A stretch of 64,000 bases of DNA from Saccharopolyspora rhizosphaerae (lineage in GTDB: Bacteria > Actinomycetota > Actinomycetes > Mycobacteriales > Pseudonocardiaceae). Each line of letters opens with the position of its first letter. Positions within the stretch are counted from its first letter, which is position 1. Of the stretch, positions 1 through 64,000 are shown piece by piece. The notes under the pieces are model-generated. The model did not search any database and was not told where the DNA came from. It saw only the letters and a list, made by a program, of their open reading frames with translations. A program made the position numbers and the translations under genes. The DNA lies in assembly GCF_003931915.1 (NCBI RefSeq), contig NZ_RSAA01000009.1, positions 1-64,000 on the forward strand, in the 5' to 3' direction.

Positions 1-159
1 GGCCTGCTCCGCCCAGAACGCCTCACGATCGGCCTCGGCCTGCTCGTACAGCGCCGACGTGGCGTTGGCCTGCGCCGCGAATTCCTCAGACGGCGGGAAT
101 GTCCTGCTTTCCGTCAGCAGGTTGTCGAGCGTGTTGCTCTGCCCGTCGGGCTGGCTCAT
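1..159 (-). CDS. acs: Acetyl-CoA synthetase, N-terminal fragment
   Basis: Only the first 53 codons are inside the window; the gene runs off the left edge. The start ATG (157-159) has a good Shine-Dalgarno sequence, GGGAGG, about 8 bases upstream. The peptide (MSQPDGQSNTLDNLLTESR..., then FPPSEEFAAQA and a stretch ending REAFWAEQA) resembles the N-terminal cap of AMP-forming acetyl-CoA synthetases, which activate acetate to acetyl-CoA in the cytoplasm. Synteny agrees: in mycobacteria acs (Rv3667) lies a few genes from the Rv3662c family gene found here on the divergent strand. No catalytic motif is visible in the fragment, so the call rests on the N-terminal pattern and gene order. Confidence 0.75.
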   Translation of the reverse strand, partial: MSQPDGQSNTLDNLLTESRTFPPSEEFAAQANATSALYEQAEADREAFWAEQA

Positions 160-431
160 TGCTCAGAACCTCCCTGGAGATGTGAATGCAGTGCTAGAAG
201 AACCGTAGTGCGATCTCGCTCACTGCAACAGAGGTTTCGCTTTATTGGTTCAGACCAATCGGTCACATCGGACTTGATCAGCACTGCCACGTCCTAGGTC
301 CGACGTCGGACCCGGAGCGTTGTGCTGCGCTGACGCTGGGTTCACCGGGTGCGATCCGATCGCCACTGTGGCACAACTCGCACGTGGGCCGCTCGTCGGG
401 GCTCGCAGCGCAGGCCGGTAGCGTCTGGACC

Positions 432-1178
432 GTGAACGACACGCCATCGCTGGCACCGCTGCTGGAACTCGACGGAGTCGCCGACGCGGTGGCCGCTGCG
501 CGCGCCGCCATCGACGAGGTGCACCGGCACCCGGCCAACCGGCGCGGCTGGCCGACCACCGCCGCCGAAGCCTCGGTGCGCGCGGCCCGCGCCTCGGCCG
601 CAGTCGCCGGTGGTGCCACCGAAATCCCGGAGTCCGGCGAGGTCAGCGACCCGCTGCTGGCCGGTTCGCTGCGCGTCGCCGAAGCCATGGGCACCTTGCT
701 GCCGACCTGGCAGCGCGCGCCCCGGCAGGCGCTGGCCCGGATGCACCTGCTCGCCGCCAGCGATCTCGTCGACGACCCCGAGCAGCTCGGCCGCCCGCAG
801 GCCGACCCGGTGATCTCCGAGCGTCTGGACCTGCTCAGCGAGATCGTCATCGAGCCGAAGGCGCACGGCGCCGGCCCGGTGCTGGCGGCCGTGGTGCACG
901 GCGAGCTGCTCGCGCTGACCCCGTTCGGCCAGGCCGACGGCGTCATCGCGCGTGCTGCCGCGAGGCTGGCCGTCATCGGCAGCGGACTGGACCCCAAGGG
1001 CCTGGTCGTGCCGGAGGTCGCCTACTTCCGCAGGCAGGAGGACTACACCGAGCGCGCCCTGGGCTTCGCCACCGGCGAGCCCGACGCGGTCGCCGCCTGG
1101 GTCGTCCACTGCTGCTCGGCGCTGGAGGCCGGTGCTCGCGAGGCGGCGTCGATCGCCGACGCCGTCCAGGAGGGATGA
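432..1178 (+). CDS. Conserved actinobacterial protein, Rv3662c-like
   Basis: A 248-residue soluble, alanine-rich, mostly helical protein without signal peptide or membrane segment. It matches by length and position the mycobacterial Rv3662c family, sometimes labelled oxidoreductase without biochemical proof. The GTG at 432 is preferred over one at 384 because a TANNNT hexamer (TAGCGT, 419-424) lies exactly 7 bases before it, the layout of a leaderless transcript, and there is no Shine-Dalgarno sequence. Its stop overlaps the start of the nucleoside hydrolase by 4 bases (ATGA), so the two are probably translationally coupled. I see no catalytic signature and assign no function. Confidence 0.75.
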   Translation: MNDTPSLAPLLELDGVADAVAAARAAIDEVHRHPANRRGWPTTAAEASVRAARASAAVAGGATEIPESGEVSDPLLAGSLRVAEAMGTLLPTWQRAPRQALARMHLLAASDLVDDPEQLGRPQADPVISERLDLLSEIVIEPKAHGAGPVLAAVVHGELLALTPFGQADGVIARAAARLAVIGSGLDPKGLVVPEVAYFRRQEDYTERALGFATGEPDAVAAWVVHCCSALEAGAREAASIADAVQEG

Positions 1179-2110
1179 CGGTGAAGAAGGTCCTCATCGA
1201 CTGCGACCCCGGCATCGACGACGCCCTGGCGCTCGCGCTGGCCCAGGGTGATCCGCGGCTGGAGGTCGTGGGCATCACCGCGGTCGGCGGCAACGTCCCG
1301 CTGGAGTTCACCACCGAGAACGCGCTGCGGTTGCGCGACTTCTACGGCATGACCGCGCCGGTGGCGCGGGGTGCCGGCCGGCCCCTGGTGCGCGAGGGCA
1401 TCGACGCCGGCAACGTGCACGGGGCGATGGGTCTGGGCGACGTCGTGCTGCCCGCGACCGCCACCGAGCTGGACCCCCGGCACGCGGTGGACCTCATCAT
1501 CGAGACGCTGGCCGCCGCTCCTGGCGAGATCAGCCTGGTCGCGACGGGCCCGTTGACCAACATCGCGCTCGCAGTGCGCAAGGAACCGCGGATCGTGGAC
1601 TGGGCCGCCGAGTTCGTGATCATGGGCGGCGCCTACACGCGCGGCAACCGGACCCCGGCCGCCGAGTTCAACGTCATGGCCGACCCGGAGGCCGCGGCCG
1701 TGGTGTTCGAGGCGGGCTGGACCACGGTCATGGTCGGGCTCGACCTCACCCACCAGGCCCGCGCGAACGCCGAGGTCCGCCGCCGGTTCGTAGGACTCGG
1801 CAGGCTCGAGTCGGAGCTGCTCACGCCGTGCCTCGACTTCTACGGGCGGTTCCCCACCTACCAGGAGCTCGGGCCCGCGATCCACGACGCGTGCGCGGTC
1901 GCGCACGTCATCGACCCGGGCCTGATGGACGCCGTCCCCGCTCGCGTGGACGTCGAGACGCAGGGGCGCTACACGTCCGGCATGACGGTCACCGACTTCT
2001 CGGCGCCGCCCGAGTTCCGCAACGCCCTGGTCCCGACCACCCTGGACCGGGAGCGCTTCTGGGACCTCATGACCGAAGCGTTCACCGTCATCGCCAAGTC
2101 GATGGCCTGA
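1175..2110 (+). CDS. Inosine-uridine preferring nucleoside hydrolase family protein
   Basis: A 311-residue cytoplasmic protein that should cleave the N-glycosidic bond of ribonucleosides to free base and ribose. The calcium-binding signature DCDPGIDDALAL is at residues 9-20, and the core NIALAVRKEP and MGGAYTRGNRTPAAEFNVMADPEAA regions (about 130-175) carry the usual Asn/Asp residues. A late DACAVAHVIDP supplies the His-containing C-terminal motif. Length is typical of the family. It overlaps the previous gene by 4 bases and ends at a strong bidirectional terminator. Placement beside the murQ/murR and NCS1 genes suggests a salvage neighbourhood, but substrate preference (purine, pyrimidine or another ribosyl compound) cannot be read from sequence. 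Confidence 0.9.
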   Translation: MTVKKVLIDCDPGIDDALALALAQGDPRLEVVGITAVGGNVPLEFTTENALRLRDFYGMTAPVARGAGRPLVREGIDAGNVHGAMGLGDVVLPATATELDPRHAVDLIIETLAAAPGEISLVATGPLTNIALAVRKEPRIVDWAAEFVIMGGAYTRGNRTPAAEFNVMADPEAAAVVFEAGWTTVMVGLDLTHQARANAEVRRRFVGLGRLESELLTPCLDFYGRFPTYQELGPAIHDACAVAHVIDPGLMDAVPARVDVETQGRYTSGMTVTDFSAPPEFRNALVPTTLDRERFWDLMTEAFTVIAKSMA

Positions 2111-2111
2111 C

Positions 2112-2140
2112 GCCGCCGACGCGGTTCCCGCGCCGGCGGC
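2112..2140. terminator. Bidirectional hairpin terminator
   Basis: A 13-bp stem (2112-2124 with 2128-2140, one A-C mismatch) closes a 3-base loop in the 37-bp gap between the convergent nucleoside hydrolase and murQ genes. There is no T tract, common in high-GC actinobacteria. Its placement fits termination from both sides. Confidence 0.7.
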
Positions 2141-2147
2141 CTCGTGC

Positions 2148-3059
2148 TCAGGACTCCAGGGCGCGCAGCGCGTCGCGGACTTGGCCGTCGGCCACCGCGA
2201 GGGCGGCCGCGGACCGTTCGACGTCGGCGCCGGAGAGCAGGTGGACCAGGGCCGTCTTGAGGTCGTCGCCCGCCGCGGTCAGCGCCTCGGCGCACGCGCT
2301 CTCGGAGGCACCGGTGGCCTCCTGCAGGATGTTGATCGTGCGTCCGCGCAGCTTGGCGTTGGTCGCCAGCATGCTGACCATGAAGTTCGAGTACACCCGC
2401 CCCAACTTGATCATCACGGTCGTGGAGAACGCGGTGAGCACGAGCTTCTGCGCGGTGCCGGCCTTCATCCGGGTCGACCCGCTGATCGGCTCGGGGCCGG
2501 TGTCGGCCGCGATGACCACGTCGGCCGGGACCTCACCCGGGTTCGGGTTCGAGGTCAGCAGCGCGGTGGTCGCGCCCACCTCCTTCGCCGCGGCCAGGGC
2601 CGAGAGCACGTAGGGCGTCCGGCCGGACGCGGCTAGGCCGAGCACGAAGTCCTTGTCCGATCCCTGCGCGCGGATCTCGCGAGCGCCGGCGTCCTCGTCG
2701 TCCTCGGCGTTCTCCACCGCCTGCTGGTAGGCCTCGGGACCGCCCGCCTGGTGGGCGATGAACCAGTCCGGAGGGGCGTTGAAGGTCGGGATCAGCTCGG
2801 CGGCGTCGAGCACGGCCAGCCGGCCCGAGGTGCCGGCGCCGACGTAGTGCACCCGGCCACCGGAACGCAGCGCGGTCACCGCGAGGTCCACGGCCTCCGC
2901 CAGCTCCGGCAGCACGCGGCCGACCGCTTCGGGCACCGTGCGGTCTTCGCGGTTGAGCAGCTGCAGGATGTCCAGCGTCGGCAGCAGGTCGATGTCGCGG
3001 GTGTGGGGGTTGGTCTGCTCGGTCGGTGATGCGACGCGGATCGCGTGATCCCGGCTCAA
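2148..3059 (-). CDS. murQ: N-acetylmuramic acid 6-phosphate etherase
   Basis: 303 residues. MurQ cleaves the D-lactyl ether of MurNAc-6-phosphate, giving GlcNAc-6-phosphate and D-lactate in the cytoplasm. It is a SIS-domain protein; the sugar-phosphate loop is visible as GAGTSGRLAVLDAAELIPTF and the second half carries PISGSTRMKAGTAQK, both hallmarks of the family. The start is a TTG at 3059 with AGGAGG six bases upstream. It lies 48 bp downstream of the RpiR-type regulator on the same strand, forming a murR-murQ pair. No MurNAc kinase or PTS MurP is seen in the window, so the source of MurNAc-6-phosphate is not explained locally. Confidence 0.95.
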   Translation of the reverse strand: MSRDHAIRVASPTEQTNPHTRDIDLLPTLDILQLLNREDRTVPEAVGRVLPELAEAVDLAVTALRSGGRVHYVGAGTSGRLAVLDAAELIPTFNAPPDWFIAHQAGGPEAYQQAVENAEDDEDAGAREIRAQGSDKDFVLGLAASGRTPYVLSALAAAKEVGATTALLTSNPNPGEVPADVVIAADTGPEPISGSTRMKAGTAQKLVLTAFSTTVMIKLGRVYSNFMVSMLATNAKLRGRTINILQEATGASESACAEALTAAGDDLKTALVHLLSGADVERSAAALAVADGQVRDALRALES

Positions 3060-3107
3060 ATCATGCCTCCTGATTCGGTTGTTCGAGGCCGGCCTGGAGA
3101 GCGCGCA

Positions 3108-4028
3108 TCACGCCTCTTTGTGCCGGCGCCGATCGGGGCGACTGCCGAGGCGATGTCCGGAGACCGCCTCGCGCGTCGCTTCCAGCGCCGTTCTGGTCTG
3201 CTCCAGGTGCCGCTGCGCGACACCGATGAACAAGCAGTCGATCACGGTCAGCTGTCCGATCCGGCTGGCCATGGCGCCGGACCGGTAGGTCGTTTCGCGG
3301 ACCGCGGTGGTCAGCACGTGGTCGGTGATCTCGGTGATCGGCGAGCGCGCGAAGTTGGTGATCGCGCCCGTCGTGGCGCCGTGCCGCTTGGCCTCGCGCA
3401 GCGCCTCGACGGTCTCGGTGGTGGCGCCGGTGTGCGAGATGCCGATCGCGACGTCGCCGGGTTGCAGCACGGCGGCGGAGGTCAGCGCGTTGTGGGTGTC
3501 CGACCAGGCGAAGCTGACCAGCCCGATGCGGTGCAGCTTCTGCTGCAGGTCCAGGGCGACGAAGGCGCTGGCGCCGACCCCGTAGACGTCGATGCGCCGG
3601 GCGCCGGACACGGCGTCCACCAGCGCGTTCAGCGAAGTCGGGTCGAGCTGGCCGGCGGTTTCCTCGACGGCCTTGGAATCCGCGTAACCGACCTTGGAGA
3701 TGATCTGCCCGATGCTGTCGTCCGGGCGGATGTCACCGCCCAGCTCCCGGTCGCGGGTGGACGTGCGCGCGGTGTCGGCGGCCAGGGCGATGCGCAGGTC
3801 GGGGTACCCGCCGACGCCGATGGCCTTGCAGAACCGGGTCACGGTCGTCTCGCTGGTCCCGGCGGCCTCGGCGACTTCGGTGATGCTGCGGCGCGAGATC
3901 GAGGCCGGGTCGGCGAGCACGATGTTGGCCACGCGCTGCTCGGCCCGAGCGAGTCCGGGCAGCAGCGAGCGAATCTTCACGAGGGGGCTTCCCTCGCTCG
4001 ATTCAGTGGAGATCTCTGAAGTGGCCAT
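3108..4028 (-). CDS. murR: RpiR/MurR family transcriptional regulator
   Basis: 306 residues: an N-terminal RpiR helix-turn-helix (about 15-90, with the recognition region GTSETTVTRFCKAIG) and a C-terminal SIS domain (about 130-270, YGVGASAFVALDLQQKL and ISHTGATTETVEALREA) that senses a phosphosugar. In other bacteria MurR controls murQ and cell-wall sugar uptake and responds to MurNAc-6-phosphate; that role is inferred from the adjacent murQ. No Shine-Dalgarno precedes the ATG, but TAAGTT sits 6 bases upstream on the coding strand, consistent with leaderless expression. It is divergent from the NCS1 transporter and may regulate it. Confidence 0.85.
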   Translation of the reverse strand: MATSEISTESSEGSPLVKIRSLLPGLARAEQRVANIVLADPASISRRSITEVAEAAGTSETTVTRFCKAIGVGGYPDLRIALAADTARTSTRDRELGGDIRPDDSIGQIISKVGYADSKAVEETAGQLDPTSLNALVDAVSGARRIDVYGVGASAFVALDLQQKLHRIGLVSFAWSDTHNALTSAAVLQPGDVAIGISHTGATTETVEALREAKRHGATTGAITNFARSPITEITDHVLTTAVRETTYRSGAMASRIGQLTVIDCLFIGVAQRHLEQTRTALEATREAVSGHRLGSRPDRRRHKEA

Positions 4029-4031
4029 GTG

Positions 4032-4053
4032 GGAAACTTACTAACTGGTTCTC
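4032..4053. promoter_or_regulatory. murR leaderless -10 and candidate operator
   Basis: The 269-bp divergent gap between murR and the NCS1 transporter contains, next to murR, the -10 hexamer TAAGTT (complement of 4035-4040). An imperfect inverted pair overlaps it: GGAAAC at 4032-4037 and GTTCTC at 4048-4053. Overlap with the promoter would suit autoregulation. A loosely similar GGAAC...TTACT arrangement lies upstream of nagZ near 10750-10770. Similarity is modest, so the operator part is tentative. Confidence 0.35.
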
Positions 4054-4297
4054 GTGCAGGTCAACACATCTCTTCAAGGTCCGTCGGGTAGACGGGTCGT
4101 GCCTGTGTCCAGGTTGCACGACTCGTCGGATGTTCGGTGGGGACCAACGACCCGAACGTCGAGATCGACATCTACACCTCCTCGGCGCGTGCCCGCCGCG
4201 CGACGCCGTCATCTGGCTGGAACGCGCCTCGCAACTGCCCGAAACATCTCGCGCGGACACTGCCGGACGCACGCGCGTTCGACAGAGGAGGGACGGG

Positions 4298-5920
4298 ATG
4301 GTCGTCGACCCACCGCGCGAGGGCACTTCGCGCGACCAAGCCGTGCGGGAAACTCTGGAGGACTACACCCTGCGGTTCGCCCCGCGCAGCTACCGCCGTT
4401 GGAAACCCGGCGTGGTGGCCACGACCGCGCTGGGCGGCATCGCCTACCTCGCCGACTTCTCCATCGGTGCCGGCATCGGCCTGAGCTACGGCACGGTCAA
4501 CGCCCTGCTGGGGATCCTGCTCGCGGCGGTGATCATCTTCGCGACCGGTGCGCCGCTGGCCTACTACGGCGCCCGCTACAACATCGACCTCGACCTGATC
4601 ACGCGCGGCGCCGGGTTCGGCTACTACGGCTCGGTGCTGACCAGCGTCATCTTCGGCAGCTTCACGTTCATCTTCTTCGCCACCGAGGGCGCGATCATGG
4701 CGCAGGGCCTGCACGTCGGGTTCGGGGTGCCGCTGTGGCTGGGATACCTGATCACGACGCTGGTGGTGGTCCCGCTCGTCGTCCACGGCATGAAGACGCT
4801 CAGCGCGCTGCAGGTGTGGACGACCCCGCTGTGGCTGCTGCTCATGGTCGGCCCGATCGGCTACCTGGTGGTCGTCGACCCGGTCTCGGTGAGCCGCTGG
4901 CTGGCCTTCACCGGCGAGGCGGGCGGGGGCGTCAGCGCCGCATCGGTGGTGCTCGGCGCGGGCGTGGCGCTGTCCCTGATGGCGCAGATCGGCGAGCAGA
5001 TCGACTACCTGCGGTTCATGCCGCCGCGCACGGCGGCCAACAAGCGCTCGTGGTGGCTGTCGACGCTGGTGGCAGGCCCGGGCTGGGTCGTGTTCGGCGC
5101 GGTCAAGCAGGCCACCGGGGCGTTCCTCGCGTTCTTCATCATGGGCGCGGCCGGAGCCGCGGCGACCGAACCGGTGCAGCAGTTCACGGGCATCTACGAG
5201 CTGTTCGCGCCCTGGTGGCTCGCGGTCCCGCTCGCCGTGGTGCTGGTGGTGCTCAGCCAGGTCAAGATCAACGTCACCAACGCCTACTCCGGCTCGCTGA
5301 CCTGGACGAACTCGTTCACGCGGGTCACCAAGCGCTACCCGGGCCGGATCACTTTCGTGCTGGCCAACCTCGCGGTCGCGCTCGTGCTGATGGAGGCGAA
5401 CATGTTCGCCTTCCTCAACTCCGTGCTGAGCTTCTACGCCAACTGCGCGATCGCCTGGGTGTGCACGGTGGCCGCCGACATCGTGATCAACAAGTTCGTG
5501 CTGCGGCGGTCGCCGGTGGAGCCCGAGTTCCGCCGCGGCATGCTGCACGCGGTGAACCCGGTGGGCGTGACGGCCTTCCTGGCCTCGGCGATCCTCTCGA
5601 TCGCGATGTACTTCGGAACCTTCGGCGACGCCGTCCAGCCCTTCTCACCGATCGCGGCCGTGCTCATCGCGGTGGTCCTGACGCCGGTGATGGCCGTCGT
5701 GACCCGCGGCCGGTACTACCTGCGCCGCACCGACGACGGCATCGCCGAGCCCCGCTTCGACGCCGACGGCACCCCGGCCGCGACCGCGCACACCTGCGAC
5801 TACTGCCTGCAGGACTTCGAGCGGCCGGACGTGCTGGCCAGCGCCGAACCGGGGAAGGTCATCTGCTCGCTGTGCGTGAGCACCGACCGGACCGGGGAGC
5901 TGGTGCTCCCGGCCACGTAG
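4298..5920 (+). CDS. NCS1-family permease with C-terminal double-CxxC tail
   Basis: 540 residues with about 12 hydrophobic segments. The N-terminal region (LEDYTLRFAPRSYRRW, GGIAYLADFSIGAGIGLSYG) and the QIGEQIDYLRFMPP stretch match nucleobase:cation symporter-1 proteins, which import purines, pyrimidines, allantoin or hydantoins. Many starts are open upstream; ATG 4298 is chosen for its AGGAGG-like site (4285-4293). After the last membrane segment a cytosolic tail of about 60 residues carries CDYC (500-503) and CSLC (523-526), a likely small zinc-binding module unusual for this family. It occupies the place where Bacillus mur clusters carry the PTS transporter MurP; substrate is unknown. It ends 9 bp from the convergent amiE-like gene. 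Confidence 0.85.
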   Translation: MVVDPPREGTSRDQAVRETLEDYTLRFAPRSYRRWKPGVVATTALGGIAYLADFSIGAGIGLSYGTVNALLGILLAAVIIFATGAPLAYYGARYNIDLDLITRGAGFGYYGSVLTSVIFGSFTFIFFATEGAIMAQGLHVGFGVPLWLGYLITTLVVVPLVVHGMKTLSALQVWTTPLWLLLMVGPIGYLVVVDPVSVSRWLAFTGEAGGGVSAASVVLGAGVALSLMAQIGEQIDYLRFMPPRTAANKRSWWLSTLVAGPGWVVFGAVKQATGAFLAFFIMGAAGAAATEPVQQFTGIYELFAPWWLAVPLAVVLVVLSQVKINVTNAYSGSLTWTNSFTRVTKRYPGRITFVLANLAVALVLMEANMFAFLNSVLSFYANCAIAWVCTVAADIVINKFVLRRSPVEPEFRRGMLHAVNPVGVTAFLASAILSIAMYFGTFGDAVQPFSPIAAVLIAVVLTPVMAVVTRGRYYLRRTDDGIAEPRFDADGTPAATAHTCDYCLQDFERPDVLASAEPGKVICSLCVSTDRTGELVLPAT

Positions 5921-5929
5921 ATGAGGTGC

Positions 5930-7666
5930 TCACCGCGGGGCCGGGGCCCACCCCTGCAGCTGCAGCCGGCCGGAGTCGCGCTCGGAGTCCAGCAGCGTGC
6001 GGTGGTCGTCGCTGGCCTTGAGGCCGTCGACGTTCACGCCCCGGCCCTCGTACTGGTCGTCGACGGCGTACCGCCAGCGCAGCTGGACCCTGTCGCCCGG
6101 CCCGGACGGCACCTGGCCGCTGACCTTCCACCAGGACCGGTGCCCGTACCCCGCCAGCGCCTGCTGCGGTCCCTCCGGCGCGCCGGGGCCGGACGCCGTC
6201 AGCGGCACCGGGCGCCAGTTGACCCCGTCGGTGCTGGACTCGACGACGAGCGAGTCGGCGCCGTCGGCGTCCCGCTGGGTGTCCACGAACGCGTTGAAGG
6301 ACACCTCCAGCGGCCCCTCGGGCGGACCCAGCGGCTCGGTGGTCAGCGTCGCGTTCCGGGGTGCGTGGAACGAGTCCCGTCCCTGGCGCGGGAACACCGC
6401 CAGGGCGCGGGCCAGGCCCTGCGCGAGCTCCTGGCGGGCGCGGTTGTTGGACCCCCACTCCCGCGACGGGTGCACCCGGTTGGTCAGCAGCACCGCCAGC
6501 GACCGCGAGGCCGGGTCGATGACCAGCGACGTCCCGGTGTAGCCGGTGTGCCCGGCGGTGCGCGGAGCGCTGAGCCCGGCCATGTACCAGCGCTGGTCGA
6601 GCTCGAAGCCGAGACCGTGCGCGTTGCCCGGGAACTCGGTGTTGTAGTCGGTGAGCATCTTCTCGACGGCGCGCTCGGACAGGATGCGGGTGCCGCCGTA
6701 GGCGCCACCGTTGAGCAGCGCTTGGCCGAGCGTCGCGAGGTCGTCGGCGGTGGAGAACACCCCGGCCTGACCGGCGACGCCGCCCAGCGCCCAGGCGTTC
6801 TCGTCGTGCACCTGGCCGCGCACCATGCCGCGCGGCGGGTCGGACTGGAACTCGGTCGCCGCGATGCGGTGCAGCTTCGACGCCGGCGGGTTGTAGCCGG
6901 TGTCGGTCATGCCGAGCGGTTCGGTGATCCACTGCTGGACCACCTGGTCCAGCGGGTGCCCGGTGACCCGCTCGACCAGCAGGCCGAGGGTGATCATGTT
7001 CGGGTCGGAGTACTCGTAGTGCGTGCCCGGCGGGTGCTCGGGGGTCAGCGCCATGATCGACGGAACGCGCTGCTCCGGCGGCAGCTTCCACAGCTTGACC
7101 TCGGCCTGCAGCCCGGAGGTGTGGGTGAGCAGCTGCTCGACGGTGATGTCCTGCTTCCCGTTGGTGCCGAATTCGGGCAGGTGCTCGGCGACCGGGTCGT
7201 CCAGCGAGATCGTGCCGTCGTCGACGAGCTGCAGCGCGGTGATCGAGGTGAACAGCTTGCTGATCGAGGCGACGTCGAAGATCGTGTCGGTCCGCATCGG
7301 CTCCCGGTCCTGCGGGGGCAGCTCGGTGCCCTGGCCGTCGGCGTAGCGCAGCTGCTCACCGGCAGCGGTGCGGCTGACGACCACGCCGTCGTGCGCGAGC
7401 AGACCCACGGCCCCGGCGTACATCGGGTGCTCCAGGTCCGGGGTCTTCTCGGTCCACGCCGCCAGCTTCCGCCAGGCGTCGTCGATCGGTTCCGGGTCGA
7501 GCCCGATCCCGGAGGGCGTGCCGTCCTGCAGCAGCGTCTCGGCGGGAGCGAACCCGTCCTGCGGGCGGTCGAAGTGGCCCGCAGCGCGTCCCGTGGCCGC
7601 TGCGGACGACCCGGTCAGCGCGGTGAGCGACAGCAGCGCCACGGCCGCCAGAACGGTCTTGCCCAT
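5930..7666 (-). CDS. Secreted serine hydrolase, class C beta-lactamase fold, AmiE-like
   Basis: 578 residues. A Sec signal peptide (about 1-24) precedes a penicillin-binding-like catalytic domain with SISK (S134-K137), YSD (219-221) in the usual YxN position and HTG (373-375). Third gene of a nagZ-namZ operon, 9 bp after namZ. In Bacillus subtilis the equivalent neighbour is AmiE (YbbE), a MurNAc-L-alanine amidase of the same fold that strips peptides from muropeptides; this is the best functional guess. It is about 140 residues longer than AmiE: residues from about 405 onward form a beta-rich domain (SSTDGVNWRPVPL, WWKVSGQVP, GRGVNVDGLKASD) resembling a jelly-roll carbohydrate- or wall-binding module. 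An esterase or D-aminopeptidase role cannot be excluded. Confidence 0.75.
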   Translation of the reverse strand: MGKTVLAAVALLSLTALTGSSAAATGRAAGHFDRPQDGFAPAETLLQDGTPSGIGLDPEPIDDAWRKLAAWTEKTPDLEHPMYAGAVGLLAHDGVVVSRTAAGEQLRYADGQGTELPPQDREPMRTDTIFDVASISKLFTSITALQLVDDGTISLDDPVAEHLPEFGTNGKQDITVEQLLTHTSGLQAEVKLWKLPPEQRVPSIMALTPEHPPGTHYEYSDPNMITLGLLVERVTGHPLDQVVQQWITEPLGMTDTGYNPPASKLHRIAATEFQSDPPRGMVRGQVHDENAWALGGVAGQAGVFSTADDLATLGQALLNGGAYGGTRILSERAVEKMLTDYNTEFPGNAHGLGFELDQRWYMAGLSAPRTAGHTGYTGTSLVIDPASRSLAVLLTNRVHPSREWGSNNRARQELAQGLARALAVFPRQGRDSFHAPRNATLTTEPLGPPEGPLEVSFNAFVDTQRDADGADSLVVESSTDGVNWRPVPLTASGPGAPEGPQQALAGYGHRSWWKVSGQVPSGPGDRVQLRWRYAVDDQYEGRGVNVDGLKASDDHRTLLDSERDSGRLQLQGWAPAPR

Positions 7667-7675
7667 GAGCCCCCC

Positions 7676-8935
7676 TCAGCGGTACAGCAGGTACGGATCG
7701 CGTTGCCGGCGGAAGTCGACGACGTCCTGCCGCCAGGATTCGGTGATCTCGCCGACGTCGGCACCTGCGTCCACCATGCCGCGCAGCTCGTCGGAGCCGG
7801 ACAGCTTGTCGACCATCCCATCGTCGCGCCAGCCGAACAGCTGAGGGTAGAGCCGCCGGGCTGTGACCAACATCGCAACCGCGACCTGGATCGGGTCGAG
7901 ATCACCCGTGCGGTGGAGCTGCACGCCACCGCAGGTCTGCTGGGCGTGCTTGGAGAAGGTCGGGACGAAGTAGGTCTCGCGGAACCGGACGCCCTCCAGC
8001 GAGAGCCCGTTGAGCTCCTCGGCCCACTTCCAGTCCACGCCGGGAGCCCCGATGATCTCGAACGGTCGGGTCGTGCCGCGCCCCTCGGACCAGGTGGTGC
8101 CTTCGAACAGTCCCGTGCCCGGGTACACCGCGGCCGTGTCGGGGGTGGGCATGTTGGGGCTGGGCGGAACCCACGGCAGACCGGTGTCGGCGGTGCGCCC
8201 CTCCCAGTCCTCCACCCGGATGACGGTGAGCTCGGGCAGCGGGGCGGGCAGGTGCACGCGGTCGAACATCCGGGCCAGCTCGCCCACGGTCATGCCGTGC
8301 TGCTGCACGATCGGCAGCTCGCCGACGCCGGAGGCGAACCGCGGGTCCAGCGTCGGCCCGGAGACCAGCGGCCCCACCGGGTTGGGCCGGTCCAGCACCA
8401 CGAACCCCAGGCCGAGCTGCTGCGCGGCCTGCATGGCCTTGTACATCGTCCAGATGTAGGTGTAGAAGCGCGCGCCGACGTCGGCGATGTCGAAGACGAC
8501 CTGCTCGACGCCGGCCTTGCGGAACAGCTCGGCGAGCTTGCCCTCGTCGACGCCGTAGGCGTCGTAGACCGGCACGCCGGTGCGCGGGTCGCGGTAGTCG
8601 CCCTCGGAACCGCCTGCCTGCGACGTACCCCGGAACCCGTGCTCGGGGCCGAAGACCGCCGCGATGTCCAGCCCGCCGCGCGCGTGCATCACGTCCACCA
8701 GGTGGTCGAGGCTGGAGAGCACGCCGGTCGGGTTGGTGACGATGCCGAGCCTGCGCCCGGCGAGGTCGGAGAAGCCCCGCCCGGCCAGCACGTCCGCGCC
8801 GGTGCGCACCTTCCCGGGCGCGAGCTGCGCCGGCTTGGCCGCGCAGGCCGCGCTGGAAGCCACGCCGACCGCCGAGGCCGTCAGCGCCGAGGCGGTCAGG
8901 AAGCGCCGCCTGCCCATTCCGCTCATGTGGTTCAC
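7676..8935 (-). CDS. namZ: Exo-beta-N-acetylmuramidase, NamZ/DUF1343 family
   Basis: 419 residues. A twin-arginine signal (GRRRFLTASALTASAVG) is followed by the DUF1343 domain: RRLGIVTNPTGV, VFGPEHGFRGTSQAGGS, VDVMHARGG and FDIADVGARFYTYIW are family landmarks. Bacillus NamZ (YbbC) releases MurNAc from the non-reducing end of muropeptides outside the cell. The assigned GTG start overlaps the nagZ stop by 4 bases; in-frame ATG codons at 8926 and 8917 are alternatives nearer the arginine motif. The alternating nagZ/namZ/amiE order implies sequential stripping of GlcNAc, MurNAc and peptide from wall fragments. Confidence 0.88.
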   Translation of the reverse strand: MNHMSGMGRRRFLTASALTASAVGVASSAACAAKPAQLAPGKVRTGADVLAGRGFSDLAGRRLGIVTNPTGVLSSLDHLVDVMHARGGLDIAAVFGPEHGFRGTSQAGGSEGDYRDPRTGVPVYDAYGVDEGKLAELFRKAGVEQVVFDIADVGARFYTYIWTMYKAMQAAQQLGLGFVVLDRPNPVGPLVSGPTLDPRFASGVGELPIVQQHGMTVGELARMFDRVHLPAPLPELTVIRVEDWEGRTADTGLPWVPPSPNMPTPDTAAVYPGTGLFEGTTWSEGRGTTRPFEIIGAPGVDWKWAEELNGLSLEGVRFRETYFVPTFSKHAQQTCGGVQLHRTGDLDPIQVAVAMLVTARRLYPQLFGWRDDGMVDKLSGSDELRGMVDAGADVGEITESWRQDVVDFRRQRDPYLLYR

Positions 8936-10710
8936 CAGGTCAGTCCGAATCCGAAGGGGTACCTGTCGCTTCCAGGCCTACCAGGTTCGGGGACCGCGAC
9001 GGGCAGCTTCCCAGCAGGCGCGTTCTCGCCGAAGAGGACCTTGGCGACCGACTCCATGGCGACCGGCTTGTCCGAGTAGCTGGCGATCCAGGCCGGGACG
9101 TCGACGTAGGCCGCGTCGTAGGGGTCGCGGGTGGCCACGGCGACCACCGGCTTGCCGGTCTGCTGCAGGGCGCGCACCAGGTCGAGCTGACCGGCGTTGT
9201 CCTGGTTCCACGCGGCGCTGGTGAGCACCACGGCGACGTCGTGCGACTTCGCCTGCGCGACGGCCTGGTCGATCTGCTCCTGCGTCGGCTGCAGCCCGGT
9301 GGCCAGTGCCGAGCTCTGCGCGCCGCGCGCTCGCACCGAGTCCGACAGCGCCGCGGTGCCCTTCTCGGTCGCGCCGGTGACGAAGACCCGGCCCGGCGAC
9401 TTCAGCGGCAGCGCTGCGTCGTTGCGCAGCAACGTCGTGGTGCGGTCGGTGATCTGCTGGGCCTCGGCCCGGTGCTGCCGGTTGCCGACGACCGAGTCGA
9501 CAGCGGAGACGTCGACGAACGGGTTGGCCAGCACACCGCGGGACTCCTTGAGCTTGAGCACGCGCGACACGCTCTCGTCGATGCGCTGCTCGGTGAGCCG
9601 CCCGTCGCGGACCGCGGCGATCACGCCGTCGATGGCGACCTGCAGGTTCTGCGGCATCAACATCACGTCCGCGCCGGCCTGCAGCGCCAGGACCGGGATC
9701 TCGGCGTCGGGGTGCTGCTGGCGGACGCCCTCCATCTGCAGCGAGTCGGTGAACACCACGCCCTGGTAGCCGAGCTCCTGGCGCAGCATCCCGGTCAGCA
9801 CGTTCGGCGCCAGCGTCGCGGGCTCACCGGAGTCGTCGAGCTTGGGGACGACGATGTGCGCGCTCATCACCGAATCCACGTCGGCGGCGATGGCCTCCTT
9901 GAACGGGGGTGCGTCCAGCTGCTCCCACTGCTCGCGGTCGTGCTCGATGACGGGCAACGCGGTGTGGCTGTCGGTGTTGGTGTCGCCGTGGCCGGGGAAG
10001 TGCTTGACCGAGGCCGACACGCCCTCGCCCGCGGGCTGGGCGTCCTCGTACCCGCGCACCTGGGCGGCGGTGAACTCGGCGGCCAGTGCCGGGTCGGAGG
10101 CGAACGAACGCACGCCGATCACCGGGTTCGCGGGGTTGACGTTGACGTCACCGCTCGGCGCGAAGTTCATGTTCAGTCCCATGGCCCGCAGTTCGGTGCC
10201 GGTGATGGCCGCCGACCGCTCGGCGTCCTGCGGGTTGCGCCCGGCACCGAGCGCCATGTTGCCGGGCAGCTGGGTGGCCGGCTCGGTGATCCGCGTGACC
10301 TGCCCCTGCTCCTGGTCGGTGGAGATCAGCAGCGGTACCCGGGCCCCGGACCCGGTGGCGGCGCTTTGCAACCCGTTGGACAGCTCGGCGATCTGCTTCG
10401 GCTCGTAGAGGCTGTTCGACCAGGTGAAGTGGATGATCCCGCCGAGGTGGTACTTCTCCACGACCTGCGCCGGGGTGTCGACGCCGAACTCCTCCCGGTT
10501 CACGGGATCCGGCGTGTCGGCGGTGCGGCCGTAGGCGTAGGTGACGAACAGCTGCCCGACCTTCTCCTCGAGCGTCATCTCCCGCAGCAGTTCGTCCGCG
10601 CTCCGGGCGCGGGATTCCCAGGCGCTTCCGGTGGTGGTCAGCGCGGTGGCGCCGACGGCCAGTGCGCTCAACGCGATGAAGGCACGTCGAGTTCGGGTCC
10701 GCAATGCCAC
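8932..10710 (-). CDS. nagZ: Exported beta-N-acetylglucosaminidase, GH3 family
   Basis: 592 residues from the GTG at 10710, chosen because GGGAGG lies 5 bases upstream and the protein then begins directly with its signal (RTRTRRAFIALSALAVG, possibly twin-arginine). An ATG ten codons earlier is open. The GH3 N-terminal barrel contains KHFPGHGDT followed by DSH (about 236-249), the His-Asp acid/base loop diagnostic of NagZ, and FTDSLQM (nucleophile Asp about 322). A C-terminal GH3 second domain is present, as in the secreted Bacillus enzyme. It should remove terminal GlcNAc from muropeptides outside the cell. First gene of nagZ-namZ-amiE; the promoter should lie in 10711-10900. Confidence 0.92.
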   Translation of the reverse strand: MALRTRTRRAFIALSALAVGATALTTTGSAWESRARSADELLREMTLEEKVGQLFVTYAYGRTADTPDPVNREEFGVDTPAQVVEKYHLGGIIHFTWSNSLYEPKQIAELSNGLQSAATGSGARVPLLISTDQEQGQVTRITEPATQLPGNMALGAGRNPQDAERSAAITGTELRAMGLNMNFAPSGDVNVNPANPVIGVRSFASDPALAAEFTAAQVRGYEDAQPAGEGVSASVKHFPGHGDTNTDSHTALPVIEHDREQWEQLDAPPFKEAIAADVDSVMSAHIVVPKLDDSGEPATLAPNVLTGMLRQELGYQGVVFTDSLQMEGVRQQHPDAEIPVLALQAGADVMLMPQNLQVAIDGVIAAVRDGRLTEQRIDESVSRVLKLKESRGVLANPFVDVSAVDSVVGNRQHRAEAQQITDRTTTLLRNDAALPLKSPGRVFVTGATEKGTAALSDSVRARGAQSSALATGLQPTQEQIDQAVAQAKSHDVAVVLTSAAWNQDNAGQLDLVRALQQTGKPVVAVATRDPYDAAYVDVPAWIASYSDKPVAMESVAKVLFGENAPAGKLPVAVPEPGRPGSDRYPFGFGLTW

Positions 10711-10910
10711 GTCGGCCTCCCACCGAGAACTGTTCACCATGAACGTGTTGGAACTAGCAAATTACTCACCGTCACTGTGGAGGTCAACGTTCATGATCGG
10801 TGCGTGCGGCCGCGTTTTCCAAGGTGGTTGCGCAGGAAGGGTGATGCGCTGCTGTTCCCCCGCGCACCAGCGGAAGGGAGGGTTCCGGGACTGCACCGGG
10901 GTTCGCGCGC

Positions 10911-10941
10911 AAAAGAGCGGCGCCCGTTGGTCGGGCGCCGC
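10911..10941 (-). terminator. Intrinsic terminator of the Ms1-like RNA
   Basis: Perfect 10-bp stem GCGGCGCCCG/CGGGCGCCGC (10917-10926 with 10932-10941) with a 5-base loop. On the minus strand it is followed by TCTTTTGC, a genuine U-rich tail rare in this GC-rich window, which sets the direction. Confidence 0.8.
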
Positions 10942-11145
10942 CCCCTCGCGCGAGCACTTGGGTTACCAAGCGTGCTGTTCGTCGTAACTTTCGGGCTAGG
11001 CGTCCGGCGTCCCGGTACGCAACCCTGTGCACGACAGCCTTATCTGCGGCGACGCGTGGGTTCTCCAAGTCTCGCGCGCGGAGCCTGAGTCGGGGTGGAC
11101 GCTACTTCTCCTCCGTAACGTCCCTGGCCAACCAGGGTCCGCACC
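10911..11145 (-). ncRNA. Candidate Ms1/MTS2823/scr3559-like RNA
   Basis: This non-coding gap of over 480 bp follows the stop of the SerB-like HAD gene on the same strand. In M. tuberculosis the Rv3661 homologue is followed, on the same strand, by MTS2823 (Ms1 in M. smegmatis), a very abundant RNA that binds core RNA polymerase, and Streptomyces has scr3559 in the related region. Here a promoter (-35 TTGCAG, 17-bp spacer, -10 TACAAA) sits at 11178-11150. About 200 bases later a perfect 10-bp GC hairpin plus TCTTTT forms a terminator at 10941-10911. Between them are a 9-bp hairpin exposing GGAGGAGAA (11097-11123), a CCCTGG/CCAGGG stem and a long CTTGG/CCAAG stem. Identity is inferred from position and structure, not primary sequence. 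Confidence 0.55.
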
Positions 11146-11149
11146 TCCC

Positions 11150-11178
11150 TTTGTAGACCGTGATGCCCCTCACTGCAA
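11150..11178 (-). promoter_or_regulatory. Promoter of the Ms1-like RNA
   Basis: On the minus strand, TTGCAG (11178-11173) and TACAAA (11155-11150) are separated by exactly 17 bases. Transcription would start near 11146-11143. This is a plausible housekeeping sigma promoter independent of the upstream HAD gene. Confidence 0.5.
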
Positions 11179-11223
11179 GGGTTCTTCAGGGCGAACCACA
11201 GCCCTGGTCACCAGCGGATTCGT

Positions 11224-12051
11224 TCACCGACGGCGACGCCATGCGCGGAGGCCCCACCAGGTGGCGCCGGCGGCGGCCACCGCCCCGATCCCGACGCCCG
11301 CGGCGGTGACGGCCGCGCGTGACGGGGTGGGGATCCGGGCGCGCAGCGAGACAGGGTGCTCGAAGGTCAGCGTCGGCCAGCCGCGCTGCACCGCTTCCTT
11401 GCGCAGCCCGCGGTCCGGGTTGATGACGGTGGGGTGGCCGACGGCTTCGAGCAGCGGCATGTCGCTCAGCGAGTCCGTGTAGGCGTACGACTCGCTGAGG
11501 TCGAAGTCGTGCTTCTCGGCCAGCTCCCGCGCGGCGACCGCCTTGTTCTCCCCGGAGCAGTAGAAGTCCACCTCACCGGTGTAGCGACCTTCGGAGACGA
11601 CCATGCGGGTCCCGAACCAGTGGTCGGCGCCGAGGAGCTTGGCGATGGGCGCGACGACTTCCTGCCCGGACGCCGACAGCACGACGATCTCGTGGCCCTG
11701 GTCCTGGTGGTCGGCGATGAGCTGGGTCGCCTCCTTGTAGACGAGCGGGTCGACGATGTCGTGGAGGGTTTCCTCGACGATGGCGTTGACCTGCTCGACG
11801 TCCCAGCCGGTGCACAGCGAGGTGATGTGGGCGCGCATCCGGTCCATCTGGTCCGCGTCGGCGCCGGCGAGCATGAAGACGAACTGCGCGTAGGCGCTCT
11901 TGAGCACCGCACGGCGGTTGATCAGCCCTTCCTGGAAGAACGGACGGCTGAAGGCGAGCGTGCTCGACTTGGCGATGATCGTCTTGTCCAGGTCGAAGAA
12001 CGCGGCCACGCGGCGTCCGGAAGCGGCGGCGGGGTTCGCGGGCTCAGTCAC
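11224..12051 (-). CDS. HAD-superfamily SerB-like phosphatase with C-terminal membrane anchor
   Basis: 275 residues. The HAD core is clear: FFDLDKTI (DxDxT nucleophile motif, about 16-23), VVLSASGQEV (motif II Ser), GENKAVAAREL (motif III Lys) and YTDSLSDMPLLE (motif IV). The cap resembles phosphoserine phosphatase/HAD-IB proteins. A final hydrophobic segment and WGLRAWRRRR suggest tail anchoring to the membrane. The Rv3661 family is usually annotated as a putative phosphatase or inhibition-of-division protein; the substrate is unknown. The GTG at 12051 is preferred because TATGCT lies 6 bases upstream (leaderless layout) and the protein then starts just before the catalytic motif; an ATG at 12084 is the alternative. 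Confidence 0.85.
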   Translation of the reverse strand: MTEPANPAAASGRRVAAFFDLDKTIIAKSSTLAFSRPFFQEGLINRRAVLKSAYAQFVFMLAGADADQMDRMRAHITSLCTGWDVEQVNAIVEETLHDIVDPLVYKEATQLIADHQDQGHEIVVLSASGQEVVAPIAKLLGADHWFGTRMVVSEGRYTGEVDFYCSGENKAVAARELAEKHDFDLSESYAYTDSLSDMPLLEAVGHPTVINPDRGLRKEAVQRGWPTLTFEHPVSLRARIPTPSRAAVTAAGVGIGAVAAAGATWWGLRAWRRRR

Positions 12052-12687
12052 GTCGACAGCATACGAGCCGTTCGCCTGCAGCATTCCCAGGCCGAAACCT
12101 CCCGGGTGTCCCCGGCCGGCGAGGCGGCCCGCACGATGACGTTCCGAACGAAAGCGATCTTTCACGCACCGTGCGGCGCCAGGAACGTTGCTCGCCGTCG
12201 GGATGGGTTTATTGCCACGAATGAATGGATTTCGCCAGGTATCGGGCACTGAGAGCAAAGGCGTTCCCTCAAATGGACGGGAGGCATTGCAGGGGATCTG
12301 CGAGATAGAGTGGTGGGAGTCCGGCATGACCGGACCAGTTCAGCTCGACCCCCCGGAGCTGAACTACGACGACCCCCGCCCCTCCCCCCTGGCGGGGGTC
12401 GTCCCGCATCCAGCTCCCACCTGCGCGAAGTGCGTGCCCGCGCAACAGTTTCCGGGCCAACGAGAAGTGAATTCGCCGGTTCCGGTGCGACCTCGCGTAA
12501 CCCTTTCGGGTCGGCGGAGTTGTCCACAGCGAAGGGGTTCCTCCACAGATTTCAGAAATCGCTTGGAGATCGGCCCGGCACCCGGTCATTTTGGACGACG
12601 AGCGGCCATTCGCGGCACAACGCTCCTTCTTCCGGCCGACCCGGAAGTGGTTTTTCCTCCGAAAAGTCCTGATCCCGGGGAGCCGAC
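12052..12687. other. 636-bp intergenic region between HAD phosphatase and ssd
   Basis: No convincing gene is seen. The right half contains two perfect hairpins in tandem: 9 bp (12338-12346 with 12356-12364) and 13 bp (12368-12380 with 12391-12403). An ATG at 12326 opens a reading frame through both hairpins, with no family resemblance. A perfect DnaA-type 9-mer TTGTCCACA lies at 12520-12528. The leader of the ssd-tad transcript is probably here. Confidence 0.5.
12338..12403. promoter_or_regulatory. Tandem perfect hairpins upstream of ssd
   Basis: Stem 1 is GTTCAGCTC/GAGCTGAAC with a 9-base loop; stem 2 is GACGACCCCCGCC/GGCGGGGGTCGTC with a C-rich 10-base loop; they are separated by 3 bases. 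No T tract follows, so an attenuator, processing site or binding site is as likely as a terminator. Confidence 0.45.
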
Positions 12688-13797
12688 ATGTTCGCCGCCC
12701 AACCGCCCACCCCCGAAAACGCGCACCCGTTGCTGGTGGTGCGCGATGCCGAACTCGCGGAGGAGGTCACCCGCCTCGCGGCCGCCTCGGGCAGCGAGCT
12801 CGAGCGCGCGCCACGGCTGCTGCCGACGGCGTGGCGCACGGCGCCGCTGGTGCTGCTCGACGAGCCCACCGCGGTGACCTGCGCCGACCGGGCCTTGCCA
12901 CGCAGGCGCGGTGTCGCGCTGGTGTGCCGGGCGACCGACGAGAGCGTGTGGCGGACGGCTTTCGGCATCGGGGCCGAGCGGGTGCTGACCCTGCCCGCGG
13001 ACGAACCCGAGCTGATCGAGCTGCTCGCCGACGCCGTCGACGCGCCGGTGGGTGAGGGGCGCGTGCTGGCGGTCCTCGGCGGCTGCGGAGGCGCGGGTGC
13101 GTCGGCGCTGGCCACTGCGGCATCCGTCGTCGCCGCCCGTTCCGGCGGCCGATCGCTGCTGGTCGATTGCGATCCGCTCGGTGGCGGCCTGGACCTCGCG
13201 CTCGGGTTGGAGCGCGAGGAGGGGCTGCGCTGGTCCGGGCTGTCGGTCGGCGCCGGTCGGCTCGGGTCCGCGACGTTGCGCCGAGCCCTGCCGAAGAAGC
13301 GCGTGGGGCCGGGTGAGCTCGCCGTCCTGGCCTGCGACCGCGACCGGCCTCCGAGCGGCCTGACGCCCGAAGGCGTGCGCGCGGTGCTCGGTGCGGGGCG
13401 CAGGTCGGGCGCGACGGTGGTTTGCGACCTGCCGCGCAGTCCGAGTTCGGCCGATGGCCCGGTCCTCGGTGACGCCGAGCTGGCGGTCGTCGTGGTGCCC
13501 GCAGAAGTGCGCGCCTGCGCGGCGGCGGCGCGGGTCGTCTCCGCGGTGACCGAACGTGCCGGATGCCCGGTCCGGCTGGTGGTGCGTGGCCCGTCCCCGG
13601 GCGGTCTGAGACCGCGTGACGTGGCGCGCGCTGCCGGTGCGCCGGTGCTCGCCACGATGCGACCACAGCCGCGCTTGGCCGCCGCCGTCGACCGCGGCGA
13701 CCTCGTCTCCGCGGCGCACCGGCGCAGTCCGCTCGCGACCGCGGCCGACGCCGCGCTCACCGAACTCGCCGCCGTGGAGTCGCCGACCAGGCGCTGA
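12688..13797 (+). CDS. ssd: Septum site-determining protein Ssd, MinD-like
   Basis: 369 residues. The N-terminal half (1-120) resembles a receiver-like/CpaE domain, followed by a MinD/ParA-type P-loop domain with a deviant Walker A, LGGCGGAGAS, which lacks the catalytic Lys, and a switch-like LLVDCDPLGGGLDLALG. This is characteristic of Ssd (Rv3660c), reported in mycobacteria to inhibit septation, and of CpaE/TadZ-type proteins that position Tad pilus machinery. It directly precedes the Tad genes, 83 bp before tadA, so a pilus-localising role is at least as plausible as a septum role. Start ATG has GGGGAG 5-8 bases upstream. Confidence 0.88.
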   Translation: MFAAQPPTPENAHPLLVVRDAELAEEVTRLAAASGSELERAPRLLPTAWRTAPLVLLDEPTAVTCADRALPRRRGVALVCRATDESVWRTAFGIGAERVLTLPADEPELIELLADAVDAPVGEGRVLAVLGGCGGAGASALATAASVVAARSGGRSLLVDCDPLGGGLDLALGLEREEGLRWSGLSVGAGRLGSATLRRALPKKRVGPGELAVLACDRDRPPSGLTPEGVRAVLGAGRRSGATVVCDLPRSPSSADGPVLGDAELAVVVVPAEVRACAAAARVVSAVTERAGCPVRLVVRGPSPGGLRPRDVARAAGAPVLATMRPQPRLAAAVDRGDLVSAAHRRSPLATAADAALTELAAVESPTRR

Positions 13798-13880
13798 CAT
13801 CCGCACACCCCGAAGGCCGATCCGCGCTCGATCGGCCATGCCGTCCTGCCGTTCTGCGGCCGGAGGAAGGAAGGCTCGTC

Positions 13881-15038
13881 ATGACCGTGGACGGAGAACT
13901 GCTGGCCCGTGTGCGGAACCGGTTGGTGGGCAACGGTTCCGCGCTGCACCCCGCCGCCGTCGCTGATGCCGTCCGCGCCGAGTCCGACGGCCTGGTGGCC
14001 GACGCCGACGTGCTCTCCGCACTGCGCCTCGTGCAGCAGGAGTGCTCCGGCGCGGGCGTGCTGGAACCTCTGCTGGACGACCCGGAGACCTGCGACGTGC
14101 TGGTCACCGCACCCGAAGAGGTCTGGGTCGACCGCGGCGACGGCCTGCGCCGGGCGCGGGTGCGCTTCCCCGACGAGGACTCGGTGCGCCGGCTCGGGCA
14201 ACGCCTCGCGATGTCCACGGGGCGGCGGCTCGACGACGCCCAACCGTGGGTCGACGCCTGGCTGCCGCAACGCGGCGCACGCGCGGTCCGCCTGCACGCC
14301 GTGCTGCCCCCGGTCGCCGGCGACGGGACCTGCATCTCACTGCGCGTGCTGCGGCCCGCCGCCCACGACCTCGCCGCGCTGCACCGGGCCGGGACCTTCG
14401 ACGACCGGATGTGCGCCGTGCTGCGGGAGATCGTGACGCGCAGGCTCGCCTTCCTGATCACCGGCGGCACCGGCAGCGGCAAGACGACGCTGCTGGCGGC
14501 GATGCTCGGCGAGGTCCCCGACCGCGAGCGCATCATCTGCGTCGAGGAGGCCGCCGAGCTGCGGCCCCGGCACCCGCACGTGGTGCGTCTGCTGACCCGG
14601 CCACCGAACGTCGAGGGTGCGGGCGAGATCGGCGTGCGCGACCTGGTGCGGCAGGCGCTGCGGATGCGACCGGACCGGCTCGTCGTCGGCGAGGTGCGCG
14701 GCGCCGAGGTGCGCGAGCTGCTCGCCGCGCTCAACACCGGGCACGACGGAGGTGGCGGCACGCTGCACGCCAACTCGCCGCGCGAAGTCCCGGCTCGGGT
14801 GGAGGCGCTGGCCGCGCTCGGCGGCCTCTCGCGCGAGGCCCTGCACAGTCAGCTCGCCGCAGCGGTCCAGGTCGTGCTGCAGGTGCGGCGCCGACGTCTC
14901 GCGGCGATCGGCGTGCTGCACCGATCGGGAGAGCAGGTGAGCGTTCGCCCCGCCTGGGACGCCGACGAGGGGTGGGGAGTCGGGCGGACCGAGCTCGCGG
15001 AGCTGCTGGAGGCCCGGGGAGGTGCGTTGCCGTGCTGA
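13881..15038 (+). CDS. tadA: Tad/type II secretion ATPase TadA (CpaF)
   Basis: 385 residues. Cytoplasmic hexameric ATPase powering Flp pilus assembly. Walker A GGTGSGKTTLLAAML and Walker B region RPDRLVVGEVRGAEVRELL with the Asp and His boxes (ICVEEAAELRP, GGGGTLHANSPREVPARVEALA) are all visible. The N-terminal domain has the R-rich CpaF pattern (RLGQRLAMSTGRRLD). Start ATG follows GGAGGAAGG. The tadB start overlaps its end, consistent with one transcript from ssd through the TadE-like genes. Confidence 0.93.
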   Translation: MTVDGELLARVRNRLVGNGSALHPAAVADAVRAESDGLVADADVLSALRLVQQECSGAGVLEPLLDDPETCDVLVTAPEEVWVDRGDGLRRARVRFPDEDSVRRLGQRLAMSTGRRLDDAQPWVDAWLPQRGARAVRLHAVLPPVAGDGTCISLRVLRPAAHDLAALHRAGTFDDRMCAVLREIVTRRLAFLITGGTGSGKTTLLAAMLGEVPDRERIICVEEAAELRPRHPHVVRLLTRPPNVEGAGEIGVRDLVRQALRMRPDRLVVGEVRGAEVRELLAALNTGHDGGGGTLHANSPREVPARVEALAALGGLSREALHSQLAAAVQVVLQVRRRRLAAIGVLHRSGEQVSVRPAWDADEGWGVGRTELAELLEARGGALPC

Positions 15039-15805
15039 TCACCAGCGCCCTGCTCGCGGCCGCCGGGCTGGTCTGCTGGCCGATCGCCACCAACCGCCAC
15101 CGGCTCCCCGGAGCTGTGCGTGCACCACTCGGGCTGCCGAGCCCGACACGCCTGCTGCCGCTGGCGGCGGGACTCGCCGGATGGGTTCTCGCAGGTCCGG
15201 CAGGCCTGTGCGCGGCGATGGCGTTGACCCTCCTGGCGGGGCGGTACCTCCGCGAACGTCGGACCGAGCAGCGGGAACTCGCGCTGGACGAGGAGTTCGC
15301 CGACGCGCTGCGGCTGCTCGTGACGCAGCTGCGGGCCGGAGCACATCCCGCCGCCGCGGCCGAAGGGGCCGCGGCGGACGCCGGCCCCGGCGTGTCGGGG
15401 ATCTTCCGGGACCTGGCGGCAACCGCGCGGCTCGGCGGCGACGTCAGCGCGCTCACCGGACGACCACGGGCCCAGGTGGACCGGTTGGTCCGGGCTTGGG
15501 AGCTGGCCGAGCGGCACGGTGTCGCACTCGCGGAACTGCTGGACTCGTTGCGCCACGACGTCGAGCGACGGACGGCGTTCCGCCGGTCGGTCGCAGCGAA
15601 GATGGCCGGTCCCCGCGCCACCGCCGGCGTGCTCGCCGTGCTCCCGGCACTGGGCCTGACCTTCGGTCAGGCCGCCGGGGCAGCACCGCTCGCCGCCTTC
15701 GGCAGCGGTGCGGCCGGTCAGCTGCTGCTGCTCCTCGGCGTCGCGCTGCTGACCACAGGCGTCCTGTGGAGCTCCCGGTTGACGCGATCGGTGGTGCGCT
15801 GGTGA
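15032..15805 (+). CDS. tadB: Tad inner-membrane protein TadB
   Basis: 257 residues with a type II secretion F domain: cytosolic helices containing ELALDEEFADALRLLVTQLRAG, preceded by two N-terminal membrane segments and followed by two C-terminal ones. It forms the membrane platform for TadA. The GTG at 15032 overlaps the tadA stop and has GGGGAGG about 10 bases upstream. Shorter than proteobacterial TadB but normal for the compact actinobacterial locus. Confidence 0.85.
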   Translation: MLITSALLAAAGLVCWPIATNRHRLPGAVRAPLGLPSPTRLLPLAAGLAGWVLAGPAGLCAAMALTLLAGRYLRERRTEQRELALDEEFADALRLLVTQLRAGAHPAAAAEGAAADAGPGVSGIFRDLAATARLGGDVSALTGRPRAQVDRLVRAWELAERHGVALAELLDSLRHDVERRTAFRRSVAAKMAGPRATAGVLAVLPALGLTFGQAAGAAPLAAFGSGAAGQLLLLLGVALLTTGVLWSSRLTRSVVRW

Positions 15806-16380
15806 GCCAGGTGTTCGCCCTGCTCTCGGCGGCTGCGGCGGTGCTGCTGCTCCCGGTGCCCACCACCCGGTACCGGCTGCACCGGCCCCGACCACGCGCG
15901 CTCCGGAGGACCCGCCCGCTGCGGGAGGAGCGAGCCGACCCGCTGGTGCTCGCCGCCGGGTGGGACCTGCTGGCCGTGGGGATGCGGGCCGGCCTGCCGG
16001 TTCCGGTGATCGTGCGGGCGGTGGCCGTCGAAGTGGGCGGCACCGCGCGGCGAACGCTCGACGGGGTCGCCCAGCACCTCGCGCTCGGCTCGGACGCGGC
16101 CACCGCGTGGGAACCGGCGTTGCGCGATCCCGACACCGCCGAACTCGCTCGTGCGGCCCGGAGAACCGCGCGCACCGGCAGCGCGCTCGCCGACGTGGCG
16201 GCCGAACTCGCCGAACGGTCCCGTTCGCGCAGCTCGGAGCTGGCCGAGGCGCGAGCCCAGCGCTGTGCCGTGTGGATCTCGGCTCCGCTCGGGCTGTGCT
16301 TCCTGCCGGCGTTCCTGTGCTTGGGAGTGGTCCCGGTCGTGCTCGGCATGCTCGACCGGCTCCCGATCGATCCATTGTAG
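15802..16380 (+). CDS. tadC: Tad inner-membrane protein TadC
   Basis: 192 residues. A short T2SSF-type protein with an N-terminal membrane segment, a cytosolic region (LAAGWDLLAVGMRAGLPVPV, ARAARRTARTGSALADVAAELAERS) and a C-terminal hydrophobic hairpin ending FLPAFLCLGVVPVVLGML. Overlaps tadB by 4 bases (GTGA). It pairs with TadB as the platform of the export apparatus. Confidence 0.8.
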   Translation: MSQVFALLSAAAAVLLLPVPTTRYRLHRPRPRALRRTRPLREERADPLVLAAGWDLLAVGMRAGLPVPVIVRAVAVEVGGTARRTLDGVAQHLALGSDAATAWEPALRDPDTAELARAARRTARTGSALADVAAELAERSRSRSSELAEARAQRCAVWISAPLGLCFLPAFLCLGVVPVVLGMLDRLPIDPL

Positions 16381-16405
16381 ACGGATGATGATGAGGAGGA
16401 GGAAG

Positions 16406-16597
16406 ATGCGGAACCTGATCCGGCGGCTGGTGGGCGCCCTGGCCGGGGACGACGGCATGTCCACGGCGGAGTACGCGGTCGGCACGCTCGCCGCGGTGGC
16501 GTTCGCGACCACCTTGTACGCGGTGGTGACGAGCGGATCGGTCGAGACGGCGCTGACCGAGCTCGTCCAGCGCGGACTGCAGGGAGCCGGCACGTGA
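16406..16597 (+). CDS. DUF4244 Flp-type prepilin
   Basis: 63 residues: short basic leader, then GMSTAEYAVGTLAAV, matching the Flp prepilin motif G-XXXX-EY at the start of a hydrophobic pilin helix; cleavage is expected after that Gly. This corresponds to mycobacterial Rv3656c. Several ATG codons lie upstream (16385, 16388, 16391), but the dense GAGGAGGAGGAAG run at 16393-16405 points to ATG 16406. It is the likely major pilus subunit. No prepilin peptidase is found in the window. Confidence 0.82.
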   Translation: MRNLIRRLVGALAGDDGMSTAEYAVGTLAAVAFATTLYAVVTSGSVETALTELVQRGLQGAGT

Positions 16598-16905
16598 ACG
16601 ACCGCGGGTCGGTGACCGTCGAGGCGGCGCTGGGAGTCTGCTCTCTGGTCGCGGTCTTCGGGCTGCTGCTGGCCGGTGCCGCGGCCGTGCTGGGGCAGCT
16701 GCGCTGCCAGGACGCGGCGGTCGAGGCCGCCCGTCTGCTCGCCCGCGGTGATGCGCCACGGGCCGAGCGGGCGGTGCGCATGATCGCGCCGGTCGGTGCG
16801 CGCTACGACCACGTGCTCCGCGGTGACCAGGTCGAAGTCCAGGTGAGCACGGGTTGGCTGCGCGCCGGGGCCGTGGCCGTCCTCGAACCCGGGGAGGTCC
16901 GGTGA
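16594..16905 (+). CDS. TadE-like pseudopilin
   Basis: 103 residues. After a very short MNDRGSVTVE leader comes a hydrophobic helix (about 11-33) and a small extracytoplasmic domain, the TadE layout; the RGSVTVEAAL motif with Glu at +5 is typical. Overlaps the pilin gene by 4 bases and the next gene by 4 bases. Expected to be a minor subunit or initiator of the pilus. Confidence 0.8.
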   Translation: MNDRGSVTVEAALGVCSLVAVFGLLLAGAAAVLGQLRCQDAAVEAARLLARGDAPRAERAVRMIAPVGARYDHVLRGDQVEVQVSTGWLRAGAVAVLEPGEVR

Positions 16906-17246
16906 ACGACCGGGGCTCGGCGTCGGTGCTCGCCGCGGTGTTGACGCTCGTCGTGCTGGTCCTGCTGTGGTGGCTGATCCAGCTCGGTGCGGTCACCACA
17001 GCCCGGCACCGCGCCGAGGGTGCCGCCGACCTCGCCGCGCTGGCCGCCGCCGCGCACGCGATCGGTGGCCCCGAAGGCGCCTGCGCGCACGCCGAACGGG
17101 TGGCGAAGGGGATGCGGAGCCGGTTGACCGGCTGCGCGCTGACCGGTCGGGAGGTCCGCGTCGAGGTCGTCGCCGAGCTGCCGGGACCGCTGGTCGGCGG
17201 GGAACCGCCCAGCGCACGGGCTCGCGCCGGGCCCGCGGCCGGGTGA
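16902..17246 (+). CDS. TadE-like protein of the helicase/secretion neighbourhood
   Basis: 114 residues beginning MNDRGSASVLAAVLTLVVLV: a pseudopilin-like leader and membrane helix, then an Ala-rich helical region (HRAEGAADLAALAAAAH) typical of TadE/TadG-like proteins encoded beside the DECH helicase in actinobacteria (TIGR03816-type, Rv3654c). Last gene of the Tad transcript. Role in the pilus is inferred from location. Confidence 0.78.
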   Translation: MNDRGSASVLAAVLTLVVLVLLWWLIQLGAVTTARHRAEGAADLAALAAAAHAIGGPEGACAHAERVAKGMRSRLTGCALTGREVRVEVVAELPGPLVGGEPPSARARAGPAAG

Positions 17247-17594
17247 GCCGCGCGTATCACACCGGGTGTACGACGAACGGTCGGTGAACGGTCCGGGTCG
17301 CGGAGGAGCGGTCGACGGACCGTCACCTGGACGGACCCGGGCAGGTCGCGATCTTTCAGCGCGTGTGTTCGCCCTTTCACGTTCGTCGCCGCCGAACGAC
17401 CGGTCGTCGCAACGGGGCTGTACGCCCCCGTGCCCGATGCCGTTTCTTGGGATGTGTGAGCGGCGAGCCCAGGTTCGCCACGAACCGGGGTCCACCTGAC
17501 AAGGAGGTCAGGGGATCGGTCGGAACCCCGAAATCCGACCGGTCGACCCCAGGGCGCACGAGACCGCTCACCGCTGAACAAGGAGGCGGAGCAC
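17247..17594. other. 348-bp intergenic region after the Tad locus
   Basis: No gene seen. It holds a short ACGGGG/CCCCGT hairpin with an 8-base loop near 17420-17440 and, at its right end, the AAGGAGG ribosome-binding site of the next gene. The motif CGTATCACACCG near 17254 recurs near 21123 upstream of hppA. Confidence 0.5.
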
Positions 17595-18260
17595 ATGCAA
17601 TGGTCTGCGGAGAGGTGGCAGAGCGCCTTCCGCGGCGTCCCGGCCCACCCGGCCGGGCTGACCAGCAGCCGGATCGACCTGCGCGTGCAGGCGATCGACC
17701 TAGCGTCGCGTGGTTGGTCGGTGTTGCCCGGAACCTTCCCCCGAGGTGGTGAGTGGGTCGGCCCTCGCGGCACCGAGCCGCACGGCCCGACCCCGGCCCA
17801 CGCCGACTGGCAGGAGCGACTGGGCGCCGACCTCGCCGAGGTCATGGCCTGGTGGGACGAGCACCCGTACAACCTGCTCCTGGCCACCGGCCACCAGGTC
17901 GACGCGATCGAGGTCGACACCGCCACCGGAAGGCAGGCCGCGAAGGTGCTGCGTGCCGGAGGGTTCCCGGTGCCGATCGTGGCGACCCCGAGCGGCAGCT
18001 GGTTCTTCCTGATGGCCCCTGGTGGCCGGCTCAACGGCGAGCTGGCCGAAGACCGCGGGATCCGCTTGCACGGCAAGGGGAGCTGGGTTCCGCTGCCGCC
18101 GTCGGCCTACCCCGGCGGGGCGGTGCACTGGAGGGTCAAGCCCGAGGTGTGCGCCTGGCAGCTGCCCAGCCCGGAGTTCGTCCAGGACGCGCTCCGGACT
18201 GCGCTGGAGATCGAACACCAACCGGAGAACGTGGCGGAACTTCTCGCAGCGAGCAGGTGA
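17595..18260 (+). CDS. Bifunctional primase/polymerase (PrimPol/AEP)-like protein, probably inactive
   Basis: 221 residues. The fold pattern of actinobacterial primase-polymerase N-terminal domains is recognisable: AIDLASRGWSVLPG, WWDEHPYNLLLATG, VDAIEVDTATG and ATPSGSWFFLM. Active archaeo-eukaryotic primases have DxD in motif I and an S/G-x-H motif II; here these read ExD (EVD) and GSW, so a metal ligand is changed and the nucleotide-binding His is missing. No helicase or zinc domain is attached. Strong AAGGAGG site 8-9 bases before ATG. A regulatory or nucleotide-binding role is possible; DNA synthesis looks unlikely. Confidence 0.7.
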   Translation: MQWSAERWQSAFRGVPAHPAGLTSSRIDLRVQAIDLASRGWSVLPGTFPRGGEWVGPRGTEPHGPTPAHADWQERLGADLAEVMAWWDEHPYNLLLATGHQVDAIEVDTATGRQAAKVLRAGGFPVPIVATPSGSWFFLMAPGGRLNGELAEDRGIRLHGKGSWVPLPPSAYPGGAVHWRVKPEVCAWQLPSPEFVQDALRTALEIEHQPENVAELLAASR

Positions 18261-18362
18261 CACCTGCACGGCCGTGATGCACCGAACAGTCCGGTTTCCG
18301 CGCCCAGGGCACCCCGTCCCGACCGGCACGACTTCCCGCGAGCACGCAGCCCCGAACTGTGC

Positions 18363-20729
18363 TCATCGTGCCTGGTCGGGCAGCCCACCCGGACTGCCGG
18401 TGCTGCCCCGAAGCACGGCCGACACCGCGTCGAGAACAGCCACCGCCCCCGCCTTGTCCAGCGGTTCGTTGCCATTCCCGCACTTGGGCGACTGAACGCA
18501 GGACGGGCATCCGGCCGGGCAGTCGCAGGAAGCGATCGCTTCCCGCGTCGCGGCCAACCACGGGACCAATGCGGCAAAACCGCGATCGGCGAATCCGGCC
18601 CCTCCCGGATGGCCGTCGTGCACGAACACCGTTGCCTCCCCGGTGTCCGCGTGCAGAGCGGTTGAGACCCCGCCGATGTCCCAACGGTCACAGGTCGCGA
18701 ACAGCGGTAGCAGGCCGATCGCCGCGTGCTCGGCGGCATGCAGCGCGCCGGGGATGCGCGCCGGTTCCAGCCCGGCGCCCCCCGGCGCGCTGCCCATCAA
18801 CAGCTCCTGGCTCACCGTGTACCAGACCGCGCGGGTCCGCAGCGTCTGCGCGGGCAGGTCCAGCGGGACCTGGTCCAGCACCTCGCCGGTGGGTCGTTTC
18901 CGCAGGTAACCGATGACCTGTGAGGTCACCTCGACCTCGCCCAGGTGGACCGTGACCCCGGCTCCGGTGTCCCTGCTGGAGAGGGTGCGCAGCACCGAGA
19001 TGTCCACGTCGTTGCGCGGTGTGGTCGTCCAGTCCGGGCTCTCCTCGTGCACCAGCGCGATCGCCGTGTCCAGGTCGAGCTCGTCGACCACGAACGACTC
19101 GCCCCGGTGCAGGTACACGGCCCCCGGGTGCACCGTGGAGCACGCCGATTCCGGGTCGACCGTGCCGAGCATGCGCCCGGACTCACCTTCCACGACGGCG
19201 ATGGGCGGACCGCCCGCACCGCGCAGCTCCACCGTGCGGTGCGGTCGTTCCCGCTCGGTCCAGAACCAGCCGTGCGGACGACGCCGCAGCACGCCGTCGG
19301 CGGTCAGCGCCTCCACCGCGTGGCGCGCCGCTTCGCCGCCGAAGATCTCGAAGGACTCCTCGGTCAGCGGCAGCTCGGCGGCCGCGCAGGCCAGGTGCGG
19401 TTCGAGCACGTAGGGGTTGGCGGGGTCGAGCACGGTCGCCTCGACCGGCCGGGACAGCACGGCGGGCGGGTGGTGCACCAGGTAGGTGTCCAGCGGGTCG
19501 TCGCGTGCCACGAACACCACCAGCGCGCCGTCCCCGTCGCGCCCGGCGCGGCCGGCCTGCTGCCAGAACGACGCCAGCGTGCCCGGGTACCCGGCGACGA
19601 CCACGGCGTCGAGCCCGGAGATGTCCACCCCCAGCTCCAGCGCGTTGGTGGTGGCCACTGCGCGCAGTTCCCCGTTCATCAGCGAGCGTTCCAGCTCGCG
19701 GCGGTCCTCCGGCAGGTATCCGCCGCGGTAGGCGGCGACCTGGCGGGACAGTGAGGAATCCACTTCGGACAGAGAGCGTTGCGCGGCCAGCGCGGCGAGT
19801 TCGACGCCGCGCCGGGAGCGGATGAACGCGAGCGTGCGGGCGTCCTCCACCACCAGCTCGGTCATGATCCGCGCCGCCTCGGAGCCGGCGTTGCGGCGCA
19901 CCGGGGCACCGTTCTCGCCGATCAGGTCGTCCAGCAGCGGTGGTTCCCAGAGCGCGACCGTGCGCGCACCGCGAGGCGAGCCGTCCTCGGTGACCGCGCG
20001 GCAGCGCACCCCGGTCAGCCGCTCGGCGAGCTCACCCGGGTCCGAGACGGTCGCCGAGGCCAGCACGAACACCGGGTCCGAGCCGTAGCGGTTCGCGATC
20101 CGGCGGAGCCGGCGCAGCAACAGCGCGACGTGCGAGCCGAACACGCCGCGGTAGGTGTGGCACTCGTCGATCACGACGTGCGTCAGCCGCCGGAAGAACT
20201 GCGCCCAGCGCCCGTGCGAGGGCAGCACGCCGAAGTGCAGCATGTCCGGGTTGGTGAAGACCCACCGGCCGTGCTGGCGGACCCAGTCCCGCTCGGCCTG
20301 CGGGGTGTCGCCGTCGTAGCTCGCCGCGCGGACGCCCTGGAGGTCCAGCTCGGAGATGCTCCGCAGCTGGTCGGCGGCCAGCGCCTTGGTGGGCGAGAGG
20401 TACAGCGCGGTGGCCTTGGGGTCGCTGAGCAGCCGCGAGAGCACCGGCAGCTGGTAGACCAGCGACTTGCCGGACGCGGTGCCGGTGGCGACGACGACGT
20501 TCTCGCCGTCGTGCACGGCCTCTGCACCCTCGACCTGGTGGATCCACGGTTCGTCCGCCCCGCGCGACCGCAACGCCTCGACGAGTTCGGGCGGTGCCCA
20601 CTTCGGCCAGTCGGCGGTCTGGGCGGGCCGGGCCGGCCGGTGCTCGACGTGCGTCACGGGCGACTCGTCGGCCGGGATCCCGGCGAGGACTCGGCCGAGC
20701 AGCTGGCGTCCCCTGTCCTGCTCGCGCAC
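18363..20729 (-). CDS. DECH-box helicase with C-terminal DUF1998, MrfA/Hrq1-like
   Basis: 788 residues from GTG 20729. Superfamily 2 helicase core: Walker A region TGTASGKSLVYQLP, Walker B DECH in VVIDECHTYRG, motif VI QQAGRAGRDGDGALVV, then a DUF1998 domain ending in a four-cysteine cluster (CDCPAGCPSC...C) that in Bacillus MrfA and Hrq1 relatives binds metal. MrfA excises mitomycin-type adducts, so a DNA-repair role is the best analogy. It matches Rv3649. The reading frame stays open to 21041, and ATG 20840 has GGAGG nine bases upstream, but third-position GC falls upstream of 20729, so the shorter form is preferred. Confidence 0.87.
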   Translation of the reverse strand: MREQDRGRQLLGRVLAGIPADESPVTHVEHRPARPAQTADWPKWAPPELVEALRSRGADEPWIHQVEGAEAVHDGENVVVATGTASGKSLVYQLPVLSRLLSDPKATALYLSPTKALAADQLRSISELDLQGVRAASYDGDTPQAERDWVRQHGRWVFTNPDMLHFGVLPSHGRWAQFFRRLTHVVIDECHTYRGVFGSHVALLLRRLRRIANRYGSDPVFVLASATVSDPGELAERLTGVRCRAVTEDGSPRGARTVALWEPPLLDDLIGENGAPVRRNAGSEAARIMTELVVEDARTLAFIRSRRGVELAALAAQRSLSEVDSSLSRQVAAYRGGYLPEDRRELERSLMNGELRAVATTNALELGVDISGLDAVVVAGYPGTLASFWQQAGRAGRDGDGALVVFVARDDPLDTYLVHHPPAVLSRPVEATVLDPANPYVLEPHLACAAAELPLTEESFEIFGGEAARHAVEALTADGVLRRRPHGWFWTERERPHRTVELRGAGGPPIAVVEGESGRMLGTVDPESACSTVHPGAVYLHRGESFVVDELDLDTAIALVHEESPDWTTTPRNDVDISVLRTLSSRDTGAGVTVHLGEVEVTSQVIGYLRKRPTGEVLDQVPLDLPAQTLRTRAVWYTVSQELLMGSAPGGAGLEPARIPGALHAAEHAAIGLLPLFATCDRWDIGGVSTALHADTGEATVFVHDGHPGGAGFADRGFAALVPWLAATREAIASCDCPAGCPSCVQSPKCGNGNEPLDKAGAVAVLDAVSAVLRGSTGSPGGLPDQAR

Positions 20730-21304
20730 GGCTTCAGCCTTGCACAGACCTGATCCGCAGCCGCACGGGTGTTCCCCTCCGCGAGTCAGCACGCGCACCC
20801 CGCGCCTCACCCGCCTCGTCGTTACCGCAGCGAACGACATGTCGCGCGACCTCCGCTCAGGGCCCGGGGCGTGGACGTGGGCAGTGCGGGGCGGTCGCAG
20901 GTGGTGGCGCCTCGCCTCGCTGCCTGGGCGCCTCAGGGCATCGCCCCATCGGGGCAACCTCGGAGGGTGTTCCGCGAGGCGGAGGAGTCCTTGCCGATCA
21001 AGGGGCGACACGCCATACCTCACGTCACCCGTTCGGTCCAAATTGAAATATGTCCGATCAGGGGATCAAGGTGCCCTCTGAATCGATCATTTTGTAACAG
21101 ATGTGCACGTCGCTACGAGTTGCGTATCACACCGTGAGGTAAGCCACTCGGGGTCTGAATAGACTCCCGAGCCACGACGTCGCCACGGACGGCCAGCGAA
21201 CGACCACGGGCCGTACCGGGCGGGGCCGCCTACCGCGCATCGGGGCCCGGTTTTGAGCGTGCGGGGCCGCCGGTGTGAGAACCGAGCACAACCCAGGAGG
21301 ACGG
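20730..21304. other. Intergenic region between the helicase and hppA
   Basis: About 575 bp, AT-richer toward the right. It holds both divergent promoters. A hairpin at 21147-21171 (CTCGGG GTCT / AGAC T CCCGAG, one bulge) lies in the hppA leader, and two near-identical CCGATCA(A)GGGG words occur at about 20993 and 21053. In mycobacteria a cold-shock gene sits near this helicase; none is present here. Confidence 0.5.
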
Positions 21305-23680
21305 ATGTCCCTGCTCACCCCGGTCCAGCACGGCTGGGCCCAGGGCGCTGCACCACCGAGCTCGCAATCCCGGATGGACCTCGCCCAACAAGCCACCGGT
21401 ATTGAGCTCGCAGGCATCGACTACGCAGTCGTCGGTGCCGTCATGGTCATCGCTTTGGCCGCACTGGCCTTCGGCTACGTCCTGATCAAGGAGGTGCTCG
21501 CCGCAGGGCAGGGCACCGCGAAGATGCAGGACATCGCACAGGGCGTGCAGGAAGGTGCGTCGGCCTACCTGAACCGGCAGTTCCGGACCTTGGCGATCTT
21601 CGCGGTCGTGGTGTTCCTCGTGCTGTTCGCACTGCCTGCCGAGACCGTCGGCGAGCGCATCGGCCGGTCGATCTTCTTCCTGTTCGGCGCCGCCTTCTCG
21701 GCCGTAATCGGCTACCTCGGCATGTGGCTGTCCACCCGCGCGAACGTGCGCGTGGCCGCCGCCGCCCGCGAGCCCGGCCAGGGCCGGGAGAAGGCGATGC
21801 GCGTGGCGTTCCGCACCGGTGGTGTGGTCGGCATGATGACCGTCGGCCTCGGCCTGTTCGGTGCCGCGCTGGTCGTCCTGGTCTACGCGGGCGGAGCCCC
21901 GCGGGTGCTGGAGGGCTTCGGCTTCGGAGCCGCGCTGCTGGCGATGTTCATGCGTGTCGGTGGCGGCATCTTCACCAAGGCCGCCGACGTGGGTGCCGAC
22001 CTCGTCGGCAAGGTCGAGCAGAACATCCCCGAGGACGACCCGCGCAACGCCGCCACCATCGCCGACAACGTCGGCGACAACGTGGGTGACTGCGCCGGCA
22101 TGGCGGCTGACCTGTTCGAGTCCTACGCGGTGACCCTGGTCGCCTCGCTGATCCTGGGCACCGCCGCCTTCGGCGCGCACGGCCTGCTGTTCCCGCTGAT
22201 CGTGCCGGCCATCGGTGTGCTCACCGCGGTCATCGGCGTCTACATCACCAAGGCCCGCTCCGGTGAGAGCGCGCTGACCGCGATCAACCGGTCGTTCTAC
22301 ATCTCCGCCGTGATCTCGGCGGTGCTGTGCGCGATCGCCGCGACGCTGTACCTGCCGAGCACCTTCGCCGAGCTCTCCGGTGTGTCGGAAGAGGTCCGGG
22401 CCACCCCGGGCAGCCCGGCGCTGGTCGCGCTGCTGGCCGTGGTCATCGGCATCCTGCTCGCGGTGGTCATCCTCAAGCTGACCGGGTACTTCACCGCCAC
22501 CGAGCACCGCCCGGTCAAGGACGTCGGCCAGTCGTCGCTGACCGGCGCGGCCACGGTGATCCTGACCGGTCTGTCGGTCGGGTTCGAGTCAGCCGTCTAC
22601 ACCGCGGCGATCATCGCCGCGGCCGTGTTCGGCGCGTTCCTGCTGTCCGGTTCGCTGCCGGTGGCGCTGTTCGCGATCGCGCTCGCCGGCTGCGGTCTGC
22701 TGACCACCGTCGGCGTCATCGTCGCCATGGACACCTTCGGCCCGGTCAGCGACAACGCGCAGGGCATCGCGGAGATGTCCGGTGACGTCGAAGGTGAGGG
22801 CGCGAAGATCCTCACCGAGCTCGACGCGGTCGGCAACACCACCAAGGCGATCACCAAGGGCATCGCGATCGCCACGGCCGTGCTGGCGGCGACCGCGCTG
22901 TTCGGCTCCTACACCGACGCCATCGGTGCCGCATTGGCCGACGTGGCGAGCCAGCTGTCCGCGGCGGAGTTCTACGTCTACGCGCCGAACGTCCTGGTGG
23001 GCGTGGTCATCGGTGCTGCGGTGGTGTTCCTGTTCTCCGGGCTGGCGATCAACGCCGTGTCGCGCGCGGCCGGTGCCGTGGTCTACGAGGTGCGGCGCCA
23101 GTTCAAGGACAAGCCGGGGATCATGGACGGCTCCGAGCGCCCGGAGTACGGCCGGGTGGTCGACATCTGCACCCGCGACTCGCTGCGGGAGCTGGCCACG
23201 CCGGGTCTGCTGGCGGTGCTGGCGCCGATCGCGGTCGGGTTCGGGCTGGGCGTCGGTCCGCTGGCCGGCTACCTGGCCGGTGCCATCGCCACCGGCACCT
23301 TGATGGCCATCTTCCTGGCCAACTCGGGTGGCGCCTGGGACAACTCCAAGAAGCTGGTGGAGGACGGCTACCACGGCGGCAAGGGGTCCGTGGCGCACGA
23401 GGCCACCGTCATCGGTGACACCGTGGGTGACCCGTTCAAGGACACCGCCGGACCGGCGATCAACCCGCTGCTGAAGGTGATGAACCTGGTGTCGGTGCTG
23501 ATCGCACCGGCCGTCGTCTACTTCACCGTCGGTGACGCCGCCAACCCGGTGGTGCGGATCGGCATCGCGGTGGTCGCGACCGCCGTGATCATCGGTGCCG
23601 TGGTGATCTCCAAGCGGCGCTCGACCGCGATCGCGGACGAGCCCGCTGAGGACAAGACGGTCAACGGCGCTCCCGCCTGA
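21305..23680 (+). CDS. hppA: Proton-pumping membrane pyrophosphatase, K+-independent type
   Basis: 791 residues with about 16 membrane segments. It hydrolyses pyrophosphate and exports protons. Signature motifs are intact: DVGADLVGKVE, DNVGDNVGDCAGMAADLFESY-type loop, GGAWDNSKK and GDTVGDPFKDTAGPAINPLL. The determinant GNTTKA (K514) is the lysine version, marking the potassium-independent subclass. Start ATG 21305 has AGGAGG 6 bases upstream. It stands alone with a strong terminator behind it. Together with soluble Ppa at 46 kb the cell has two pyrophosphate sinks. Confidence 0.96.
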   Translation: MSLLTPVQHGWAQGAAPPSSQSRMDLAQQATGIELAGIDYAVVGAVMVIALAALAFGYVLIKEVLAAGQGTAKMQDIAQGVQEGASAYLNRQFRTLAIFAVVVFLVLFALPAETVGERIGRSIFFLFGAAFSAVIGYLGMWLSTRANVRVAAAAREPGQGREKAMRVAFRTGGVVGMMTVGLGLFGAALVVLVYAGGAPRVLEGFGFGAALLAMFMRVGGGIFTKAADVGADLVGKVEQNIPEDDPRNAATIADNVGDNVGDCAGMAADLFESYAVTLVASLILGTAAFGAHGLLFPLIVPAIGVLTAVIGVYITKARSGESALTAINRSFYISAVISAVLCAIAATLYLPSTFAELSGVSEEVRATPGSPALVALLAVVIGILLAVVILKLTGYFTATEHRPVKDVGQSSLTGAATVILTGLSVGFESAVYTAAIIAAAVFGAFLLSGSLPVALFAIALAGCGLLTTVGVIVAMDTFGPVSDNAQGIAEMSGDVEGEGAKILTELDAVGNTTKAITKGIAIATAVLAATALFGSYTDAIGAALADVASQLSAAEFYVYAPNVLVGVVIGAAVVFLFSGLAINAVSRAAGAVVYEVRRQFKDKPGIMDGSERPEYGRVVDICTRDSLRELATPGLLAVLAPIAVGFGLGVGPLAGYLAGAIATGTLMAIFLANSGGAWDNSKKLVEDGYHGGKGSVAHEATVIGDTVGDPFKDTAGPAINPLLKVMNLVSVLIAPAVVYFTVGDAANPVVRIGIAVVATAVIIGAVVISKRRSTAIADEPAEDKTVNGAPA

Positions 23681-23690
23681 TCGGCCTCGA

Positions 23691-23725
23691 CGATGGGCGT
23701 CACCCGGTCCGGGTGGCGCCCATCG
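23691..23725 (+). terminator. hppA terminator
   Basis: Almost perfect 17-bp inverted repeat (23691-23707 with 23709-23725, one G-T pair) 10 bp after the hppA stop. The real loop is likely 5-7 bases. No U tract follows. Confidence 0.8.
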
Positions 23726-23840
23726 CTGTGCCCAGGGCCGTCGCCGCGGCCGGCGACCCCGCTTCGACCGGGAGGTGCGGTGGTGCGAGAGAGTCCGAGC
23801 GCACAGCGAGAGCTACTCCGATCGATGTGAGGAGTTCGTG

Positions 23841-24467
23841 ATGAGGTTCCGTGCGACGTCCCTCGCGGCGCTCGCGGCCGTCCCCCTGGCCTTGAGCGCT
23901 TGCGGAACGGCACCGGCACCCGAACCGGCCCCGGCTCCGCCGCCAGCGGCGGGACCGGAGGGCATCGAGTGGGCAGGCCGCCTGTGCGGACTGGTGAACG
24001 ACTTCTCCGCGTCGCAGAAGAACCTGCCCGCGGTGGACAAGGCCAACACCGAAGCGATGAAGAACTCGGTGGTCGCTCGGCTCGACACGGCGACCAAGAC
24101 CGCTGACGGCACCGTCCGCGGGCTCCAGGAGTTGCCGCCGTCGCCGATCGAGGGCGGGGACCAGGTCAGCCAGGGAATCGCGGACGGCTTCGTGCAGATC
24201 CGGGACGTCCTGGAGGGCGCCCGGGCCAAGGCCGACCAGGTCGACCCGAACGACAAGCAGAAGTTCACCGAGGGCATGACGGCCCTCCAGGGCGAGCTCC
24301 AGAAAACATCCCAGGTCGACCTCAACAGCAAGTTCGGAGCGCTGGAGAAGAACCCGCAGCTGGCCGAGGCCGCCAAGAAGGCCCCGGGTTGCCAGCCGTT
24401 CTTCAACCCGGCCCCGGCCCAACCGGCCCCCGGTCAGCCGGCCCCGGCCCCGGCCCAGCCGGGCTGA
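23841..24467 (+). CDS. Hypothetical lipoprotein
   Basis: 208 residues. The signal peptide ends in the lipobox LSAC (Cys about 21), so the mature protein is anchored to the outer face of the membrane. A Pro/Ala linker follows, then a helical domain (about 45-180) with two conserved-looking Cys, and a Pro-Ala-Gln-rich tail at the C-terminus. I recognise no family function. ATG 23841 has GAGGAG 6-8 bases upstream. Monocistronic, between two hairpin terminators. Confidence 0.82.
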   Translation: MRFRATSLAALAAVPLALSACGTAPAPEPAPAPPPAAGPEGIEWAGRLCGLVNDFSASQKNLPAVDKANTEAMKNSVVARLDTATKTADGTVRGLQELPPSPIEGGDQVSQGIADGFVQIRDVLEGARAKADQVDPNDKQKFTEGMTALQGELQKTSQVDLNSKFGALEKNPQLAEAAKKAPGCQPFFNPAPAQPAPGQPAPAPAQPG

Positions 24468-24495
24468 TCCTCCGACTGCAGCGAAAGAAGCCGAA

Positions 24496-24533
24496 GACCA
24501 CCGCCGTCATCCACTCAGGTCACGGCGGTGGTC
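24496..24533 (+). terminator. Lipoprotein gene terminator
   Basis: Perfect 12-bp stem GACCACCGCCGT/ACGGCGGTGGTC (24496-24507 with 24522-24533) around a 14-base loop, 28 bp after the stop. Confidence 0.75.
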
Positions 24534-24860
24534 GGCGCGCGCTCGGCACCACTGGTGCCGTCGGGGTGCCGGATCCCGGGTGATCCGGCTCCCCGATCAC
24601 CGGGGTCGCCCCACCACCCCTGGGGCCGCGGTGGGGCAAACGGTCCCCGGCGCCTCCGTGCTGCGGGACCTGGAGGTCCGTTGCCTGATCACCGGGGTTC
24701 TCCGGCGCCTGGTCGGCGCGGGTTCTTCCGGAACACCCGACCATCGAGGTTTCCAGCCCGCCCTGAGCAGGGTCGTGATCGTGTCCGCCTGGCGTCGGGC
24801 TTCAATCGATCGGGTTACGTTGGTGGATAATCTCGAACTGCTGTTCTAGCATCCGGGATC
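24534..24860. other. Intergenic region before the WhiA-like gene
   Basis: No gene seen. Contains an 8-bp hairpin GCCCCACC/GGTGGGGC (24608-24615 with 24630-24637), the word GATCACCGGGGT twice (about 24595 and 24687), and at the right end TAGCAT 8 bases before the next gene's GTG, a possible leaderless promoter. Confidence 0.5.
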
Positions 24861-25445
24861 GTGGACCAGCTGTCCTTCTACTCGGCAGAGGCTCGGCGGG
24901 CGGACGTCGCCGACCTCGCGGGCATGCTGTGCGGACCCGGGCAGGCCGTCGGGTTCGGCCGCGGGACCGCGGCGCGGCTGTCGGTGGTCGTCGACGCCGA
25001 GTGGCGCGCCCGTTGCCTGCTCGCCGCGTGCGCCGAGCGAGGGGTGCAGGCCGAGCTCGGTCGCTCCGACGAGGGACGTCCGCTGGTCCGGACCGCCTTC
25101 CGCTCCGACCTCACCGGCCTGGCCGCGCACTGGCTGCGCGGGGCGGTGAAGTCGGTCCCGGCGGGTTTCGTCCCGGACGGCTGGGCCCTGCGGATCTGGG
25201 CGCTCACCTCCGGCACCGCCGACGCGAACGGCTACCGCTTCGGACTCGACCCGCACGCCCCCGCCACGCACGAGCCGCTCGCGGAAGCGCTCCGCGGCTG
25301 CGGCCTTCCGACCAAGAGCGTCGGGGCTCGAGCGGGCGGGCCGGCGCTGCGCGTGACCGGCCGACGGCGGCTCGCCAGGCTCGCTGAGCTGGTAGGACCG
25401 CTGCCCGATGGTGCGATCGAGGGAATGATTCCGCTCGTCTCCTGA
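24861..25445 (+). CDS. WhiA N-domain-like conserved protein, Rv3647c-type
   Basis: 194 residues, cytoplasmic. Two repeats are visible: residues 8-100 (ARRADVADLAGML..., VVVDAEWRARCLLAACAERG, HWLRGAV) and 105-185 (EPLAEALRGCGLP, LRVTGRRRLARLAELVG). Their order and spacing recall the LAGLIDADG-type N-terminal half of the sporulation regulator WhiA, but the C-terminal helix-turn-helix of WhiA is absent. Position next to topA and length match Rv3647c of M. tuberculosis, a conserved protein of unknown function. Start GTG lacks a Shine-Dalgarno; TAGCAT lies 8 bases upstream. The WhiA relation is my inference from pattern. Confidence 0.7.
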   Translation: MDQLSFYSAEARRADVADLAGMLCGPGQAVGFGRGTAARLSVVVDAEWRARCLLAACAERGVQAELGRSDEGRPLVRTAFRSDLTGLAAHWLRGAVKSVPAGFVPDGWALRIWALTSGTADANGYRFGLDPHAPATHEPLAEALRGCGLPTKSVGARAGGPALRVTGRRRLARLAELVGPLPDGAIEGMIPLVS

Positions 25446-25661
25446 CCGGGTTGACGCACATCACGCCAGGTCACGGAATGGAACACCTGAGTAACCCGAT
25501 ACGTTCGTACAACAAGACGTCGACGAACATCGGCGTGTTATGTGCAACCCTGTGCCTTCCCGGTGCGGCACGGTCAACCGTGCAGCGCGCACACTCCAGG
25601 GGCACGTACGGATGGGCGCCGGGTGCAAGGGATGCTTCCGGAAGAAGAGAGCAGGTAAGCG

Positions 25662-28532
<2,871 letters not shown>

Positions 28533-28596
28533 CGGCCACGTCGGTGCGGCATCGTAGAGTCGTGACCCGATAGCTCGGCACGAGGGAGTTGACGCG

Positions 28597-29820
28597 ATGC
28601 CCACCGGCGCTCCGGAGGTACCCGCGACCGGGGTGTGGGCGGAGGTCGTCGGCCAGCCGGACGCGGTCGCCACGTTGCACGCGGCGGCCACCGCGGCCCG
28701 CAAGCAGGTCGACGGGGAACCGGTGCCGCCCGGCGCGATGACCCACGCGTGGCTGTTCACCGGCCCGCCCGGTTCCGGCCGCTCGATCGCGGCGCGCGCC
28801 TTCGCGGCCGCTCTCGAGTGCGAGGACCCGGACGTCCTCGGCTGCGGGCAGTGCACCGCCTGCCGCACCGTGCTGCACGGCACGCACGCGGACGTGAAGC
28901 TCGTGGTGCCGGAGGGCCTGTCGATCTCGGTGGCGGAGATGCGCTCGCTGGTGCAGGCCGCCGCGCGTCGGCCGAGCACCGGCCGGTGGCGCGTGGTGCT
29001 CATCGAGGACTCCGACCGGCTCACCGAAGGCGCGGCGAACGCGCTGCTCAAGGCGGTCGAAGAGCCGCCGCCGCGCACGGTCTTCCTGCTGTGCGCGCCG
29101 TCGGACCACCCCGAGGACGTGACGGTCACGATCCGCTCCCGGTGCCGCGTCGTGCAGCTGCGCACGCCGCTGACCGACGCGATCGCCGAGGTGCTGCGCG
29201 AGCGCGACGGCATCGAGCCGCAGCTCGCGGAGTGGGCGGCGGAGGTGTGCGGCGGGCACATCGGCCGCGCACGGAGGTTGGCGATCGACGAGCAGGCCCG
29301 CGAGCGCCGCGAGTCGGTCCTCCGGATCCCGCTCGGCCTGCAGCGCTTCGGTGACCTGTTCACCGCGGCGTCCGGCCTGGTCAAGCTCGCCGAGACCGAG
29401 GCGGTCACCGCCAACGAGGACCGCAACGAGGCCGAGCGCGAAGAGCTCAAGACGGCGATGGGCGCCGGTGGGACCGGCAAGGGCACGGCAGCGGCGACCC
29501 GGGGCGCCAACGCCGCGCTGAAGGAGCTGGAAAAGCGCCAGAAGTCCCGCAACACGCGGTCGCAGCGCGACGCCCTGGACCTGGCGCTGGTCGACCTCGC
29601 CGGCTTCTACCGCGACGTGCTGGTCCTCCGGGCCGGATCGCGGTCCGCCCTCAACCACCCGGACTTCGCCCGGTCCTCGCAGAAGGCGGCCGCGGAGTGG
29701 ACGTCGGAGTCGACCCTCCGCCGCCTGGAAGCGGTCCTCGAGTGCCGCACGGCCCTGTCCCAGAACGTCAAACCGCTCATCGCGGTCGAGTCGATGCTCG
29801 CCACCCTCTTCACGGGCTGA
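28597..29820 (+). CDS. holB: DNA polymerase III subunit delta'
   Basis: 407 residues, clamp-loader subunit. AAA+ fold with a Walker A-like GPPGSGRS in which Lys is replaced by Arg, as expected for a non-hydrolysing delta' subunit, a cysteine cluster (LGCGQCTACR) for the zinc module, the sensor NALLKAVEEPPPRTVFLL and the SRC motif in RSRCRVVQL. A ribosome-binding GAGGGAG precedes ATG. TAGAGT near 28555 may be its -10. In mycobacteria holB (Rv3644c) also neighbours topA; the adenylate cyclase found between them there is missing here. Confidence 0.93.
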   Translation: MPTGAPEVPATGVWAEVVGQPDAVATLHAAATAARKQVDGEPVPPGAMTHAWLFTGPPGSGRSIAARAFAAALECEDPDVLGCGQCTACRTVLHGTHADVKLVVPEGLSISVAEMRSLVQAAARRPSTGRWRVVLIEDSDRLTEGAANALLKAVEEPPPRTVFLLCAPSDHPEDVTVTIRSRCRVVQLRTPLTDAIAEVLRERDGIEPQLAEWAAEVCGGHIGRARRLAIDEQARERRESVLRIPLGLQRFGDLFTAASGLVKLAETEAVTANEDRNEAEREELKTAMGAGGTGKGTAAATRGANAALKELEKRQKSRNTRSQRDALDLALVDLAGFYRDVLVLRAGSRSALNHPDFARSSQKAAAEWTSESTLRRLEAVLECRTALSQNVKPLIAVESMLATLFTG

Positions 29821-29868
29821 GCGGTCGCAGCTGAGGCCCTGACGACCTCGCTCGTGCCTGGTCGCGGG

Positions 29869-30402
29869 TCACAGCTCGTACCCCCGGCTCGGGCGCCCGG
29901 CCCGAATCCCCGAGGCGTAGAGCTCGCTCGACTCGGCGACGCCGATGCCGGCTCGCATGCTCGCCGCTCCGGTTGCCGACGAACCGCACGCGGTCGCGGA
30001 AGGAGTCACCGGGAGCGATGACCACTTCGCGCCAACGGTCGTACTCGGGTCCGAACGGTTCCGAGGGCTGGTCGCCGCGACCGGCGAAACGGATCTCCAG
30101 CTCGGACACGGGCACAGGTTGGTCCGCGTCGTTGGTGATGGTGATCTCCACGTCCCAAGTCCGGGGACCACACGTCGGAGGCCGGACGTGGGTCCGCCAT
30201 CGTGATCTCGTAGCCCCCGTCCAGCGAGGTGCTCTCGCGAACGCCACTTCCTCCCCCGGTCGTCCTCGAGACCGCCTAAGGCTCCGACGACGGCAGCTCC
30301 CGCCAGGACCGACGCGATGGCGGGTGTGGACCGACGGAGGCGGAAGGCGACCAGCGCGCGACATGGCCGCAGGTTCCAGCTGATCACGCCACCGGTCGGC
30401 AC
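29869..30402 (-). pseudogene. Frameshifted membrane/secreted protein, DUF4352-like
   Basis: Protein-like segments lie in all three minus frames and join end to end. Frame A (30402 to about 30255) gives a membrane helix (STPAIASVLAGAAVVGALGG). Another frame (about 30236-30158) gives STSLDGGYEITMADPRPAS. A third (about 30157-29974) gives WDVEITITNDADQPV and FGPEYDRWREVVIAPGD. Frame A returns at about 29970-29869 with SMRAGIGVAESSELYASG. Together this looks like an anchored protein with a DUF4352-type beta-sandwich broken by at least three indels. Recent decay or sequencing error are both possible. No intact start-to-stop frame covers it. Confidence 0.6.
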
Positions 30403-30460
30403 TCGAGGCAGGAACCCTTCCGACGAGCCTGGCCTGGGCCGTCGGCGGGTCGGGGTCCGG

Positions 30461-31828
30461 TCAGTGCTTGGTGCCTCGGCGGGGGACGGCGGCGACGAGG
30501 ACCGAACCGAGCAGCAGCAGCGCCGCGCCGGTCCAGAAGATCGGGACCGCGAAGTAGCTGCCGCTGGTCAAGGCCAGCGGTGGGGTGCGTCCCTGCTGGT
30601 GGGCGACGGGGGTGACGTCCGAGCCGTCGCCGACCGCACCGGCGGCAGGTGGTGCGCAGTCGACCCCGCCGGCGGGTGCCACGGCCCGCGCGACCTGCTC
30701 GCCGAACGAGATCTGCGCCAGCGACGCGGGCAGCCCGAGCTTGGTGCCGTCGAGCAGCTTCAGGTCGAAGAGCCGTGCCGTGCCCTTGACCTCCTCGCCC
30801 TGCGACTGGTCCTCGAGCTCGCCGACGCTGATCCGCAGCACGCCCAGGTCCAGGAGCTGCTGGTTGAGGCCGGGGATCGGCGGGATCGGCAGGTCCTGGA
30901 CCGGGTTCGCGACGTCGAGCACTGCGATCTCCTTGCCGGCCTGGCTGATCCGCAGCACCGGAGCGGTGTAGTCCACGCGGGAGGTCGCGGGGTCGCCGGT
31001 CGCCGTGGCCACCAGCTTCGGACGGCCGACGACCTCGATCGAGATCTCCTGCGGTGTGCCGCTGAGCAGCTTCACCTGCGAGATCTGCAGCTCCGACGTC
31101 GAGACCACGGCTGTGCGTGCCTGCCCGGGGACATCCGCGAGCCGGACGTGGGAGTGCGCTTCGGCGACCGACGGCACGTCCACCAGGGCACCGCCGAGCC
31201 CGGGGAGCTGGACGACCGAGCCCTGGCCCATCGCGTAGCGCGCGTCGGACAGGGGAGCCACCCCGCACGGACCGGTCTGCTCGTTCCACCTCGCGTGCAC
31301 GCTGCCGTTGAGGCCGCTCAGCTTGACCAGCTGGTCGGCGGGAGAGGCCGGGGGCGCGAGGGAGGTCGAGGTCGGTTCCTCGTGGTCGGCGAGCGCGGTC
31401 TGCGCGAGCCCCACGCCGGGGAGCTGCGGCATGTGGCCGGTGATCGCGACGCCGGCCGGCGAAGCCTCGGCGATGGAGCGCTCGTGCGCGAAGAGGGACT
31501 CGGAGTTCACCTGCGCCACGGCCCGGCCCATGCCTGCTTCCAGCACGGACTGCTTGGGCAGCTGGTCCTCGAAGCCGGGGTCGTTGAAGAACGAGTCGCC
31601 GGGCACCGTCGCGGGCAGCACCCGCAGGACGCCGAGCATGGTCCCCGCGTCGCCGATGACCGGGCGTGGGCTGTCCTGCGCGACCCACCCGGGCGGCTGG
31701 TCGGGATCGACGGGATGCGGCGTCGGCGTCGTGGGGTACGAACCTTGGGCCACCGCCACGGGCGTCGACATCCCGGCGATCACCAGGGCCGTCGCGGTGC
31801 AGGCGCAGAGCCGGTGGAACGCGCGCAT
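30461..31828 (-). CDS. Secreted, C-terminally anchored protein of unknown function
   Basis: 455 residues. Signal peptide (MRAFHRLCACTATALVIAGM, cleavage near VAVAQG), a large beta-rich extracellular part, and a C-terminal membrane helix (about 425-447) followed by PRRGTKH; no LPXTG motif, so it is retained as a type I membrane protein. ATG 31828 has GGAGG 5 bases upstream; the frame extends further 5' but without a signal. I recognise no catalytic domain. It stands between a decayed gene and tRNA-Thr. Confidence 0.75.
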   Translation of the reverse strand: MRAFHRLCACTATALVIAGMSTPVAVAQGSYPTTPTPHPVDPDQPPGWVAQDSPRPVIGDAGTMLGVLRVLPATVPGDSFFNDPGFEDQLPKQSVLEAGMGRAVAQVNSESLFAHERSIAEASPAGVAITGHMPQLPGVGLAQTALADHEEPTSTSLAPPASPADQLVKLSGLNGSVHARWNEQTGPCGVAPLSDARYAMGQGSVVQLPGLGGALVDVPSVAEAHSHVRLADVPGQARTAVVSTSELQISQVKLLSGTPQEISIEVVGRPKLVATATGDPATSRVDYTAPVLRISQAGKEIAVLDVANPVQDLPIPPIPGLNQQLLDLGVLRISVGELEDQSQGEEVKGTARLFDLKLLDGTKLGLPASLAQISFGEQVARAVAPAGGVDCAPPAAGAVGDGSDVTPVAHQQGRTPPLALTSGSYFAVPIFWTGAALLLLGSVLVAAVPRRGTKH

Positions 31829-31984
31829 CCCATCCTCCGTGATTGGCGTCACTGCCTCAGCAGCTGTACCAACGATCAGATCGGTGGTGGGTGACGTTCG
31901 GAGCGCCGTCTCGCCAACGTTGTCATCGATCACCGGACCCCCGGCGAGTGCGCGGAGGCCGCCCGCTACACTTGTCCACGCGCT

Positions 31985-32061
31985 GCCGCCTTAGCTCAGT
32001 CGGCCAGAGCGACGCACTCGTAATGCGTAGGTCGCGGGTTCGATTCCCGCAGGCGGCTCCA
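31985..32061 (+). tRNA. tRNA-Thr (anticodon CGT)
   Basis: Complete cloverleaf: acceptor stem GCCGCCT/AGGCGGC, D stem GCTC/GAGC, anticodon stem ACGCA/TGCGT with loop CTCGTAA (anticodon CGT, codon ACG), T arm GCGGG-TTCGATT-CCCGC. CCA is encoded at 32059-32061. No integrase or duplicated 3' end is seen nearby. Confidence 0.97.
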
Positions 32062-32065
32062 CGTG

Positions 32066-32104
32066 ACCGGCCACTTTCCGATCTCGGAAGGTGGCCGGTT
32101 TCGT
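32066..32104 (+). terminator. tRNA-Thr terminator
   Basis: A 16-bp inverted repeat with one G-T pair (32066-32081 with 32084-32099) followed by TTTCGTTTCG, 5 bp after the encoded CCA. Confidence 0.88.
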
Positions 32105-32254
32105 TTCGTCCCAGTTCCCGTCTCAGCCGCCCTGTTCAGGCCGGTACGCGACTCCTGCCGGTCCGTCGCCGTCTTCCCCAGGGCGCGCCCAGCCGCGCCG
32201 GTGTCCGGCGTTCGTCCTGTCCCACCGGCTTGTTCCGGACCTAGCGGGGTAGCG

Positions 32255-32680
32255 TCATCCGACGGGTGCGTGTTCGGTGCGCCGGGTGGGGATCGACTTG
32301 GCAGTCTCGGCGTCGGTGATCGGAGTCCCCGACAGGTTCCAGCTCCACGACGTGGTGGGGCTGATCTGCAGGTACGGGCCGAAGCCGAGAACGGCTCCTT
32401 CCCGCCGGGTGATCTCCGCCGTGCCGTGGACGCGGAGGAAGCGGGGTGTCCACGGCTGGAGGGCGGCCAGGTCGTCGATGACCAGGGCGACCTTCTCCTG
32501 GCCGTTCCGGACGTTCCGGTACTTGCGGGTGCGGGTCAGGGTGATCCCGCCGACGTAGAGGTGGTGGCCGTCGAACTCGAACTCGACCGGGGCGACGTCG
32601 GGCTGCCCGTCCGGGGAGACCGTCGCGATGCGGGCCAGCGGCTGGGAGTGGATGTAGGCGATCTCGTCCTCGGTGAACAT
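32255..32680 (-). CDS. PPOX-class, probably F420-dependent oxidoreductase
   Basis: 141 residues, a single split-barrel flavin/deazaflavin domain: ARIATVSPDGQPDVAPVEFEF, LTRTRKYRNVRNGQEKVALVIDDL and FLRVHGTAEI match small PPOX enzymes of actinobacteria, many using F420 rather than FMN. The substrate cannot be predicted. A perfect 22-bp palindrome lies 14 bp before the start. Divergent from the dehydratase gene. Confidence 0.82.
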   Translation of the reverse strand: MFTEDEIAYIHSQPLARIATVSPDGQPDVAPVEFEFDGHHLYVGGITLTRTRKYRNVRNGQEKVALVIDDLAALQPWTPRFLRVHGTAEITRREGAVLGFGPYLQISPTTSWSWNLSGTPITDAETAKSIPTRRTEHAPVG

Positions 32681-32693
32681 GGGGCCAGCTTCC

Positions 32694-32715
32694 GACTTCG
32701 ACTGAAGTCGAAGTC
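32694..32715. promoter_or_regulatory. Perfect 10+2+10 palindromic operator candidate
   Basis: GACTTCGACT and AGTCGAAGTC flank a central GA. On the minus strand it overlaps TTGACT, a possible -35 box for the PPOX gene, so a repressor or MerR-type activator could act here. The adjacent TetR gene at 33.8 kb is a candidate regulator but not a proven one. Confidence 0.6.
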
Positions 32716-32822
32716 AAGCCGAACTCGGGAACCTCCGGTGATCGCGGGCCGTTCCTGCCCAGCCGGTCGTGGTGCAGAATCATCCGGGGTCAGGGCTCGC
32801 GGTGACGTTCGGGGAGGTCGGG

Positions 32823-33794
32823 ATGGTCGTGGGGTTCGAGGACGTCGTGAAGGCCGCGGAGCGGTTGGACGGCGTCGCCCACCGGACGCCGGTCCTGCGG
32901 TCCCGGCTGGTCGACGAGCTCGTGGGCGCCGAGGTCGTCTTCAAGGCCGAGAACTTCCAGCGCATGGGGGCTTTCAAGTTCCGGGGAGCCTTCAACGCCG
33001 TGTCCGAGCTGTCCGAGCAGCAGCGGCGGCGCGGGGTGGTGACCTACTCGTCGGGGAACCACGCGCAGGCCATCGCACTGGCCTGCCGGTTGTCGGGCGT
33101 GCCCGCGACGATCGTGATGCCGCACGACGCTCCGGCCGCGAAGGTGTCCGCTACCAGCGGATACGGCGGGACGATCGTGCGCTACGACCGGTACGCCGAG
33201 GACCGCGAGGAGATCGGTCGGAAGCTGGCCGACGAGCAGGGGCTGACGCTCATCCCGCCTTACGACCACCCGGACGTGATCGCTGGGCAGGGGACCGCCG
33301 CCAAGGAGCTCTTCGAGGAGGTCGGGGAGCTCGACGCGTTGTTCGTGCCGCTCGGCGGAGGCGGCCTGCTGTCCGGGACGGCCTTGTCCACCCGGGCGCT
33401 GTCGCCCGACTGCCTGCTGCTCGGGGTCGAGCCCGAGGCCGGCGATGACGGCCTGCGGTCGTTGCGCAGCGGGGAGATCGTGCACATCGACGCGCCCCGG
33501 ACCATCGCGGACGGGGCGCAGACGCAGCACCTCGGCGTGCACACCTTCGAGATCATCCGGCGGGCCGTCGACGACGTCCGCACCGCCGGCGACGACCAGC
33601 TCGTCGAGGCCATGCGGTTGTTCGCGACCTACCTCAAGATCGTCGTCGAGCCCACCGGCTGCCTCGGGTTCGCCGCCGCCCGGAACGCGGCCGCCGAGAT
33701 CGCGGGCAAGCGGGTCGGGGTGATCATCAGCGGCGGCAACGTCGACCTGGAGCGGTACGCAGCCCTGCTGGCTGGCCAAGAATCAGTCACGTGA
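32823..33794 (+). CDS. PLP-dependent threonine/serine dehydratase family protein
   Basis: 323 residues, fold-type II PLP enzyme. The Schiff-base Lys is K52 in FKFRGAFNAV; SSGNHAQAIA and the glycine loop LGGGGLLSGTAL bind the cofactor; a Ser/Gly motif VIISGGNVDL closes the domain. The length without a C-terminal ACT domain points to a catabolic threonine ammonia-lyase, serine racemase or threo-3-hydroxyaspartate ammonia-lyase rather than IlvA. GGGGAGG precedes ATG 32823. It is followed within 15 bp by a TetR gene. Confidence 0.88.
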   Translation: MVVGFEDVVKAAERLDGVAHRTPVLRSRLVDELVGAEVVFKAENFQRMGAFKFRGAFNAVSELSEQQRRRGVVTYSSGNHAQAIALACRLSGVPATIVMPHDAPAAKVSATSGYGGTIVRYDRYAEDREEIGRKLADEQGLTLIPPYDHPDVIAGQGTAAKELFEEVGELDALFVPLGGGGLLSGTALSTRALSPDCLLLGVEPEAGDDGLRSLRSGEIVHIDAPRTIADGAQTQHLGVHTFEIIRRAVDDVRTAGDDQLVEAMRLFATYLKIVVEPTGCLGFAAARNAAAEIAGKRVGVIISGGNVDLERYAALLAGQESVT

Positions 33795-33809
33795 CTTAGG
33801 CTTGCCCCC

Positions 33810-34436
33810 ATGAACGCCGCGACCTCCCGGGCCAACGCCACCAAGGAGCGCATCCTCGACGTCGCCGAACGGCTCTTCGCCGAGCAGGGCGTCTTCGCCG
33901 TCTCCAACAGGCAGATCAGCGAAGCCGCCGGTCAGGGCAACAACGCGGCCGTGGGGTACCACTTCGGGACGAAGGCCGACCTGCTGCGCGCCATCGTGAG
34001 CAGGCATTCCGAGCCGATCGAGGTGCGCCGGCAGCAGCTGGTCGCCGAGTGCGACGACTCCCGCGAGGTCCGCGACTGGCTCGCCTGCCTGGTGCTCCCG
34101 TCGGTCGAGCACCACGCGTCGCTGCGCGGCTCGACGCTCGCGCGCTTCACCGCGCAGCTGATGAGCGACCCGTCGCTGCGCGAACTCGTCGTCGCCGAGG
34201 CCCTGACCGGGCCGACGCTGATGCGGATCATGGACGGCCTCAACGACTGCCTCCCCGAACTCCCGCTGCGCGCCAAGATCGTCCGCAACGACATGACCCG
34301 GCACGTGCTGGTGCACATGATGGCCGAGCAGGAACGCGCCCTCGCGGAAGGAACAGCCCGTCTGACCTGGGAGGAGACCGCCCAGAACGTGATCGACGCG
34401 CTCACCGGCCTGTGGCTGGCACCGGTCGCGGAGTGA
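33810..34436 (+). CDS. TetR family transcriptional regulator
   Basis: 208 residues. The N-terminal helix-turn-helix is clear (RILDVAERLFAEQGVFAVSNRQISEAAGQGNNAAVGYHFG, broken here: recognition helix AAVGYHFGTKADLL, about 44-57); the remainder is a helical ligand domain. TAGGCT lies exactly 7 bases before ATG, so the mRNA is probably leaderless. Its stop overlaps a GTG of the reductase frame, suggesting joint control of the following reductase. Confidence 0.88.
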   Translation: MNAATSRANATKERILDVAERLFAEQGVFAVSNRQISEAAGQGNNAAVGYHFGTKADLLRAIVSRHSEPIEVRRQQLVAECDDSREVRDWLACLVLPSVEHHASLRGSTLARFTAQLMSDPSLRELVVAEALTGPTLMRIMDGLNDCLPELPLRAKIVRNDMTRHVLVHMMAEQERALAEGTARLTWEETAQNVIDALTGLWLAPVAE

Positions 34437-34453
34437 GCCGGGAGGACGAGGGC

Positions 34454-35614
34454 GTGGGCGCAGTGCTGGTCGTGGGTGCCTCGGCGGCCGGGGTGACCAC
34501 GGCGGACGCGCTGCGGCGCAAGGGCTTCGACGGCGCGGTGACGTTGCTCGGCGCCGAGCAGCACCTGCCCTACGACCGGCCGCCGCTGTCCAAGCAGGTG
34601 CTGGCGGGGCAGTGGGAACCCGAGCGAACCCGTCTCCGCAGCCCGGAAGCGCTGGCGGAGCTGGACGTGGAGCTGCTGCTCGGTGATCCGGCGGTCGCGC
34701 TGGACGCTGCCGCGCGCACCGTGCGGACCGCGTCCGGCCGGGAACTGCGGGCGGACGCGATCGTGGTGACCACCGGTGTGCAGCCGCGCCGACTCCCCGG
34801 CCAAGAGCCGCTCGCCGGGGTCCACGTGCTGCGCACCCTGGACGACGGCACCGCCCTGCGCGCGGACCTGCTGTCGGCGGAGCGGCTGGTGGTGGTCGGG
34901 GAGGGCGTCCTCGGCAGCGAGATCGCGGCGACCGCGCGGGGCATGGGTCTCGACGTGACGCTGACCGGTCCGCTCGACGCCCCGATGGCAGCCCAGCTCG
35001 GCTCGGCGGCGGCTGCCGCCTTGGGGCGGCTGCACGTCGACGAGGGTGTGCGACTGCGGCTGGGGGTCGCAGTCGACGGTCTCGTCGCGGAGGCGGGCGA
35101 GGTCAGCGGGGTGCGGCTGGCCACCGGGGAGGTGCTCCCCGCCGACGTCGTCGTGGTGGCGATCGGCGCCGACCCGGTGACCGGCTGGTTGGAGGGCAGC
35201 GGGCTGGAGGTCGAGCGCGGCCTGGTCTGCGACTCCCGCTGCCGCGCCGCCGAGGGGGTCTACGCGGCCGGTGACGTGGCGCGTTGGCAGCACCCCGACT
35301 TCGGCGCCTTGCGCCTGGAGAACCGGACGAACGCCGGTGAGCAGGCGATGACCGTCGCCGACAACGTCCTCGGCGCGGACCGCGCCCACCGTCCGGTCCC
35401 GTACTTCTGGACCGACCAGTTCGACGCGAAGATCCACGTGCACGGCGTGCTCTCGCCCGACGACGAGGTGACCGTCGTGGAGGGGGACCGGGCTTCGCGG
35501 CGGTTCGTGGAGCTGCACCACCGCGACGACCGGCCGGTCGGCGTGCTCGGGTGGAACATGCCCAAGCAGACCCGGCAGCACCGGAAGGCGCTGGTGCAGG
35601 CCCTCACGGCCTGA
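34454..35614 (+). CDS. FAD/NAD(P)-dependent ferredoxin reductase-type oxidoreductase
   Basis: 386 residues. FAD-binding VLVVGASAAGVTTADALR at the N-terminus, YDRPPLSKQVL, NAD-binding RLVVVGEGVLGSEIAATARGMG and the second FAD motif EGVYAAGDVARW are those of rubredoxin/ferredoxin reductases that feed electrons to P450s or dioxygenases; no partner is encoded here. GTG 34454 with GGGAGG nine bases upstream is chosen; GTG 34433 overlapping the TetR stop is the alternative. Convergent with the DUF2637 gene. Confidence 0.87.
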   Translation: MGAVLVVGASAAGVTTADALRRKGFDGAVTLLGAEQHLPYDRPPLSKQVLAGQWEPERTRLRSPEALAELDVELLLGDPAVALDAAARTVRTASGRELRADAIVVTTGVQPRRLPGQEPLAGVHVLRTLDDGTALRADLLSAERLVVVGEGVLGSEIAATARGMGLDVTLTGPLDAPMAAQLGSAAAAALGRLHVDEGVRLRLGVAVDGLVAEAGEVSGVRLATGEVLPADVVVVAIGADPVTGWLEGSGLEVERGLVCDSRCRAAEGVYAAGDVARWQHPDFGALRLENRTNAGEQAMTVADNVLGADRAHRPVPYFWTDQFDAKIHVHGVLSPDDEVTVVEGDRASRRFVELHHRDDRPVGVLGWNMPKQTRQHRKALVQALTA

Positions 35615-35623
35615 TCGGCCGGG

Positions 35624-36700
35624 TCAGTTGGCCGGCACGAGGTCCCGTTCCTCCTCGTCCTGCTCCATCTCGACGCGGACCGCGGCGATCTGGCGGCGGC
35701 CCCAGCGCTCGGAGAAGCCGTAGCGGTGGCCGAGCTGAGCGCCGGTGATCGGTTCGCCGACCTCCAGCGAGAGCCGGTAGTCGCGGCGGGCGAAGGTCCG
35801 CTTGTCCTCGTCGCTGAGCGGGTCCGCGGGGACCGGTGGCAGCGTGAGGGTCTGCTCGGACGAGCTCGGGTGGTTCTCCCCCTCGGGCTCCACCGCCTCC
35901 GACCGGGTGTCGTCGACGGGCTCCTCCGGCGCGGTGGCCGGCTCCTCGGGTTCGCGAGCGACCGGTTCCGGCGCGGGCTCCTCCCCCTCCTGGCGCGGGA
36001 GCTCCTGCGTGGGCCGGGGTGGCTGGGGTGCGCCGTTGGTGGTCTCCGCGCGAGCCGGTTCCGGTGCGGGTGCAGGAGCCGCCGCGGCCGCGGCGACCGG
36101 TGCGGGCACCGGTGCCGGTTCCGGTGCGGGCGCGACCCGCACCTCGTCCTGCTTGCCCAGGCCGGCGATCTCCGAGACCGGGATGTCGGTGACCTGGCGG
36201 CGGAACGCGCCTGCCGTGCCGTCGCGGTCGACGAGCCAGCGCAGGACGAGCAACCCCGGGCGCAGCCGCAGGCGGCGCTTGCCGTGCCGCTCCTCGAAGT
36301 CCGCGCGCAGCTCGGCGAGCACGACGTCGAAGACCGCGACGGCCGCGACCGGCAGGCCCGCGGCGACGAGGCGTGCTTCCGGGGTGAGCTGGTGGATCCA
36401 GTTGATCCACGAGGAGATCGCCGTGAAGATCCACATCAGCAGCCGCCCGCGGACGGCGCTCCGCCCGTAGATCGACGCGCGGTAGGTGATCAGCGTGGCG
36501 CCGAAGGCGGCACCGTCGAAGGTCGCCGGGATCAGCCACGCGGTCCAGTAGCTGAAGCCGACCATCTGCTCCTGGCCGTAGGCGTGGAGTCCGACGAAGC
36601 TGGCGCCCCAACCCATGAGCGCGGCGAGGGCGACGAACCCCAGGGCGGCTCGGGACAGCCAGAGCCCGTGGCCGGATCTCGTGCTCGGTTGCTCGCTCAA
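35624..36700 (-). CDS. DUF2637 membrane protein
   Basis: 358 residues. Four membrane segments (about 13-40, 47-73, 84-105, 110-132) form a DUF2637/Spd-like domain, then a long Pro/Ala/Glu-rich linker (195-300) and a C-terminal helix-turn-helix-like end (ITGAQLGHRYGFSERWG). DUF2637 proteins are common on actinomycete conjugative plasmids and integrative elements, where they are implicated in plasmid spread, but also occur on chromosomes. Start appears to be TTG at 36700 with no strong ribosome-binding site, so the N-terminus is uncertain. Confidence 0.75.
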   Translation of the reverse strand: MSEQPSTRSGHGLWLSRAALGFVALAALMGWGASFVGLHAYGQEQMVGFSYWTAWLIPATFDGAAFGATLITYRASIYGRSAVRGRLLMWIFTAISSWINWIHQLTPEARLVAAGLPVAAVAVFDVVLAELRADFEERHGKRRLRLRPGLLVLRWLVDRDGTAGAFRRQVTDIPVSEIAGLGKQDEVRVAPAPEPAPVPAPVAAAAAAPAPAPEPARAETTNGAPQPPRPTQELPRQEGEEPAPEPVAREPEEPATAPEEPVDDTRSEAVEPEGENHPSSSEQTLTLPPVPADPLSDEDKRTFARRDYRLSLEVGEPITGAQLGHRYGFSERWGRRQIAAVRVEMEQDEEERDLVPAN

Positions 36701-36880
36701 CGTCGATCCAATGCAGCCGGGTCATCGCGGGACCCGCCGATCTTAGACAAAACCACCCGATCAGGTGACCCTCCGAGCGCGGGGAACCTGCATCGATCTT
36801 GTCGACTTCTCGCCAGATCGGTGAAACCCCCAGATCAGGGCGCTCCTGCTCGACCCGGCAGAGCCGGAGTGATCCGCCGC

Positions 36881-38173
36881 TCACTCCGGCAGGTGGAACG
36901 GCACCGCCCGCCAGGGGCTGTCGCCCTCGGCGAGCAGCGCGCGGTGGGCCTCCAGGACGTCGGTGTAGGTGGGGCCGAAAGCCTCGTCGTCGAAGTGCAG
37001 GCAGCGGCCCAGGACGTAGCCGACGGAGAACTCCGCCCACGACCCGTACCGCGACCGGGTCTCGCGGCTGACCAGGTCCAGCGCCTCGTACATCTCCGCC
37101 TGCGTCGCGTAGCGGGCACCCCGGCCCCAGCGGGCCATCGTCGACGCCCGCCCCAGGTCCCAGGCGGCGACCGTGCGCACGTACCCGTCCGGCGGCAGCA
37201 GCTCGTCGGCGCGGAACCGGGCCTCGTACCGGACGATCGTGCCGACCAGCCCGCACAAGAAGTCCGCGTAGGAGTCCACCTCCGGACTCCCGCCGCGCTC
37301 GGCTGACGCGCCCGGCACGTTCGCCGCGATGTTGTTGCGGATCGTGGTGTCCACGCACTCCCGCCACCGCTGCGGACCCACCAGCGGGCCCTCGGTGCTG
37401 AGCAGGAAGTTCCGCGCGCCCAGCACGAAGTCCCAGTCCGAGGTGCTGACGTCGCAGTTGAGCAACCGGTTCTGCAGGGTGATCCAGTCCTGGCGCGCCT
37501 CCACGCCCCAGCCCTCGGCGAGCCGCTCCACCTCACCGCTGTAGCCCAACCCGTGCCAGTCGAGGTTGTTCCACGCGTCGCCGTTGAGGTAGCAGAGGTG
37601 GGCGCCGCAGGCCAGGCCGTGCAGCAGCTCCGTCGGCTCGCAACCCGTGCTGTGCCGGGTGACGACCCGGTGGCCGCCGAGGCCTGGTGCGTCGCGGCGT
37701 TCGTGAGCTTCCTTCCAGCGCTCCCGGTCGTGGTCGGTGACCTCCAGGTACAGCTCGCACGGGGTGTTCGCGTTGACCGCAAGGACCTCCACCTCCGCGG
37801 GGACGATCTCCGCCAGCGTCCGGATCGAGGCGAACTCGTAGACCAGGTACGGGTGCGGGCGCGGCAGCATGTCCTGGGTGTAGACGAAGGTCGCGGTCCG
37901 GCCGTCACCCAGCCTCGAGGTCACCACCTGCCGCTTCGCCGGGTCGCGGTGCGCGTGCACCAGTGCCACCGGGTGGTACGCGCCGACGGTGGCGAGCACG
38001 CGCAGGTAGGACCCGGTGTCCCCGTCGGCGAGCGCGGCGCAGAGCTCTCGTTCGACGGCGGTCGGCGGGACGAACGGTTGATCACTGGGAACGATCGGGA
38101 CGACCTCGTCGTGGTCGTCGACCTCACCCACGGTGTAGTACGGGCCGAAAGCCCCGCCGAGCGGAGGAGTCAC
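36881..38173 (-). CDS. DUF1266 domain protein
   Basis: 430 residues, soluble. The C-terminal half matches DUF1266 (WGVEARQDWITLQNRLLN, DLGRASTMARWGRGARYAT, SWAEFSVGYVLGRCLHFDD), a family of unknown function with a characteristic Trp/Arg-rich helical core. The N-terminal half (about 35-180) resembles a SseB-like domain. Start GTG 38173 has TAAGTT 7 bases upstream and no Shine-Dalgarno, so it is probably leaderless. No neighbours suggest a pathway. Confidence 0.75.
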   Translation of the reverse strand: MTPPLGGAFGPYYTVGEVDDHDEVVPIVPSDQPFVPPTAVERELCAALADGDTGSYLRVLATVGAYHPVALVHAHRDPAKRQVVTSRLGDGRTATFVYTQDMLPRPHPYLVYEFASIRTLAEIVPAEVEVLAVNANTPCELYLEVTDHDRERWKEAHERRDAPGLGGHRVVTRHSTGCEPTELLHGLACGAHLCYLNGDAWNNLDWHGLGYSGEVERLAEGWGVEARQDWITLQNRLLNCDVSTSDWDFVLGARNFLLSTEGPLVGPQRWRECVDTTIRNNIAANVPGASAERGGSPEVDSYADFLCGLVGTIVRYEARFRADELLPPDGYVRTVAAWDLGRASTMARWGRGARYATQAEMYEALDLVSRETRSRYGSWAEFSVGYVLGRCLHFDDEAFGPTYTDVLEAHRALLAEGDSPWRAVPFHLPE

Positions 38174-38251
38174 GCGGCCGAACTTACCGACGCGGTCCGC
38201 AGCCGGACGCCTTCTGCGACAACTCGCCAACACCCCAGTTCAGCAAGGCCT

Positions 38252-39406
38252 TCAGAGCGTCCCGAGGGCCTGTTCGAAGTCCGCGACGAGGTCCTCCGGG
38301 CTCTCCACGCCCACGCTGATGCGGACCAGGTCGTCGGTGACACCGAGGGCCAGCCGGTCCTGCGGGCTCATGCCCGCGTGGGAGGTGGCTGCGGGGCGGG
38401 TGATCAGCGATTCCACCCCGCCGAGGCTGGGCGCGTCGAACGGCAGCCGCACCGCGTCGATGAGCTTCTGCGCGGCGGAGACCCCGCCCGCCGGCCGGAT
38501 GCTGAGCATCCCGCCGAACCCGTCGAAGAGCTCCGAGGCCCGCTGGTGGTCGGGGTGCGAGGCGAGGCCGGGGTGGTTGACCTCGGCGACCTCCGGCCGG
38601 TCCGCGAGGAACTCGGCCAGCCGCAGGGCGTTCTCGTTCTGCGCGCGGACCCGCAGCGCCAGCGTCTTCAGGCCGCGGGCCAGCAGGAACCCGGCGTGCG
38701 GGTCGAGCGTGCCGCCGAAGTGGTTGGAGGTGGTCCGGGCCCGCTCGACGTGCTCGGCGTCGCCGACGACGGCGCCGGCGACGATGTCGGAGTGCCCGTT
38801 GAGGTACTTCGTCGCGCTGTGCAGCACCAGGTCGAAACCCGCGGTCACCGGGCGGAAGTTCACGGGCGTCGCGAAGGTGTTGTCGATCAGGCTGACCAGC
38901 CCGTTCGCCCGCGCGAACGCCGCGACCTCCGGCAGCCTGCCGACCCGGACCAGCGGGTTGGTGATGCTCTCGACCAGCACTGCCTTCGTCTTCGCGGTGA
39001 GCGCGGCCTCCCAGGTCTCCGGGCGGTGCGGGTCGATGAAGGTGAAGGTCCAGCCGAAGTCGGCGGCGTGCTGGGTGAGGAAGTCGTGCGTGCCGCCGTA
39101 GAGGCAGTCGCCCACCAGCAGGTGATCCCCACTGCGCAGGACGCTGTGCAGCGCGGTGGTGATGGCGGCCATCCCGGAGGCGGTGGCCAGCCCGGCTTCG
39201 GCGCCCTCCAGCGCGGCGAGCTTGTCGTGCAGGTAGGACTGCGAGGGCGTGGAGTTCAGCCGGATGTAGCGCAGGTCGTGGTAGTCGGTTCCGGACGGCA
39301 CCGAGTACACCGTGCCCTGGTAGATCGGGTACACCACGGAGCCTTCGGGCCCCGGGCGGCGCTCGCCGCCGTGCACCGCTCGCGTCTCGATCCGGTCCTC
39401 GTCCAT
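38252..39406 (-). CDS. Cystathionine gamma-synthase/lyase family PLP enzyme
   Basis: 384 residues, Cys/Met metabolism PLP family. The Schiff-base Lys lies in LHSATKYLNGHSD; LATASGMAAIT, DNTFATP and RISVGVESPEDL are standard. The family includes gamma-lyases, gamma-synthases and methionine gamma-lyases; sequence reading cannot separate these safely. ATG 39406 has AGGAGG 7 bases upstream; longer upstream frame lacks similarity. Monocistronic. Confidence 0.88.
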   Translation of the reverse strand: MDEDRIETRAVHGGERRPGPEGSVVYPIYQGTVYSVPSGTDYHDLRYIRLNSTPSQSYLHDKLAALEGAEAGLATASGMAAITTALHSVLRSGDHLLVGDCLYGGTHDFLTQHAADFGWTFTFIDPHRPETWEAALTAKTKAVLVESITNPLVRVGRLPEVAAFARANGLVSLIDNTFATPVNFRPVTAGFDLVLHSATKYLNGHSDIVAGAVVGDAEHVERARTTSNHFGGTLDPHAGFLLARGLKTLALRVRAQNENALRLAEFLADRPEVAEVNHPGLASHPDHQRASELFDGFGGMLSIRPAGGVSAAQKLIDAVRLPFDAPSLGGVESLITRPAATSHAGMSPQDRLALGVTDDLVRISVGVESPEDLVADFEQALGTL

Positions 39407-39859
39407 CTGGCCCCTCCTGGTGCTCAACCTGATCGTCAGCCTACGAACGCGTCGACGCGCCGTGAAGGCCGCCGGTTTAGGCCTGATCGGGTGACTCTCG
39501 GTCGGGTGGTACGGGGTTCGGGGCCTCGGATCGGAAATTCCTTCACCCCCGTGCACCGTCCGTGTCCCGTCCCCGGACCGAGCAGGACCGCTGTCGGGCG
39601 GTTCACCGCGATTCGTGACAGGGGCGGACACTGCGTGTTCGTGCCGATTCTTGTGGCGGAATTCGGCATTGCTCAGCCGGTCCCGGTGAACACAAGTTGA
39701 AATGCGTTGACGCGCATTCGGAAATGCGCTTGCCGACGTGCTCGGCTCCAATCTTTCTCGGGCTGCCCCGACGCCGGATCAAAAGTGGCCCGGCGTATGC
39801 CACCGGAATTCACCGAGCCGCGGATCACGAAGAGCCCGCGGTGCCAGGAGTGAAGCACA
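39407..39859. other. 453-bp promoter region of the M23 peptidase gene
   Basis: AT-richer than its surroundings, no gene seen. Three AATGCG half-sites in alternating orientation lie at 39701-39728. Given the downstream cell-wall enzyme I looked for a c-di-AMP (ydaO-type) riboswitch and could not recognise one. Confidence 0.5.
39701..39728. promoter_or_regulatory. Triple AATGCG half-site array
   Basis: AATGCG (39701-39706), its complement CGCATT (39713-39718) after 6 bases, and AATGCG again (39723-39728) after 4 bases. The overlapping inverted pairs, about 130 bp upstream of the M23 gene, look like a protein-binding site. Confidence 0.45.
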
Positions 39860-40453
39860 ATGGCATTGCGTAAAAGACCCGTCACCGATGATGTCCTCAG
39901 CGTCCTGCTCGCAGCCGGTCTCTGCGCCGGCGGAACCACCACCGCGATGATCGCTGTGCAGGATGCCCACCCCGAGCGGAATATCCCAGCGGCGCAACAG
40001 GTCACGCACTTCACCGCACTACCCCAGATCGAATCCGGACGACCAGCTCCCCGGCCCGCACCCTGGCTCGCGCCGACGCGCGGCGTGATCACCAGTGGCT
40101 TCGGGATGCGGGGTGGCGAGATGCACAAGGGCGTCGACATCGCCAACGACATCGGCACACCCATCCGCGCGGCTTCCGCGGGCACGGTCATCAATTCCGG
40201 ACCGGCCAGCGGCTACGGGCTGTGGGTCCGGGTCGCGCACCCCGACGACACGGTTTCCACCTACGGGCACATCGATTCGTCGCAAGTGCAGGAGGGCCAG
40301 GAGGTCCAAGCCGGTGATCTCATCGCCACCATGGGCAACCGCGGCCAGTCCACCGGACCGCACCTGCACTTCCAGATCGAGGTCGGGGGTGAACCGGTCG
40401 ACCCCGTCTCCTTCTACGGAGAGGAGCGGTTGTTGACCGATTGGCCGGAGTAG
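39860..40453 (+). CDS. M23-family zinc metallopeptidase, LytM type
   Basis: 197 residues. An N-terminal hydrophobic segment (about 14-33) exports or anchors it; the M23 domain has the zinc ligands in MHKGVDIAND (His and Asp) and the HxH of GPHLHFQIEVGG, with the Arg/Gly-rich RGGE loop before. It should cut peptidoglycan cross-bridges outside the cell. AGGAG sits 8 bases before ATG. No SH3 or LysM binding module is attached, so it is a minimal single-domain enzyme. Confidence 0.9.
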   Translation: MALRKRPVTDDVLSVLLAAGLCAGGTTTAMIAVQDAHPERNIPAAQQVTHFTALPQIESGRPAPRPAPWLAPTRGVITSGFGMRGGEMHKGVDIANDIGTPIRAASAGTVINSGPASGYGLWVRVAHPDDTVSTYGHIDSSQVQEGQEVQAGDLIATMGNRGQSTGPHLHFQIEVGGEPVDPVSFYGEERLLTDWPE

Positions 40454-40788
40454 GGACGATTCGCGGATCGAGCCGATCCGCACCTCTCGCGGAAGTTCCA
40501 GCGCACCCGGCGTGCCGCCGGACCCCGTTCAGCCCACCCGGTTGACCGGGGTTCCGGTGGCGCTGCCACAGTGTCCTGACCCGGAACCGCGCAGCACTTC
40601 CCGGCATCGCGCCACTCACTGTTATCACTGCCGGGTATTGCGAGTTCTGCGGCGCTCTCGTCCAGCGGTGATCACTCGGCGCAGTCGGCAATGGTTCGAA
40701 AAGACCAGTCGAGAGTCACCCTCCTGGCCGATTGTCGTGGAACTCCGGGAGACACTTCGATCGCACTAACGCGCTGGAAGGACGAGTG
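40454..40788. other. 335-bp intergenic region
   Basis: A GCGGATC/GATCCGC hairpin with 5-base loop (40463-40481) directly follows the M23 gene and may terminate it. The remainder is featureless to my reading apart from the next gene's GGAAGGA site. Confidence 0.5.
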
Positions 40789-41601
40789 ATGGAGCGAGTG
40801 GATACGGCCGGGATCATCGGCGGTGGGGTGCTCGCCGAGGATCGCCAGCAGGGGGACTGGGAGCGTCGGATCGCCCAGCGCTCTGAAGAGCTCTACCGGG
40901 CGCGCATCGTGCAGCGGCTGCTGCTCGTGTGGGCCGTGCCCGGGAACCTGCTGCTGACGGCGGTGGGGGTGACGCTGCTGGCGTTATCTCCCTCGGTGGT
41001 GCCCGCAGCGGTGACTTTCGTGGTCACCGCGGTCTCCGCGGGCGTGGCAGCCGTGTACGTGTACCGGCAGCACTTTAAGGTTCGCGCGGTGGACACCGAC
41101 CTGCGCGCACTCGAAGTTGCGCACCGCGAACACCTGCTGGACGAACTGGGCACCGGCGACCTGCTGGACGCGCACAAGCGCTACCGGGCGCAGCTGCCGG
41201 AGCTGATCGAGCGCTACCGCCACGAGGCCCGCAGCGACCGCTGGAAGGAGAGCGCGCTGCAGACCGTCGTGATCGGCGGCTCGATCATCGCCGCGACCGC
41301 GACGGCGGCCGCTGCTTCGGTCGCGGAAGTCCGGTGGTTCGCCATCGGGCTGGGTCTGCTGGTGGCGATCTCCGCCGCCTACGCGGGTTACGCCAAGCAC
41401 CGCGACCGGAGCGCCTCTTGGCAGGAGACCGCCGACGCGCTGGAGCGCGAGTACGAATCGGTGGAACTGCGGGTGGGTCGCTACCGGCGGTTCGACTCGG
41501 AGCGGGAGGCGTACGCCGAGTTCGCCGAAGCGGTCGAGGCGCTGCGCGCCGAGCGGGCCCGACGGTTGCCGTCGGCAGTCAACGACGGGCTCAAGCAGTA
41601 A
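40789..41601 (+). CDS. DUF4231/SLATT-like four-helix membrane protein
   Basis: 270 residues. Two pairs of membrane helices (about 43-66/70-92 and 157-177/181-202), each pair preceded by a charged cytosolic helical segment, end in a long amphipathic C-terminal region (EREYESVELRVGRYRRFDSEREAYAEF). This duplicated 2-TM plus cytosolic-helix plan fits DUF4231/SLATT proteins, which in nucleotide-signalled defence systems act as membrane effectors. No nucleotide cyclase or SLOG partner is encoded beside it, so the defence role is only an analogy. Confidence 0.6.
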   Translation: MERVDTAGIIGGGVLAEDRQQGDWERRIAQRSEELYRARIVQRLLLVWAVPGNLLLTAVGVTLLALSPSVVPAAVTFVVTAVSAGVAAVYVYRQHFKVRAVDTDLRALEVAHREHLLDELGTGDLLDAHKRYRAQLPELIERYRHEARSDRWKESALQTVVIGGSIIAATATAAAASVAEVRWFAIGLGLLVAISAAYAGYAKHRDRSASWQETADALEREYESVELRVGRYRRFDSEREAYAEFAEAVEALRAERARRLPSAVNDGLKQ

Positions 41602-41765
41602 TCAAGATCGGTGGGCCATCCCTCGTTCGTGAGGAACGGGCTGGGCTAGTCGATCACCCGTTGTTGATATTCGTGGCTGATGTGATCGCTGAACAGTGGT
41701 GAGTGTTTCTTCCGTAATCTCCGCCGCACGCACAGGACTCGGCCTGTGCAGAGAGGAGCATTGCG

Positions 41766-42788
41766 ATGAAGCGCACCTTCACAGCGGCGGCCGCCGTACT
41801 GGCCGGTGGTGCCGGCGCCGTCGGATTCGCGACCACGGCCACAGCTGCCGAGTCCCCGCAGCTGCCGGCATCGCTGCCCACCGACAACGGCGTGGCCAAC
41901 ACCGTGTTCCACGCGGCCGGAACCGTCGCCTCGGCGCAGAAGACCGTGGGTGACGTGGTCCCGCTCGAGCAGCAGCTCACGGGCCGGTCCGGCGACCCGG
42001 TCAGCCAGGTGGTCAGCGGCACCCCGGTCGCCGGTGTGGCCCAGCCGGTCGTCGACGCGGTGCAGAACGCCAGCACCGGTCACACGCACAGCCTCGACCC
42101 GGCCTCCGCGCTGGACGAGGCCCCGCTCCCGGTCGGCTCCACGCTTCCGGCGGAGAAGAGCGGTCTGCCGGGCCTGGACGCCCTCGGCCCGGTGGCCGAC
42201 GTGGCCAGCGGTCTTCCGGTGCTCGGCTCGCTCCCGGCGGGCAAGAGCGGTCTGCCGGGCCTGGACGCCCTCGGCCCGGTGGCCGACGTGGCCAGCGGTC
42301 TTCCGGTGCTCGGCTCGCTCCCGGCGGGCAAGAGCGGTCTGCCGGGTCTCGACGCCCTCGGCCCGGTGGCCGACGTGGCCAGCGGTCTTCCGGTGCTCGG
42401 CTCGCTCCCGGCGGGCAAGAGCGGTCTGCCGGGTCTCGACGCCCTCGGCCCCGTGACCGACGTGACCGGTGGTCTGCCGGTCGCCGACTCGCTGCCCGTC
42501 GGCAAGACCGGTGCGACCGACGCCCTGCCCACCACCCTCACCGGCACCCTGGACCAGGCCACCCAGAGCGCCCCGCAGACCAAGCCCGCGCAGCCCGTGC
42601 AGCAGCTGCCCACCAACGTCGTCGGTGACACCGTGAGCAACGTGCTCGAGGGCAACACCGAGCTCGGCGGTGCTCCGCTGCCCACCGGCAAGAGCGACCC
42701 GGTCGGCGGCCTGACCGGCGGACTGCCCGTCGTCAGCGACGTCGTGTCACACGGCCCGCTCGGCAGCACCACCCAGCTCGGCAGCTGA
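41766..42788 (+). CDS. Secreted repeat protein
   Basis: 340 residues. Signal peptide (MKRTFTAAAAVLAGGAGAVGF, cleavage near TATAAE) and no membrane anchor, so it is released or bound non-covalently to the wall. Residues 131-246 are four 29-residue repeats (core GLPGLDALGPVADVASGLPV), low in charge and free of aromatic residues, and more divergent copies flank them. The N-terminal region also shows VVSGTPVAGVAQPVV-type motifs. No enzyme domain is seen; a structural or surface-coat role is plausible. AGAGAGGAG precedes ATG. Confidence 0.8.
   Translation: MKRTFTAAAAVLAGGAGAVGFATTATAAESPQLPASLPTDNGVANTVFHAAGTVASAQKTVGDVVPLEQQLTGRSGDPVSQVVSGTPVAGVAQPVVDAVQNASTGHTHSLDPASALDEAPLPVGSTLPAEKSGLPGLDALGPVADVASGLPVLGSLPAGKSGLPGLDALGPVADVASGLPVLGSLPAGKSGLPGLDALGPVADVASGLPVLGSLPAGKSGLPGLDALGPVTDVTGGLPVADSLPVGKTGATDALPTTLTGTLDQATQSAPQTKPAQPVQQLPTNVVGDTVSNVLEGNTELGGAPLPTGKSDPVGGLTGGLPVVSDVVSHGPLGSTTQLGS
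42156..42503 (+). repeat. Four tandem 87-bp repeats within the secreted protein gene
   Basis: Unit starts at 42156, 42243, 42330 and 42417, exactly 87 bp (29 codons) apart. Units 1-3 are nearly identical at the DNA level, differing mainly by a CTGGAC/CTCGAC synonymous change; unit 4 diverges in its second half. A further degenerate unit begins at 42504. The period keeps the reading frame. Confidence 0.95.
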
Positions 42789-42914
42789 TCCCCCACGTCG
42801 GCTCACCCGTTGACGCGTCGGCGTTCCCCTTCCCCGCCGGACGAACCGGGTGATGAGCCCCCAGTACAACGACGTCACACCTCGCCACGCCCCTCCCGGC
42901 GAGGATGTGTCCCC

Positions 42915-42950
42915 GAGGGCGGTGCGCGTTTCCCGTCGCGCACCGCCCTC
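42915..42950. terminator. Bidirectional terminator
   Basis: Perfect 14-bp stem GAGGGCGGTGCGCG/CGCGCACCGCCCTC (42915-42928 with 42937-42950) with an 8-base loop, between the convergent repeat-protein and rifampin phosphotransferase-like genes. Confidence 0.88.
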
Positions 42951-42974
42951 TTCACGTGCCACCGTCCTCTGTGG

Positions 42975-45509
42975 TCAGAGATCGACGGTGCCGGTGGCGC
43001 CGTGCACCGTGATGGTCTGCCCGTCGGTGATCCGGGCGGTGGCGTCCGGAACGCCGACCACTGCGGGGATTCCGCACTCGCGCGCGACCGTCGCGCCGTG
43101 GGAGTTGGGTCCGCCCATCTCCATGACGAGGCCCGCGGCGGAGAGGAACAGCGGTGTCCACCCCGGATCCGTGGACGGGGCGACGAGGACCTCGCCGACG
43201 TCCAGGTGTGCTCCTGCAGGATCGCGGATCACCCGTGCCACGCCGGTGACGGTGCCCGCCGAGGCCGACGTCCCGCGCAACGACTTCTCCGAAACCGCCT
43301 GCGTCATCGTGGTTTCCGGCTCGGTGCCGTCGGAGAGCAGCAGTCTCGGCAGGTGCTTCCGGCGGAGTTCGCGCTCGTGGGTGGCGCGCCGCTCGGCGAT
43401 CAGATCGCGCTGGTCGGCACCATCGACGGTCTTCGAGAGTTCCTCGTAGTCCAGGAAGAACACGTCATCGGGATCGAGAACCGCTCGCTGTGCGTGGAGT
43501 TCCTCGCCGATCGCGCGAAGGTGCTCGCGAGCGCTGGCGATGCCGAGGATCGCGCAGTACTTCGGCAGTTCCCGCATCCCCGCCAGGCCGCGCACGCGGT
43601 CGAGCAGGAACTCCGCGACCCTGGCGTGCAGCCGGTTGGGCAGCCGGGACACGATCTCGCTGACCACCACCTCGGCTTCGTCGGCGCTCCGCCGGTACCG
43701 CTGCGCGGCGTCGTGCCCGGCGCCGCCGGTGCGCGCGTAGCTCTGCACCGCCGCCAGCACCGGGGCGGGATCCTCCGACCAGCGCGGCACGCCCACGTCG
43801 ATCTCGGTGGCCGTGCGGTGGCCGTGGCGTGCCAGGAAGTCGTCCAGTCCGAAGAGGACCTCGGCGGGCAGCGCACGGTCCCGGTAGCGGGTGGCGAGGT
43901 CGCCGACGTCGGGCCCGGTGTGCTGCGCGAGCGCCCAGAGCTCGAGGTCCATCTCGGTGGTGATGTTGTGCGGGATCCCGGAGAGCGCCGCGTGGATCTC
44001 CGACTCGCTCGCGCGCACCAATGTCGGCAGGAGTCGGCCGAGCAGCAGGATCGGCATCATCCGCGGCGCCACCCACGCCATGCGCGGTGCGGTCACCCGC
44101 AGCAGCGCGTCCCGGGCGGCGTCGAGCCGTTCCCGCGCGGTCCTCGGTTCCGGTGCAGCGAGGTCGGCGCGGAGCTGGTCGACCCGGCGGAACGCCTCCT
44201 CCCGGGCGCGGGCGGGATCGCGCAGCACCGCGGCCAGCGCCAGGGGGAGGCGGTTGCGCGCCAGGAATCGCGCGAGCGCTCCCAGCACGCGCCACGGCAC
44301 GCCCCGGTCCGGTGCGAAGCGTGGGTCCTCCAGCAGGGATTCGTAGACGCGCCCGGAGCGCGCCTCGGCCGCCGCCAGCATCCGGGGCAGCACGGCTCGA
44401 CCGATCCGGTTCCGGGTGGTGCCGGTGATGTCCAGGAACAGCCACCCGTCGACCGTCCGGAGTGGACGGGGCCGCCCGCCTGGAGCGCGGAGCCCGAGCT
44501 CGCGCAGCACGCCGGTGGCCAGCAGGCCGGTGGTCGCGGCGCCCATCGGTGTCAGCGGCCGGTAGACGCCCTGGGCGACGTTGACCGAGAAGTACAGCCG
44601 CAGCCCCTCCTCGACCTGGGTGGGCAGCGGGAAGAGCGTGGTGATCGGTCGCGACTGGGTCAGCCAGACCCCGTCGGCGCCGATCGCCCACTCGACGTCC
44701 TGCGGGGCGCCGTAGTGCTCGGCGACCGCACGCCCGAGCTCAGCGAGCTCGCGGGCCTGCTCCTCGCTGACCGACGCGACCTCGGAGTCCTGGCCGACGG
44801 TCCGCACACCACCACCCTCGGCGGGCCGGACGGAGGTCGGCTTGTCACCGAGGCGCGTGGTCACCCGGCTCCCGGACACCACGAAGTGGTCCGGGGTGAC
44901 CGAGCCGGAGACGACCGACTCGCCGAGCCCGGTGTTGGCGTCGATGACGCACTCCGACCGGTCCCCGGTGACCGGGTTGGCGGTGAACAGCACCCCGGCG
45001 GCGTGGGCGTCGACCATCCGCTGCACCACGACCGCCAGCCGCACTGAGGCGTGCTCGACTCCGTTCGCCGCGCGGTAGGACACCGCTCGGTCGGACCACG
45101 ACGAGGCCCAGCAGCGGCGGACCGCCGACAGCAGCTCCTCGGTCCCGACGACGTTGAGGAAGGTGTCCTGCTGGCCGGCGAAGCTCGCGTGCGGCAGGTC
45201 CTCGGCCGTCGCCGACGACCGCACCGCCACCGGACCTGAGCCGAGCTCGGCGTGGGCGCCGGTGATCGCGCTGACCAGCTCCGCGGGGAGGGGCGTGCCG
45301 CAGATCCGCTCGCGGATGTGGCCGGCCGAGCCGGGGAGGTCGTCGAGCAGGTCGTCGACCTGGCAGACCTCGCCGTAGACCTCGGTGGTGATCACGAAGC
45401 CGGGTGGGACGCGGAACCCGGCCTCGATCAGTTCGCCGAGGTTGGCCGCCTTCCCGCCGACCACCTCGGCCATCCCCGCGTGGACCTCGTCGAGCCGCAG
45501 CACCGGCAC
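42975..45509 (-). CDS. Rifampin phosphotransferase-like PEP/pyruvate-utilising enzyme
   Basis: 844 residues in three parts: an ATP-grasp domain (VGGKAANLGELIEAGF, AVRSSATAEDLPHASFAGQQDTFLNV split across two motifs), a central all-alpha domain of about 420 residues with YFSVNVAQGVYRPLTPMG, and a C-terminal swivelling His domain with MGGPNSHGATVAREC (catalytic H804). This order and length fit rifampin phosphotransferase (RPH), which phosphorylates rifamycins using ATP; pyruvate/PEP synthase is the main alternative but has another C-terminal barrel. No rifamycin-associated element is seen upstream. GTG 45509 has GAGGAGG 8 bases upstream. Confidence 0.8.
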   Translation of the reverse strand: MPVLRLDEVHAGMAEVVGGKAANLGELIEAGFRVPPGFVITTEVYGEVCQVDDLLDDLPGSAGHIRERICGTPLPAELVSAITGAHAELGSGPVAVRSSATAEDLPHASFAGQQDTFLNVVGTEELLSAVRRCWASSWSDRAVSYRAANGVEHASVRLAVVVQRMVDAHAAGVLFTANPVTGDRSECVIDANTGLGESVVSGSVTPDHFVVSGSRVTTRLGDKPTSVRPAEGGGVRTVGQDSEVASVSEEQARELAELGRAVAEHYGAPQDVEWAIGADGVWLTQSRPITTLFPLPTQVEEGLRLYFSVNVAQGVYRPLTPMGAATTGLLATGVLRELGLRAPGGRPRPLRTVDGWLFLDITGTTRNRIGRAVLPRMLAAAEARSGRVYESLLEDPRFAPDRGVPWRVLGALARFLARNRLPLALAAVLRDPARAREEAFRRVDQLRADLAAPEPRTARERLDAARDALLRVTAPRMAWVAPRMMPILLLGRLLPTLVRASESEIHAALSGIPHNITTEMDLELWALAQHTGPDVGDLATRYRDRALPAEVLFGLDDFLARHGHRTATEIDVGVPRWSEDPAPVLAAVQSYARTGGAGHDAAQRYRRSADEAEVVVSEIVSRLPNRLHARVAEFLLDRVRGLAGMRELPKYCAILGIASAREHLRAIGEELHAQRAVLDPDDVFFLDYEELSKTVDGADQRDLIAERRATHERELRRKHLPRLLLSDGTEPETTMTQAVSEKSLRGTSASAGTVTGVARVIRDPAGAHLDVGEVLVAPSTDPGWTPLFLSAAGLVMEMGGPNSHGATVARECGIPAVVGVPDATARITDGQTITVHGATGTVDL

Positions 45510-45562
45510 GGCGACCACCTCCTCGTGCGTGGACCGACCGTAACCCCGCCGCGCTCCGGAAA

Positions 45563-45576
45563 TCAACGGTCGTTGA
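45563..45576. promoter_or_regulatory. Palindromic operator candidate TCAACG-GT-CGTTGA
   Basis: Perfect 6+2+6 palindrome with AT-rich flanks, about 54 bp upstream of the RPH-like gene and 86 bp before the divergent small gene. Size and place fit a TetR/MarR-type site. Confidence 0.5.
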
Positions 45577-45661
45577 ATTTACGGCCATCAGGGTGATCTC
45601 CGCCGAGAGGTCGTCATGGAACGGAACGGGGGGCATCCCTTCCCACGGAGGAAGGAGTGAC

Positions 45662-45922
45662 ATGACCTGGTGGGTGCTGGCCGCGGCGGCGGGGATCGCG
45701 GCCCTGGGAGTGGCGCGACGGGTCCGGCGGATCGTGGTGCGCCAGCGCGCGGTGGCGCGCGCGAAGGTCGAGATGGGGTGGTTCTACCAACCACCGAGAC
45801 GGCGGCCGTACGTGCGCGGCTGTGGAAGGCACGCGTCCGCGGAGCCCGTGGTGGTACTGCGGAGGGTCGACGGCTCGCCCTTGGGGACAGTCCCGCGACC
45901 AGGGAAGATGCGGTACCGGTGA
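45662..45922 (+). CDS. Small single-pass membrane protein
   Basis: 86 residues. An N-terminal hydrophobic stretch (TWWVLAAAAGIAALGVA) is followed by a strongly basic tail (RRVRRIVVRQR). No family recognised. ATG has GGAAGGAG 4-7 bases upstream. Divergent from the RPH-like gene; a coding origin is supported by the ribosome-binding site and codon bias only. Confidence 0.5.
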   Translation: MTWWVLAAAAGIAALGVARRVRRIVVRQRAVARAKVEMGWFYQPPRRRPYVRGCGRHASAEPVVVLRRVDGSPLGTVPRPGKMRYR

Positions 45923-45938
45923 GCGTCCGTCCCCAGGT

Positions 45939-45990
45939 TTGTCCCCAGTTCTCCACAGGGGTGGACGAAGTTGTCCACAACTGTGGAGAA
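45939..45990. promoter_or_regulatory. Cluster of DnaA-box-like 9-mers
   Basis: Within 52 bp: TTGTCCCCA (45939-45947), TTCTCCACA (45949-45957), TTGTCCACA (45971-45979, perfect actinobacterial DnaA box) and TGTGGAGAA (45982-45990, TTCTCCACA on the other strand). It lies in the non-coding gap between the small membrane gene and the ppa terminator. Confidence 0.6.
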
Positions 45991-45999
45991 CTCGTCAGG

Positions 46000-46037
46000 C
46001 ACGAAAAGACCCCCCACGCATCCGCGAGGAGGGTCTT
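46000..46037 (-). terminator. ppa terminator
   Basis: AAGACCC (46006-46012) pairs with GGGTCTT (46031-46037), with further pairs inward; on the minus strand the stem runs into TTTTCG, about 22 bp after the ppa stop. Confidence 0.75.
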
Positions 46038-46058
46038 CCGGTGGTGCGGGCAGCGACC

Positions 46059-46547
46059 TCAGTGCCCCGCTTCCTTGGCGCGCTCGTACGACTTCTTGAT
46101 CTCGTCCTCGGCCTCGGCACGGCCGACCCACGTGGCGCCCTCCACGCTCTTGCCCGGCTCCAGGTCCTTGTACACCTCGAAGAAGTGCTGGATCTCCAGC
46201 TTGTAGAACTCGGAGAGGTGGTGGACGTCCCGCAGGTGCTCCTGGCGCGGGTCGTCCGAAGGGACGCAGATCAGCTTGTCGTCGCCGCCCTTCTCATCGC
46301 GCATGCGGAACATGCCGATGGCGCGCGACTTGATCAGGCAGCCCGGGAATGTCGGCTCCTGGACCAGCACCAGCGCGTCCAACGGGTCGCCGTCCTCACC
46401 CAGGGTGTCGTCGACGAACCCGTAGTCGGCCGGGTACTGCGTGGCGGTGAACAACGTCCGGTCGAGACGGATACGACCCGTCTCGTGGTCCACCTCGTAC
46501 TTGTTCCGGTTCCCCTTGGGGATCTCGATCGTGACGTCGAAGTCCAC
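46059..46547 (-). CDS. ppa: Inorganic pyrophosphatase (soluble, family I)
   Basis: 162 residues, cytoplasmic. Hydrolyses pyrophosphate from biosynthesis. Active-site residues are visible: [13 protein letters not shown] (Glu, Lys), [24 protein letters not shown] (Tyr and the Asp triad) and later Lys/Tyr pairs ([18 protein letters not shown]). GTG 46547 has GAGGAA 5-8 bases upstream; the longer frame is not conserved. Divergent from dacB with a 146-bp shared promoter region. Confidence 0.95.
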
Positions 46548-46693
46548 GCGGTTCCTCACTCGTCTTGCGTCGGATGCAGAAGCACGCTCGCGCGCGCGAC
46601 CACGTCTAGTGTGGACCACGCTCGGTCTCCAGGCCCCACCGCAGTGCGATGGCTCGCAATCTGGCAGTCTGATCTCCAGTCGAGGAGGAGCAC

Positions 46694-49600
46694 GTGCCCG
46701 AACCCCAGAACACCCGGGGTGAGGTGTCTGAGAGCGACGTCCGGGCGAGCTCGCCGGACCAGGACGACAGGCCGCGCACCGCTGCGCCGTCCCCGGTGGG
46801 AGCTGCTGAGACGTCGGAGAACACCCCGCCCGCGAACGACCCGGCGGAGCACATGGTGAGCAGCGGAGGCGAGGACGCCGCCGGAACCGGAGAAGCCGCA
46901 CCTGGATCGGGCCAGGCCGGTTCGAGCACCCCGGGGTCTGGGACCAAGACCACATCCGCGGACGCCCCGACCGCCACGGTCCGCGTCGCGGGAAGCCTGT
47001 TCGACGACACCGAGGGTGGCGCCCCCTCGGCCGACGGGTCTGCCGGAGGCGGCGGGGCGACGGGCCCGAGCGAGGCCTCCGGTGCCGCCGAGTCCACCTG
47101 CTCCGAGGGTGCGGGCACGAGCAAAGGCGAGACCAGCTCCGACGGGGCGACCGGCTCTGACCCGGACTCGGGCTCTGGTGGTTCCTCCAGCTCGGGCAGG
47201 TCCACCGGCTCGGTGAAGCTCTCGGAGACCGCGTTCGCGGACGCGGTCTCGACGACCCAGAAGCTCACCGGTCCCGAGGCGGACGACTCCGCCGAGTTCG
47301 CGACGAAGGCGGAACCGGGGACGGCCGCCGACTCAGCCGACGCCGCTGATCAGAAGGGCTCTGCTCCGGGACCCTCCGGGCAGGAGCCCACCGACGACCA
47401 GTCCGGGACCTCGTCGACGTCCACGGACGAGCCGCAGGCTGACCAGCAGGAGACGACCACCGAGGCCGGAGCCCCTCCGGAGCCGCCTGCCGACGACCAG
47501 TCCGCCACGGGCAAGTCCGGTGACGAGCCTTCCGCTGATGACGGGTCCAGTGGCGAGGCGTCCGCTGGGGAGGAGTCGGCCAGCGACGAGGCGGACCGCG
47601 AGGGCTCTGCCGGTGACCAGACCGCTGGTGAGGAGCCCGGGAGCGGGGAGCCCTCCGGTGAAGGGTCCGCGGACGACCAGCCGGTCGGAGCCGAGTCCGA
47701 CGAAGCGACGTCCGCCGAGGCAGAGGCCGCTGACGCCGGAACTCCTGAACGGGACGAGGGCACCCCGGCAGCTCAGGGCGACACGACCGAAGCCGACGAC
47801 TCCCGCGACGGACGGCCGGAGGACGAGACCTCTCGAGCCGACTCCCAGGCGCGGGACGCCGAACACGAGTCCGAGGACCCCGCGGCGAGCGGAGCGGGAG
47901 CGGGAGGTCCGTCTGGAACGTCCGCCCCCTCCGCCGAGGCGGAAGCGGAATCCGCTGGTGAGGAGGACGCGGACGCCACCGGTGAGTCCGCGTCAGGTGC
48001 CGGGGTTCTCACCGGTCACTCGGGTGACGCCGAGGCCGGGTCCGCGGGTGAGCGCGAAGCCGCCGAGGCTCCGGCGGAACCTGCTCGTGACGAGGACGAG
48101 GCCGTCGACGTCGACGCCGCTGCGGGTGGCGACGTCTCCACTGAGACGTCCGACCGCCCGGCTGAAGCAGCAGCGGAACCCGCCGGTGACGAGGACGTGG
48201 CCGCTGAGGAAGCGCCCACGGCGGGTGGGGAGGTTCCCACGGGAACTTCCCCCGAGACCGATCCCCGCCCCGAGACGGGGTCGGAGGCAGACGCCGAGAC
48301 CGACGCTGGTGCCGCTCCCGACACCCACACCCGCGCTGGTGCCGCGACCGGGTCCGGCGCTGACGAGGAGGGCACCGACCCCGGTGCCGCCACCGGCACC
48401 GGGGCTGCCACGGCGACCGGGACCAGCACGGCCACCGAGTCCGGCACCCGCACCAAGAGCGGCGCCGATCTCGACGGTGTCGATGTCGATGACGACGCGA
48501 CGCCGGCTTCGGGAACCGTCGCGGGGCCGGAGTGGCCAGGTGAGCAGACGCAGATGCTCACCCCGGTGGTCGTCGACGAGCTGGACGACGAGGAGCCGGA
48601 GGAACGGCCCACGGAGACGACCCAGCAGATCTCCCGGGCCGCGCTCGACGACGCCCTGGCGGAGCGGGGGCGGGAGGCGGAGCCGCCGGAGTCCGCTGCC
48701 GAGCAGACGACCCGCATCGACCTCAAGGACCTGCGCACCTCGGCTCCGGCGGAGACCTCGGCGGAGCGGACGCAGTGGATCGACCGGATCGACGTCGACG
48801 AGCCGCGGACGGCCTCGGCCGACGACTTCGCCGGCTTGGGCACGCCGCAGGCCGACCAGAGCGCAGGCCTCGCGCCCCCTCCGCCGCTCCCGCAGCCGCC
48901 GCAACGGCAGCAACCGCAGCAGGCCTACGCGAGCCCGGACGACTTCACCGGGCTCGCCGCGCCCCACCAGCCCGCGGACACGTCCGACCGGCACGCCTCG
49001 CGGGCGGTGCCGCAGCAGATCCCGATGCAGCGGCAGCCCGTCGCGGCGGCGAGGGACCGCAAGGGCCGCGGCCCGCTGATCGGCATCGCGATCGGCCTGG
49101 TCGTGCTGCTGGGCGTGTCGGTCGCGTTCGGGCCGTCGCTGGTCGACGCGCTGAGCAAGGCGCAGATCGCCGACCCGCCCGCGCCCGTCCGGCTCGACCC
49201 GAAGATCAAGCCGCTCGGGCGGAACGCACCGAGGCCCGCGCAGTCCGGCATCAGCTCGGCGCTCGCGGGGCCCGCGAGCAACCCGGCGCTGGGCACGCTC
49301 GGTGGAGTCGTCATGGACGCCCGCACCGGTGACGTGCTGTGGCAGCAGAACCCGAGCCAGCCGCTGACTCCTGCCTCGACGGGCAAGCTGATGGCGATGA
49401 GCGCTGCGCTGCTCACGCTCGACCACAACGCGCGGCTGACCACCAAGGTCGTGCGCGGCAGCCAGCCGGGCACCGTGGTGCTGGTCGGTGGCGGCGACCC
49501 GACGCTGTCATCGCTGTCCGGCGACCAGGAATCGGTGTACGAGGGTGCGCCGAAGCTGGACGACCTGGTCGCGCAGGTCAAGGCCGCGTCCGGCGGCAAC

Positions 49601-50428
49601 GTCAACACCGTGCTGGTCGACACCAGCCGCTACCGGGGCCCGACGGCCGCGTCGGGCTGGCTGCCGCAGGACGTGGCGGCGGGCTTCTACGCGCCGGTGG
49701 AGCCGGTGATGCTCGACGGCGGCCGGGTCGACCCCACGAAGGACTACAGCCCGCGCACCTCCACCCCCGCGCTGCAGGCGGGGCAGGAGCTCGCCACGAG
49801 GCTGGGCGCGGCGACCGCGGCACCCGGCGACGCCCCGGCGAACGCGCAGGTGCTGGGGCAGGTGCGCTCGGCGACGGTGTCCGAGCTGGTGGAGAACGTC
49901 CTGCTGCACTCCGACAACGTGCTGGCCGAGGCGCTGACCCGCGAGGTCGCCATCGCCACCGGCAAGGAACCGTCGTTCTCCGGAGGCACCGAGGCGGTCC
50001 GCGAGGTGCTGCAGCGCAACGGGATCGACGTCACCGGCACGACGATGGCCGATGGCAGCGGGCTGTCGCTGGACGACCGGATCACGCCGAAGCTGCTCGG
50101 GCAGCTGCTGCACAAGGCGACCGCGCCCGCCGGGCCGGACGGAGTGCTGCCGCAGGCCTCCGCGAAGCTGCGCGACCTGCTACCGGGCCTCCCCGTCGCG
50201 GGCGGCAGCGGCAGCCTCGCCGACCGGTACCAGAGCAGCCCGGGCAAGGGCTGGGTGCGGGCCAAGACCGGCACGCTCGACGGAGCCAACAGCCTCGCCG
50301 GCAGCGTCCTCACCCAGGACGGCAGGCTGCTCGTCTTCGCGATGATGTCCAACGGCACCAGCTCCTCGGTCGCGCGACCGGCGCTGGATGAGCTCGCCGG
50401 CACCCTCCGCGGCTGCGGCTGCCGCTGA
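46694..50428 (+). CDS. dacB: D-alanyl-D-alanine carboxypeptidase/endopeptidase with long acidic N-terminus
   Basis: 1244 residues. Residues 830-1244 form a PBP4-type domain with STGK (S895-K898), SDN (1073-1075) and KTG (1191-1193), the three penicillin-binding motifs; it trims or opens peptidoglycan stem peptides outside the membrane. One membrane helix lies at about 795-815. The preceding ~790 residues are cytosolic, rich in Glu, Asp, Ser, Gly, Thr and Ala and predicted disordered, ending in Gln/Pro-rich repeats with DDFAGL/DDFTGL motifs. Rv3627c-type enzymes are usually about 460-600 residues. GTG 46694 has a GAGGAGGAG site. Codon bias is normal throughout. Confidence 0.9.
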
Positions 50429-50510
50429 CCAGCGGGAACAGCGACTCCAGGGGCAGGTCGCGGCCCGCGAGCCCTGCCCGACGGGTGCTCCGGCGGGTAC
50501 CGTCGACGTC

Positions 50511-51602
50511 GTGAACGCCACTCCCGCCGTCGGGGCGCCCAAGGCGCTGGACTGGAACGTCGCCGTGGGCACCGCGGTCCGGCTGATGAAGCCGGGGCCG
50601 GAAGTGCCGCGCGCCGACGCCCAGCGAGCTGTGCGCTCGTTGCGGCGGTTCAGCGTCGAAGCCGAAGAGCACGTCCGCGAGCAGACCGGTCTGGGCCTGG
50701 ACCTGCCCGCCGTCGAGGGCGACGTGGTGGACCGTCCCGACTGGGTGCGCGGGGCGGCCTTCGGCCTCTCCGAGCTCACCAGCGCGGCCCTGTCCACCGT
50801 GGAGATGCCCGCGTTGCCCGGCGGCGACGTGCTGGGGCAGATCAGCACGCGCAGCGCCGGGGTGCAGGCCGGGGTGGTGCTGGCCTACCTGGGCGGCAAG
50901 GTCCTCGGCCAGTTCGACCCTTACGGCGAGTCCCGCGTCGAGGGCCAGCGCGGGCGGTTGTTGCTGGTGGCGCCGAACATCGTGGCCGCGCAGCGGTCGC
51001 TGGGCGTGCCCGCGGACGACTTCCTGATGTGGGTGTGCCTGCACGAGTCCACCCACCGGCTGCAGTTCAACGCTGTGCCGTGGCTGCGGGAGCACTTCAC
51101 CGCCGGTCTCGGACAGCTGCTCTCGCAGGTGGAGGGCAGCACCGCGGAGCTGCTGACCAGGCTGCCGAACGTGGTGCGCGAGGCCCGCACGGCCCGGCGG
51201 AGCGACTCGAGCCCGGGCATGCTCGGCGTGCTCGAGCTGCTGCAGACACCGGAGCAGCGGGCCGCGCTGGACCGGATCATCGCGATCTCCACGCTGCTGG
51301 AGGGCCACGCCGACCACGTCATGGACGCCGTGGGCCCGCAGGTCGTGCCGAGCGTCGGCACCATCCGCCAGCGGTTCACCGACCGCCGCAACGGCGGCGG
51401 ACTGCTGGACCGCATCCTGCGCAGCCTGCTGGGCGTGGACGCCAAGATCCGCCAGTACGCGCAAGGCGCGGCCTTCACCGCCCAGGTGGTCGAGCGGATC
51501 GGCATGACCGGCTTCAACGCGGTGTGGGCGCACCCGGACAACCTCCCGACCAGGGCGGAGATCCGCGTGCCGGCCGATTGGATCCGGCGGGTCCACGGCT
51601 GA
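50511..51602 (+). CDS. DUF2342 zinc-dependent metalloprotease-like protein
   Basis: 363 residues. Contains HESTH in WVCLHESTHRLQFN, a zincin HExxH motif, with a downstream Glu in EGHADHVMDAVG as likely third ligand. DUF2342 proteins are found across F420-producing actinobacteria, often labelled F420-biosynthesis associated; M. tuberculosis Rv3626c is the counterpart. No signal peptide. GTG 50511 has TACCGT exactly 7 bases upstream (leaderless). It lies directly before tilS as in mycobacteria. Confidence 0.85.
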   Translation: MNATPAVGAPKALDWNVAVGTAVRLMKPGPEVPRADAQRAVRSLRRFSVEAEEHVREQTGLGLDLPAVEGDVVDRPDWVRGAAFGLSELTSAALSTVEMPALPGGDVLGQISTRSAGVQAGVVLAYLGGKVLGQFDPYGESRVEGQRGRLLLVAPNIVAAQRSLGVPADDFLMWVCLHESTHRLQFNAVPWLREHFTAGLGQLLSQVEGSTAELLTRLPNVVREARTARRSDSSPGMLGVLELLQTPEQRAALDRIIAISTLLEGHADHVMDAVGPQVVPSVGTIRQRFTDRRNGGGLLDRILRSLLGVDAKIRQYAQGAAFTAQVVERIGMTGFNAVWAHPDNLPTRAEIRVPADWIRRVHG

Positions 51603-51646
51603 CCGGCCTGACGCGCGCGCTCCAGGGTGCCGGGGAGAATCGGAGG

Positions 51647-52633
51647 ATGCCGCCTGATCCCGCTGTGAGCGAGACCCGCACTGCCGTGCGGCGGACGCTG
51701 GCCTCGCCCGACGCGGCGCCGTTCAAGGGATCGCCGCTGGTCGTGGCCTGTTCCGGGGGTGCCGACTCGCTCGCACTCGCCGCGGCCACCGCGCACGTGG
51801 CGCGGCAGGCCGGGGTGGAGGCGCAGGCGATCGTGGTCGACCACGGCCTGCAGGTCGGCTCCGACGCGATCGCCGCCCGCTCCGTCGAGCAGCTGGCCGC
51901 CATCGGGATGTCCGCGCAGGTCGTGGAGGTCGACGTGGACGGGATGGGCGGTCTGGAGGCGGCGGCCCGCAAGGCCCGGTACGTGGCGCTGCGGGCCGAG
52001 CGCCCGAGTGGATCGCTGGTGCTGCTCGGCCACACCCTCGACGACCAGGCCGAGACCGTGCTGCTCGGGCTCGGCCGCGGGTCCGGTGCGCGGTCGATCG
52101 CGGGGATGCGCTCGCTGGACCCGCCGTGGGCGCGGCCGTTCCTGGGTGTCCGACGCACGACCACCGAGGCCGCCTGCCGGGCCCAGGGCCTCGAACCGTG
52201 GCACGACCCGCACAACACCGATGCCCGCTTCGCCCGTGTGCGGTTGCGCACAGAGGTGCTGCCGCTGCTGGAGGAGGTCCTGCAGGGCGGGGTGGCGGAA
52301 GCGCTGGCCCGCACGGCCCGTCAGCTGCGCGAGGACTGCGACGCGCTGGAGGAGGTCGCCGAGACCGAGCTCAGCCGCGTCCGCGCCGATCACGGCCTCG
52401 ATTGCGCCGAGCTGCGGCCGCTGCCCGCGGCCGTCCGGCGGCGTGTGCTGCGGGACTGGCTCGCCGAGGAGGGGGTGCCCGAAATGACCGATGCGCACCT
52501 GCGGGCGGCGGACGGGCTGGTCGCCGACTGGCGGGGGCAGGGTGGCCCGGCGTTGCCCGGTGACTTTGTGCTGCGACGAGCGCATGGCAGGCTTCGGGTG
52601 GAGACGGCGGGCCGCAAGCCGCCGAATGGCTGA
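51647..52633 (+). CDS. tilS: tRNA(Ile)-lysidine synthetase
   Basis: 328 residues. Converts C34 of tRNA-Ile(CAU) to lysidine using ATP. PP-loop VACSGGADSLAL near the N-terminus, LLGHTLDDQAETVLLGLGRGSG and NTDARFARVRLRTEVLPLL are family marks. ATG 51647 has GGGGAG 9 bases upstream. hpt follows 76 bp later, the conserved tilS-hpt-ftsH order. Confidence 0.93.
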   Translation: MPPDPAVSETRTAVRRTLASPDAAPFKGSPLVVACSGGADSLALAAATAHVARQAGVEAQAIVVDHGLQVGSDAIAARSVEQLAAIGMSAQVVEVDVDGMGGLEAAARKARYVALRAERPSGSLVLLGHTLDDQAETVLLGLGRGSGARSIAGMRSLDPPWARPFLGVRRTTTEAACRAQGLEPWHDPHNTDARFARVRLRTEVLPLLEEVLQGGVAEALARTARQLREDCDALEEVAETELSRVRADHGLDCAELRPLPAAVRRRVLRDWLAEEGVPEMTDAHLRAADGLVADWRGQGGPALPGDFVLRRAHGRLRVETAGRKPPNG

Positions 52634-52709
52634 CGGTGCACCGGCATCAGCGTCGGGGCGGGTCTCCGGCTTGGGGAATTGTTGATCCGACAAGAGGGGA
52701 AGCCGAGCC

Positions 52710-53261
52710 GTGTACGACGGCGATATCGCTTCTGTGCTCATCACCGAGCAGCAGATCAAGGACAAGGTCGCGGAGCTGGCCAAGCAGGTCGACGAGGACA
52801 ACCAGCAGGGCGGCGATCTGCTGCTGGTCGGCGTGCTCAAGGGCGCGGTCATGTTCATGACCGACTTCGCCCGCGCGCTGCCTCAGCCGGCGCAGCTGGA
52901 GTTCATGGCGGTCAGCTCGTACGGCTCGTCGACGTCGTCGTCCGGTGTCGTGCGGATCCTCAAGGACCTCGACCGAGACATCGCGGGCAAGAACGTGGTG
53001 ATCGTCGAGGACATCATCGACTCCGGCCTGACGCTGTCCTGGCTGCTCAAGAACCTCGCGTCGCGCAACCCCGCGTCGCTGGAGGTCTGCACGCTGCTGC
53101 GCAAGCCCGACGCCGTGCAGGTGGACGTCCCGGTGCGCTACGTGGGCTTCGACATCCCGAACGAGTTCGTCGTCGGCTACGGCCTCGACTACGCAGAGCG
53201 CTATCGTGATCTGCCCTACATCGGCACGCTCGATCCGAAGGTTTACACCTCGGGCGTGTGA
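52710..53261 (+). CDS. hpt: Hypoxanthine phosphoribosyltransferase
   Basis: 183 residues. Salvages hypoxanthine/guanine to IMP/GMP with PRPP. PRPP motif [17 protein letters not shown], the flexible-loop [10 protein letters not shown] and C-terminal [25 protein letters not shown] (longer motif spans 147-171) are typical. GTG start with a weak GGGGAAG site. Nearby nucleoside hydrolase at 1.2 kb could supply bases. Confidence 0.95.
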
Positions 53262-53273
53262 TGCGCGGATGTG

Positions 53274-53304
53274 GATCGTCCCGCCCTCGTGCGGCGGGGC
53301 GATC
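53274..53304 (+). terminator. hpt terminator
   Basis: 12-bp stem with one G-T pair (53274-53285 with 53293-53304), 7-base loop, 12 bp after hpt. TAGGCT (about 53309) and TACGCT (about 53361) beyond it are candidate -10 hexamers for ftsH. Confidence 0.78.
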
Positions 53305-53462
53305 CTAGTAGGCTGGGCGCCCTGTGCTGGGCGCGGCATGGTCGTGCCCGCGCATCGGCCGGTACGCTGGTCTGAAGGGGTTGATGGTGGGTGTCCGCAT
53401 CAGCAGCCGTCACCCGAAGTAACAGTCAGGGAGGGTCGAGGCCGCCCGTCGGCCGCAAGTGA

Positions 53463-55745
53463 ATGGACCGAAAGCGCCTGCTCCGCAACCCGCTGCTGTG
53501 GATCCTGACAGCGTTTCTGTTGATCTACGCGTTCAGCGTGCTCTTCGACGAGACTCGCGCCTACCGCGAAGTCTCGACCTCGCAGGCCCTGGAACAGATC
53601 GCCCAGGGCAAGGTCAAAGAAGCGACCATCGAGGACAAGGAGCAGCGGGTCCGGCTGACCCTCAGCGACGGCCAGAACTTCCAGGGCAGCAACCAGCTGA
53701 TCGCGAACTACCCCGCCGGCTCGACCGAGCAGGTCGTGGGCGAGATCCGCAACGCCAAGGTGCCCAACTGGAACACCAAGGTCACCCAGGACTCGTTCTG
53801 GGTGCAGATGCTCTTCTACCTCGTGCCCATCGGCCTGCTCGTGCTGCTGCTGATGTGGATGATGAACAACGTCCAGGGCGGCGGGAACCGCGTCCTGAAC
53901 TTCGGCAAGTCCAAGGCCAAGCAGCTCACCAAGGACATGCCCAAGACGTTGTTCGGCGACGTCGCCGGCGCCGACGAGGCCGTCGAGGAGCTCCACGAGA
54001 TCAAGGACTTCCTGCAGAACCCGGGCCGCTACCAGGCCCTGGGCGCGAAGATCCCCAAGGGCGTGCTGCTCTACGGCCCGCCCGGCACCGGTAAGACGCT
54101 GCTGGCCCGCGCGGTCGCGGGCGAGGCCGGTGTGCCCTTCTACTCGATCTCCGGTTCCGACTTCGTCGAGATGTTCGTCGGTGTCGGTGCCTCCCGCGTG
54201 CGCGACCTGTTCGAGCAGGCCAAGCAGAACGCGCCCTGCATCATCTTCGTCGACGAGATCGACGCGGTCGGCCGCCAGCGCGGCGCCGGCCTCGGCGGCG
54301 GTCACGACGAGCGCGAGCAGACGCTGAACCAGCTGCTCGTCGAGATGGACGGCTTCGACTCCCGCGGCGGCATCATCCTGATCGCCGCCACGAACCGCCC
54401 CGACATCCTCGACCCCGCGCTGCTGCGCCCGGGCCGCTTCGACCGGCAGATCCCGGTCTCGGCGCCCGACCTGCGCGGCCGCAAGTCGATCCTGGGCGTG
54501 CACTCGAAGGGCAAGCCCCTCGCGCAGGACGTCGACATGGAGGGCCTCGCCAAGCGCACGGTCGGCTTCTCCGGTGCCGACCTGGAGAACGTGGTCAACG
54601 AGGCCGCGCTGCTCACCGCCCGGGAAGGCGGCCAGCTGATCAACTCGGCCGCGCTCGAGGAGGCGGTGGACCGCGTCGTCGGGGGCCCACGCCGCAAGAG
54701 CAAGATCATCTCGGAGCGGGACAAGAAGATCACCGCCTACCACGAGGGCGGACACGCCCTGGCCGCGTGGGCGATGCCCGACCTGGAGCCGGTCTACAAG
54801 CTCACGATCCTGCCGCGCGGCCGCACCGGCGGTCACGCGCTCGTCGTCCCCGAGGACGACAAGGACATGATGACCCGCTCGGAGATGATCGGTCGCCTGG
54901 TGTTCGCGCTGGGTGGTCGTTCCGCCGAGGAGCTCGTCTTCCACGAGCCGACCACCGGCGCCTCCAGCGACATCGAGCAGGCGACCAAGATCGCCCGTGC
55001 GATGGTCACCGAGTACGGCATGACCGCCCGCCTCGGTGCGGTCAAGTACGGCAAGGAGGAAGGCGACCCGTTCCTGGGCCGCACCGCCGGCCAGCAGCCG
55101 AACTACTCGCTCGAGGTCGCGCACGAGATCGACGAGGAGGTGCGCCGGCTCATCGAGGCCGCGCACACCGAGGCGTGGGAGGTGCTCAACACCTACCGCG
55201 ACGTGCTCGACGACCTCGTGCTCGAGCTCATCGAGAAGGAGACGCTCAACCGCAAGGACCTGGAGCGGATCTTCTCGCGGGTCGAGAAGCGGCCGCGGAT
55301 CACCGCGTTCAACGACTTCGGCGGGCGCACCCCGTCGGAGAAGCCGCCGGTGAAGACCCCGGGCGAGCTGGCCAAGGAGCGCGGCGAGCCGTGGCCCCCG
55401 GTCAAGGAGGAGCCGATGCCGGCCCCGTCCGCGTCGAGCACCGGTGCGCAGCAGAACGGCACCCAGGTCCAGGAGGAGGCACCGGCGGGCGCCGGCGCCA
55501 ACCAGGGCACGGTGCAGATCCAGCAGCCGCAGTCCGGCCAGCAGGTTCCCTCCGCGGTCCCGCCGAACTACGGTGCTCCACCTGGGTGGACCCCGGCCAC
55601 CAACCCGTCCGGTTCGAACTACAACTGGACCCCCTCCTGGGAACGCGGTCAGCAGCCCTCCTCCGAGCAGGGCGAGACGCAGTCCGAGAGGCCTGAGGGT
55701 CAGGATTCGGCCAGGGACAACGGCAGCGGCAACAACGGCCGCTGA
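53463..55745 (+). CDS. ftsH: ATP-dependent zinc metalloprotease FtsH
   Basis: 760 residues. Two N-terminal membrane helices (about 8-25 and 115-135) flank an extracytoplasmic domain; then AAA domain with Walker A GPPGTGKT (about 205-212), FVDEIDAVG Walker [23 protein letters not shown], and the protease HEGGH (H427) zinc motif. The C-terminal ~130 residues are Pro/Gln/Gly-rich and disordered, longer than in E. coli but usual in actinobacteria. Degrades misfolded membrane proteins. Short weak ribosome-binding site; a long leader is likely. folE follows after 55 bp. Confidence 0.97.
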
Positions 55746-55800
55746 TACTGGCGGGCGCAGCGCCCGCCGCGCGCTGCCGAGCCAGTGGAGGACAGCAACA

Positions 55801-56436
55801 GTGACCAGTGCGGTCGACGAGCCGATCGGGGCGGGGAACTCCCGCCCCGACGGCTCTTTCCACATGCCACAGTTCGACCAGGCCCGCGCCGAGGCCGCGA
55901 TCCGGGAGCTGCTCGTCGCAGCCGGTGAGGACCCCGACCGCGACGGCCTGAAGGAGACGCCGCAGCGGGTGGCGCGCGCCTACCGCGAGCTGTTCGCGGG
56001 GCTCTACACGGATCCCGACGAGGTCTTGGACAAGACCTTCGACGAGGCCCACGAAGAGCTGGTCCTGGTGCGCGACATCCCGGTGTACTCGCAGTGCGAG
56101 CACCACCTGCTGCCGTTCCACGGCACGGCCCACATCGGCTACATCCCGAACGAGCAGGGCCGGGTGACCGGGCTGTCCAAGCTGGCCCGCCTGGTCGACC
56201 TCTACGCCAAGCGCCCCCAGGTGCAGGAGCGGCTGACCTCGCAGGTCGCTGACGCGCTGGTGCGCAGGCTGGAGCCGCGCGGGGTGATCGTGGTGATCGA
56301 CGCCGAGCACCTGTGCATGGGCATGCGCGGCGTGCGCAAGGCCGGGTCGACGACCACGACGTCGGCCGTGCGCGGCATCTTCCGCAGCTCGGCGTCGTCG
56401 CGGTCCGAGGCGCTGTCGCTGATCAGGGGGCGTTGA
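55801..56436 (+). CDS. folE: GTP cyclohydrolase I
   Basis: 211 residues. First step of folate synthesis, GTP to 7,8-dihydroneopterin triphosphate. Zinc ligands in [14 protein letters not shown] and [23 protein letters not shown] is the substrate/oligomer segment. GTG 55801 has GGAGG 7-9 bases upstream. Overlaps folP by 1 base (TGATG). Confidence 0.96.
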
Positions 56437-57284
56437 TGCACGCCAAGCTGCCCCACCCGCCGCGCTGCGCGGTGATGGGCATCCTCAACGTCACGCCCGA
56501 CTCCTTCTCCGACGGCGGGCGCTACCTGGACCGCGACGCGGCGGTGGCGCACGGCGTGGAGATGCACCGTATGGGCGCCGACATCATCGACGTCGGCGGC
56601 GAGTCCACCCGGCCCGGTTCCGAGCGGGTCGACGCGGCCACTGAGGTCGAGCGGGTGCTGCCGGTGGTGCAGGAGCTGGTCGCGGCGGGTGTGCCGGTCA
56701 GCGTGGACACCACGCGCGCCAAGGTCGCCGCCGTGACGGCCGGCGCAGGCGCCTCGGTGATCAACGACGTCTCGGGTGGGCTGGCGGACGCCGAGATGGC
56801 GCACGTCGCCGCCGACACCGGCCTGCCGTGGGTGCTCATGCACTGGCGGGGGCACAGCAAGAGCATGAACGCGCTGGCCGAGTACGACGACGTCGTCACC
56901 GACGTCCGCGAGGAGCTGCTCCGGCAGGTCGACGCGGCGGTGCGCGCGGGCGTCTCCGAGGACGCGATCGTGCTGGACCCGGGCCTGGGCTTCGCGAAGA
57001 CCGCGCAGCACGACTGGCAGCTGCTGCACCACCTCGACAGCTTCGTCGACCTGGGGTTCCCGGTCCTGGTCGGGGCCTCCCGCAAGCGGTTCCTGGGCGC
57101 GCTGCTGGCCGACGGGGACGGCACGCCGCGTCCGCCGGACGGCCGCGAAACGGCCACCGCCGTGGTCTCGGCGCTGTCGGCCGACCGGGGCGCGTGGGGC
57201 GTGCGGGTGCACGACGTGCAGCGCTCGCTGGACGCGGTCGCGGTGACGGCTGCGTGGCGCAGCGGGGGTGATCGCCGTGGCTGA
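56436..57284 (+). CDS. folP: Dihydropteroate synthase
   Basis: 282 residues. Joins p-aminobenzoate to the pterin; sulfonamide target. [26 protein letters not shown] and [12 protein letters not shown] are the substrate-binding loops. ATG overlaps the folE stop. Overlaps the folB start by 8 bases. Confidence 0.96.
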
Positions 57285-57666
57285 CCGGATCACGCTGACC
57301 GGGTTGGAGGTCCGCGGTCACCACGGCGTCTTCGACCACGAGAAGCAGGACGGCCAGCTGTTCAAGGTCGACATCACCGTCTGGATCGACCTCGCCGACG
57401 CGGCGGCGAACGACGACCTCGACAAGACGCTGCACTACGGCGAGCTCGCCGAGATGGCCGCCGGGATCGTCGGTGGTCCCTCGCGCGACCTGATCGAGAC
57501 CGTGGCCGCCGAGATCGCCGACAGGGTGATGGCGGACGAGCGCGCCTACGCCACCGAGGTCACGCTGCACAAGCCGCACGCGCCGATCCCGCTGAGCTTC
57601 GCCGACGTCGCGGTCACCATCCGCCGCTCCCGGCGGGGCGGTCGCGGGAACGTGGTGCCGGCGTGA
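57277..57666 (+). CDS. folB: Dihydroneopterin aldolase
   Basis: 129 residues. Begins [18 protein letters not shown], matching other actinobacterial FolB starts; GTG 57277 has GGGGGTGA 5-8 bases upstream, whereas GTG 57268 would add three residues. Catalytic Glu/Lys regions are [14 protein letters not shown] and HKPHAPIPL. Overlaps folP and folK. Confidence 0.93.
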
Positions 57667-58154
57667 GCCGAGCGGTCCTGTCCCTCGGCTCGAACCTCGG
57701 CGACCGGCTGAGCTACCTGCGGGTGGCCGTCGAGGGCTTCTCCGACGTCCTCGTCGCCGCCTCCCCGGTCTACGAGACCGCCCCGTGGGGCGTCACGGAC
57801 CAGCCGGACTTCCTCAACGCAGTCCTCATCGTGGAGTCCTCGGACGTCGACGAGTGGGGCTGGCTCCGCCGCGCCCAGGCGCTGGAGCAGCAGGCCGAGC
57901 GGGTCCGCGAGCAGCGCTGGGGGCCCCGGACCCTCGACGTCGACGTCGTCACGGTGGACGACGTCCGCAGCAGCCACCCCGACCTCCTCCTCCCGCACCC
58001 GGGAACCCCCCAGCGCGCCACGGTCCTCATCCCGTGGCTGGCGGTGGAGCCCGACGCCCAGCTCCCGGGCCACGGGCCGGTCGCGGACCTCCTCGCCGCC
58101 CTGCCGCGGTCGGAGGTCGACGGCGTGCGCCTCCGCGAGGACCTCCTCCTCTAA
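57663..58154 (+). CDS. folK: HPPK, 2-amino-4-hydroxy-6-hydroxymethyldihydropteridine pyrophosphokinase
   Basis: 163 residues. [32 protein letters not shown] and [10 protein letters not shown] are HPPK motifs; transfers pyrophosphate from ATP to the pterin. GTG overlaps folB by 4 bases. Last gene of folE-P-B-K. Confidence 0.95.
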
Positions 58155-58549
58155 GGACCCCGCCCCTCCACAGAAGACGGGGGTGCCTGGGCTCCGACAC
58201 TCCCGTCGCGCGTCCCTCCGCCCGGTGCTGTCCACGGCCCGCCCTCAAGGTGATCAGGCAGCCGAAGCGCTACCGCCGGGTTCCTGTCGCGCTCAGGACC
58301 CCGCGGTTGTCGGGGTCGGGAGATCCGCGGTGATCTTCGGGCGACCGGGGGTCCGGGGCGAACACGTGGTGCCCCGACCGAGCGGATCGTGTCCGACGCG
58401 GTGACGCACGGACCCGCGACTGCGGTTCGCCGCGACGTTGGCTGCACCCTCGGAGGCTGCGGACTGCGTGACCGGTGGGTGGGCAGGGGAGGAGTGGCCT
58501 TCGCCTGGGGAGCCGGTCGGTGGGGCGCGTGAGGTGGGATGCTGGGGGT
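58155..58549. other. 395-bp intergenic region after folK
   Basis: No gene seen. Contains GACCCCG/CGGGGTC with a 7-base loop (58297-58317), a likely terminator, and GATGCT just before the next start. Confidence 0.5.
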
Positions 58550-59035
58550 GTGTCGCCGCGACGTACTGAGGAGATGACGTTCACCAAGCCCGGGCAGCTG
58601 GTCACCGGGGGATTGGTGGCCGCTGCGGTGGTGTTCCTGGCTTGCGGTCCGGTGTACGGGGATCTCCCGCCGCTGCCGCTGCTGGCGGGAGCGACGCTGC
58701 TGCTGATCGCTGCCGTGGACGTGGTGCTGGCCTTCGTGCTGCGACCCCGCGTCCAGCGCAAACCCGGGGTGGAACCCGTCGAGGCGCTGACCGCGGCGCG
58801 CGCGGTGGCGCTGGCGAAGGCGTCGTCGCTGGCCGGCGCGATCATGGCCGGTGGGTGGATCGGCCTGCTCGGCTACCTGCTGCCGATGCTGGGCACGGTC
58901 AACGCCGCCCAGTCGGACACCGTCGCCGCCGTCATCGGGTTGGTCAGCGCGGCCGCGCTGATCGGCGCCGGCCTGTGGCTGGAGCACTGCCTCCGGAACC
59001 CGGACGAGCCGGACGAGGACGACGAGGAAGAGTGA
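58550..59035 (+). CDS. DUF3180 membrane protein
   Basis: 161 residues, four membrane helices and an acidic tail (EPDEDDEEE). DUF3180 is a conserved actinobacterial family next to folK (Rv3605c); function unknown. GTG 58550 lies 6 bases after GATGCT, a weak leaderless arrangement; ATG 58574 has GAGGAG directly against it, poorly spaced, and would drop eight residues. Confidence 0.82.
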   Translation: MSPRRTEEMTFTKPGQLVTGGLVAAAVVFLACGPVYGDLPPLPLLAGATLLLIAAVDVVLAFVLRPRVQRKPGVEPVEALTAARAVALAKASSLAGAIMAGGWIGLLGYLLPMLGTVNAAQSDTVAAVIGLVSAAALIGAGLWLEHCLRNPDEPDEDDEEE

Positions 59036-59345
59036 GTCGCGGCTGGGAGTTCAGGCACGGGCGGAGCTGTTCTCCCCCGGTGCGGGACTCAGCCGGCACC
59101 GCCGCAGGTTCTGAGCGGTTTCGTGGCGAGCACGCCGCGACGGCGTGTACCGGCGTTCATCAGGAGCGGCGCACGGAGTCCGCGGAGCCGCTCGGGTTCT
59201 GCTGCGCGCACTGCTGACCAACGCGATCCCTCAACAAGTTCTGCTCTGTTCGGCGCAGCGGCCCTTGCGTCGCTCCGGGCAATGCGTGAACGGTTCGGTG
59301 CACCTTGAGGTCTCGAACAGATAACCGCCTTGTACGGTGGTCGTC
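59036..59345. other. 310-bp intergenic region
   Basis: No gene seen. TACGGT at 59333-59338 sits 7 bases before the next ATG. Confidence 0.5.
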
Positions 59346-60170
59346 ATGTCCGAGCGCGGCACGAACGAAACCGACCCCGACACCGGGCGGTCCCACGTCC
59401 TGTGGGGAGGCGCGCTCGTGCTCGCCGCGGCCGCCACGTCGGTCCTGGTGCTCAGCGACGACGCCCGGCTGCTCCGCCTCGGCCTGATCGCTGCGCTGTG
59501 GGCCGCTCTGCTGGGCGCCTTCGCCGTGGCGCGGTTGCGCCACCGGGTCGCCGAGACCGAGCAGGTGGCGGCCGACCGCCAGCGGATCTACGAGCTGGAG
59601 CTGGAGCGCGAGATCGCCGCCCGTCGCGAGCACGAGCTCGAAGCACAGGCGGAGGCGCGGCGCCAGGCGACCGAGCAGTCCGATGCGCAGATCCGCGCGT
59701 TGCAGGCCGAGCTGACCAAGCTGCGCACGACCCTCGAGCAGGTGATCGGCGGTGACGTGCTCTTCGAGCGGGTCGCGCTGCGCGCCGAGTCCACCCGGGT
59801 CCGCTCGCTGCCGGACCGGCCGCCGCAAGGGGAGGGCACGGTCCTCCAGCAGCGTCCGCGGACGATCCAGCAGCCGGTCCAGCCGAAGAAGCAGCAGCCG
59901 GTCCCGGCCGCCGCTGCGAAGACCGACGTGATGGCCAAGCTCTCCGGCGAAGTCCCGGTGCACGACCAGTCGAAGCCCGCGTCGAAGAAGCCGGCGGGAC
60001 AACCGGTTCCGAACACCTCGGCCCCTCGCCGCCCGGACCGGTCGGCCTACCAGCGGCCGACCGCGCCCGACCCGGCCGGTGCGCACACCGCCGGAACCTC
60101 GGTCAACGACCTCCTCGCTGCTTACGGGGGTTCGCCGGACGGCCAGCGCCGCCGCCGTCGTCGTTCCTGA
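59346..60170 (+). CDS. DUF6779-like membrane protein with coiled coil
   Basis: 274 residues. Two membrane helices (about 18-37 and 42-62), a charged coiled coil (about 64-135, ELELEREIAARREHELEAQAEA) and a Pro/Gln-rich cytosolic tail ending in GGSPDGQRRRRRRS. Counterpart of Rv3604c by position. Function unknown; the plan suggests a membrane-tethered scaffold. ATG 59346 is preferred over GTG 59337 because of the leaderless TACGGT plus 7 layout. Confidence 0.78.
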   Translation: MSERGTNETDPDTGRSHVLWGGALVLAAAATSVLVLSDDARLLRLGLIAALWAALLGAFAVARLRHRVAETEQVAADRQRIYELELEREIAARREHELEAQAEARRQATEQSDAQIRALQAELTKLRTTLEQVIGGDVLFERVALRAESTRVRSLPDRPPQGEGTVLQQRPRTIQQPVQPKKQQPVPAAAAKTDVMAKLSGEVPVHDQSKPASKKPAGQPVPNTSAPRRPDRSAYQRPTAPDPAGAHTAGTSVNDLLAAYGGSPDGQRRRRRRS

Positions 60171-60228
60171 GGTTGCGAGAAGGTGACCACGGGGGCAGCC
60201 GCGAATCGCGTTCTCTAGGGTCTGGGGC

Positions 60229-61461
60229 GTGTCGAGTCACGATCACGCGGCGCCGATCGCCGACCTCTCCCGCGCGCGGCGGCTGCAGAGCCGCAAGCAC
60301 CACGCCGTCGGCTGGCCCATCGCCGGCTTGCTCCTGCTCGGCATGATCGGGCTGGTCATGTTGGGCATCACGACTTCCCGGGTGGGTGCCCTGCCCGCCG
60401 TGTTCGGCGCGGCCGCCGCGCTGCTGCCGGTCGGGATCGTGGTCGCTGCGACGGTGTGGATCGACCGCTGGGAACCCGAACCGCCGATGCTGATGATCGG
60501 TGCGTTCCTGTGGGGAGCCGGCGGTGCCACCGCCTGCTCGCTGCTGCTCAACACCACCTCGCAGTCGGTGGCGAACCTCCTGCTGGGCCAGGCGGACCAC
60601 CGCTTCTTCCTGACCGCCGTGGTGGGACCGGTGGTCGAGGAGGCCGCCAAGGCCGTGTTCGTGGTCGGCCTGTGGATGCGCCGCCGCGCCGATTTCAACG
60701 GCTTGGTCGACGGCATCGTCTACGCGTCGCTGACCGCCGCCGGTTTCGCCTTCACCGAGAACATCCTCTACTTCGGCAAGGCCTTCGCCGACGGCGGCGT
60801 GACCGGGGGAGCGGTCGTGGCGCTGTTCGTGCTGCGGGGCGTGCTCGCGCCGTTCTCGCACCCGCTGTTCACCGCGATGTTCGGCATCGCCGTCGGTTTC
60901 GCGTGGGGCGCGCGCACCCGGATCGAGCAGCTCGGTTGGCTCGTCGGTGGCTACGTGGTGGCGGTGCTGCTGCACGCGGTGTGGAACGCGGCGACGTTCC
61001 TCGGCGGCACCGGGTTCATCAACGTCTACTTCCTGATCATGGTGCCGGTGTTCCTCGGCACCTTCGCGCTGAGCATCTGGCAGCGGAAGCGGGAACAGCG
61101 CATCGTCATCGAGCAGCTGCCGAAGCTGGAGCGGGCCGGGCTGATCGCGCGCAGCGAGGTCGAGCTGCTGGCGAGCCTGACCGGGAGGCAGGGCTGGCTG
61201 CGCAAGGTCAAGAAGCGCGCGGGCGCCCAGGCCGCGAAGTCGGTGCGGGACTACCAGATCGCGGTCACCGAGCTCGCGTTCCTGCAGCACCGCTCGGAGG
61301 CCGGTCGCACCACCAGCGCCGCCCGCCGGGCTCGCCGGGAGAAGCTGGTCGAAGACCTCAAGCAGGCCCGTCGTTCGGCGGCCGGCCGCCAGGAGGCCAT
61401 CCAGACCGCGAAGATCAACCTCGACGAGCTCACCCGCCGCGTCCCCAAACCGCGTCGGTGA
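60229..61461 (+). CDS. PrsW family intramembrane metalloprotease
   Basis: 410 residues, eight or more membrane helices. EEAAK (E137-K141) with FTEN (175-178) and HPLF (H211) plus a later HAVWNA are PrsW zinc-ligand motifs; Bacillus PrsW starts cleavage of an anti-sigma factor. About 130 basic cytosolic residues (KVKKRAGAQAAKSVRDYQ) follow the last helix. The substrate here is unknown and no anti-sigma gene is adjacent. GTG 60229 has TAGGGT 7 bases upstream (leaderless). Confidence 0.87.
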   Translation: MSSHDHAAPIADLSRARRLQSRKHHAVGWPIAGLLLLGMIGLVMLGITTSRVGALPAVFGAAAALLPVGIVVAATVWIDRWEPEPPMLMIGAFLWGAGGATACSLLLNTTSQSVANLLLGQADHRFFLTAVVGPVVEEAAKAVFVVGLWMRRRADFNGLVDGIVYASLTAAGFAFTENILYFGKAFADGGVTGGAVVALFVLRGVLAPFSHPLFTAMFGIAVGFAWGARTRIEQLGWLVGGYVVAVLLHAVWNAATFLGGTGFINVYFLIMVPVFLGTFALSIWQRKREQRIVIEQLPKLERAGLIARSEVELLASLTGRQGWLRKVKKRAGAQAAKSVRDYQIAVTELAFLQHRSEAGRTTSAARRARREKLVEDLKQARRSAAGRQEAIQTAKINLDELTRRVPKPRR

Positions 61462-61592
61462 GCGGGGCTCGATCGCGTGGTTCTCGCCACCTTTGCCGTC
61501 GCGGTGTAGCCCCGGGACCCCGTGTTGGGGCTACTCTCGCGGCGCTGTCTGGTACCCGGTAGCGGGACTGGAACGGTTCTTGGAGGGAACAC

Positions 61593-62492
61593 GTGGCGAT
61601 GTCTGCTGAACCCACGGGCCCTCGACTGCGCGTGGGCATCATCTCCGCGGGTCGGGTGGGTGCCGTGCTGGGCGCCGCGTTGCAGCGGGTCGGGCACGAG
61701 GTCGCCGCGGTGTCCGGCGTGTCGGACGCCTCGCTCCGCCGCGCGGAGGAGCTGCTGCCGGGCGTGCCGATCAAGCCGCCGGACGAGGTCGCCCAGGACG
61801 CGGAACTGCTGGTCCTCGCCATCCCGGACGACGCGATCCCCGGCATGGTGCGGGGTTTGGTGTCCGCCGGTGCGCTGCACGCCTCCCAGCTGGTCGTGCA
61901 CACGTCGGGCGCGCAGGGCGTGTCCGCGCTCGAACCGGCCGCCGCGATCGGCGCGCTGCCGATGGCGATGCACCCGGCGATGACCTTCACGGGACGCACC
62001 GAGGACGTCCAGCGGCTCTCCGACGCCTGCATGGTGATCACCGCCAACGAGATCACCGGCTGGAGCGTCGCCGAGAGCATCGCGATCGAGCTGGGCATGG
62101 AACCGGTGCGCATCCCGGAGGAATCCCGCCCGCTCTACCACGCGGCCCTCACCCACGGCGCGAACCACCTGATCACGCTGGTCAACGAGTGCCAGCAGCT
62201 GCTGCGCGACGCCGGGGTGGAGGTGCCGGGCCGGGTGATGGCGCCGCTGCTGTCGGCGTCGCTGGACAACGCGCTCCGGCTGGGCGACCGCGCCTACACC
62301 GGCCCGGTGGTGCGCGGGGACGCCGGGACGGTGCGTCGGCACCTGCAGGCGCTGGGGGACGCCGATCCGGACGTGGTGCCCGGGTACCGCGAACTCGCCC
62401 GCCGCACGGCGTACCGGTCCGAGCGCAGCGGTCTGCTGCGCGACGACGTCGCGGAGCGCGTGCGCGAGGCCCTCGACGAGGAACAGGCCTGA
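61593..62492 (+). CDS. Rossmann-like DUF2520 oxidoreductase-type protein
   Basis: 299 residues. N-terminal NAD(P)-binding GIISAGRVGAVLGAALQRVGH, then a DUF2520 C-terminal domain (YHAALTHGANHLITLVNEC, RRTAYRSERSGLL). Rv3603c counterpart; always next to panC in actinobacteria, suggesting a link to pantothenate metabolism such as a ketopantoate-reductase-like role, unproven. GGAGGG site 6 bases before GTG. Confidence 0.87.
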   Translation: MAMSAEPTGPRLRVGIISAGRVGAVLGAALQRVGHEVAAVSGVSDASLRRAEELLPGVPIKPPDEVAQDAELLVLAIPDDAIPGMVRGLVSAGALHASQLVVHTSGAQGVSALEPAAAIGALPMAMHPAMTFTGRTEDVQRLSDACMVITANEITGWSVAESIAIELGMEPVRIPEESRPLYHAALTHGANHLITLVNECQQLLRDAGVEVPGRVMAPLLSASLDNALRLGDRAYTGPVVRGDAGTVRRHLQALGDADPDVVPGYRELARRTAYRSERSGLLRDDVAERVREALDEEQA

Positions 62493-62525
62493 CCGCGGCC
62501 CCGCGGCGACGATGTGGAGTCGACG

Positions 62526-63398
62526 ATGACCAACAACCCCGGTTACCAGCGCGGCGAGCTGACCGTGCACTCCGACCCGGCGGAGCTGGCGCAGGTCACC
62601 CGCGCGCTGCGGGCGACCGGGCGCCGGGTGCACCTGGTGCCCACCATGGGCGCGCTGCACCGCGGTCACCTGGAGCTGATCAAGCGGGCGAAGCAGGACA
62701 TCAACGCCGTTGTAGTGGTGTCGATCTTCGTCAACCCGCTGCAGTTCGGGCCGAACGAGGACTTCGACCGCTACCCGCGCACGTTCGAGTCCGACGTCGA
62801 GGCCTGCCGCGAAGCCGGCGTGGGCCTGGTGTTCGCGCCGACGGTGGAGGGCATGTACGCCGACGGCCGCGAGCTGTCGGTGCACGCGGGTCCGCTGGGC
62901 GAGGAGCTGGAGGGCGCCAGCCGCAAGGGGCACTTCGACGGGATGCTCACCGTGGTGCTCAAGCTGCTCACCATCGTCCGCCCCGACCTGGCGTTCTTCG
63001 GCGAGAAGGACTACCAGCAGCTGGTGCTGATCCGGAAGATGGCGCGGCAGTTCAACCTGGACTCGCAGGTCCAGGGCATCCCCACCGTCCGCGAGTCCGA
63101 CGGCCTGGCGCTGTCCAGCCGCAACGCCTACCTGGACGAGGAGCAGCGGCGCGCGGCCCTGGCGCTGTCGGCGTCGCTGACCGCCGGTGCGCACGCCGCC
63201 TCGGGTGGTCCGGAGGCGGTGCTCGCGGCCGCGCGCGAGGTGCTGGCCACCGAACCCCTGGTGGAGCCGGACTACCTGGAGCTGCGCGACCCGGAGTTGG
63301 GGCCTGCCCCGGCCTCCGGTGAGGCGCGGTTGCTGGTGGCCGCGAAGGTCGGTTCCACCCGGTTGATCGACAACGCACTGGTCCTGCTCGGCGAGTGA
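62526..63398 (+). CDS. panC: Pantothenate synthetase
   Basis: 290 residues. Condenses pantoate and beta-alanine with [15 protein letters not shown] carries the HxGH signature, [19 protein letters not shown] and [16 protein letters not shown] bind pantoate/[15 protein letters not shown] holds the KMSKS-like loop. ATG 62526 has GGAG 7 bases upstream; panD follows 23 bp later. Confidence 0.96.
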
Positions 63399-63421
63399 AC
63401 CGGGCCCTGAGGAGGTCAGCG

Positions 63422-63886
63422 ATGTTCCGCACGATGTTGAAGTCCAAGATCCACAGGGCCACCGTCACCCAGGCCGACCTGCACTACGTCGGCTCGGTGA
63501 CCGTCGACCAGGACCTGATGGAGGCCGCGGACCTGCTCGAGGGCGAGCAGGTGGCGATCGTCGACGTCACCAACGGGGCCCGGCTGGAGACCTACGTGAT
63601 CACCGGCGAGCGCGGCTCCGGCGTCATCGGGATCAACGGTGCCGCCGCGCACCTGATCGAGCCCGGTGACATCGTGATCCTCATCGCCTACGGCGTGATG
63701 GACGAGCTGGAGGCCCGGTCCTTCAAGCCGAAGGTGATCTTCGTCGACGCCGACAACAAGCCGGTGGAGCTGGGCACCAACCCCGGGCACGCTCCGGCGG
63801 GCTCGGGATTGCTCACCTCCCAGGCCGACGCGGAGACCGACGACGCGGCGAAGCTGGACGCCCTCCTCCAGCAGCCGGAGAGCTGA
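63422..63886 (+). CDS. panD: Aspartate 1-decarboxylase proenzyme
   Basis: 154 residues. Makes beta-alanine for PanC. The self-cleavage site is G24-S25 in HYVGSVTVD, giving a pyruvoyl group. TGAGGAGG lies 7 bases before ATG 63422. Slightly longer than E. coli PanD by an acidic tail. The type III pantothenate kinase expected next in mycobacteria is not within the window. Confidence 0.96.
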
Positions 63887-63937
63887 CCCGGTTGCCTGGT
63901 GGTCGCGTGCCCCGCAGGGCAGTCCGGGCGGGAGGAA

Positions 63938-63969
63938 CCCCGGAAGGGGTGGGCGCAGCGGTTCCGGGG
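63938..63969 (+). terminator. Possible panCD terminator
   Basis: CCCCGGAA (63938-63945) pairs with TTCCGGGG (63962-63969) around a 16-base loop, 51 bp after panD. No gene is identifiable in the last 114 bp of the window. Confidence 0.45.
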
Positions 63970-64000
63970 ACTCCGCGCGCCGTTCCCGATGCGTGCCGGT

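Follow-up and report, generated by a model that had tools for sequence, protein, structure and literature searches.

A probable Ms1 small RNA gene between the HAD hydrolase and GH3 genes of Saccharopolyspora rhizosphaerae

Genomic surroundings of the locus

Members of the genus Saccharopolyspora produce antibiotics and insecticides. The window considered here is a stretch of 64,000 nucleotides of S. rhizosphaerae DNA, which carries at positions 10911-11142 (-) what is very probably this organism's gene for Ms1, a small RNA already known from actinobacteria. Directly upstream on the same strand, in agreement with the initial annotation, lies a HAD-IB hydrolase gene of the Rv3661 type (11224-12051 (-); TIGR01490, 217.7 bits), the stop of which at 11224 is followed by the TTGCAG of the Ms1 promoter. 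The mechanically called open reading frame begins at 12327. As the alignments of many homologues do not begin until about residue 93, translation probably starts at the GTG at 12051, although six loci of the genus align from further upstream. On the far side of the HAD gene and on the opposite strand, a 6C RNA is encoded (12334-12407 (+); RF01066, 76.1 bits versus a cut-off of 47), leaving the HAD gene flanked by two RNAs, and is followed by a gene for the septum site-determining protein Ssd of the Rv3660c type (12688-13797 (+); TIGR03815, 330.5 bits, above cut-off). The placement of 6C with respect to Ms1 has been described, and relatives of both RNAs are reported to rise in stationary phase (PMC6582537).

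The downstream neighbour is a GH3 or beta-N-acetylhexosaminidase-like gene (8932-10740 (-)), which scores 298.4 bits with PF00933 and 180.4 bits with PRK05337, the latter being below its cut-off of 207. Between the Ms1 terminator and this gene, a promoter-like block begins with TTGACC (10782-10787 (-)). Full flanks are available for 16 genus loci; in an alignment of 15 of them (without L006), TTGACC is present in all 15 and is followed by GTAA[CT]TT in 14. Since the GH3 gene thus features a conserved promoter-like block of its own past the Ms1 terminator, the most plausible view of Ms1 is that of a stand-alone gene.

In mycobacteria, the downstream neighbour of Ms1 is an Rv3662c-like gene. Its counterpart, expected about 10 kb away, was indeed located by tblastn at 384-1178 (+), some 9.7 kb from Ms1: the genes downstream of Ms1 in all eight mycobacteria-type loci compared (L053-L056 and L058-L061; L057 was left out owing to its short flank) match this interval with 53-56% identity. 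The intervening region carries genes for a nucleoside hydrolase, MurQ, a MurR/RpiR-type regulator, a PBP4B-like protein, NamZ and the GH3 protein, the regulator and the PBP4B-like protein both scoring below their NCBIfam cut-offs. The peptidoglycan-recycling genes among them (MurQ, MurR/RpiR-type, PBP4B-like, NamZ and GH3) occupy 2148-10740 (-), directly after Ms1. Hence, cell-wall genes do lie in between as had been proposed, and the GH3 gene adjoins Ms1 in relatives as well. Within the genus, the HAD gene occurs in the flank of 18/18 loci and the GH3 gene in all 16 that have enough flank. The 30 loci from other genera consist of 28 canonical loci (L024 and L026-L052) and two second copies (L023 and L025); in the canonical ones, HAD is found in 27 and GH3 in 23 within 1.5 kb. 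The vicinity of GH3 to Ms1 is therefore the usual arrangement and not peculiar to the S. rhizosphaerae genome, and it also appears as a synteny phrase in the published tables (PMC9130861, Tables 2-3).

Assignment to the Ms1 family

The proposal that the RNA is an Ms1 homologue was borne out by covariance searches, though with a score below the family cut-off. In a cmscan of 10700-11260, the Ms1 family RF02566 matched with 60.2 bits and an E-value of 1.9e-14 (computed over 561 bases and 4227 Rfam families) along model positions 1-304 of 304, while the second-best Rfam family reached E 0.26. This match is unique in the 5.8-Mb genome (E 4.7e-14 in the genome-wide search), and RF02566 matched none of 14 control genomes. 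The gathering threshold of 162 bits, which the RNA of the window misses, is reached by none of 150 genomes of the taxonomic family and, in an order-wide search, by 9 of 121 genomes, all of them from genus g53 of family f8, whose strong Ms1 scores lead us to regard it as the Mycobacteriaceae. In our view, this threshold reflects curation tuned to mycobacteria and not a biological feature. Because of it, Ms1 is absent from a gathering scan of the window, and the gene would stay unannotated at the current Rfam cut-off.

For comparison among relatives, an alignment (A1) was assembled from 41 of 50 candidate canonical loci by removing nine near-identical ones. Excluded beforehand were L017, L018 and L050 (contig ends), the weak matches L019-L022 and L076, the second copies L023 and L025, and the loci of other families (L053-L066, L070 and L074). 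As the loci come from best matches only, those outside the genus being the best 30 of the RF02566 family search, A1 is biased towards sequences with a good fit to the Rfam model. Omission of the 12 genus rows from A1 yielded A2. The covariance model R1 was built from the 41 canonical family sequences and includes the sequence of the window itself; for this reason a second model, R2, was built as an independent test from the 29 sequences outside Saccharopolyspora (A2). R2 matches the window with 166.4 bits at an E-value of 1.6e-47, while its second-best match anywhere in the 64 kb has E 0.21.

Both Pseudonocardiaceae models extend to distant Ms1 RNAs. R2 recognizes mycobacteria-type Ms1 in all four loci tested (76.5-88.8 bits) and, weakly, locus L165 (26.7 bits), while R1 matches G324, the genome of L165, with 36.1 bits (E 6.8e-7) as its sole match there at E <= 0.001. 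We take L165 to be an scr3559-type locus of Streptomyces: it contains the exact complement of the 18-nt primer used for 5'RACE of scr3559, whereas the 23-nt 3'RACE primer is not found exactly and shows two differences by eye (primers from PMC9130861). L165 is strongly diverged in sequence (26.7-36.1 bits) but shares the ACCCACGCG and GGTAACCCGG strands. Through R2, the window is thereby linked to both experimentally studied kinds of core-binding Ms1, the mycobacterial RNA and Streptomyces scr3559, which sensitive BLAST is reported not to have connected (PMC9130861).

Occurrence among relatives

RF02566 finds Ms1 in 18/22 genomes of the genus and, with stricter filters, in 118/150 genomes of the family. 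R1 additionally matches 28 of 34 genomes in which the earlier searches had given no match or a weak one, and no sequence from these 34 had gone into the model; the identity of 12 family genomes in this search was deduced by elimination. With both models combined, Ms1 is present in 21/22 genus genomes (none in G003) and in 145/150 family genomes, the latter number comprising the 118 together with three genus members from the RF02566 search of the genus and 24 of the 29 other-genus genomes searched with R1, and counting two partial or weak matches in G133 (117-nt match) and G151 (30.4 bits). The five family genomes in which neither model found Ms1 are four of genus g42 and G154, which is 87% complete. 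Across the class, 118 genomes were searched with R1, which matched 36 and none of the other 82.

Several weak extra matches to the Rfam model, L019-L022 and L076 (25.9-29.9 bits), were dropped as probable chance hits, since R1 gave L076 19.5 bits and L019-L022 nothing at E <= 10; G127 shows a similar weak extra match to RF02566 (25.9 bits). Genus g42 (G062, G094, G116, G135 and G151) stands apart: four of its five genomes have no R1 match, G151 being the weakly matching one, and the best relatives of the HAD protein are merely 35-37% identical, so that the whole Ms1 locus may possibly have been lost in this genus.

Ms1 candidates have been reported in 824 actinobacterial species, and in Table 4 of the same study the Pseudonocardiaceae are represented by Saccharopolyspora and 26 other genera (PMC9130861). 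With Saccharopolyspora among the published Ms1 genera, the RNA is not new as a discovery, and the Ms1 of S. rhizosphaerae is possibly already contained in the species list of that study. Although well supported, it is an ordinary member of the published family, now available for Saccharopolyspora as a well-delimited gene with likely ends, structure and covariation.

Promoter, predicted transcript ends and terminator

The interval from 11178 to 10911 (-) reads from promoter through terminator, as had been claimed initially. The -35 element TTGCAG (11173-11178 (-)) and the -10 element TACAAA (11150-11155 (-)) are separated by the 17-bp spacer noted before, and both are kept in 17/17 aligned genus loci; TA[CG]AAA occurs in 28 of 35 rows of a wider alignment by our count. 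The first position of the Rfam model falls on 11142, seven bases past the -10 box, and was used to place the likely 5' end, while the U tract marks the likely 3' end at 10911, which gives an RNA of about 232 nt covered by the matches of both RF02566 and R2. At its end, 10911-10943 (-) is predicted to fold into an intrinsic terminator with a G+C-rich hairpin of 12 pairs (10943-10932 with 10926-10915), one of them G-U, followed by UUUU at 10914-10911, in line with the hairpin and U tail described initially. Within A1, this terminator helix (helix 9) shows changes on both sides in 10 of 11 pairs.

By consensus alone, these elements are unremarkable. A generic consensus scan of 9000-13000 called neither the Ms1 promoter nor the Ms1 terminator, hence consensus alone provides no evidence for them: TTGCAG agrees with TTGACA in 3/6 positions, TACAAA agrees with TATAAT in 4/6 and does not end in the T required by the scan, and the run after the 12-pair stem is just four T long. 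What raises promoter and terminator above chance is their conservation in the genus loci and the covariation of base pairs across the family. Judged by sequence and conservation, the gene thus has its own promoter and rho-independent terminator, which would yield the RNA of about 232 nt as a separate transcription unit.

The body between the two elements is G+C-rich and most of it is nearly invariant across the 17 aligned genus loci. It was described initially as about 230 bases of hairpin-rich non-coding sequence, and both attributes held: 10915-11180 folds at -138.4 kcal/mol (z -5.48; 0/200 shuffles as low), and close relatives differ by single-base indels, on account of which the body is read as non-coding and a coding region was ruled out.

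Secondary structure and covariation

The consensus structure is strongly supported by A1, in which 94.5% of cells are paired among the 41 relatives and 36 of 64 pairs show changes on both sides. None of 500 shuffles reached the observed covariation on any of five measures, and sliding the partners by 1-3 columns as a control lowered the paired cells to 34-43%. In the RNA of the window itself, 61 of the 62 consensus pairs with letters on both sides are standard pairs. The conserved architecture, with its 5' hairpin, long helix, central open region, apical hairpin and terminator, is present.

The 5' hairpin (11078-11142 (-)) consists of helices 1-3, with changes on both sides in 11 of 20 pairs, and carries GGCCAGGG as well as the loop stretch GGAGGAGAAG. 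It is followed by the left arm of the long central helix (11054-11077 (-); helices 4-5), which pairs with 10948-10971 and holds ACCCACGCG at its inner end. The left strand of the central open region (11026-11053 (-)), delimited by the R2 match and its mapping to the window, leads into the apical hairpin (10993-11025 (-); helices 7-8). Subsequently, the right strand of the open region and the right arm of the central helix, containing GCACGCUUGGUAACCC, extend over 10948-10992 (-), as defined by A1 and its covariation. Among the strands that vary least are ACCCACGCG and GCACGCUUGGUAACCC, both of which lie at the inner end of this long helix. Inside the open region, GUCGU (11035-11031) can pair with ACGAC (10985-10981 (-)), a helix that constitutes helix 8 of the R2 consensus with 93.1% of cells paired; because it hardly varies, the sequences lend it weak support. 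This pairing would shrink the open region relative to the R1 consensus.

Probable function and alternative interpretations

Ms1 has been reported to build up in stationary phase and to bind core RNA polymerase devoid of the primary sigma factor (PMC4191392, PMC9130861, PMC11077062). In Mycobacterium smegmatis, the bubble is important for binding (PMC4191392), and polymerase levels as well as outgrowth are affected by Ms1 (PMC11077062). For Saccharopolyspora erythraea, the main text of an RNA-seq paper contains neither '6S RNA' nor 'Rfam' (PMC4008361).

The RNA of the window resembles mycobacterial Ms1/MTS2823 (RF02566) in its end-to-end covariance match, with the mycobacterial start (model position 1) falling on 11142, in the HAD gene upstream, in having its own promoter and terminator, and in its fold, in which a 5' hairpin precedes a long helix that has an open region at its centre and an apical hairpin. 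It differs in length, about 232 nt compared with about 300 nt, since most of the mycobacterial insertion is absent (63 hidden model positions face 10 hidden window positions there in the RF02566 alignment), in the GH3 gene that takes the place of the Rv3662c-like gene downstream, and in its score below the RF02566 cut-off. On the other hand, the published length of S. coelicolor scr3559, about 230 nt, is close to the predicted one, and the HAD gene likewise appears as a published neighbour phrase of scr3559 (PMC9130861).

By analogy with these homologues, the RNA would be transcribed from its own promoter, fold into the 5' hairpin, the long hairpin with its central open region and the terminator hairpin, and most likely build up in stationary phase. 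Its open region would then allow binding of core RNA polymerase without the primary sigma factor, by which polymerase may be kept in reserve and its level tuned for outgrowth. With anatomy, conservation, covarying structure, synteny and Ms1 homology observed directly, we consider it highly probable that the Saccharopolyspora Ms1 gene is a stand-alone gene for an RNA of about 232 nt, most likely a stationary-phase binder of core polymerase. Counting against this reading are the RF02566 score below cut-off, the mostly absent mycobacterial insertion, the weak Streptomyces match and the 82 of 118 class-wide genomes that are negative with R1.

Bacillus possesses two 6S RNAs, 6S-1 and 6S-2. A comparable arrangement, in which the short Pseudonocardiaceae Ms1 of about 232 nt is a hybrid that also engages the sigma-holoenzyme and some members hold two RNAs, the canonical one beside HAD and a divergent one elsewhere, is a speculative extension to which we give little weight. 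That the RNA is instead a true 6S RNA, i.e. a binder of the sigma-holoenzyme and template for pRNA, appears very unlikely. The two families are alike in their long hairpins with a central, open-promoter-like bubble (PMC4191392), and scr3559 of S. coelicolor in stationary phase was enriched about 45-fold with HrdB, compared with about 1250-fold with RNAP (PMC11077062). Nevertheless, a genome-wide search with the 6S family RF00013 gave nothing at E <= 1, although it matched 6 of 14 control genomes, and a 6S identity was rejected for this lack of a match. Moreover, 10700-11260 matches Ms1 while none of the ten matches listed for it at E <= 10 is to 6S, and the verified Ms1 homologues bind another form of polymerase, namely core (PMC4191392, PMC11077062, PMC9130861).

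Another, still less credible interpretation regards the RNA as a cis-acting element, either the 3' UTR of the HAD gene or a leader for GH3 and the other cell-wall recycling genes downstream. Its location between HAD and GH3 in 16/16 genus loci with full flanks, and the common strand of all three in the window, would suit such a role. However, the RNA has a conserved promoter and a terminator of its own, a separate conserved TTGACC block precedes GH3 past the terminator in 15/15 loci, by which a GH3 leader was ruled out, GH3 was not found in the flank of mycobacteria-type loci where another gene lies downstream, and the divergent copies L023 and L025 occur away from both HAD and GH3. A degenerate or silent relic of Ms1, which the score far below the Rfam cut-off might suggest, is hardly conceivable for a sequence that retains promoter and terminator, forms standard pairs nearly throughout its consensus helices and is highly conserved in congeners. 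The reading as a stand-alone Ms1 gene is preferred.

Divergent second copies in relatives

Besides the canonical locus, 2 of the 150 family genomes contain a second strong RF02566 match away from HAD, both full-length and divergent: L023 (L023:1501-1748, on G139:C9) with 112.2 bits and L025 (L025:1501-1761, on G023:C46) with 95.6 bits. Each of these genomes also holds a canonical Ms1 (L077 and L078, respectively), scoring 152.9 and 166 bits with R1, while neither HAD nor GH3 occurs in the flanks of the second copies. An unrooted tree built from 42 Ms1 sequences places L023 and L025 together (96/86), and this group joins the mycobacteria-type sequences of f8 (100/99), apart from the Pseudonocardiaceae copies. 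A search of plasmids with a second copy returned one record, from Nocardia, over 41% of the query. Reports of a duplicated Ms1 were not encountered in the small part of the open-licence PMC literature covered, which is weak evidence of absence.

The copy in G139 is flanked by stretches that are conserved in G070, G101 and G155, the gap between them measuring 438-469 bp in G139 but 210-236 bp in these three congeners, a shortening by some 220-235 bp, and R1 finds no Ms1 in the matching gaps of these three genomes. The thioesterase-like gene beside this copy is 68-71% identical in the same three genomes, and as this neighbour is kept in congeners, contamination is unlikely for G139. For the second copy in G023, contamination is possible. 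Near L025 lie genes for a GvpU-like gas-vesicle accessory protein (L080:10537-11577) and a small heat-shock protein (L080:7942-8541), both of which score below their NCBIfam cut-offs.
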